Of a stretch of DNA of 25,468 nucleotides, positions 1-25,468 are shown piece by piece. Within the stretch, counting starts at the first letter, position 1. Every line of letters starts with the position of its first letter. A program made the position numbers and the translations under genes. The notes under the pieces are model-generated. The model made no database searches, had not been told where the DNA came from, and saw nothing but the letters and a program-made list of their open reading frames with translations. Source of the DNA: a virus; IMG/VR virus record IMGVR_UViG_3300047562_000109, positions 1 through 25,468 of that record; one strand, 5' to 3'.

Positions 1-1606
1 GTCCAGCACTCTTGATCTCAACGGTATTCATATTATAGTCTTTGCCATTATATTGTTTGATGAACTGGAATGCTGGAACACGATCAGAACCAACTACAAA
101 GATAGCATCAGTATAACCCTTGTCTTCCAACCACTTCAACGCTTTGATAGCATCACGAACACTCTCATCTAAAATGATATTGCTCTTGTGAGAAGGAAAC
201 ATCATCTGCATGAAAGATACTTTCTGAGCAGCAGTCAAAGGGTTCTTTCCTTTTTTGTCTGTGGTATGACTAGGGAACACGTAGTAATCATTACCAGCAG
301 CATACTCCTTGACTTTATTTATCAGTAGCTCATGCCCCGTGGTAGGAGGGTTGAACCTACCAAACGTGAATACAGCAACCTTAGCACCCTCGCCAGCAGG
401 AGGACGCCAAGACTTCTCAAGCGTGAAATTAGCACGAGAGAACTCCAGACGATCAACGATCTTTACCGCCTTGCCATCTACGATAGCAACATAACCTTCT
501 GGTTTGGTAACCACAAAGTTATCACCGCTACGAAGAAACACACGAGTATCGCTGAGACCAGCAAGCTTTAGGTTGATCAGGTTCTTGGCATTCGTGAAGG
601 AGTTATACATCACGATGAACGCTTTGAAAGCGGACTTATTACTCTCCAAATAAGAGATACCGTTGGCAAGAATGTCGCGGTACTGTGCCTTAGACTTCTC
701 AGTTTTCAGGCTCTCAACTTTCTCTACCAGAGACTTCTCAAACGCTTTCGTGAAACCGCTAATAAAGTTATTCACATTCGTGATCGTCTTACCTTCTTTC
801 ACGTAGGAGTTGGTAAAACGCTTCATCGTATAACCAAGCGTGAATTGCTTTCCTGCTTCGTGAGAGATCAGTTCAAGAAACTCTTTGGCAGTAGAAGCAT
901 TACGATTAACAACAGAGATAACAGACTTCAGCACACGCTCCTCAGAAGTCTTCAGACCAGACTTGGCGCTGATGTTATCTACAGTAGCAGTTGCCAGGAA
1001 TACATTACGGGTGGATTTGAGGTTGAACTTATCAACACCAAAACCAGCAGACAACGTATTGACAGGACCAGTCCCGCTGTAATACGTGTGGAATACAGCA
1101 CCGATCTTAGCGGTATTGACTGCCTTGCCCAGATCGCTATCTACAGGCCAAGCATAGGTCAGAGTGTTAGGAGTAGCAGTATAGAAGCGTTCGCCATCAA
1201 TCGTTTTCGTCTGAACGTCTTCATCCGTAAAGAGAAGATCTCCTTGGATGACACCTTTGACTTTCAGTTCAGGAAAATACTTCAGGCAATACTTTAGTTT
1301 CTTGGCGAGGTCAGGGATCTCGCCATGGTTCTTATCAATATCCTCTTCCGTGAAATTGATCTTAGGTTCTTTCTTATTGAATACAGACTTGGTGCCAACA
1401 AAGAAGTTACCGCTCTCTGGGTCGATGCCACAAACCACAGCAGGAGCGCCATCCCACTTCGTAGTCACCTTGACGTTGCCCGTGGGACGCCCACCAAGCT
1501 CGTCTATAAAGCTTTGTATGAGGTCTCTGGAAGCGACGTAACCATTATATCCGTAGTTGATCAGCTCGTCTTCCAGATGCTCCAGGTGCTTGTTCTGGGT
1601 TGCCAT
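1..1606 (-). CDS. Ligase-like / T-x-G-H nucleotidyltransferase fusion protein (3' end off the window)
   Basis: About 535 residues are visible from ATG at 1606; the C-terminus lies off the left edge. The N-terminal ~400 residues carry the marks of a covalent nucleotidyltransferase of the DNA/RNA ligase and capping-enzyme fold: KWDG (K50, motif I, the lysine that would be adenylated), VIQGDLLF near 119-126, and EGYVAIVDG plus VKIV (E370, K382), which fit motifs IV and V. From about 409 a second domain starts with FGRFNPPTTGH (416-425), the T-x-G-H signature of NMN, pantetheine-phosphate and cytidyl transferases, with VVGSDR near 504-509. The family memberships are my motif reading; substrates are unknown. 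It lies just after a hairpin that ends the mazG transcript and has no clear Shine-Dalgarno. It may be one of the cyanophage proteins usually annotated as cytidylyltransferase or DUF6267. Confidence 0.75.
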   Translation of the reverse strand, partial: MATQNKHLEHLEDELINYGYNGYVASRDLIQSFIDELGGRPTGNVKVTTKWDGAPAVVCGIDPESGNFFVGTKSVFNKKEPKINFTEEDIDKNHGEIPDLAKKLKYCLKYFPELKVKGVIQGDLLFTDEDVQTKTIDGERFYTATPNTLTYAWPVDSDLGKAVNTAKIGAVFHTYYSGTGPVNTLSAGFGVDKFNLKSTRNVFLATATVDNISAKSGLKTSEERVLKSVISVVNRNASTAKEFLELISHEAGKQFTLGYTMKRFTNSYVKEGKTITNVNNFISGFTKAFEKSLVEKVESLKTEKSKAQYRDILANGISYLESNKSAFKAFIVMYNSFTNAKNLINLKLAGLSDTRVFLRSGDNFVVTKPEGYVAIVDGKAVKIVDRLEFSRANFTLEKSWRPPAGEGAKVAVFTFGRFNPPTTGHELLINKVKEYAAGNDYYVFPSHTTDKKGKNPLTAAQKVSFMQMMFPSHKSNIILDESVRDAIKALKWLEDKGYTDAIFVVGSDRVPAFQFIKQYNGKDYNMNTVEIKSAG

Positions 1607-1611
1607 CTACG

Positions 1612-1645
1612 AGAAAAGGGGGTCACCCTTATTTAGGTGTCCCCC
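1612..1645 (-). terminator. Intrinsic terminator-like hairpin after mazG
   Basis: Arms at 1618-1627 and 1636-1645 pair over 10 bp with one mismatch. Read on the minus strand the hairpin is followed by TTTTCT. It lies 13 nt after the mazG-like stop and ends just before the ATG at 1606. The loop contains TAAATA, which partly resembles a T4-type late promoter, so the next gene could restart here. That last point is weak inference. Confidence 0.65.
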
Positions 1646-1657
1646 TAGTATAGCACG

Positions 1658-2062
1658 TCAGCGGTCGTCCGCTGCTCGGTTCTCAGAGTAGTAGGCGTCA
1701 AATGTGCCCTCGGGATACCGTTTGGATAATTTGCGGATGTTACCATCCAGCACCTGTTCCATAGTAACTCCTAATGCCTGGGTCGCCTGAGCGACATACC
1801 ACATAATATCTCCAAGTTCAATAATCAAGTGCTCTCGGTTATCTGCGTTCCAGGGCTTTCCTTGGAAAACCATTTTCTTGATGATCTCAAGAAACTCACC
1901 ACCCTCTGCGTTGATGCCAACGCCAGCAGTAAGCAGTCGTTCAATATTGGCACCCTCACGATCCAACTCGCCAATACGATCAGCGAAATCAACAAAGTTT
2001 GTTGAAGCATTAGAAGTGACTTGTGCCACAAACTCTTCATAACGAGAAAATTCAATAGTCAT
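1658..2062 (-). CDS. mazG: MazG-like NTP pyrophosphohydrolase
   Basis: A 134-residue all-alpha NTP pyrophosphatase. The family's metal-binding pattern is visible as E53-x2-E56 followed by E82-x2-D85, in GEFLEIIKKMV and IELGDIMWYV. The C-terminus has the KLSKRYP...FD...NR ending common in phage MazG-like proteins. Such enzymes hydrolyse (d)NTPs to monophosphates. In cyanophages they have been proposed to act on nucleotide pools or on ppGpp, but the substrate cannot be read here. I chose ATG 2062 over an in-frame GTG at 2071 because its TGA/ATG overlaps the gp41 stop (ATGA) and GGA lies just upstream. It is the last gene of the long replication operon before the terminator at 1612-1645. Confidence 0.8.
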   Translation of the reverse strand: MTIEFSRYEEFVAQVTSNASTNFVDFADRIGELDREGANIERLLTAGVGINAEGGEFLEIIKKMVFQGKPWNADNREHLIIELGDIMWYVAQATQALGVTMEQVLDGNIRKLSKRYPEGTFDAYYSENRAADDR

Positions 2063-3447
2063 ACGTTCCACTCAGCAAATTTAGATAGTCGGTTTTGTGT
2101 TTGGGCGAATTGTGCGAACTCTTCGCCAGGATCTTCTTGGTTGATGCCAATTGCAGACGCATCATCCGCTACATCATACAGCTTCATTTTCGCTCTGTCA
2201 ATTCCCACCATGAATTTTCTAGAGGCAGTTGGGTCGTTGTATCTGTTTTTAAGTTGTTTGACCATGATGCGACCTTGTTGTTCAAGCTCCTCAGTGGAGA
2301 TAAGGGCAAACATAAAGTCAGCAGTGGCAGGAAGACCAAAAGACTCAGAAGTATCGGTAAGGTCAGGGTCAGAATTACCGTAACCACTACGAGTAGTTTG
2401 AGTAGCAGAGACAATAGGTACATTATTCTCCACAGCAAGACCGCGAAGCTCCTCAGCAATCGCTTTGACATATGTGTAAGAATTAACAATCGCACCTTTA
2501 TACCTCGCTGACGCACAGATGTTTAGATAATCCACAAAGATTATATCAGGTTTGAAATCCTTTTTCAAGGAAAGGTCTGAGAGTAATGCTTTAAAGTGTC
2601 CGACGTGGGCGGATGCTGTGGGATACTCTTTGATGATAAGTTTGCCTCTGGTCTTTCTAGCAATCTCCTGAACCTTGCTAGTAAAGAGAACTTCTGGTAG
2701 TTCAGGAATATCTTTGACATTGACGTTCAGAAGGTTTGCGTCAATTCGCTCAGCAATTTTTTCCTCTGCCATTTCACATGTAATGTAGAGAACGTTGTAG
2801 TTCTGAGTGAGGGCGGCAGCAGCCATATGGCACATGAATAGAGATTTCCCGACGCCCGTACCAGCAAGAGCGATGTTGAGAGTCTTGTTAGGGAGACCAC
2901 CTTTTGTAATGAAGTTAAACTTGTCGAGATCAAACGGGATCTTTTCTTCAGTTCTGTGGTAAAACTCATATCGTGCTTCTGCTTGTTCTATGTAATCGTG
3001 TCCGATGTGTTCATCAAACGATACTGCCAGGGCCTCTTGTAAGATACTGGGGATCGCATCCTTTGATAATTTTTTATCGCCGCCATCTGCGATCTTGATA
3101 GATTGCATGAGGGCGAGATAGATTGCTCTGTCTTGGCACCACTTTTCTGTGGCATCAAGGAGCCAGTTGAAATCAACCCATTCGTCTCCAAGGGACTTGA
3201 GGGTAGATAATGAACTCTGGAATGCATCTTCTGTAAGATCGTTTCTAGATTGGAGGTTGATTGAGAGAACTTCTTGAGTAGGTATTTTGTCATACTTACT
3301 GGCAAAGTCAGCAACCTCTTCGAATAAGATTCGTTCATGATATTCGTTGAAATATTCTGCTTTGAGAAAAGGAACTACCTTACGGTAATACTCCTCGTTA
3401 TAAAGGAGGTTACGCAAGATAGTTTCTTCAATACGTTCAACTGCCAT
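2059..3447 (-). CDS. 41: gp41 replicative DNA helicase (DnaB family)
   Basis: A 462-residue hexameric 5'-3' replicative helicase of the T4 gp41/DnaB type that unwinds the fork ahead of gp43. The N-terminal ~170 residues form the helical domain. The RecA-like core follows, with Walker A AGTGVGKS (195-202), a Walker B-like hydrophobic strand ending FVDYLN, and a later SATQTTRSGYGN segment that fits the helicase H3/DNA-loop region. T4 gp41 is about 475 residues, so this is full length. ATG 3447 is preferred over the in-frame TTG at 3477, giving an 11-bp overlap with the uvsX end. No primase (gp61) or loader (gp59) is visible nearby in the window. Confidence 0.92.
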   Translation of the reverse strand: MAVERIEETILRNLLYNEEYYRKVVPFLKAEYFNEYHERILFEEVADFASKYDKIPTQEVLSINLQSRNDLTEDAFQSSLSTLKSLGDEWVDFNWLLDATEKWCQDRAIYLALMQSIKIADGGDKKLSKDAIPSILQEALAVSFDEHIGHDYIEQAEARYEFYHRTEEKIPFDLDKFNFITKGGLPNKTLNIALAGTGVGKSLFMCHMAAAALTQNYNVLYITCEMAEEKIAERIDANLLNVNVKDIPELPEVLFTSKVQEIARKTRGKLIIKEYPTASAHVGHFKALLSDLSLKKDFKPDIIFVDYLNICASARYKGAIVNSYTYVKAIAEELRGLAVENNVPIVSATQTTRSGYGNSDPDLTDTSESFGLPATADFMFALISTEELEQQGRIMVKQLKNRYNDPTASRKFMVGIDRAKMKLYDVADDASAIGINQEDPGEEFAQFAQTQNRLSKFAEWNV

Positions 3448-4450
3448 AGGAGAATTCTTTACGTGCTGCTTCTTCAAGTTGTGCCATTATTTCTTCTGTG
3501 AAATATTTTTCGGGATCAGCAAGAATAACAGAAGGATAAACAGAGGATTCCCCAACAACGACGCGATTGCCCTTGCGCTGGAATACTCCGTGCTGCTCAC
3601 CCAGTTCCAGTAGTCCGTAATAGCGATCCAATCCACGTTCATCAAAATAGAGTCTGGTTTCAACTTTACTACCTTCCTTAGTTAGACGCGACTTCTTGGC
3701 TTCGCATTTGATAATGTTACCAACAACTTCAGTCCCATCCTTCTCTTTCTTTTTACCAAGATAGATGATTGTAGAAGCAGCATACTTCAGACCAGTTCCA
3801 CCACCCATTTCTTTAGTGGGGACATATGATCCAATTACATCATAAGTGTGGTTAGTGACAATCATAGGAACATTTGCCTGACCCAGTTTAAGAGTAAGAA
3901 CACGAAAGGCACCCTTGATAAGTTGCGATTTCGTCATGTCCCGAACCTGCTTGTCATTAGCAATATCCTCCATCTCCTTAGAGGTGGAGAGCATACCCAA
4001 AGAGTCTAGCACAAACAGCATGGGAACTCGCTCGTCTTTAGGTTCCTTCATATATTTGTCAAGGATCCTACAGGCTTGTGTCCTGAACTCTTCGATGGTA
4101 GCAACAGGCATGATGATCATCCGTTTAGAATCAATACCACGACTTTCAATCATCTCACGAGAAATCGCTGACTCAGATTCAAAATAAATGACTCCACCAG
4201 TAGGATTATCTCGCAGGAAATTACCAACGACAGAAAGAGCAAAGAAAGTCTTTCCCGTGCTGCTTTCTCCTGCTAGGGCAGTAACCTTGTTGGAAGGCAA
4301 TCCCCCAAAAAGGCTACCACTAACCAGGGCATTAAAAATATAAGACCCAGTATCAACGTAAGATGTAATGTCGCCAGCAGCAACCCCTTCACTAACAAAC
4401 CCAGCAAATTCATTTCCGCTGTCTTTAATTACAGTATCTAGGAATCCCAT
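3437..4450 (-). CDS. uvsX: UvsX RecA-like recombinase
   Basis: A 337-residue strand-exchange protein of the RecA/Rad51 superfamily, the T4 UvsX type that drives recombination-dependent replication. Walker A is GESSTGKT (61-68). A Walker B strand (MLFVLDSLGML) and the DNA-binding loop region with KEMGGGTGLKY follow. T4 UvsX is about 391 residues, so this version is shorter, mainly at the C-terminus. Its partners UvsY and UvsW lie 18 kb upstream in this window. The gene overlaps the 56-aa gene upstream by 13 bp and gp41 downstream by 11 bp, so all are probably co-translated from one message with gp43. Confidence 0.93.
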   Translation of the reverse strand: MGFLDTVIKDSGNEFAGFVSEGVAAGDITSYVDTGSYIFNALVSGSLFGGLPSNKVTALAGESSTGKTFFALSVVGNFLRDNPTGGVIYFESESAISREMIESRGIDSKRMIIMPVATIEEFRTQACRILDKYMKEPKDERVPMLFVLDSLGMLSTSKEMEDIANDKQVRDMTKSQLIKGAFRVLTLKLGQANVPMIVTNHTYDVIGSYVPTKEMGGGTGLKYAASTIIYLGKKKEKDGTEVVGNIIKCEAKKSRLTKEGSKVETRLYFDERGLDRYYGLLELGEQHGVFQRKGNRVVVGESSVYPSVILADPEKYFTEEIMAQLEEAARKEFSYGS

Positions 4451-4608
4451 TGTGTTACCTCGTCTTCGTACATGTTTACATAAGAGTAATTGTTACTCAT
4501 GATTTTAGCAAATGCTCTGGCAGTTTCATACTCCTCAAAGCACTTGATACTTTCTGGACTAACTTGCCCCACGACGTTGTTAGTCCAGGTCACAACCCAC
4601 ACGTTCAT
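4438..4608 (-). CDS. Small conserved-looking protein between gp43 and uvsX (56 aa)
   Basis: A 56-residue ORF not assigned to a family. The start ATG at 4608 overlaps the gp43 stop as ATGA, and its TAG end overlaps uvsX by 13 bp. That is the same packing as all real genes here. The composition is protein-like: an N-terminal beta-rich stretch (MNVWVVTWTNN) is followed by a likely helix (CFEEYETARAFAKIMSNN). The pattern recalls small cyanophage proteins in which an aromatic-rich strand precedes an E-T-A-R-x-F helix. No function is proposed. Confidence 0.7.
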   Translation of the reverse strand: MNVWVVTWTNNVVGQVSPESIKCFEEYETARAFAKIMSNNYSYVNMYEDEVTQWDS

Positions 4609-7094
4609 TCAAAAAAGCTCCCGATCGATACTTTCTTTTCATGTGTCCATCCAATACATTCTAGCACATTTTTGAGCGGTTCCAGGAAGGACTTCTCAAA
4701 CTGTGTTGTGTAGTCCACGTATTTCTCAAGACCAAATTCGGATGGCAGTTCACCAAAGAAACTAATACAGTTCTCGTGGATGGGGTTTGGTGTCTTGAGA
4801 TACATGAACTTGATCTTCTCACCCTCCTGGATAAGTGGATGCTTGTTCTCAATCTTATACTTTTTGATGTAATGATTGTAGAGAAGAGCTCCTCTTACTT
4901 GGATGGGGGTTCCTTTCTTGTAGATCTCTGTGGGGTGGCGATACTTTGCCAGATTGTTGACGCCTCGTGGGAAAGCGACTTCGTTGTATGGACGTTGCCT
5001 CGTCTCTGTTCGGACATCATCGATAAAATTGATAAGTTCATCATTTGTCTTGCCGATAATAATCTTAAACGCTGCATACAATTTATCTCTGAAATAAGCT
5101 GGTGTAGAAGATCTGGCAGTCTCAAGACCCATGATCTTCATCTTGGGTTCTTTATATCTAACACCTTCGCTATCCCATACATTTAGAATGTAACGCTTCT
5201 TCGCAGTCCAGATACCACGATCAGCGATATTCTCACGCTTCATTTGCATCTTTTGCTGATACGCCGAAACGTAATCTGCCAGTTCCTGATAAGACTGTTC
5301 GATGAACGGTTCCAGTTTTTCCTGGCAAATCTTATCGAGAATAGAAACAATCGCTGCTTTATCGCCAGACTTGTTGCTGAAGAATTTAGTAACAAGAGGT
5401 CCAAGATTTAGATAGATGCTATCTGTGTCAGATGCGATGACATAATCTACATCATCAGTCTGCAAAAGATTATTTAGATACTCGTTCATTTTGTTCTCAA
5501 TCCAGCGGATAGAGAGCTGACCAGAAAGAGTAATCGCTTCTGCGTTAGCAAGACGATAGTATCGGAAGTGTTCGTTACCGATGGCACCATAGGCAGAGTT
5601 GAGAGAGATCTTACGTGCCATCTGAATGTTATTACAGCGGGCGATCTCTTTCATCAATTCAACAGTAGGAGTTTTCTCATACTGCTTCTTTGCCTCAAGC
5701 ATCTTCTTCTTGAAGATCACACGACCGTCATACATCTTCTTCATCATCTGAGGAAGAAAACCATGAACATCTTTGCGATACTGTGCGCCATTAGGACACA
5801 CAGCAAACTCACCGTCGATCTCAATCTGTTTGTTCAGGAACCCTTCAACAGTCGCACTGGGATGGCGAGTTTCCCTGAGTGTCTCTGGGGAAATGTTGTA
5901 TTGCATAATCAGGTGAGGATAAAGTGAGTTCAAATCAAAACTTACCACGTAATCATAAAACCCAGGAATCGGTTCTTTGACATAGGCACCTGCATACTTC
6001 TCAGTCTTAGTCGCTTCCTTCTTTGGCGGGATAGCAATCTTACGCTTCAAGAGTTCCACGTAAATATAGTTATCCCACATACGAACTTGACTAAACACAT
6101 CTTCATAATTCACCTTGGCATCATACGCCATAGTGAATGCCAGTTCAATCAGTTTCATCTTGTCATCAAGTTGATCGACAAGGCGAACGTCATGGATGTT
6201 GTATTCAATAAACTTTTGCCAGTCGTTCTCGTAGAACTCTTTGAAGGTGTCAAACTCAGAGTGATCTAGCTTCTTGGCACCAAGTTCCACATTACAAATG
6301 TGATCAAGGCGATAACTCTCTTGGTTTGTATAAGTAAATTTCTTATACAGTTCCAGATAGTCTAGACAGGAGATGCCAAGAGTATCGATAGCAAACTGCT
6401 TACGACCTTTGATAAAGATCTCACGGCGAGATACCAGTTTCCATGGAGAAAGAAGTTTTGTGAATTTCTCTCCCAGAACACGATCAATACGATTGTGAAT
6501 GTACGGCATATCGAATAGCTGTACATTCCAACCAGTAATTACATCAGGATAATTCTCCTGCCAATAATCCAGGAAGGCACCCAACATGCTTTCTTCTGAT
6601 CGGAAATGCATGTAATCCACCATGGCATCTCTGTTATCAAATGCTCTCGCTCCGAACACAGTAATCCGACCAGAGAAACTATCTTTGATCGAGATTGCCA
6701 ATATTTCCTGATCTGCAGTTTCGATATCAGGGAAACCGTTTTCGGCAGCGGTTTCAATATCGATTGTAAATACACGGATCTTGCTGCTGTCAAACTTCAC
6801 CTCCTCTTCAGGATGTTCCTCAGCAATATACTGATAAAGAAAGCGAGTGTTACCGTAGATCTCAAAGTCATCAACTTCCTTATACTGCTTCACGAAATCC
6901 CGTGCCTCAGTAATGGAACCGAACTTATGAGGTTCTACACACTCGCCTTCAAGGGTGCGCCATTCAGAATAGTTCTTTGTGGGCATATACAGCGTAGGGT
7001 TGAAAGGAACCCTGACGCTGTAACGATTGCCATTTTCATAACCACGGACTAGCAAACGGTTGCCAGCTTGTTCAACGTTTGTGTAAAACTTCAT
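4605..7094 (-). CDS. 43: gp43 DNA polymerase, family B
   Basis: An 829-residue family B replicative polymerase with 3'-5' proofreading. The exonuclease motifs are present: DIET (D112, E114), NVQLFD (D195) and YNIHD (Y298, D302). The polymerase motifs are also intact: A, DLNSLYP (D387); B, KISLNSAYG (495-503); and C, ASDTDS (D556, D558). All catalytic acids are therefore visible. T4 gp43 is 898 residues; this one is somewhat shorter, as is usual for cyanophage versions. Start ATG 7094 overlaps the stop of the upstream Sm-like gene as ATGA, so translation is likely coupled. RegA, which represses T4 gp43 translation, is encoded 1.5 kb upstream. Confidence 0.96.
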   Translation of the reverse strand: MKFYTNVEQAGNRLLVRGYENGNRYSVRVPFNPTLYMPTKNYSEWRTLEGECVEPHKFGSITEARDFVKQYKEVDDFEIYGNTRFLYQYIAEEHPEEEVKFDSSKIRVFTIDIETAAENGFPDIETADQEILAISIKDSFSGRITVFGARAFDNRDAMVDYMHFRSEESMLGAFLDYWQENYPDVITGWNVQLFDMPYIHNRIDRVLGEKFTKLLSPWKLVSRREIFIKGRKQFAIDTLGISCLDYLELYKKFTYTNQESYRLDHICNVELGAKKLDHSEFDTFKEFYENDWQKFIEYNIHDVRLVDQLDDKMKLIELAFTMAYDAKVNYEDVFSQVRMWDNYIYVELLKRKIAIPPKKEATKTEKYAGAYVKEPIPGFYDYVVSFDLNSLYPHLIMQYNISPETLRETRHPSATVEGFLNKQIEIDGEFAVCPNGAQYRKDVHGFLPQMMKKMYDGRVIFKKKMLEAKKQYEKTPTVELMKEIARCNNIQMARKISLNSAYGAIGNEHFRYYRLANAEAITLSGQLSIRWIENKMNEYLNNLLQTDDVDYVIASDTDSIYLNLGPLVTKFFSNKSGDKAAIVSILDKICQEKLEPFIEQSYQELADYVSAYQQKMQMKRENIADRGIWTAKKRYILNVWDSEGVRYKEPKMKIMGLETARSSTPAYFRDKLYAAFKIIIGKTNDELINFIDDVRTETRQRPYNEVAFPRGVNNLAKYRHPTEIYKKGTPIQVRGALLYNHYIKKYKIENKHPLIQEGEKIKFMYLKTPNPIHENCISFFGELPSEFGLEKYVDYTTQFEKSFLEPLKNVLECIGWTHEKKVSIGSFFE

Positions 7095-7363
7095 TCAGAC
7101 TTTGGCGGTTCTATTTTACAAAGGTAAGCAGCAAGTAACTTGGTGCTCGGGTTCACGATAGTGAAGATATCAGTAGATCTGACAACTGCTTCCCTGTCAC
7201 CAGAGTGCGGAGGCCAGGGATATATCTCACCATCACATTTTACCAGATATGGATCGGTCAGGATACAATCAGGGTCACCTGGCAAAGTGTCCCCTGGTAC
7301 TTCTGACACCTGAGCGATGATCCACTCATTCGCCAGCTTCAGCAGGTTCGCTGTTATTTCCAT
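7091..7363 (-). CDS. Sm-like small protein, paralogue C (90 aa)
   Basis: A 90-residue protein, the shortest of three tandem paralogues. It shares the family pattern: LANEWIIAQVSEV near the N-terminus, a D-P-Y strand (ILTDPYL), then STDIFTIVNPSTKLLAAY, matching the I-x-T-I-x-N-P...AY end of paralogue A. The pattern fits the Sm/LSm-like beta barrel that I recall being reported from structure for a protein family of putative cyanophage origin. RNA or DNA binding would be the inferred role. The start at 7363 has GAGG six bases upstream. It overlaps paralogue B by 38 bp and gp43 by 4 bp. Its base composition is near 50% GC, unlike the AT-rich paralogues upstream. Confidence 0.75.
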   Translation of the reverse strand: MEITANLLKLANEWIIAQVSEVPGDTLPGDPDCILTDPYLVKCDGEIYPWPPHSGDREAVVRSTDIFTIVNPSTKLLAAYLCKIEPPKSE

Positions 7364-7712
7364 CAGTCACCTCAGGATAAAAAAGTTGTTCATCAGTAAA
7401 TCCAAATTGCTTTAATTCACTTGCATAATTATCAACAATTCCATTATCTGGATAAACAACACTGATAATATGATCACCAGAAATTCTGTGTTCTTGAACT
7501 GGACTATATGGACACCATCTAGAATATTTAATTGGGATAGTTCCATCTCCATTAGTTTCACCAAGACTCAAGGAATATGGATAAATTAATCGGTATCCAA
7601 CTACCCTCTCATCATCTTTAACTTCACCAAACAAGCAAAGAATTCTTTCTCCCGTGGTGATAGTTACTACTCTAATATTATGATTAGTTTTCAGTTGAGT
7701 CGCTTCTGTCAT
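7326..7712 (-). CDS. Sm-like small protein, paralogue B (128 aa)
   Basis: A 128-residue protein with the same layout as its neighbours: ITTGERILCLFGEV, then LIYPYSLSL, then IKYSRWCPYSP and HIISVVYPDNGIVDNY. A longer acidic tail ends in many E, D and N residues. I place it in the cyanophage Sm-like (LSm-fold) family by comparison with paralogues A, C and D in this window. Function is unknown, and nucleic-acid binding is an inference from the fold. ATG 7712 is preferred to an upstream in-frame TTG at 7718. It overlaps the paralogue A end by 29 bp. The region is very AT-rich; one 60-base line is about 25% GC. Confidence 0.78.
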   Translation of the reverse strand: MTEATQLKTNHNIRVVTITTGERILCLFGEVKDDERVVGYRLIYPYSLSLGETNGDGTIPIKYSRWCPYSPVQEHRISGDHIISVVYPDNGIVDNYASELKQFGFTDEQLFYPEVTDGNNSEPAEAGE

Positions 7713-8037
7713 TTTCAATTTCTCTTTTTTGTGTAATTTTATTTTCGTATGCTTTCTGCAATCCTGGTTCAGGATTACTGATTGTCATTATAGAATCATA
7801 TGGGATTTTGTATTGCCAATCAGAAGAATATGGATTCCACTTACTGAATCTAATTTGATATTCTGATCCAATTTGTTCTGTTAGATATTGCGGAGTTGTT
7901 CCATCTAAAGTAAGAACATAAGGTTCTTCCATAAGAAGACAAATTCCTTTTTTGTCTTCACCCTCTCCATCGAAGATTTCCTTAAGCTCAGCAATAACAC
8001 GATCGCCAGTCTTTAAAGTAAGAATTGATACTGCCAT
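7684..8037 (-). CDS. Sm-like small protein, paralogue A (117 aa)
   Basis: A 117-residue protein, the first of three tandem paralogues. The conserved elements are LKTGDRVIAELKEI (residues ~7-20), MEEPYVLTL, IRFSKWNPYSSD, and DSIMTISNPEPGLQKAY, followed by a charged tail. The two-part pattern (G-D-x-V-I-A strand pair, then I-M-T-I) fits an Sm1/Sm2-like barrel. Sm-like rings bind RNA, so a role in phage or host RNA handling is plausible but unproven. The gene starts 33 bp downstream of the hsp20 terminator, so it begins a new transcription unit that continues into gp43. No convincing -35/-10 pair was found in the short gap. Confidence 0.78.
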   Translation of the reverse strand: MAVSILTLKTGDRVIAELKEIFDGEGEDKKGICLLMEEPYVLTLDGTTPQYLTEQIGSEYQIRFSKWNPYSSDWQYKIPYDSIMTISNPEPGLQKAYENKITQKREIENDRSDSTEN

Positions 8038-8069
8038 AGTTATAGTGAGTTTGATACTAGTGTAACATC

Positions 8070-8094
8070 AAAAAGGGGCACCGTCAAGTGCCCC
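8070..8094 (-). terminator. Intrinsic terminator after hsp20
   Basis: A perfect 7-bp stem pairs 8075-8081 (GGGGCAC) with 8088-8094 (GTGCCCC) around a 6-base loop. On the minus strand it is followed by TTTTT (8074-8070). It lies 11 nt past the hsp20 stop, in the right orientation to end that transcript. Confidence 0.85.
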
Positions 8095-8104
8095 GACATG
8101 ATAT

Positions 8105-8503
8105 TTAGAACCATTTCTTTTTCTTCTGTTTCTCTGGTAGTTCTTTTACCAAGACGATTGTAAGTAGTCCATCCTTAAAATCTACGCTCTCAACTTCAAC
8201 ATCGTCTGACATTTGCCAGTTGCGATTGAAAGATCTCTTGGAAATTCCTTTATGAGCGTAGTCTCTCTTGTCTTCTCCAGTCTTTGTAGCTGCTACTGAT
8301 AGAAGATGTCGTTCAGTTGTGACTTCAATTTCTTCAGAATTAAATCCTGCCAAAGCGACTTCAAGTATGGTTCTACCATCGTCTCCATTGACCACATTGT
8401 AAGGTGGGTAATTTGATCCACCTCCTGCAAGAGCTTCCAGTCTGCTGAATGTTTCATCAAAACCGATTGAATATGGTGTGTAAGTTTCCCAGTGAATTTT
8501 CAT
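8105..8503 (-). CDS. hsp20: Hsp20 small heat-shock protein (alpha-crystallin domain)
   Basis: A 132-residue small heat-shock protein. It has the IbpA-type start of the domain (YPPYNVV followed by ILEVALAGFNSEEIEV), the core strands with HLLSVAATK, the FNRNWQMSDDVEVESVDFKDGLLTI region and a lysine-rich C-terminus (KQKKKKWF). These proteins hold unfolding proteins in an ATP-independent way. In cyanophages hsp20 is nearly universal, and roles in capsid assembly or photosystem protection have been suggested but not settled. It is enclosed by terminators on both sides and so is likely its own transcript, with a TATAAT at 8554-8559 upstream. Confidence 0.93.
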   Translation of the reverse strand: MKIHWETYTPYSIGFDETFSRLEALAGGGSNYPPYNVVNGDDGRTILEVALAGFNSEEIEVTTERHLLSVAATKTGEDKRDYAHKGISKRSFNRNWQMSDDVEVESVDFKDGLLTIVLVKELPEKQKKKKWF

Positions 8504-8553
8504 TGTCCTAAAAAGCGACGTTTACATGTGACCCGTTAGGCATCACACTAATA

Positions 8554-8559
8554 ATTATA
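8554..8559 (-). promoter_or_regulatory. Candidate -10 element for hsp20
   Basis: On the minus strand there is a perfect TATAAT about 50 nt upstream of the hsp20 ATG, between the regA terminator and hsp20. No good -35 hexamer lies 17 nt upstream, where the terminator stem sits. If used, it would rely on the -10 alone or on an activator. The terminator just upstream makes a promoter here necessary for strong hsp20 expression. Confidence 0.45.
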
Positions 8560-8569
8560 CACATCCAAT

Positions 8570-8597
8570 AAAAAATGGGGGTGCTGAAAACCCCCAT
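8570..8597 (-). terminator. Intrinsic terminator after regA
   Basis: A stem pairs 8575-8581 with 8591-8597 (ATGGGGG/CCCCCAT, 7 bp) around a loop of 9 bases. It is followed on the minus strand by a run of T at 8575-8570, part of which also pairs with the stem base. It lies 13 nt after the regA stop and ends the clamp/clamp-loader transcript. Confidence 0.85.
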
Positions 8598-8609
8598 AAA
8601 CACTACGGT

Positions 8610-9035
8610 TTATTCTACCGCAGTCTTTTTCCTACCAATGTTGTACTTACTCTCTAGAATCCAGTCATTCTTTTCTTTGAATGAAAGAACTTTGATTTGA
8701 TTTAGTGGAGCAAGATCAGCAATCTTTTCTACATTAACAATCGTAATCAATCCCCAGTCACTAAGAAGTTGAATAATTCTATTCCTACGCTGGACATCAT
8801 TCAACGATAGGTTTGTGTTCTTACCATCAAGGGCAAACAGCTCCTTGAAATGAACGATATAATACTTACCCTGTTTATGTAAGATATGGCAAGACTGATA
8901 GATCTTCTTTTCCTTGCGCGATGCTACTCCAATTCTAGTCAGAGTTTCTCTCACTTTGAGAAAGTCATCTGGTTCATTTAGAACCACTTCAACCATATCA
9001 GTTTGCTTCCACTGGATTTCAGTTTCGACACTCAT
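8610..9035 (-). CDS. regA: RegA translational repressor
   Basis: A 141-residue homologue of T4 RegA (122 residues), an RNA-binding protein that blocks translation starts of early phage mRNAs including its own and those of the replication genes. The diagnostic stretches are EPDDFLKVRETLTRIGVA, YQSCHILHKQGKYYIVHFKE and LLSDWGLI, in the same order as T4. The extra length is an N-terminal extension of about 14 residues and a basic tail (NIGRKKTAVE). The start overlaps the gp62 stop as ATGA. In T4 the order 45-44-62-regA-43 is contiguous; here hsp20 and three Sm-like genes separate regA from 43. Confidence 0.95.
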   Translation of the reverse strand: MSVETEIQWKQTDMVEVVLNEPDDFLKVRETLTRIGVASRKEKKIYQSCHILHKQGKYYIVHFKELFALDGKNTNLSLNDVQRRNRIIQLLSDWGLITIVNVEKIADLAPLNQIKVLSFKEKNDWILESKYNIGRKKTAVE

Positions 9036-9418
9036 CTCTTTCCACCTTTATTCAATACCTTTGTAATATGATCTAACTGATCCTTAGTGAGGATCCTGAG
9101 CGCCTGGAGAGCTTTATCGTCATTATAACCATAATACTCTTTGACTACATCAAGATAATCAATAGAATCTTTTTTCGCCCAAGGAGAGAAACGCTTCCTC
9201 GGTTTGACACTATTTAGTAAAAAATCATATTGCATCTTCTTCGGGAGATGAGGGTTCTTGTTCATCTCATTTACAAAGAGGATAGTATCAGTAAAAGAAG
9301 AGAGGCACCTGTTAATAATGTAAGGAGGATACCCTCGCTCAGCATCAGTATCATCATCTAGAATATTCTTTTTGGATTGGTTGATCGAGTACAGGTAATC
9401 TTTCAGTTGGTATGTCAT
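9032..9418 (-). CDS. 62: gp62 clamp loader small subunit
   Basis: A 128-residue protein matching the short cyanophage form of the T4 clamp loader subunit gp62 (187 residues in T4). With gp44 it loads the gp45 clamp. The recognisable core is the INRCLSSFTDTILFVNEMN helix pair followed by YDFLLNSVKPRKRFSPWAKK, which resembles the T4 M-A-A-V-P-R-G-K-R-Y-G-K-W-A-K segment, and then a helical C-terminus. GAGG lies 7 bases before the ATG at 9418. The position just before regA fits T4 order. It is separated from gp44 by about 1.3 kb of inserted genes. Confidence 0.85.
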   Translation of the reverse strand: MTYQLKDYLYSINQSKKNILDDDTDAERGYPPYIINRCLSSFTDTILFVNEMNKNPHLPKKMQYDFLLNSVKPRKRFSPWAKKDSIDYLDVVKEYYGYNDDKALQALRILTKDQLDHITKVLNKGGKR

Positions 9419-9566
9419 TCCAGTGCCTCACGACCCCCGCGATAATGAATAAATTAGTAGTGAAATAAGTGAAAAATATAATAGTCCGTATACAAGCAAT
9501 GTAGTCTGCTTCTTGTTTAGCATTGGATGCTTTCTCTCCCAGTGCTTTGCACCATAATCTCCACAT
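9354..9566 (-). CDS. Small membrane protein (70 aa)
   Basis: A 70-residue protein of unknown function with a charged N-terminal segment (MWRLWCKALGEKASNAKQEAD). One hydrophobic membrane span follows (about residues 26-46, IIFFTYFTTNLFIIAGVV), then a polar tail. The ATG at 9566 shares one base with the stop of the upstream 46-aa gene (TGATG), so translation is coupled. The end overlaps gp62 by 65 bp, a long overlap whose encoded tail (NDIPTERLP...) may be under little constraint in this frame. Confidence 0.75.
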   Translation of the reverse strand: MWRLWCKALGEKASNAKQEADYIACIRTIIFFTYFTTNLFIIAGVVRHWNDIPTERLPVLDQPIQKEYSR

Positions 9567-9706
9567 CAGAACTTAGCAGTAACACCAATAACTTTTGCTT
9601 TAGGGTTGCGAGCCAGAGCAGTCTCTCTCGCATCCTGATAATTTGCTGCTTCAACGGTCTCAGTAAAGACCTTGCCTGCAACATAGAGTTTGACTTCACA
9701 CTTCAT
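9566..9706 (-). CDS. Small soluble protein downstream of dam (46 aa)
   Basis: A 46-residue ORF beginning MKCEVKLYVAGKVFTETV and containing a helix-like NYQDARETALARNP, then a terminal strand KVIGVTAKF. This beta-alpha-beta look recalls small cyanophage proteins, but no family was recognised. The ATG at 9706 overlaps the dam stop as ATGA and the stop overlaps the next ATG by one base. That strongly supports it as a real gene despite its size. Confidence 0.75.
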   Translation of the reverse strand: MKCEVKLYVAGKVFTETVEAANYQDARETALARNPKAKVIGVTAKF

Positions 9707-10566
9707 GGTTCGCCTACGATGGTGGTTAGGTAGTTGTGGAGGACGAGTTCCTTGCGGCTCGCTTGATCTGTATTATAGGACCCCACGCTCCTCATGGTGT
9801 AAGTGTGTGCAAATTCTCCAACTGTCCATAGCTTGAAGCGTTCCTTCACAAGGTTGCTGCTGTTGTACGAGATCAGTTGAGGACCAACGTGACGATCACA
9901 ATCAGCAGCAAAAGTATCGTGATCAAATCCTTTATGCATTGATCCTTTACGCCCATAGAGGTTGTCCTTAATATCGTAAGGAGGATCAAGATAAGTAAAT
10001 ACTGCCTTATCATCGGTAAGGAGTTTCTCGTATGATTCATTAGTTATACGCCAATCACGAATCAACTCACCATACTCAGGAAGTTTCTCAATGCCATTCA
10101 TGGAGAAGTTACTGACACTTGCCTGTGCTGAGAAGGAACTGGATTCTGTAAGACCAGAGAAAGAACACTTATTAACAACATAAAAGGAAACAGCTCGCTG
10201 GAAATTTTTAGTGTCTTCCACAGGTCGCCCCAGATATTCTTTCGCACTATCAAATAAAGTTCTTGCCAGCTCAGGATTTGGATATCTTTGTTTGAGATCA
10301 AAGAGTTCGTCTCTAAGTGCTTGTCCATGATCTTGCAACTCTCTCCAGAAGTTATAGAGGGGTTCGTAAAGATCATTCACCCAAATATCCAGAGCAGGAT
10401 ACCGCTTGGTTACTTCAAGTGCCATAGAACCACCACCCAAGAATGGCTCACGATATTCGTTGTAGTCTGCCAGGGAAGGGATATATTGGAAGAGTTTAGA
10501 TACTGCTCTACTCTTTCCGCCTGGATAGCGAAGAGGTGTCTTCAGGGATTTGATAGTCTGGGCCAT
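9703..10566 (-). CDS. dam: Dam-type N6-adenine DNA methyltransferase
   Basis: A 287-residue class D12 adenine methyltransferase. It has PLRYPGGKSR (11-20), PFLGGGS (41-47; S-adenosylmethionine binding) and the catalytic DPPY (194-197). The order matches the Dam/T4 Dam family, which methylates adenine, often in GATC, though the target cannot be read from this. It may protect phage DNA from host nucleases or mark it for mismatch repair or expression. The gene sits between gp44 and gp62, splitting genes adjacent in T4. The only ATG upstream of motif PGGK is at 10566, giving a 59-bp overlap with the preceding gene and no clear ribosome binding site. Confidence 0.9.
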   Translation of the reverse strand: MAQTIKSLKTPLRYPGGKSRAVSKLFQYIPSLADYNEYREPFLGGGSMALEVTKRYPALDIWVNDLYEPLYNFWRELQDHGQALRDELFDLKQRYPNPELARTLFDSAKEYLGRPVEDTKNFQRAVSFYVVNKCSFSGLTESSSFSAQASVSNFSMNGIEKLPEYGELIRDWRITNESYEKLLTDDKAVFTYLDPPYDIKDNLYGRKGSMHKGFDHDTFAADCDRHVGPQLISYNSSNLVKERFKLWTVGEFAHTYTMRSVGSYNTDQASRKELVLHNYLTTIVGEP

Positions 10567-10744
10567 GATATTTCAGATACTCAAGGAAGGTCATTTTCAT
10601 TTCTTTCTTCGTCATACCACAATGAGCAGCAGCAGAAGGTAAGTTCATTGTAGCACGAAACAACGCTTCATTTGCTTCTGCTACATTCTGGGGAGTTGTC
10701 TTATTCACTTGAATTCGCAACTCATCATAATTTCTGTGAGACAT
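10508..10744 (-). CDS. Unknown small helical protein after gp44 (78 aa)
   Basis: A 78-residue protein of no recognised family. The region MSHRNYDELRIQVNKTTPQNVAEANEALFRATMNLPSA (cut here: residues 1-38 look helical) is followed by AAHCGMTKKEMKMTFLEYL, which has the feel of a small helix-turn-helix. The first 40 bp overlap the gp44 end and the last 59 bp overlap dam. The C-terminal 19 residues are thus encoded in the dam start region and may be a by-product of dam insertion. Confidence 0.65.
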   Translation of the reverse strand: MSHRNYDELRIQVNKTTPQNVAEANEALFRATMNLPSAAAHCGMTKKEMKMTFLEYLKYHGPDYQIPEDTSSLSRRKE

Positions 10745-11649
10745 GCTAGGAGATTTACTTCTTGGTCGGGAACAATACTAATGTCACGCATATACTTTGC
10801 GATGATAAGAACTGCTTCAGGAATAGCAGCAGGTTTTAGAACCTCATACAAACTATCATAGATCTTACGCATCACCATACTGGGATCATTATCTAGGTGC
10901 TGAACTACCCAGTTCTTCACATTAGTAAACTCTTTCTTCTTCAGGGATGATAGTAGAGTATCAAGATTAACATCAGAAACGTCCACAAGGATAGCAGACG
11001 AAATAGAACCAGTAGCGGCGTACCGTTGGCATTCATTAATAAGGCGACGCCAATCGGGATAATAACGCTTAATAAGCTTAGCAAGAACTTTGTCTTCATA
11101 CTCCACACATTCATGGGTGAGAATAGACTTCAAACGAGTAAAGAACTCACCCTGAAGTTGTACTGCTTGATCTGGTTTGATCCTGAAATCCACAACCGTA
11201 CAACGAGAGTGGAGAGGTTCAATAATTTTATTGATGAAGTTACATGTGAAGATGAAGCGGCAGTTGCTGTGGAACTCCTCCACAGCGGTCCTGAGGGACA
11301 GTTGCACGTCGTTGGTGGTGTTGTCTGCCTCATCGATGATAACCACCTTGTGGGGCGCTCCAGAGGTCAGAGAGACGGTGCTAGCGAACTGGCGGATGCG
11401 GTTCCTCACCGTGTCCAGAAAACGCCCCTCATCGGACCCGTTGATGACGATGTAGGATGCCCCGATCTCTTCACACATCGCCTTGGCGATGGTGGTCTTC
11501 CCTACGCCAGCGGTGCCTGTAAGGAGCAGATTAGGGAGCTCTCCCTGATTGACAAAACCCTGGAACACTTTCTTAGTGCTTTCGGGGAGAATACAATCTT
11601 CAACTATACGTGGTCTATGCGATTCAACCCACAAAAAATCTTTACTCAT
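10705..11649 (-). CDS. 44: gp44 clamp loader AAA+ ATPase
   Basis: A 314-residue AAA+ subunit of the sliding clamp loader (T4 gp44, 319 residues), which opens and loads gp45 with gp62. Walker A TGTAGVGKT (44-52), Walker B IIDEADN (104-110) and the arginine-finger SRC (148-150) are intact. ATG 11649 with GGAG five bases upstream is preferred to an in-frame GTG at 11655. It follows the speD stop by 2 nt. The stretch about 11260-11530, covering the Walker A to Walker B region, is 57-63% GC by line counts. The flanking lines are 37-47%. Confidence 0.95.
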   Translation of the reverse strand: MSKDFLWVESHRPRIVEDCILPESTKKVFQGFVNQGELPNLLLTGTAGVGKTTIAKAMCEEIGASYIVINGSDEGRFLDTVRNRIRQFASTVSLTSGAPHKVVIIDEADNTTNDVQLSLRTAVEEFHSNCRFIFTCNFINKIIEPLHSRCTVVDFRIKPDQAVQLQGEFFTRLKSILTHECVEYEDKVLAKLIKRYYPDWRRLINECQRYAATGSISSAILVDVSDVNLDTLLSSLKKKEFTNVKNWVVQHLDNDPSMVMRKIYDSLYEVLKPAAIPEAVLIIAKYMRDISIVPDQEVNLLACLTEIMMSCEFK

Positions 11650-11651
11650 TC

Positions 11652-11987
11652 TCACTCCAAGGGACGGACAAATTCATTACTAACAAGGGATCTCGCTTCA
11701 AGCTCACCCTTCATATATTCTACACCACGTTGAGGATCTGTGTGATCCCCGCAGGTGAAAATATCACATACTGCCATACTAAGTTCAGGCCACGTATGAA
11801 TGCTGATGTGACTTTCAGCAAGCATCGCAATACAGGTCACACCTTGCGGATCAAACTTGTGTGATTTCAAGGCGAGCAAGGTGGACCTACATTCCCTGGC
11901 GGCACCAAACACTACATCTCTGATATACCCTTCATCATCAAGAAGTTCAGAGGGACATTCTTTTAGGGTAAACAGGATGTGTTTCAT
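11652..11987 (-). CDS. speD: SpeD S-adenosylmethionine decarboxylase (prokaryotic type)
   Basis: A 111-residue AdoMet decarboxylase proenzyme, which provides decarboxylated AdoMet for spermidine synthesis. The self-cleavage site is AESHISIHTWPE: cleavage between E58 and S59 would make the pyruvoyl group. H64 and C79 (in FTCG) match the catalytic histidine and cysteine of the bacterial enzyme. It is an auxiliary metabolic gene seen in cyanophages. Here it is translationally linked inside the replisome operon (its ATG shares one base with the gp45 TGA; gp44 follows 2 nt later). It would therefore be expressed together with the clamp and clamp loader. No spermidine synthase is visible in the window. 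Confidence 0.93.
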   Translation of the reverse strand: MKHILFTLKECPSELLDDEGYIRDVVFGAARECRSTLLALKSHKFDPQGVTCIAMLAESHISIHTWPELSMAVCDIFTCGDHTDPQRGVEYMKGELEARSLVSNEFVRPLE

Positions 11988-12652
11988 CAGGGTTCTAGCG
12001 CAATATAATAGGTCAAGTCGAGGTTTTGGTTAGTCCATTCCGAAATAAGGTGCTTAGATACTTTGACTGTGTAATCACCAGGGAGCAGACGAATGTTTTC
12101 AATTTTGACATCCAGAGAATACTCGCCAGTAAAGTCACCAGAAATGGATTGCTCGTAAGTATTGCTGGTATCATTCTCTTTGTCGCGAAGGATCAGTTTG
12201 ATAGTGTCACCAGTAGTATCAAAAGTCAGATCGGGCAGACTGTAAACAGCAGAAGCTTTCTGTAGGGAAACAAGATCTTCACCAGAGAGATTGAATTGCA
12301 GATCAGCACCAGGAAACTTTACATTCTTTTCTGGCGCAGACTTGAGCGTAATCTCTGGGTCAGAAAAGTAATAACGAGCAGACTGCCTGCCGCCACGAAT
12401 ACTGACAAAACTTTCGTTATCAAACTCGAGCTGAGGATCGCTAAACAAAGAGATCCCAGAAAGAAACTGACTAAGATCGTAAATTGCGAAGTCCACTGGA
12501 AATACTTCCTCGCCAGCATACTTTGCGAGTATGTTCTCTGCATTGCTAATTGTGCGTACTGTGCTTCCTTTGCGGAATACGATGGAGGAATTGATGGTGG
12601 AAAAATTTTTGAGGACATCGAGGGTCTTTTTAGATAGGATAACTTTACTCAT
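11987..12652 (-). CDS. 45: gp45 sliding clamp
   Basis: A 221-residue DNA polymerase processivity clamp (T4 gp45, 228 residues), which forms a trimeric ring around DNA. In T4 it also activates late transcription together with gp55. The start MSKVILSKKTLDVLKNFS and the YDLSQFLSGISLF strand-helix resemble T4 gp45, and the ending LTYYIALEP is the expected last strand. The ATG at 12652 overlaps the preceding stop (ATGA). Both gp43 and gp55, its partners in T4, are in the window. Confidence 0.93.
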   Translation of the reverse strand: MSKVILSKKTLDVLKNFSTINSSIVFRKGSTVRTISNAENILAKYAGEEVFPVDFAIYDLSQFLSGISLFSDPQLEFDNESFVSIRGGRQSARYYFSDPEITLKSAPEKNVKFPGADLQFNLSGEDLVSLQKASAVYSLPDLTFDTTGDTIKLILRDKENDTSNTYEQSISGDFTGEYSLDVKIENIRLLPGDYTVKVSKHLISEWTNQNLDLTYYIALEP

Positions 12653-12939
12653 GGACGATGATACTCTTCACGGTTTGCGTTTTGATCGTTGAAATGAAGG
12701 AGAAGAACAGCGTAGTGCAGAACCTTCATAATGTCACGGCGGGCGGTGCCTTTCTTGTCGTAGCGAGAAGCATACTTCAGAATGTTACTGCGACAGAAAG
12801 GTTCTCCATCACCACATGCAGCAATCAGATCGAGAGTTTGGATACCATCTTCTCCAGAAGAATAGTGCTGACGGTAGGTATCCGTGATATAATCACGCAA
12901 CTCTTGAATGATCGCGTCTTCATTATATTTGAAAGTCAT
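12649..12939 (-). CDS. Small protein upstream of gp45, DUF3310-like helix pair (96 aa)
   Basis: A 96-residue protein. Its second half, SNILKYASRYDKKGT then RDIMKVLHYAVLLLHF, matches the pattern of DUF3310-type phage proteins (a K-Y-x-x-R-x-x-K-G segment followed by a D-L-x-K-A-x-x-Y helix). In those proteins a role in nucleotide metabolism has been suggested. I give this as a weak family reading. ATG 12939 follows the stop of the 58-aa gene by one base, and the stop overlaps gp45 as ATGA. It therefore belongs to the clamp operon. Confidence 0.7.
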   Translation of the reverse strand: MTFKYNEDAIIQELRDYITDTYRQHYSSGEDGIQTLDLIAACGDGEPFCRSNILKYASRYDKKGTARRDIMKVLHYAVLLLHFNDQNANREEYHRP

Positions 12940-12940
12940 T

Positions 12941-13117
12941 TCACTTGTTCCAGATCATTTGTATATTACTATGGTAGCATTCTTGAACGTTGCCGTCAAG
13001 ATCTTTTACGAATAACTTAAGACCCTCGCCACCTAGAATCTTGACGGTCTTGCCGTTGTCAAGAACGGCAAGACTATTCACATAACCGTGAAATGTATCA
13101 GAACGGATCTGAGGCAT
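12941..13117 (-). CDS. Small unknown protein after cobS-like gene (58 aa)
   Basis: A 58-residue ORF starting MPQIRSDTFHGYVNSLAVLD. It is beta-rich in appearance (GKTVKILGGEGLKLFVKDLD), like a small barrel or a viral accessory protein, with no recognised family. It overlaps the cobS-like stop by 20 bp and ends one base before the next ATG. Continuous packing on both sides is the main support. Confidence 0.65.
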   Translation of the reverse strand: MPQIRSDTFHGYVNSLAVLDNGKTVKILGGEGLKLFVKDLDGNVQECYHSNIQMIWNK

Positions 13118-14213
13118 TCTCTTCCTCCTTGGTTTCTACATCAGCATCAATCTTGTCATACAGTTCGATGAAAGATTGCTTGGTCTCATCATCAAAGCGA
13201 TTGACGCAAACCTTGATCGCCTTCATGCGATCATTCCAGATAGCATAGGCACGGATGATATGAACCAGGCGGCGGGTGGAAATCACCTCATCGATGCCAC
13301 CATCTTTGAAAGTCTTGCGGATAATATCAGCCCAGTTGGCAAGGTTCTCGCAGAACTTCTCATCGCTGCAACCGATAGACTCGGATGCTTTCTTGAGGAT
13401 CTTGGTTTCTACAGTAGCAGAAGGATATTCCTGTTCGAAGGTGAGAGCAAAACGCTCAAGGAATGCTTCGTTCAGAACGTTAGTGCCGATGAAGCGTCCG
13501 TCATCAGACCCCTTACCCTTAGTGTTTGCGGTTGCAATCACGTTGAAACCAGGGGCAGGTTGGATGTAACGACCAGTCTTCTTCAGGAAGATACCCTTAC
13601 CTTCAAGAATAGATTGCAGGCAGAGGATCTTGTTAGAAGCAAGATCCACCTCATCTAGAAGCAGCACAGCTCCACGCTCCAGAGCTTCGATGACAGGACC
13701 ATTATGCCAAACAGTTTCGCCATTAACAAGACGGAAACCACCAATAAGATCATCTTCGTCGGTTTCAATCGTGATATTTACACGGATCAGCTCCTTATTT
13801 AGAGCAGCACATGCCTGTTCCACAGAGAAAGTTTTACCATTACCTGACATACCCGTGATGAAAACAGGGTAGAACAAGTTGGATTGAAGTACTTTCTTCA
13901 CATCAGTAAAGTTCCCGAACGGGATGAAATTGCTGTCTTTGGTAGGAACAAGGTTGTAATGTTCCTTATCGGTAACACGAATAGCAGGAGCAGCAGCGGG
14001 TGCCTGATAGTTCTGTTCGAGACGCTCCTGAACGGTCAGGTTCCAAGTGCCGCGCTTGACATAGAAATCACGCAGGCGCTTCGTGGCAGTAGCATAGGTA
14101 ATGTCGAAGACACCACAAGCATCCTGAACCATGGCAGCGTTGATATCGTTGCCGAAGTTCTTGGAGAGGTAGGAAGTCAGTTGCTCGGTAGTAACGTCGG
14201 ACTTGCGGGGCAT
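13098..14213 (-). CDS. cobS: CobS-like MoxR-type AAA+ ATPase
   Basis: A 371-residue AAA+ protein of the MoxR/CobS group. Walker A is GMSGNGKT (121-128), Walker B LLLDEVD (184-190), sensor 1 ATAN (227-230), and the arginine finger lies in NEAFLERF (R254). Residues 1-60 look like a helical, possibly DNA- or partner-binding domain. Cyanophages commonly carry this gene, annotated as cobS because the bacterial CobS is an ATPase of cobaltochelatase. Whether the phage protein acts in cobalamin synthesis is unproven. A VWA partner lies upstream, as expected for MoxR pairs. The start could be ATG 14213 or 14222; neither has a clear Shine-Dalgarno. The acidic tail (EEENASDPF) overlaps the next gene. 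Confidence 0.85.
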   Translation of the reverse strand: MPRKSDVTTEQLTSYLSKNFGNDINAAMVQDACGVFDITYATATKRLRDFYVKRGTWNLTVQERLEQNYQAPAAAPAIRVTDKEHYNLVPTKDSNFIPFGNFTDVKKVLQSNLFYPVFITGMSGNGKTFSVEQACAALNKELIRVNITIETDEDDLIGGFRLVNGETVWHNGPVIEALERGAVLLLDEVDLASNKILCLQSILEGKGIFLKKTGRYIQPAPGFNVIATANTKGKGSDDGRFIGTNVLNEAFLERFALTFEQEYPSATVETKILKKASESIGCSDEKFCENLANWADIIRKTFKDGGIDEVISTRRLVHIIRAYAIWNDRMKAIKVCVNRFDDETKQSFIELYDKIDADVETKEEENASDPF

Positions 14214-14265
14214 AGAGGTCATTTCGTTGATGTAAGTAGTATAGGGCAGGTTAGTCGGTTTGGCG

Positions 14266-14775
14266 TCAGACCCAGGACGGTTTGCGAACTGGCATACGGA
14301 GGTAGTTGGACGAGACCCAGGGCTTAGAAGCGATATACATTTTGTAAGCATCGAACGTAGAGATACTTGTGTCAAGTTTATATTCATCTGGCATAGCACG
14401 GGCAAAGGGTGTCACTTTATCCAACTTACCTTTGGGGAAAAGGTAGTATGCCTGGATCAAAGTATTCTCACAGGCATGTATTTTATTATATCGTAATTGG
14501 TATTCATCACACAAATTCAATCCCCACTTGATGAGCCAGTAGGCGTTATCCACGGTGTCTGCCGCCCACTTCGTACATGGGTGGTTGCGAAAGGCACCTT
14601 TCTCTGTCTTGTAGGGCGTCCCGTCTCCCTTTCCCAGAGTTCCGTAAGAATGATACCAAGGAGAAGCAACAATAGATAGCATTTGGCAGCATTCCAAAGG
14701 CATCTTGACGATATGTTTGTCGGGAAGGCAGATAGCACTTTCTGCGGGGAAAGGATGTGTGACAAAGATATTCAT
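14266..14775 (-). CDS. Putative pyrimidine-dimer glycosylase superfamily protein (169 aa)
   Basis: A 169-residue protein lying between the CobT-like and CobS-like genes. I see a layout like the bacterial Pyr_excise-type family (M-x-x-F-L-x-x-P...S-A-x-x-L-D-x-K-R...E...Q-I-L, then N-H-P...W, then L-C-x-E-Y). Here this reads NIFVTHPFPAESAICLPDKH, PLECCQML, FRNHPCTKW, YWLIKWGLNLCDEYQLRYNK. If right, it could act on UV-damaged or modified DNA, useful for a phage in sunlit water. Function is inference only, and the T4 DenV sequence itself is not similar by eye. The ATG overlaps the CobT-like stop (ATGA). Confidence 0.8.
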   Translation of the reverse strand: MNIFVTHPFPAESAICLPDKHIVKMPLECCQMLSIVASPWYHSYGTLGKGDGTPYKTEKGAFRNHPCTKWAADTVDNAYWLIKWGLNLCDEYQLRYNKIHACENTLIQAYYLFPKGKLDKVTPFARAMPDEYKLDTSISTFDAYKMYIASKPWVSSNYLRMPVRKPSWV

Positions 14776-16931
14776 GCAACGTACTCCACAAATGAATTTA
14801 GCAGTTTCTTGTTGGTAGATTTGGAACCAAGCATCTTCTTGAATGCTTTGGTGATCTCGGTTTTCTTGGCACCTGACTCTACAGCAAAGTCTGCGGTCTC
14901 GTCAAGGGAGTTGTTACTGATGACATACAGAGCGGTGAATGCTTTAGGACCAGGAACAATAGCAGACTTTTCTTTCTTCCACTGTTTCTGCACCTTGTCA
15001 TACTGTTTGATATCACCATAACTACTCACAAAACTAGTGAGACCGTTACCACCCATGATACGAAAACCGAGAACATTTACGTTAGGGTTGCGGTCACGCA
15101 GTTGCTGGATCAGAGTATTGGTGGTCTTGTCCCATCCATCAAAGTCAGTATAAACACGCCCAGTCTTACGATCACGCAGACAGCTGCCATAATCGATGCG
15201 ACGGGGGCGAACATAATACTGATCCTTATAGTCGTTGTAAGACTGGCGACCATATGCAGACTGGCAAGCCTCACCATCAGTCAGGATGCAGACATTCACT
15301 TTCTGCAGATCATTCTTCTTCTGGAATTCGGGAAGAATATAGTTCAGCATAACGATACCTTCATTCAAAGGAGTGCCAGACAGACCGATACCAGAGGTGT
15401 TGGGATAACCACCATGGAAGACATAAATGTATGCTTCACGGAAAAGGTTGAGGCACATGCGTTCATAGTCCTTGGAGTTAGAACGCGATGAAATAAAGTT
15501 CATCAGATGGAACTGACCTTTGCCAAGATAAAAAGTGTTAGCTTTACATCCTGCATATTCAAAATACTCATCATCAGAATAGTAGCGAGACTTACCTTCC
15601 TTGGCACGGCGGACACAATCGTAATCGTTTGTGAAGGCATACACCTCAAACGGGATCTGAACTTTCTTGCAGAATGCAGTAAGGTTCAGGAGTTGTTTGA
15701 CAGTTGCCAGGATCTCGCGCTGCATAGAGCCAGACCAATCAAGCAGAAACAACAAACCATGGTTCTTACCGTCAGGGAGAATAGTAATCTTCTTGAAGAT
15801 ATCGTCGTTGTATTTGTAAGTATGAAGTTTGCTGGTGTCAAGAACACCAGTCTTGGATTGACCTGCACGAGCATAAGCATCAGCAGACTTGCGACACTCA
15901 AACTCTTTCACAAGATAATTCACTTCCTTCTGGGAGTTCTTGCGAAACTCACGATACACACTATCTACATGATCGTATGCATCAGCGCGACCATAACCAC
16001 CAGACTCAATAAAGAATTTGCGCTGTTCGTCAATCCAGTCATGAACTTCAGTCCAGTCAGCAACATAGTCTTCAAGAACTACGCTCTCAGGGATCTCAAT
16101 ATAAGTGGGATTATTGGAGTGGATGTTAGTGAATTTTTCAGCAGCACGATCGAATGCATCTTGAGTTTTAGAGCCCTCTTCGCCACCTTCATCACTCACA
16201 TCTCCTTTGTCCCCACCTTCTTTTTGTTGGTTAGGTTTGGATGAACTAGGAGAACCACCGTTCTGGTTCTCTTCTCCCTCATCATCGTCAGTTTCATTTT
16301 CAAAATCACTCATACCTTGAGTGGAACCACCCCCACCTTGAGTGGTTTGTTGGGCGGGCAGATCTTCAGGTGCTTGTTCCTGCACCTTATCTTGCTTGCT
16401 GAAGTTATACACATCTACAGCAATCTGGCAGACTTCTTCGAAAGTCTCAGCATCATCTGTGCGAGTGACAAACACTTGCTCGTCATCAGCAAAAGGGATG
16501 AGAGCACTAGCACCAACCTTGAAGTGAAGGTTGAGACGATCGATCAAGCTATAAGTATTCAGATCATCACCACCAATACCAAAGAAATCTTGATCGTTGA
16601 GTTCTTTGTAACCACCAGCAAAAGACTTACGCAGACCAGGATACTTGCGCTTCATCAGTTTCTCGATACGCGCATCCTCAATAATATTCACGAAGTCTTT
16701 CGGGCACTTAGCAAAGTCGCGCCAGTCTTCATTAGGGGTGAAGATTGCGTGGGCGCTTTCGTGTGCGACTAGCATATCATACACGATCTTGGAAGCACGG
16801 TCCCAGTTGGGGAGGGTCAAAATACGACGTTCCACATCAAACATAGCTGTAGGAACTTTGCGGTGCTCTACGATAAGATTTTCTGTAGCAAGCAGACGGG
16901 CGAGGTTTCCACGAATTTCTTGGGATGACAT
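14772..16931 (-). CDS. CobT-like protein: metallopeptidase-like HExxH domain plus VWA domain
   Basis: A 719-residue protein with three parts. Residues 1-180 have HESAH (57-61) followed by NIIEDARIE (82-90), the pattern of zinc-dependent peptidase-like domains (putative metallopeptidase, DUF2201_N-like). Residues about 185-258 are a low-complexity acidic linker rich in E, D, G, S and Q. From about 390 a von Willebrand A domain follows, with MIDAS DWSGS (398-402) and later conserved VNVCILTDGEA. CobT of cobaltochelatase has the acidic linker and a C-terminal VWA. MoxR ATPases typically work with such proteins, here the CobS-like ATPase 0.7 kb downstream. The combination suggests a phage chaperone or chelatase complex. 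No Shine-Dalgarno is visible; a hairpin sits 4 nt before the ATG. Confidence 0.82.
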   Translation of the reverse strand: MSSQEIRGNLARLLATENLIVEHRKVPTAMFDVERRILTLPNWDRASKIVYDMLVAHESAHAIFTPNEDWRDFAKCPKDFVNIIEDARIEKLMKRKYPGLRKSFAGGYKELNDQDFFGIGGDDLNTYSLIDRLNLHFKVGASALIPFADDEQVFVTRTDDAETFEEVCQIAVDVYNFSKQDKVQEQAPEDLPAQQTTQGGGGSTQGMSDFENETDDDEGEENQNGGSPSSSKPNQQKEGGDKGDVSDEGGEEGSKTQDAFDRAAEKFTNIHSNNPTYIEIPESVVLEDYVADWTEVHDWIDEQRKFFIESGGYGRADAYDHVDSVYREFRKNSQKEVNYLVKEFECRKSADAYARAGQSKTGVLDTSKLHTYKYNDDIFKKITILPDGKNHGLLFLLDWSGSMQREILATVKQLLNLTAFCKKVQIPFEVYAFTNDYDCVRRAKEGKSRYYSDDEYFEYAGCKANTFYLGKGQFHLMNFISSRSNSKDYERMCLNLFREAYIYVFHGGYPNTSGIGLSGTPLNEGIVMLNYILPEFQKKNDLQKVNVCILTDGEACQSAYGRQSYNDYKDQYYVRPRRIDYGSCLRDRKTGRVYTDFDGWDKTTNTLIQQLRDRNPNVNVLGFRIMGGNGLTSFVSSYGDIKQYDKVQKQWKKEKSAIVPGPKAFTALYVISNNSLDETADFAVESGAKKTEITKAFKKMLGSKSTNKKLLNSFVEYVA

Positions 16932-16935
16932 GACT

Positions 16936-16991
16936 GGGCGCTTCGGTTGATACCAGTATTATATGGCATCCAGAAGCGCCCTCAAGGCGCT
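16936..16991 (-). promoter_or_regulatory. Mutually exclusive hairpin pair upstream of the CobT-like gene
   Basis: A perfect 9-bp inverted repeat (16936-16944 GGGCGCTTC and 16973-16981 GAAGCGCCC) encloses an inner 7-bp stem with one G-T pair (GATGCCA/TGGTATC in minus sense) around a TATAATAC loop. The hairpin ends 4 nt before the CobT-like ATG, so it could hide the ribosome landing site. A second stem, 16975-16980 with 16986-16991 (AGCGCC/GGCGCT), competes for the same arm. Its loop holds the stop codon of the preceding mini-gene. No T-run follows, so it is not a classical terminator. Confidence 0.55.
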
Positions 16992-17113
16992 GTGTGCCAG
17001 TTTGCCAAGTGGGCGGGTCGACCTTTCACCCAACCTTCACCAGGGCACTCAGACGCCAATCTAGTGCTCTCTCCGTTGTTCCACCAGATGCGACCTTTCT
17101 TAGCGGCACTCAT
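16982..17113 (-). CDS. W-W-N-N-G mini-protein (43 aa), HNH-accessory-like motif
   Basis: A 43-residue ORF, MSAAKKGRIWWNNGESTRLA in its first half and ECPGEGWVKGRP in its second. The W-W-N-N-G...P-G-x-G-W-x-x-G-R pattern resembles small DNA-binding motifs that accompany phage homing endonucleases (NUMOD-like) and occur as tails on unrelated phage proteins. Here it stands alone; no nuclease is attached. It is 55-60% GC by line counts, unlike gp46 next to it. The stop codon falls in the loop of a hairpin. Possible readings: a remnant of a mobile element, a functional mini-protein, or a leader peptide controlling the CobT-like gene. Confidence 0.6.
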   Translation of the reverse strand: MSAAKKGRIWWNNGESTRLASECPGEGWVKGRPAHLANWHTAP

Positions 17114-17139
17114 TTTCGCCCGTGCCTCTTAGGAAATCT

Positions 17140-18867
17140 TTACATTTCGTTTATAGTCTCCTGGATGACGGAAAAATTCTTTTCCTTCACCGCAGTAAGA
17201 GTTCTGTCAAATTTTCCATCCAAATTTTCACGGTGACTGATGACATATACATTTGAGTTTTCATCAAAGTTACGGAGGATCCAACTTAGATCCATGCCAC
17301 CCTGCTGGTCAAGAGAACTATCAAAGATCTCATCAAGAATTAGAAGATTAGTATCCACGCTATTCTTGAGCTTAGCAATACTTCTCCAAGTAAGCAAAAG
17401 AGCAATATCAATTCTAGCCTTTTCGCCTTCACTAAAGCTATCATAGGAAAACACATCTCTGTAACGGGACTTGATAATCTCTTCAAAGTTCTCATCCAAC
17501 GTGAAATTCACATAGAAGTCCATACGTTGGAGATACTGATTGATGAGTTGGTTCATCGCTGGGAGATAGGTTTTGATAATCCTGGTCTTGATCCCGTTGT
17601 CTTTCAACAACTGCGATGCAACTAATAGTGTATCACGATCCTTCTTGTTCTCTGCCTGGGTAGCACCCATATCTTTTTTATTCTTAACAAGTCCTTCAAG
17701 TTTGACGAACTCTGCTTTCTTGTCTGGGTTGCTACCTTCCAGTTCCTTTATCTCTTTTTCTATATCACCGATTCCTTTTCGTAAGGTAGTAATCTGATAA
17801 TTCGCTTGAGTAATAGAAGCGTTGAGGCCAAGTACAATTTGCGATAGTCTTGAGAATTCATTTTCTCGCTCCTCCTCTTTTGAGATGGCATCCAACAGAT
17901 CTTCAAGACCTACTTGTAGATTATTTAATTCACTTTCGCCTTCAGCAATCTTACTCTGTCTAAATTCTTCACTCAGGTCTTGAGTGCAGGTAGGGCATAC
18001 ATGATTGTCTGCAAAGAAAGAATGTTCTTTCTGACAAGATGAAAGTTTTGATTGGATTTTAAAGAGAAAAGTGTTTAACTTCTTCAACTTACCAGAGGAA
18101 TTTGACAGGTCCTCCATATCTTTAGAATGTTTTTCGACTTCAGAAGTCAGACGCGCAATCTCTTGGTGTTGATTGTTTTCATCCTGTAACAATTCAGAGA
18201 TCTTATTTTCTTTGCGAATGATCTCTTCCTTTGTCTTCTTCTCTAGTTCGAACATAAAGTTCTTTTGAAGATCGATCTTCTCTTCTAATAGATGAAGTTC
18301 GTAATCTATCTTCTTGATCTCCTCATTATTTTCCCTGACTTTATCCTTGAGAAGAATATTCATCGTAGAGAATACTTGAATGTCAAGAATGTCTTCGATG
18401 ATCTCACGTCGTTGCGCTAGAGGCAGACGCATGAATGGCACAAACGTGGAGGATCCCAACACCACAATTTGTGTGAATGATTTGTAATTCATCTTGAGGA
18501 CATTCACCTCAAAGTTCTTCTGCTGATCTACAGCAGATGCTTCCTGATTCCAGAGTTGTCCGTCACAATAGATTTCAAACTTATTGGGTTTGATGCCACG
18601 AACTACTTTGTATTCTTTGCGACCAATAGTAAATTCAATCTCGGTCAGACAATCCTTTTCGTTGATACTATTCACAAGCATGGGCTTGTTGATCTTACGA
18701 AATGGTTTGCCAAACAGAGAAAAGGTAAGGGCATCTAGAATAGTGCTCTTACCTGCTCCGTTGTTTCCAACAATCAAATTTGTTTTTGCTGACTGCAAAT
18801 CAACTTCGCTGAAGACATTCCCAGTAGAGAGGAAGTTCTTCCAGCGGATCTTTTTAAAGATAATCAT
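17140..18867 (-). CDS. 46: gp46 recombination endonuclease subunit (SbcC/Rad50-like)
   Basis: A 575-residue SMC-like ATPase (T4 gp46, 560 residues) forming the Mre11-Rad50-type complex with gp47. It resects DNA ends for recombination and degrades host DNA. Walker A is VGNNGAGKST (33-42), the ABC signature FSEGEK (478-483) and Walker B LLILDEIFD (508-516). Between them is a long coiled coil (about 165-460) with the zinc hook CPTC at 291-294. The ATG at 18867 overlaps the DUF3110-type stop as ATGA. gp46 and gp47 are separated only by that small gene. Confidence 0.95.
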   Translation of the reverse strand: MIIFKKIRWKNFLSTGNVFSEVDLQSAKTNLIVGNNGAGKSTILDALTFSLFGKPFRKINKPMLVNSINEKDCLTEIEFTIGRKEYKVVRGIKPNKFEIYCDGQLWNQEASAVDQQKNFEVNVLKMNYKSFTQIVVLGSSTFVPFMRLPLAQRREIIEDILDIQVFSTMNILLKDKVRENNEEIKKIDYELHLLEEKIDLQKNFMFELEKKTKEEIIRKENKISELLQDENNQHQEIARLTSEVEKHSKDMEDLSNSSGKLKKLNTFLFKIQSKLSSCQKEHSFFADNHVCPTCTQDLSEEFRQSKIAEGESELNNLQVGLEDLLDAISKEEERENEFSRLSQIVLGLNASITQANYQITTLRKGIGDIEKEIKELEGSNPDKKAEFVKLEGLVKNKKDMGATQAENKKDRDTLLVASQLLKDNGIKTRIIKTYLPAMNQLINQYLQRMDFYVNFTLDENFEEIIKSRYRDVFSYDSFSEGEKARIDIALLLTWRSIAKLKNSVDTNLLILDEIFDSSLDQQGGMDLSWILRNFDENSNVYVISHRENLDGKFDRTLTAVKEKNFSVIQETINEM

Positions 18868-19127
18868 TCTAAATCATCAGGTGGGATCAAAAAATCGTCA
18901 GGGGTAATAATGGAGAACTTATGTCCTCGCTCTTGACATGCTCCTATTATAACATGGTCGTCAATCTCTACAATCTGCATGGGGGGATAATCTTCATCTT
19001 CCTCAAGCATCATCAGATATCTGTCAGCGTCGTCTTCTTCCTGGAAGATTGGAATAACTCTGTCTTCGTCTTGATCGAAGACAGAATATACGCCATCAGG
19101 ATGATCTTCTAGGGTTACAATATACAT
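18864..19127 (-). CDS. DUF3110-type protein between gp47 and gp46 (87 aa)
   Basis: An 87-residue acidic protein. The pattern MYIVTLED...GVYSVF...VIPIFQEEDDADRYLMMLEEDEDYPPMQIVEID, then a second strand-helix unit ending FLIPPDDLE, fits the cyanobacterial DUF3110 family as I know it: D-D-A-x-R-Y near the middle, a P-P-D or P-P-E end. Function is unknown. ATG 19127 lies one base after the gp47 stop. The gene is wedged between the two subunits of the recombination nuclease and overlaps gp46 by 4 bp, so a link to that complex is possible but unproven. An earlier in-frame start at 19151 inside gp47 is less likely. Confidence 0.8.
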   Translation of the reverse strand: MYIVTLEDHPDGVYSVFDQDEDRVIPIFQEEDDADRYLMMLEEDEDYPPMQIVEIDDHVIIGACQERGHKFSIITPDDFLIPPDDLE

Positions 19128-19128
19128 G

Positions 19129-20166
19129 TTAGGCGACGTTGCAACTCTCAATATATAGAGACCTCATGAGTGCCTTAAGATCTGATTTATTGACGGACAT
19201 TTCTACCTCATCAATATATTCGTTGAGAAGTGTAAGAGTATCTTTGGTTGATACTTCAATGTCGGCAGTATCTTCTTCGACTAAAGTTTCAACGATCTTG
19301 ACATCATGGACGCCTACGTTGTAAAGACGATCAACCAGTGTTTCGAACATTTGGTAGTCTCGTTTTTCGCTAACGAGGATCTTGATGAACTTGTCTTTAT
19401 AATCAGACACATCGAGTTGGTTGTAGTTGCCCATGGTGTCGTCATAGACGATCTTATCGAAGATCTCGAACGGGTTTTTGATATACTCAAGTTTATCACT
19501 TTCAGTATCGTAGATATGGAATCCACGAGGGTCCTTGTAATCATTCCAATACATCTGATAAGGGTTGCCAAGATACTGGACGTTTCCTTTTTTTGATTTG
19601 TGATGAAAATGTCCCGACCATACACGTTTGAAACGATGGAACAATCCAGCATCCATGCCGTGATCCATCTTCATACCAGGCGTAACTTCAAAACCATTCA
19701 GTTCAAGATGCCCACAACAAATATCTGCTTCGCTAGTTTCAAGTAGATTGAAGACATCATCACGGTTCTCTGTGTTGATCCAAGGCAACATGAGGAACTT
19801 TTTGCTACCTAGTTTAAGATGCTTTGGTGAAGCATAAACGTGGATGTTTGAATATTGTTCCAGTAAGAGTTCAGGTGAATTGATACGGTTGGTATTCTTG
19901 TAATAAGTGCAATGATTACCAAGAAGCATATGTACTTCATAGTCTTTTAGCCTGTCGAAGTAATTAGTTTTAACTCTACTAAAAGTATTAAAGTCCATAG
20001 ACTTTCGGTTATCAAAAGTGTCACCCAAATCAATAATTGTGGTGACACCTTTTTTCTCAAGCGTAGGAAAGAATACTTCATCGTAGAACTTCTGAAAGAA
20101 ATTCCAAAACGCTAGAGAACCTTTGCGTCCATCAAGATGACAATCCGTGATTAGTGCGATTTTCAT
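19129..20166 (-). CDS. 47: gp47 recombination nuclease subunit (SbcD/Mre11-like)
   Basis: A 345-residue metallophosphoesterase (T4 gp47, 339 residues), the nuclease partner of gp46. The metal-site motifs are D8-x-H10 (TDCHLD), D49 in DLGDTFDNR, N84-H85, H153 in CGHLEL, and GHFH (H186, H188). The motif III stretch is GNHC, where the Mre11/gp47 norm is GNHD. The residue after the catalytic histidine is therefore changed while the metal and catalytic residues are kept. GGAGG lies 7 bases before ATG 20166, a strong ribosome binding site, and the ATG overlaps the upstream stop as ATGA. Confidence 0.94.
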   Translation of the reverse strand: MKIALITDCHLDGRKGSLAFWNFFQKFYDEVFFPTLEKKGVTTIIDLGDTFDNRKSMDFNTFSRVKTNYFDRLKDYEVHMLLGNHCTYYKNTNRINSPELLLEQYSNIHVYASPKHLKLGSKKFLMLPWINTENRDDVFNLLETSEADICCGHLELNGFEVTPGMKMDHGMDAGLFHRFKRVWSGHFHHKSKKGNVQYLGNPYQMYWNDYKDPRGFHIYDTESDKLEYIKNPFEIFDKIVYDDTMGNYNQLDVSDYKDKFIKILVSEKRDYQMFETLVDRLYNVGVHDVKIVETLVEEDTADIEVSTKDTLTLLNEYIDEVEMSVNKSDLKALMRSLYIESCNVA

Positions 20167-20390
20167 AATTTACCTCCAACAGTTCCATCATATGATTCAG
20201 ACGATTGGGAGTTTGCCCAATTGGTTGCTTTACCTTCCAAGTAGAATTTCGTTCCGTCCATGACAATTTGCCTCGTAAGTCCTGTGATGTATTCCTCGCC
20301 ATTCTCACCATAGCTAGTCCACGTTCCAAACCGTTTCTGTTGAATTCGGAATTTTCCATAGGGTGTTTCAATCCATTCATAATCACTCAT
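20163..20390 (-). CDS. Small unknown protein between gp55 and gp47 (75 aa)
   Basis: A 75-residue protein, not assigned. It starts MSDYEWIETPYGKFRIQQKR and is rich in aromatic and polar residues, with alternating strands (TWTSYGENGEEYITGLTRQI, KFYLEGKATNW). That suggests a small beta protein. ATGA overlaps at both ends with gp55 and gp47 make a true coding gene very likely. Its tail encodes the strong GGAGG ribosome binding site of gp47. Confidence 0.75.
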   Translation of the reverse strand: MSDYEWIETPYGKFRIQQKRFGTWTSYGENGEEYITGLTRQIVMDGTKFYLEGKATNWANSQSSESYDGTVGGKL

Positions 20391-20881
20391 CGGTTCATTC
20401 TAGTTTCAATACTTTCTTTGATGCTACCCATGTCAGAATAAGAAGCGTTCATGCCAGACATTGTACCATCAAATGTGTCAGTGTGCATAACTTCGTCATA
20501 GCCTGAACGCTCTAGGATTTTTCCTTTGATTTCAAGTTGTTTCTTTTCTTTTTGTATGCGACGAAGAAATGCGTAGTAAATGATCTGAGTAAAATACGCA
20601 AAAGGGTTAGTGGATTTTTCTGGGTCAAAGTTATCAATATATTGTAAGCAGTTTTCAATTCCGTCGCAGATCATGTCCTCACGGAACATGTAATTGACAA
20701 AGTTTGGTTTGTAAGACAAGTGCGTAGCAATCTTTAAGAAACATTCTCCTAAGTAGTTTGTCACTCTAGGACGTGGTTTGCCTAATTCTTTGGAACGTTG
20801 AACTTTGTCACGATACTCCGTGATCGCAGCAAGGAAGTCCTTGTTATTGACGTAATTTTCTGTTTGCTTTTTTCTTGTCAT
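20387..20881 (-). CDS. 55: gp55 late-promoter sigma factor
   Basis: A 164-residue divergent sigma factor (T4 gp55, 185 residues) that directs host RNA polymerase to T4-type late promoters. The start MTRKKQTENYVNNKDFLAAI lines up directly with T4 (M...NYVNNKELLQAI). EDMICDGIENCLQYIDNFD and NPFAYFTQIIYYAFLRRIQKEKK match the region 2-like core. ATG 20881 gives this exact alignment; an in-frame GTG at 20896 with GAG nearby is the alternative. The late-promoter-like site at 23908-23915 would be its target. Confidence 0.94.
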   Translation of the reverse strand: MTRKKQTENYVNNKDFLAAITEYRDKVQRSKELGKPRPRVTNYLGECFLKIATHLSYKPNFVNYMFREDMICDGIENCLQYIDNFDPEKSTNPFAYFTQIIYYAFLRRIQKEKKQLEIKGKILERSGYDEVMHTDTFDGTMSGMNASYSDMGSIKESIETRMNR

Positions 20882-20896
20882 TACTGCGAATGTCAC

Positions 20897-21023
20897 GGTG
20901 TTCTCACATCATTTGTATCAAGTGTAGCATGGTAACGGTCATATGTAAAGGGGGGGGGGCTTGACACAACCTCAGAAACTTAGTAGAATAACTCTGTTAA
21001 GGGTTCAAGAGAAATAATAGCTT
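20897..21023 (-). promoter_or_regulatory. Non-coding gap upstream of gp55 with a possible early promoter
   Basis: This 127-bp gap is the longest in the window. On the minus strand TTACAT (20943-20948) and TACACT (20921-20926) are 16 bases apart, a modest match to -35 and -10 elements, and lead to the gp55 start about 40 bases on. A 10-base G run (20950-20959) lies just upstream. A second weak pair (TTGAAC and TACTAA, 17 apart, near 21008-20980) is possible. No small gene or strong terminator is seen. Confidence 0.4.
20950..20959. repeat. Homopolymer tract of ten G (ten C on the minus strand)
   Basis: A run of ten identical bases in the non-coding gap upstream of gp55, just upstream of the possible -35. 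It is the longest homopolymer I noticed in the window. It may vary in length by slippage, or it could be a sequencing artefact. Confidence 0.9.
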
Positions 21024-21422
21024 TTAGCTTTTCTTATAGATATCTTCTAAAGACTTTTTCACCTCTTTTATTGAACCCAGATATCCAGATCTTCTAGGTA
21101 ATTTATCCCCTCTTCCTGCTAGAGTTTTTCCACTCTCTAATCGGTTGAGGGTTTTTTCATAAAAATCTACAATCTCACCTTCAATCTCTGTCATAGTCAT
21201 GATGTGAGTTCTATCAACAACAAACATACTATCAAAGGTGGCAGAGATCCATTCTTTCAAGGCGAATCCTGTCACCTCCATGTTTCCTTTCTTTTGTTTA
21301 GCATTCTCAACTGCTAGCGGTCGATCTAACATTATCTTGTCTTCATCGGGAAGGTAGAAGACTTTAGCTACTACCTCTTCCCCAGATATTAATTTCAACG
21401 TTGCATAAAATTCTTCTTCCAT
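21024..21422 (-). CDS. Sm-like protein, distal paralogue D (132 aa)
   Basis: A 132-residue protein with the family layout of the three tandem Sm-like genes near gp43. It has TLKLISGEEVVAKVFYL near the N-terminus, then MLDRPLAVE, FALKEWISATFD, and THIMTMTEIEGEIVDFY, followed by a basic, helical tail of about 40 residues (LESGKTLAGRGDKLPRRSGY region). I therefore call it a distant Sm-like member; this is my own comparison. It follows uvsW by 2 nt and is the last gene before the gap upstream of gp55. Confidence 0.75.
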   Translation of the reverse strand: MEEEFYATLKLISGEEVVAKVFYLPDEDKIMLDRPLAVENAKQKKGNMEVTGFALKEWISATFDSMFVVDRTHIMTMTEIEGEIVDFYEKTLNRLESGKTLAGRGDKLPRRSGYLGSIKEVKKSLEDIYKKS

Positions 21423-21424
21423 AT

Positions 21425-22894
21425 TTAATTTGCTCTAAGGTTTACTCTTATAACCTCATACTTGAAATTTTCTTCGTTGTAAATATTTACTCTTTCATTC
21501 AAATGGCGTAGTGTATAGTTCTGTCCGCCAATGTCATCAGCAATATCGTATAAGGTTGCGATGTCCTTTCCTTCACCTTTACGTAGGACTCTTCCGATGG
21601 ACTGCAAGTTCCTAATGCGAGACTTGCTGGGTGAAGCGAATATAATATTGTGTAGTCTCTTGATGTTGATACCAGTTGAGAATGTGCCGTATGAAGCGAT
21701 GATAACAGCGTTGTTTTCAGTCTCAGTAATTTGTCGGACTTGTTCTCTGTCTTCAACATCAGTACCACCATGAACGAAAAAGATTTTCCGCTCTGGATCT
21801 ATGGTGCTATTTATCAAATCGAAAAGTGGTTCCCCGTGTTTCTCAACATAATTGAATAGCACCAGAGTGTTACCTTCTATGTCTTTGACTAGGTTTTTGA
21901 TGAGATTGTTTCTGCCACGGTGTTGCACCAGATACTCAATTTCATCATGATATGTGTCAAAATACTGGGGAGCATGTTTACATAGCAGAACTTTTATCCT
22001 AAATTTACTTAAGTGCCCTTGACGAATTAGATCATCTGTTTTAGTTACGCGCTCACAGTCTCCAAATAAACCTTCTAATACCCACTTATGTGTTTTGCTA
22101 CCGTCAAGGGTGCCCGTAAAACCAAATCTGTATTTTGCATTATGAAGCTTTGTCATAATGCCAGTGAGTGACTTAGACTTAAACAGGTGAGCCTCATCAC
22201 CGATCACACAATCAATATCATCAAAATATCTCTTGGGAAATTTATAGATAGATTGCCAGGTAGAAATGATGATTGGTTTATCAGTATTCTTATCTTTACC
22301 AGAGTAAATCTTATGAACATGATCGTCAGCATTCCACCCATAATCATTAAAGTCATTGACCATCTGTTCTACCAGGGACGTAGTAGGGACGATGATGAGC
22401 GTCTTCTTGTTGGTAGCAGTATAGTATCTGACGAGGGAATAGATCATCAGAGATTTACCACTCCCCGTAGGAGAAAGTAGAAGTTTGCGGTTATTTTTTA
22501 TCGCTTCATAGACCGCATTGTATTGATAGTCGCGTGGAGTAATTCCCGCTCTGGTGATCTTGTCCATAAAGGTTTTGATACCAGCAGGAGAAACAAAGTC
22601 ATTTGTCTCTTCAACGTCTCCATACCAATCATTCTTTTCAAACTCAATTTGATATTGTTTTTCATCTGCCCATGTCTTAAGGTGTTCCATCAACCCACCA
22701 TAAAGTTCGCCCGTACCAGGAGAGTACAGACGAATAGTTCCATCCCAGTATTTGTACCTGGGGTTCTTCTTTAGAAATTTTGCTTCGGGAACTTCAAACG
22801 TAAAATAATCCGAGAGCTCCATGTGCACATGGGGCTCAGCGGATTGGATGGTTACATAAACCTCATTCTTCTTTTTTACAGAGAGGATTGTCAT
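21425..22894 (-). CDS. uvsW: UvsW helicase
   Basis: A 489-residue SF2 helicase (T4 UvsW, 503 residues) that unwinds R-loops and branched recombination intermediates, shifting T4 from origin-dependent to recombination-dependent replication. An N-terminal ~100-residue domain precedes Walker A SPTGSGKS (141-148), DEAH (233-236), GFTGTLDG and QSIGRVLR (431-438, motif VI). ATG 22894 shares one base with the uvsY stop (TAATG) and is preferred to an in-frame upstream codon at 22921. Confidence 0.94.
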   Translation of the reverse strand: MTILSVKKKNEVYVTIQSAEPHVHMELSDYFTFEVPEAKFLKKNPRYKYWDGTIRLYSPGTGELYGGLMEHLKTWADEKQYQIEFEKNDWYGDVEETNDFVSPAGIKTFMDKITRAGITPRDYQYNAVYEAIKNNRKLLLSPTGSGKSLMIYSLVRYYTATNKKTLIIVPTTSLVEQMVNDFNDYGWNADDHVHKIYSGKDKNTDKPIIISTWQSIYKFPKRYFDDIDCVIGDEAHLFKSKSLTGIMTKLHNAKYRFGFTGTLDGSKTHKWVLEGLFGDCERVTKTDDLIRQGHLSKFRIKVLLCKHAPQYFDTYHDEIEYLVQHRGRNNLIKNLVKDIEGNTLVLFNYVEKHGEPLFDLINSTIDPERKIFFVHGGTDVEDREQVRQITETENNAVIIASYGTFSTGINIKRLHNIIFASPSKSRIRNLQSIGRVLRKGEGKDIATLYDIADDIGGQNYTLRHLNERVNIYNEENFKYEVIRVNLRAN

Positions 22895-23367
22895 TATTGT
22901 CCATTGATAAATTTCTCCCACTCAATGGCATGTCTTATGTGATGACTTCTATTTGAAATTTGTTTCATGACTTGATCTAGCCAGTACAACATCTGGTCTA
23001 GATATTTGATCTTTGCCTCAAGGTTGACGATATCTTCGTCTGCCTCTAGGTAAGTTTTCATTTTTTCAGAAGTCTTGATGCTAGATCCAAATGGTTTAGA
23101 GGCGTAAATTTTTGCGTCTGCTTCGCCTGAGTAATACTCACGTTTCTCTTTTACCAACTTGCGTATCTCAAACTCTAGAGAAGTTTTGATCTGAGAAATG
23201 TCAGTGTAGTGGTGTAAGTATTTATTATGTTGGAAAGGGATGTCTAAAGCGAGTTGTCCAAGATCTGTGGTATACTGTTTATTCTTGAATTGAAAATCAA
23301 CTGCGCTATCTTCCGCCCATTCCTCTCTCAATTTATCAAATTTATTACGAAGCGTTTCAAAGTTCAT
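22894..23367 (-). CDS. uvsY: UvsY recombination mediator
   Basis: A 157-residue UvsY homologue (T4, 137 residues) that helps UvsX displace single-strand binding protein and load on DNA. The family marks are a lysine-rich helix leading to REYYSGEADAKIYASKPFG (T4: LDYYSGRGDGDEF), KMKTYLEADEDIV (T4: EMKTVLSADKDVL), and a final helical segment IRHAIEWEKFINGQ (T4: IKHIQDMRAFEAGK). Its position between gp3-like and uvsW genes is the usual cyanophage order. The start overlaps the upstream stop as ATGA. Confidence 0.92.
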   Translation of the reverse strand: MNFETLRNKFDKLREEWAEDSAVDFQFKNKQYTTDLGQLALDIPFQHNKYLHHYTDISQIKTSLEFEIRKLVKEKREYYSGEADAKIYASKPFGSSIKTSEKMKTYLEADEDIVNLEAKIKYLDQMLYWLDQVMKQISNRSHHIRHAIEWEKFINGQ

Positions 23368-23885
23368 AGAGGTTTCAGGTTTTTATCGCAAAGGAAGAAC
23401 TGCTGATGCTTAAATGTTACATCCGCAGTAATGTATTCTACATCATTTATTGTAGCATCAAACTGTAAACTGGAGAGTGATACTGGAAAGATGTTTCTGA
23501 AGTCTACAATAAATGCTGGATTGTATTGTGAAGTTACAATATGAAGCTGAGCGTTTGTGTAAATATCTTTTTCTAAAGTCTTACGTTGCATCTGATCAGC
23601 ATTACCATTATCACGTATCCATGAATAAATGCTGTTATAATTAATCAGATCTTCATCAACAATAAAGCGCACAGAAAAATCCCCGAAATCTACGCCACCA
23701 CCAGGGATAATAGGTAAGTTCCTAAATCTTGTAGGAACCTCTGTTACTGGCATAGAAACATCGGGGATATTTGCTGTCTGGCAAAAGAAATCCGTACCTT
23801 CAAACTTTTCCATCTTGAGTAGATACCCAATTGGATTTAAAAAATTTCTGTTTTTAGGCTGCTCTTTATACCACTCAGCGGACAT
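23364..23885 (-). CDS. 3: gp3-like tail completion protein (tail tube family)
   Basis: A 173-residue protein (T4 gp3, 176 residues) with tail-tube-like features: FLNPIGYLLKMEKFEGTDFF, then CQTANIPDVSMPVTEVPT (the P-x-I-P pattern common in cyanophage tube-type proteins), then FSVRFIVDEDLINYNSIYSWI. In T4, gp3 caps the head-proximal end of the tail tube and stabilises the sheath. A gp19-like tube protein is the alternative, but length and position next to uvsY favour gp3. GGGA lies 7 bases before the ATG, and a late-promoter-like GATAAATA lies 23 bases upstream. Confidence 0.75.
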   Translation of the reverse strand: MSAEWYKEQPKNRNFLNPIGYLLKMEKFEGTDFFCQTANIPDVSMPVTEVPTRFRNLPIIPGGGVDFGDFSVRFIVDEDLINYNSIYSWIRDNGNADQMQRKTLEKDIYTNAQLHIVTSQYNPAFIVDFRNIFPVSLSSLQFDATINDVEYITADVTFKHQQFFLCDKNLKPL

Positions 23886-23906
23886 ATCAACTTCCCAAGC
23901 TACCTA

Positions 23907-24086
23907 TTATTTATCCTTGAGTAGTTCTTCTATTCTGCGGCGAGTGTCCTCTGACTTCTTCTGATCTCTTTCACAATGTCTATATCCACGATGACCTTTC
24001 ATAATCATCGTGCCTTGATAAAACATTGTGGCAGCAAATACTAGTAGGAAAACTAATCCTATTATTTCAGGGTAATGTTTATCCAT
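23907..24086 (-). CDS. Small membrane protein with basic tail (59 aa)
   Basis: A 59-residue protein of unknown role. It starts MDKHYPEIIGLVFLLVFAAT, with one hydrophobic span (about residues 8-24), and continues as a highly charged cytoplasmic-type helix with many K, R and E (DQKKSEDTRRRIEELLKDK). That layout suggests an inner-membrane anchor, such as a small assembly or lysis-related factor; nothing allows a specific call. The ATG overlaps the previous gene by 25 bp, and its stop overlaps the late-promoter-like site before gp3. Confidence 0.7.
   Translation of the reverse strand: MDKHYPEIIGLVFLLVFAATMFYQGTMIMKGHRGYRHCERDQKKSEDTRRRIEELLKDK
23908..23915 (-). promoter_or_regulatory. Late-promoter-like GATAAATA upstream of gp3
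   Basis: On the minus strand the sequence is GATAAATA, matching the cyanophage late-promoter form (N-A-T-A-A-A-T-A, derived from the T4 TATAAATA at -10). It lies 23 nt upstream of the gp3-like ATG, a suitable position, and precedes a structural gene. The gp55 sigma factor is encoded in the window. By-eye match only. Confidence 0.55.
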
Positions 24087-24280
24087 GGTAGAATAGGTGG
24101 AATAACGCCAATTAATCTCAACAATCCTTCAGCAAATAAAGCAAGGACAACCCAACCAACGCACATAGAAATAATGGAAGCATTCCGATTGTGCCTTCGT
24201 ATAGCAGCATCAATCATCTCCTGACATTCTTTTTTTGTTACTAGTGTTTCTGGTTCTATCTCAGTCATTCTGTGTGACAT
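24062..24280 (-). CDS. Small membrane protein (72 aa)
   Basis: A 72-residue protein, MSHRMTEIEPETLVTKKECQ onward, with an acidic N-terminal helix followed by a basic stretch (AAIRRHNRN) and a hydrophobic span (about residues 35-55, SIISMCVGWVVLALFAEGLL). A second hydrophobic stretch (IGVIPPILPWINI) follows near the C-terminus. ATG 24280 is chosen because GGGAG sits 7 bases upstream. The alternative at 24268 has no well-placed site. No family is recognised. It overlaps the upstream 51-aa gene by 20 bp. Confidence 0.7.
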   Translation of the reverse strand: MSHRMTEIEPETLVTKKECQEMIDAAIRRHNRNASIISMCVGWVVLALFAEGLLRLIGVIPPILPWINITLK

Positions 24281-24416
24281 CCTCGTTCTCCCAAAAATCA
24301 ATCCAATCTTTTTCAGTTGCTTCTTCCCATTCTGGTTCATAAAGAGGACAAGGTTCTTCCATCAGAACAGTATTTTTCATTTTCAAAATCTCCTTGTAGA
24401 GTTTATCTAAATCCAT
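24261..24416 (-). CDS. Small acidic protein (51 aa)
   Basis: A 51-residue ORF starting MDLDKLYKEILKMKNTVLME, with an acidic C-terminal half (EEPCPLY, EPEWEEATEKDW, DFWENED). AGGAGG lies 7 bases before ATG 24416, a strong ribosome binding site encoded inside the acidic tail of the upstream gene. It overlaps that gene by 10 bp. No function is proposed. Confidence 0.7.
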   Translation of the reverse strand: MDLDKLYKEILKMKNTVLMEEPCPLYEPEWEEATEKDWIDFWENEDVTQND

Positions 24417-24592
24417 TCATCTTCCTCCTCTTCGTCCCAAACAATATATGGACCATGCTGCATTCTTTCCAGTTCTTTTGTTTTAGAGGAAAAAATTGCA
24501 GTCTCACTCAACCATAGTGCCATCTTCATTACAATAAAGACCGCCGCTAACGGCGACAAACACAAGATTAGAATTAGGGAGGATTGATTCAT
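24407..24592 (-). CDS. Small membrane protein with acidic tail (61 aa)
   Basis: A 61-residue protein beginning MNQSSLILILCLSPLAAVFI, with an N-terminal membrane span (about residues 4-24), possibly a signal-anchor, and an acidic C-terminal tail (YIVWDEEEEDEWI). The ATG overlaps the previous stop as ATGA. The run of GAG/GAA codons in its tail doubles as the ribosome binding site for the next gene. No family is recognised. Confidence 0.7.
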   Translation of the reverse strand: MNQSSLILILCLSPLAAVFIVMKMALWLSETAIFSSKTKELERMQHGPYIVWDEEEEDEWI

Positions 24593-24738
24593 GAATTGTA
24601 TTCGTTTAGTAGATCTAGAATTTTATTGAGAGCATCATGAGCTCCGTCATGCCACTCTTCGCTTTTAGCATAATGTGTTCCGTTATAGAGTTCATTCTTC
24701 ATTTTATAGACCCTTGCGAGTATGTCAACCTTACTCAT
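24589..24738 (-). CDS. Small helical protein downstream of gp23 (49 aa)
   Basis: A 49-residue protein starting MSKVDILARVYKMKNELYNG and ending HDALNKILDLLNEYNS, mostly helical and without membrane segments. The reading frame is open back to 24774, but ATG 24738 has GAGG just upstream and gives the most natural start. It is the first gene after the gp23 terminator and begins the chain of small overlapping genes. Function is unknown. Confidence 0.65.
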   Translation of the reverse strand: MSKVDILARVYKMKNELYNGTHYAKSEEWHDGAHDALNKILDLLNEYNS

Positions 24739-24775
24739 TCTACCTCGTGGCATAACTTTACATAATACTATCATC

Positions 24776-24783
24776 TATTTACA
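24776..24783 (-). promoter_or_regulatory. Possible late promoter after the gp23 terminator
   Basis: On the minus strand the sequence is TGTAAATA, one base off TATAAATA, immediately downstream of the gp23 terminator and about 38 nt before the 49-aa gene start. Its place just after a strong terminator makes a restart promoter useful. The match is imperfect. Confidence 0.35.
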
Positions 24784-24809
24784 AAAAAAGGGGGCCTGAA
24801 GGCCCCCTT
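24783..24809 (-). terminator. Strong intrinsic terminator after gp23
   Basis: A perfect 7-bp G+C stem pairs 24790-24796 (GGGGGCC) with 24801-24807 (GGCCCCC) around a TGAA loop. On the minus strand it is followed by seven T (24789-24783). It lies 21 nt after the gp23 stop. Confidence 0.93.
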
Positions 24810-24830
24810 GTGTGTTGATATGTGAATGGA

Positions 24831-25468
24831 TCACATGAGATTCTTAACAAGTACTCTTCTGTAGTACTGGTTAACGTTAGCGGTGAGTTGCTCAGCGTCA
24901 GGAACGCCAGCAGATGCCTCAACAAATGGGTTCGATACCATGCCGTAACGTGTCTTGAAGCCAATCTTAGGCTGGAAGGTGTTAGGATCGATCGAACGTA
25001 GCATCTGGAGGGGAACATATGGGCAGTAGAATACGCCTGCGTCATATGGTGAGGTTCCCTTGTAACCAACAACGTAGAACTGGTTGCTGGAAACGTTTGC
25101 TGAATAAGGATCAACAAACACCTTGATGCGACCGTTCATGGTTCCTACTAGGAGGTTACCAGTGTCATCAACTTCACCGATGGAAGGACCACCAGCGCCA
25201 CCTAGACCTGAGGAGTAGTCAAGGGTTCCAGACATAGCGAGAGCAGAAGCAACATCAGCAGAAGTGATGATGAAGTTGCCCTTACCTCTACGGGTCTGCT
25301 GAGCGATTGCGTTAGCGTCGCGCTCAACTTGGAACATTAGACCCTTGAACTTCTCAACCGACCAACGACCGTTTGAATCAACGTCGAGGTCAAAGATACC
25401 AGCGTTAGCAACGTTGTTCTGAGCACCAGGCTTAGCGATGGTATATACAGTACGAACGACTTCGCGGT
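24831..25468 (-). CDS. 23: gp23 major capsid protein, C-terminal part
   Basis: The last 211 residues of the major capsid protein of the T4-like head; the start lies beyond the right edge (frame begins at 25466). Recognisable parts include REVVRTVYTIAKPG, WSVEKFKGLMFQVERDANAI, GKGNFIITSADVASAL, GRIKVFVDPYS, DAGVFYCPYVPLQMLRSIDP and the end YYRRVLVKNLM. These run in the order seen in T4 gp23 and cyanophage g23. In T4 the protein is processed by the gp21 protease and forms the hexamers. This segment is typically the most conserved. Transcription ends at the terminator at 24783-24809. Confidence 0.96.
   Translation of the reverse strand, partial: REVVRTVYTIAKPGAQNNVANAGIFDLDVDSNGRWSVEKFKGLMFQVERDANAIAQQTRRGKGNFIITSADVASALAMSGTLDYSSGLGGAGGPSIGEVDDTGNLLVGTMNGRIKVFVDPYSANVSSNQFYVVGYKGTSPYDAGVFYCPYVPLQMLRSIDPNTFQPKIGFKTRYGMVSNPFVEASAGVPDAEQLTANVNQYYRRVLVKNLM

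Follow-up and report, generated by a model that had tools for sequence, protein, structure and literature searches.

Tandem Sm-like genes ahead of the DNA polymerase gene of T4-like cyanophages and their probable link to polymerase translation

Three adjacent genes immediately ahead of the DNA polymerase gene gp43, here called A, B and C, belong as diverged paralogues to a single Sm-like family, and translation of gp43 is probably coupled to that of gene C by termination-reinitiation. They lie in a 25.5 kb virus record, the whole of which (25,468 nucleotides) is referred to as the window. Since, among annotated phages, Synechococcus phage S-RSM4 (Kyanoviridae, Gibbetvirus) comes closest over gp43-gp62, with 81% DNA identity across 4.8 kb, we regard the window as a fragment of a T4-like cyanophage. 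The protein family had already been described, at minimum in the form of domains of unknown function; the new part is the conserved tandem multi-gene arrangement together with the proposed coupling to gp43. Family, fold, synteny, overlaps, Shine-Dalgarno pattern and promoter conservation were computed, and from these we infer the coupling. As a joint explanation we consider it fairly probable that A, B, C and gp43 form one expression unit, in which gp43 is coupled to C, hairpins tune this step and the Sm-like proteins form small rings. The loci compared below were retrieved with window-like queries, so that close relatives are over-represented and the counts lean towards the kin of the window.

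Three Sm-like paralogues ahead of gp43

The genes of the region are as follows.
4605..7094, minus strand: gp43, DNA polymerase, the final gene, reached by reading through the Sm-like cassette with its overlaps
7091..7363, minus strand: gene C, Sm-like paralogue (phrog_483, DUF6561; 90 aa)
7326..7712, minus strand: gene B, Sm-like paralogue (phrog_431; 128 aa; 29 nt overlap with A)
7684..8037, minus strand: gene A, Sm-like paralogue (phrog_431, DUF6561; 117 aa, pI 4.5)
8105..8503, minus strand: hsp20, between regA and A (Pfam search)
8610..9035, minus strand: regA (Pfam search)

The first-pass annotation had read the minus-strand open reading frames at 7091-8037 as three tandem paralogues ahead of gp43, and the Pfam and profile-profile comparisons agree with it. 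Both A (E-value 3.4e-7) and C (4.6e-19) scored over the cut-off of PF20198 (DUF6561); B fell under the curated cut-off (0.0021), and its homology to A reached 5.6e-21 in the profile-profile comparison. The corresponding E-values were about 1e-12 for A and C and about 1e-7 for B and C, compared with 0.0067 or worse for unrelated families of the same loci, and the homology is thus beyond chance. The shared motifs quoted in that annotation are complete in A, but B and C each deviate: the end motif of B reads IISVVYP...NY, the opening turn of C is without TG (LKLANEWIIAQV), and the tryptophan motif of C is PWPPHS. The C-terminal tail of B is acidic and predicted to be disordered. The acidic tails of B (7326-7370) and, less so, of A (7684-7720) are encoded within the overlap regions, and are reminiscent of those on other ring proteins.

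When each protein was used in a profile search, 3by7 was the top PDB match for all three (A, 4.7e-9; B, 6.8e-4; C, 3.1e-8). AlphaFold models of B and C, built from viral contig sequences (pLDDT 83.7 and 89.9, respectively), have six strands and a C-terminal helix. In Foldseek searches with both models, 3by7 and its designed derivative TIP60 ranked first, followed by spliceosomal Sm, Lsm and archaeal SmAP proteins; the B model superimposed on 3by7 with a TMt of 0.91 and an rmsd of 1.2, and the C model with a TM of about 0.7-0.8. The resemblance to a pentameric Sm-like structure that was proposed in the first pass is therefore borne out by profile for A, B and C and by model for B and C. The possibility that these proteins lack a small Sm-type barrel does not hold for B and C, because their models match 3by7 and Sm/Lsm/SmAP proteins, and A is placed by its profile match. 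The depositors of 3by7 reportedly described a pentamer and suggested nucleic-acid binding.

3by7, PF16243, PF20198 and the proteins described here agree in the order of their strands, in having a C-terminal helix and in the W-x-P-Y-S/T segment. Whereas 3by7 is a single ocean-metagenome protein, the window carries three diverged tandem copies with probable coupling to gp43. Hfq, Sm, Lsm and SmAP rings share with B and C the small Sm-type beta-barrel found by Foldseek; unlike them, the window proteins have a C-terminal helix, have no N-terminal helix and are acidic, and no Sm1 motif was seen. Pfam DUF6561 and PHROGs phrog_431, 483 and 527 are listed as of unknown function. A cellular origin of the family was considered and set aside, as a single scan of genome contigs returned no relative. 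GC530 of P-HM2, a candidate further Sm-like gene, was dropped because it gave no profile match.

The arrangement regA-hsp20-(A)(B)C-gp43 is almost universal among 418 annotated loci surveyed for gene order, and nearly all sampled loci have two or three Sm-like genes immediately ahead of gp43. Complete cassettes contain three (n=90), two (n=79) or one (n=2) Sm-like genes. S-RSM4 and its relatives share the regA-hsp20-A-B-C-gp43 order of the window, and in the S-RSM4 annotation the Sm-like genes are hypothetical proteins. The C gene of S-RSM4 is annotated too short, with 46 codons from 8194 (L005:8194-8334); the conserved start is at 8077.

Transcription and translation of the A-B-C-gp43 unit

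The elements that bear on the expression of the cassette are as follows.
8075..8094, minus strand: intrinsic terminator hairpin 3' of hsp20 (z -4.3)
8059..8087, minus strand: sigma70-like promoter inside the terminator (-35 TTGACG at 8082-8087, 17-nt spacer, -10 TACACT at 8059-8064)
7368..7373, minus strand: Shine-Dalgarno of C (GAGGTG), within B (duplex energy -9.9 kcal/mol)
7326..7363, minus strand: B/C overlap, 38 nt
7091..7094, minus strand: overlap of the C stop and the gp43 start, ATGA, 4 nt; gp43 has no Shine-Dalgarno

The -35 box is located in the loop and 3' arm of the terminator hairpin. Of the 103 unique intergenic regions, 97 combine a -35 box with TAnnnT at a spacing of 16-18 nt, which is exactly 17 nt in 96 of them, compared with 1.3% of shuffled intergenic sequences. 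A-B-C-gp43 thus probably has its own promoter, as judged from this sequence conservation. RegA had been noted as lying upstream, in an order thought to suggest control of the replication genes at the RNA level; the gene is indeed close by, but hsp20, the terminator and the conserved promoter intervene before A. Because this conserved promoter is nested in the post-hsp20 terminator, RegA is probably in another unit, and a single transcription unit of RegA and A-B-C is unlikely, as the conserved terminator-promoter element separates them.

The B/C overlap is 38 nt long in 92 of 100 unique cassettes, and the Shine-Dalgarno duplex of C has a median energy of -6.9 kcal/mol over 201 C genes. At 220 of 233 unique loci, the end of C runs 1-11 nt into gp43, most commonly as ATGA. 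For gp43, the median Shine-Dalgarno duplex energy is -0.6, against a random background mean of -2.3. The ATGA overlap, the strong ribosome-binding site of C and the absence of one for gp43 led us to propose that gp43 translation is probably coupled to C. Transcription of A-B-C-gp43 would start at the dedicated sigma70-type promoter inside the post-hsp20 terminator, and translation of C would begin at the strong ribosome-binding site that it has within B. Ribosomes finishing C would then restart at the ATGA overlap, as the presumed main route of gp43 translation, so that the Sm-like C protein and the polymerase would be made together.

These junctions also bear on a reading in which A and B arose by recent duplication and do little, and only the position of C matters, as a leader metering gp43 translation. 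Two-gene cassettes are common (79), and the C-gp43 junction is steadier than the A-B junction, as this reading would have it. Purifying selection acts on both A (dN 0.20, dS 1.12) and B (dN 0.27, dS 1.13) between the window and S-RSM4, however, and the three-gene cassette persists over many metagenomic genomes, and we consider it quite improbable that A and B are dispensable in this way.

RNA hairpins near the end of C

Two hairpin positions were located within C; at both of them the structure is strong in relatives but weak in the window itself.
7126..7148, minus strand: HP2
7168..7184, minus strand: HP1

With codon-preserving shuffles of the 258-nt C genes in the clade of the window, a z of -2.3 was obtained for HP1, which lies 55-85 nt from the end of C, and the last 36 nt of C were unusually open (z +1.7). 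The HP2 window gave z -2.0 to -2.3 across the whole clade. Since z values of -1.7 to -2.0 also occur in single control windows of other genes, folding energy alone gives weak support for the hairpins, and the copies of the window itself are weak (z -0.65). In HP1 and HP2 together, 95.2% of cells were paired, compared with at most 41.6% in sliding controls, and 22 cells were double-changed, compared with 13.2 in shuffles, a count from related sequences that is uncorrected for kinship. The innermost pair of HP2 alternates between C-G and G-C, and the codons of the HP2 stem are nearly fixed synonymously, at 0.00-0.09 of the expected value, compared with 0.8-0.9 for adjacent codons. Where a Leu in HP1 is changed to Ile, the hairpin re-forms in another register. 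Neither HP1 nor HP2 was present in the Syn9/S-ShM2-type clade, and an Rfam search of 6900-8700 returned no match. In the clade of the window, the two hairpins at the 3' end of C, after which the start region is unstructured, probably adjust the restart.

In T4, gp43 regulates its own translation by binding an operator that overlaps its ribosome-binding site and includes an RNA hairpin some 40 nt ahead of the start (PMC3014915). As in the autogenous control of gene 43 in T4 and RB69, a candidate hairpin-bearing element lies just upstream of the gp43 start in the clade of the window; in contrast to T4, the leader is coding sequence, namely gene C, and gp43 has no Shine-Dalgarno. The HP1 and HP2 loops vary and gave no match to the UAAC loop of T4/RB69. 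A T4-type operator loop at gp43 was therefore ruled out, since the loop sequences are not conserved, and because the loops differ, the likeness to the T4 hairpin operator is one of place only.

Possible roles of the Sm-like proteins and the wider family

A fourth Sm-like paralogue, which the first-pass annotation did not mention, lies elsewhere in the window.
21024..21422, minus strand: gene D, Sm-like paralogue (PF16243, Sm_like, over cut-off; phrog_471)

The profile-profile E-values of D were 4.6e-6 to C and 1.7e-4 to A. D is acidic in its core and basic in its C-terminal tail, and its identity across relatives, 72-94%, is far above the conservation of A-C. It lies directly downstream of uvsW, and 77 of the 80 D loci share this order. 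Whole-genome searches of ten cyanophages recovered Sm-like genes at gp43 and one D-type gene elsewhere in every case. On the other side of D in the window, a gene resembling the late sigma factor gp55 occupies 20387-20896, and between the two genes, at ~20940-20960, a run of about ten C (minus strand) adjoins promoter-like sequences on both strands.

Some cyanophages (ACG-2014f, S-CAM1) carry a further Sm-like gene, of the phrog_527 type, in the gp44-gp62 interval (L427:1300-1590; L012:1923-2210). Phages of Stenotrophomonas, Xanthomonas, Acidovorax and Variovorax also have candidate distant relatives in the dut-gp43 interval, just upstream of gp43 (L424:2329-2595, L429:3992-4264, L430:3989-4318 and L431:3977-4288). 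C matched this proteobacterial-phage set at 6.9e-6 to 9.6e-7, and the Acidovorax phage candidate matched phrog_527 at 6e-5; a direct search with the C profile did not find the Stenotrophomonas, Xanthomonas, Acidovorax and Variovorax candidates. Their kinship to the Sm-like family is probable from these profile matches, and these proteobacterial T4-like candidates suggest that the gene slot before gp43 is older than the cyanophages. No Sm-like relative was found in Tequatrovirus, Ochrobactrum phage OC or Vibrio phage D485.

Small rings are the most likely form of the Sm-like proteins, and they would act either on the expression of replication genes or on the replication machinery. The former corresponds to the first-pass proposal that A, B and C could build a mixed ring or serve as three different regulators that bind RNA, taken here as Hfq-like control of replication mRNAs in trans. 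The Sm fold, the neighbourhood of RegA and gp43, the hairpins in the gp43 leader, the precedent of hairpin control of T4 gp43 (PMC3014915) and the VRSxDI turn that C keeps at the Sm2 position are all in its favour. The composition of the proteins points the other way. The pI values of A, B and C are 4.4-4.6 (homologue medians: A, 4.5; B, 4.5; C, 4.4), and all of their aligned homologues are net negative, whereas RegA and gp62 of the same cluster have pI values of about 9.1-9.2. Searches with the LSM/Hfq models of Pfam and NCBIfam, at E up to 1, gave no match for the Sm-like proteins of the window, and inspection of the alignments and models by eye revealed no Sm1-type D-x-x-x-N loop, with the Sm2 turn reading VRSxDI in C and ISGDHI in B. 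The hairpin loop sequence is, in addition, not conserved. The acidic composition argues against RNA binding by A, B and C without excluding it, and we hold regulation in trans as a tentative possibility. RNA-level control of gp43, as put forward in the first pass, is retained through the cis features, namely the probable coupled translation and the C hairpins, but is weakened on the side of the proteins, which are acidic and in which Sm1 was unseen.

Because A, B and C are acidic, match no LSM/Hfq model and show no Sm1 loop, it is about as likely as RNA regulation that A, B, C and D are acidic ring scaffolds which bind replication or recombination proteins (gp43, the clamp loader, UvsW) rather than RNA, a reading we likewise place below even chances. 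Besides the acidic composition, the positions of the relatives agree with it, as they adjoin gp43 (A, B, C), uvsW (D) and the gp44-gp62 interval (phrog_527 type), although proximity within the replication cluster does not show contact. It is unlikely, in our estimate, that an A/B/C ring binds the two hairpins of C and gates the gp43 restart, so as to replace the polymerase autorepression of T4 with an Sm autogenous circuit.

Taken together, phrog_431, 483, 471 and 527 are united in one Sm-like family, and Sm-like genes precede the DNA polymerase gene in nearly all sampled loci of the T4-like cyanophages, which are marine and abundant. The leader region that T4 uses for gp43 control is coding sequence in these phages, and the probable dependence of gp43 on the translation of C offers a testable route to how T4-like cyanophages set their polymerase levels. 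If the rings do bind RNA, they would represent a phage-encoded, Sm-based regulator of replication.
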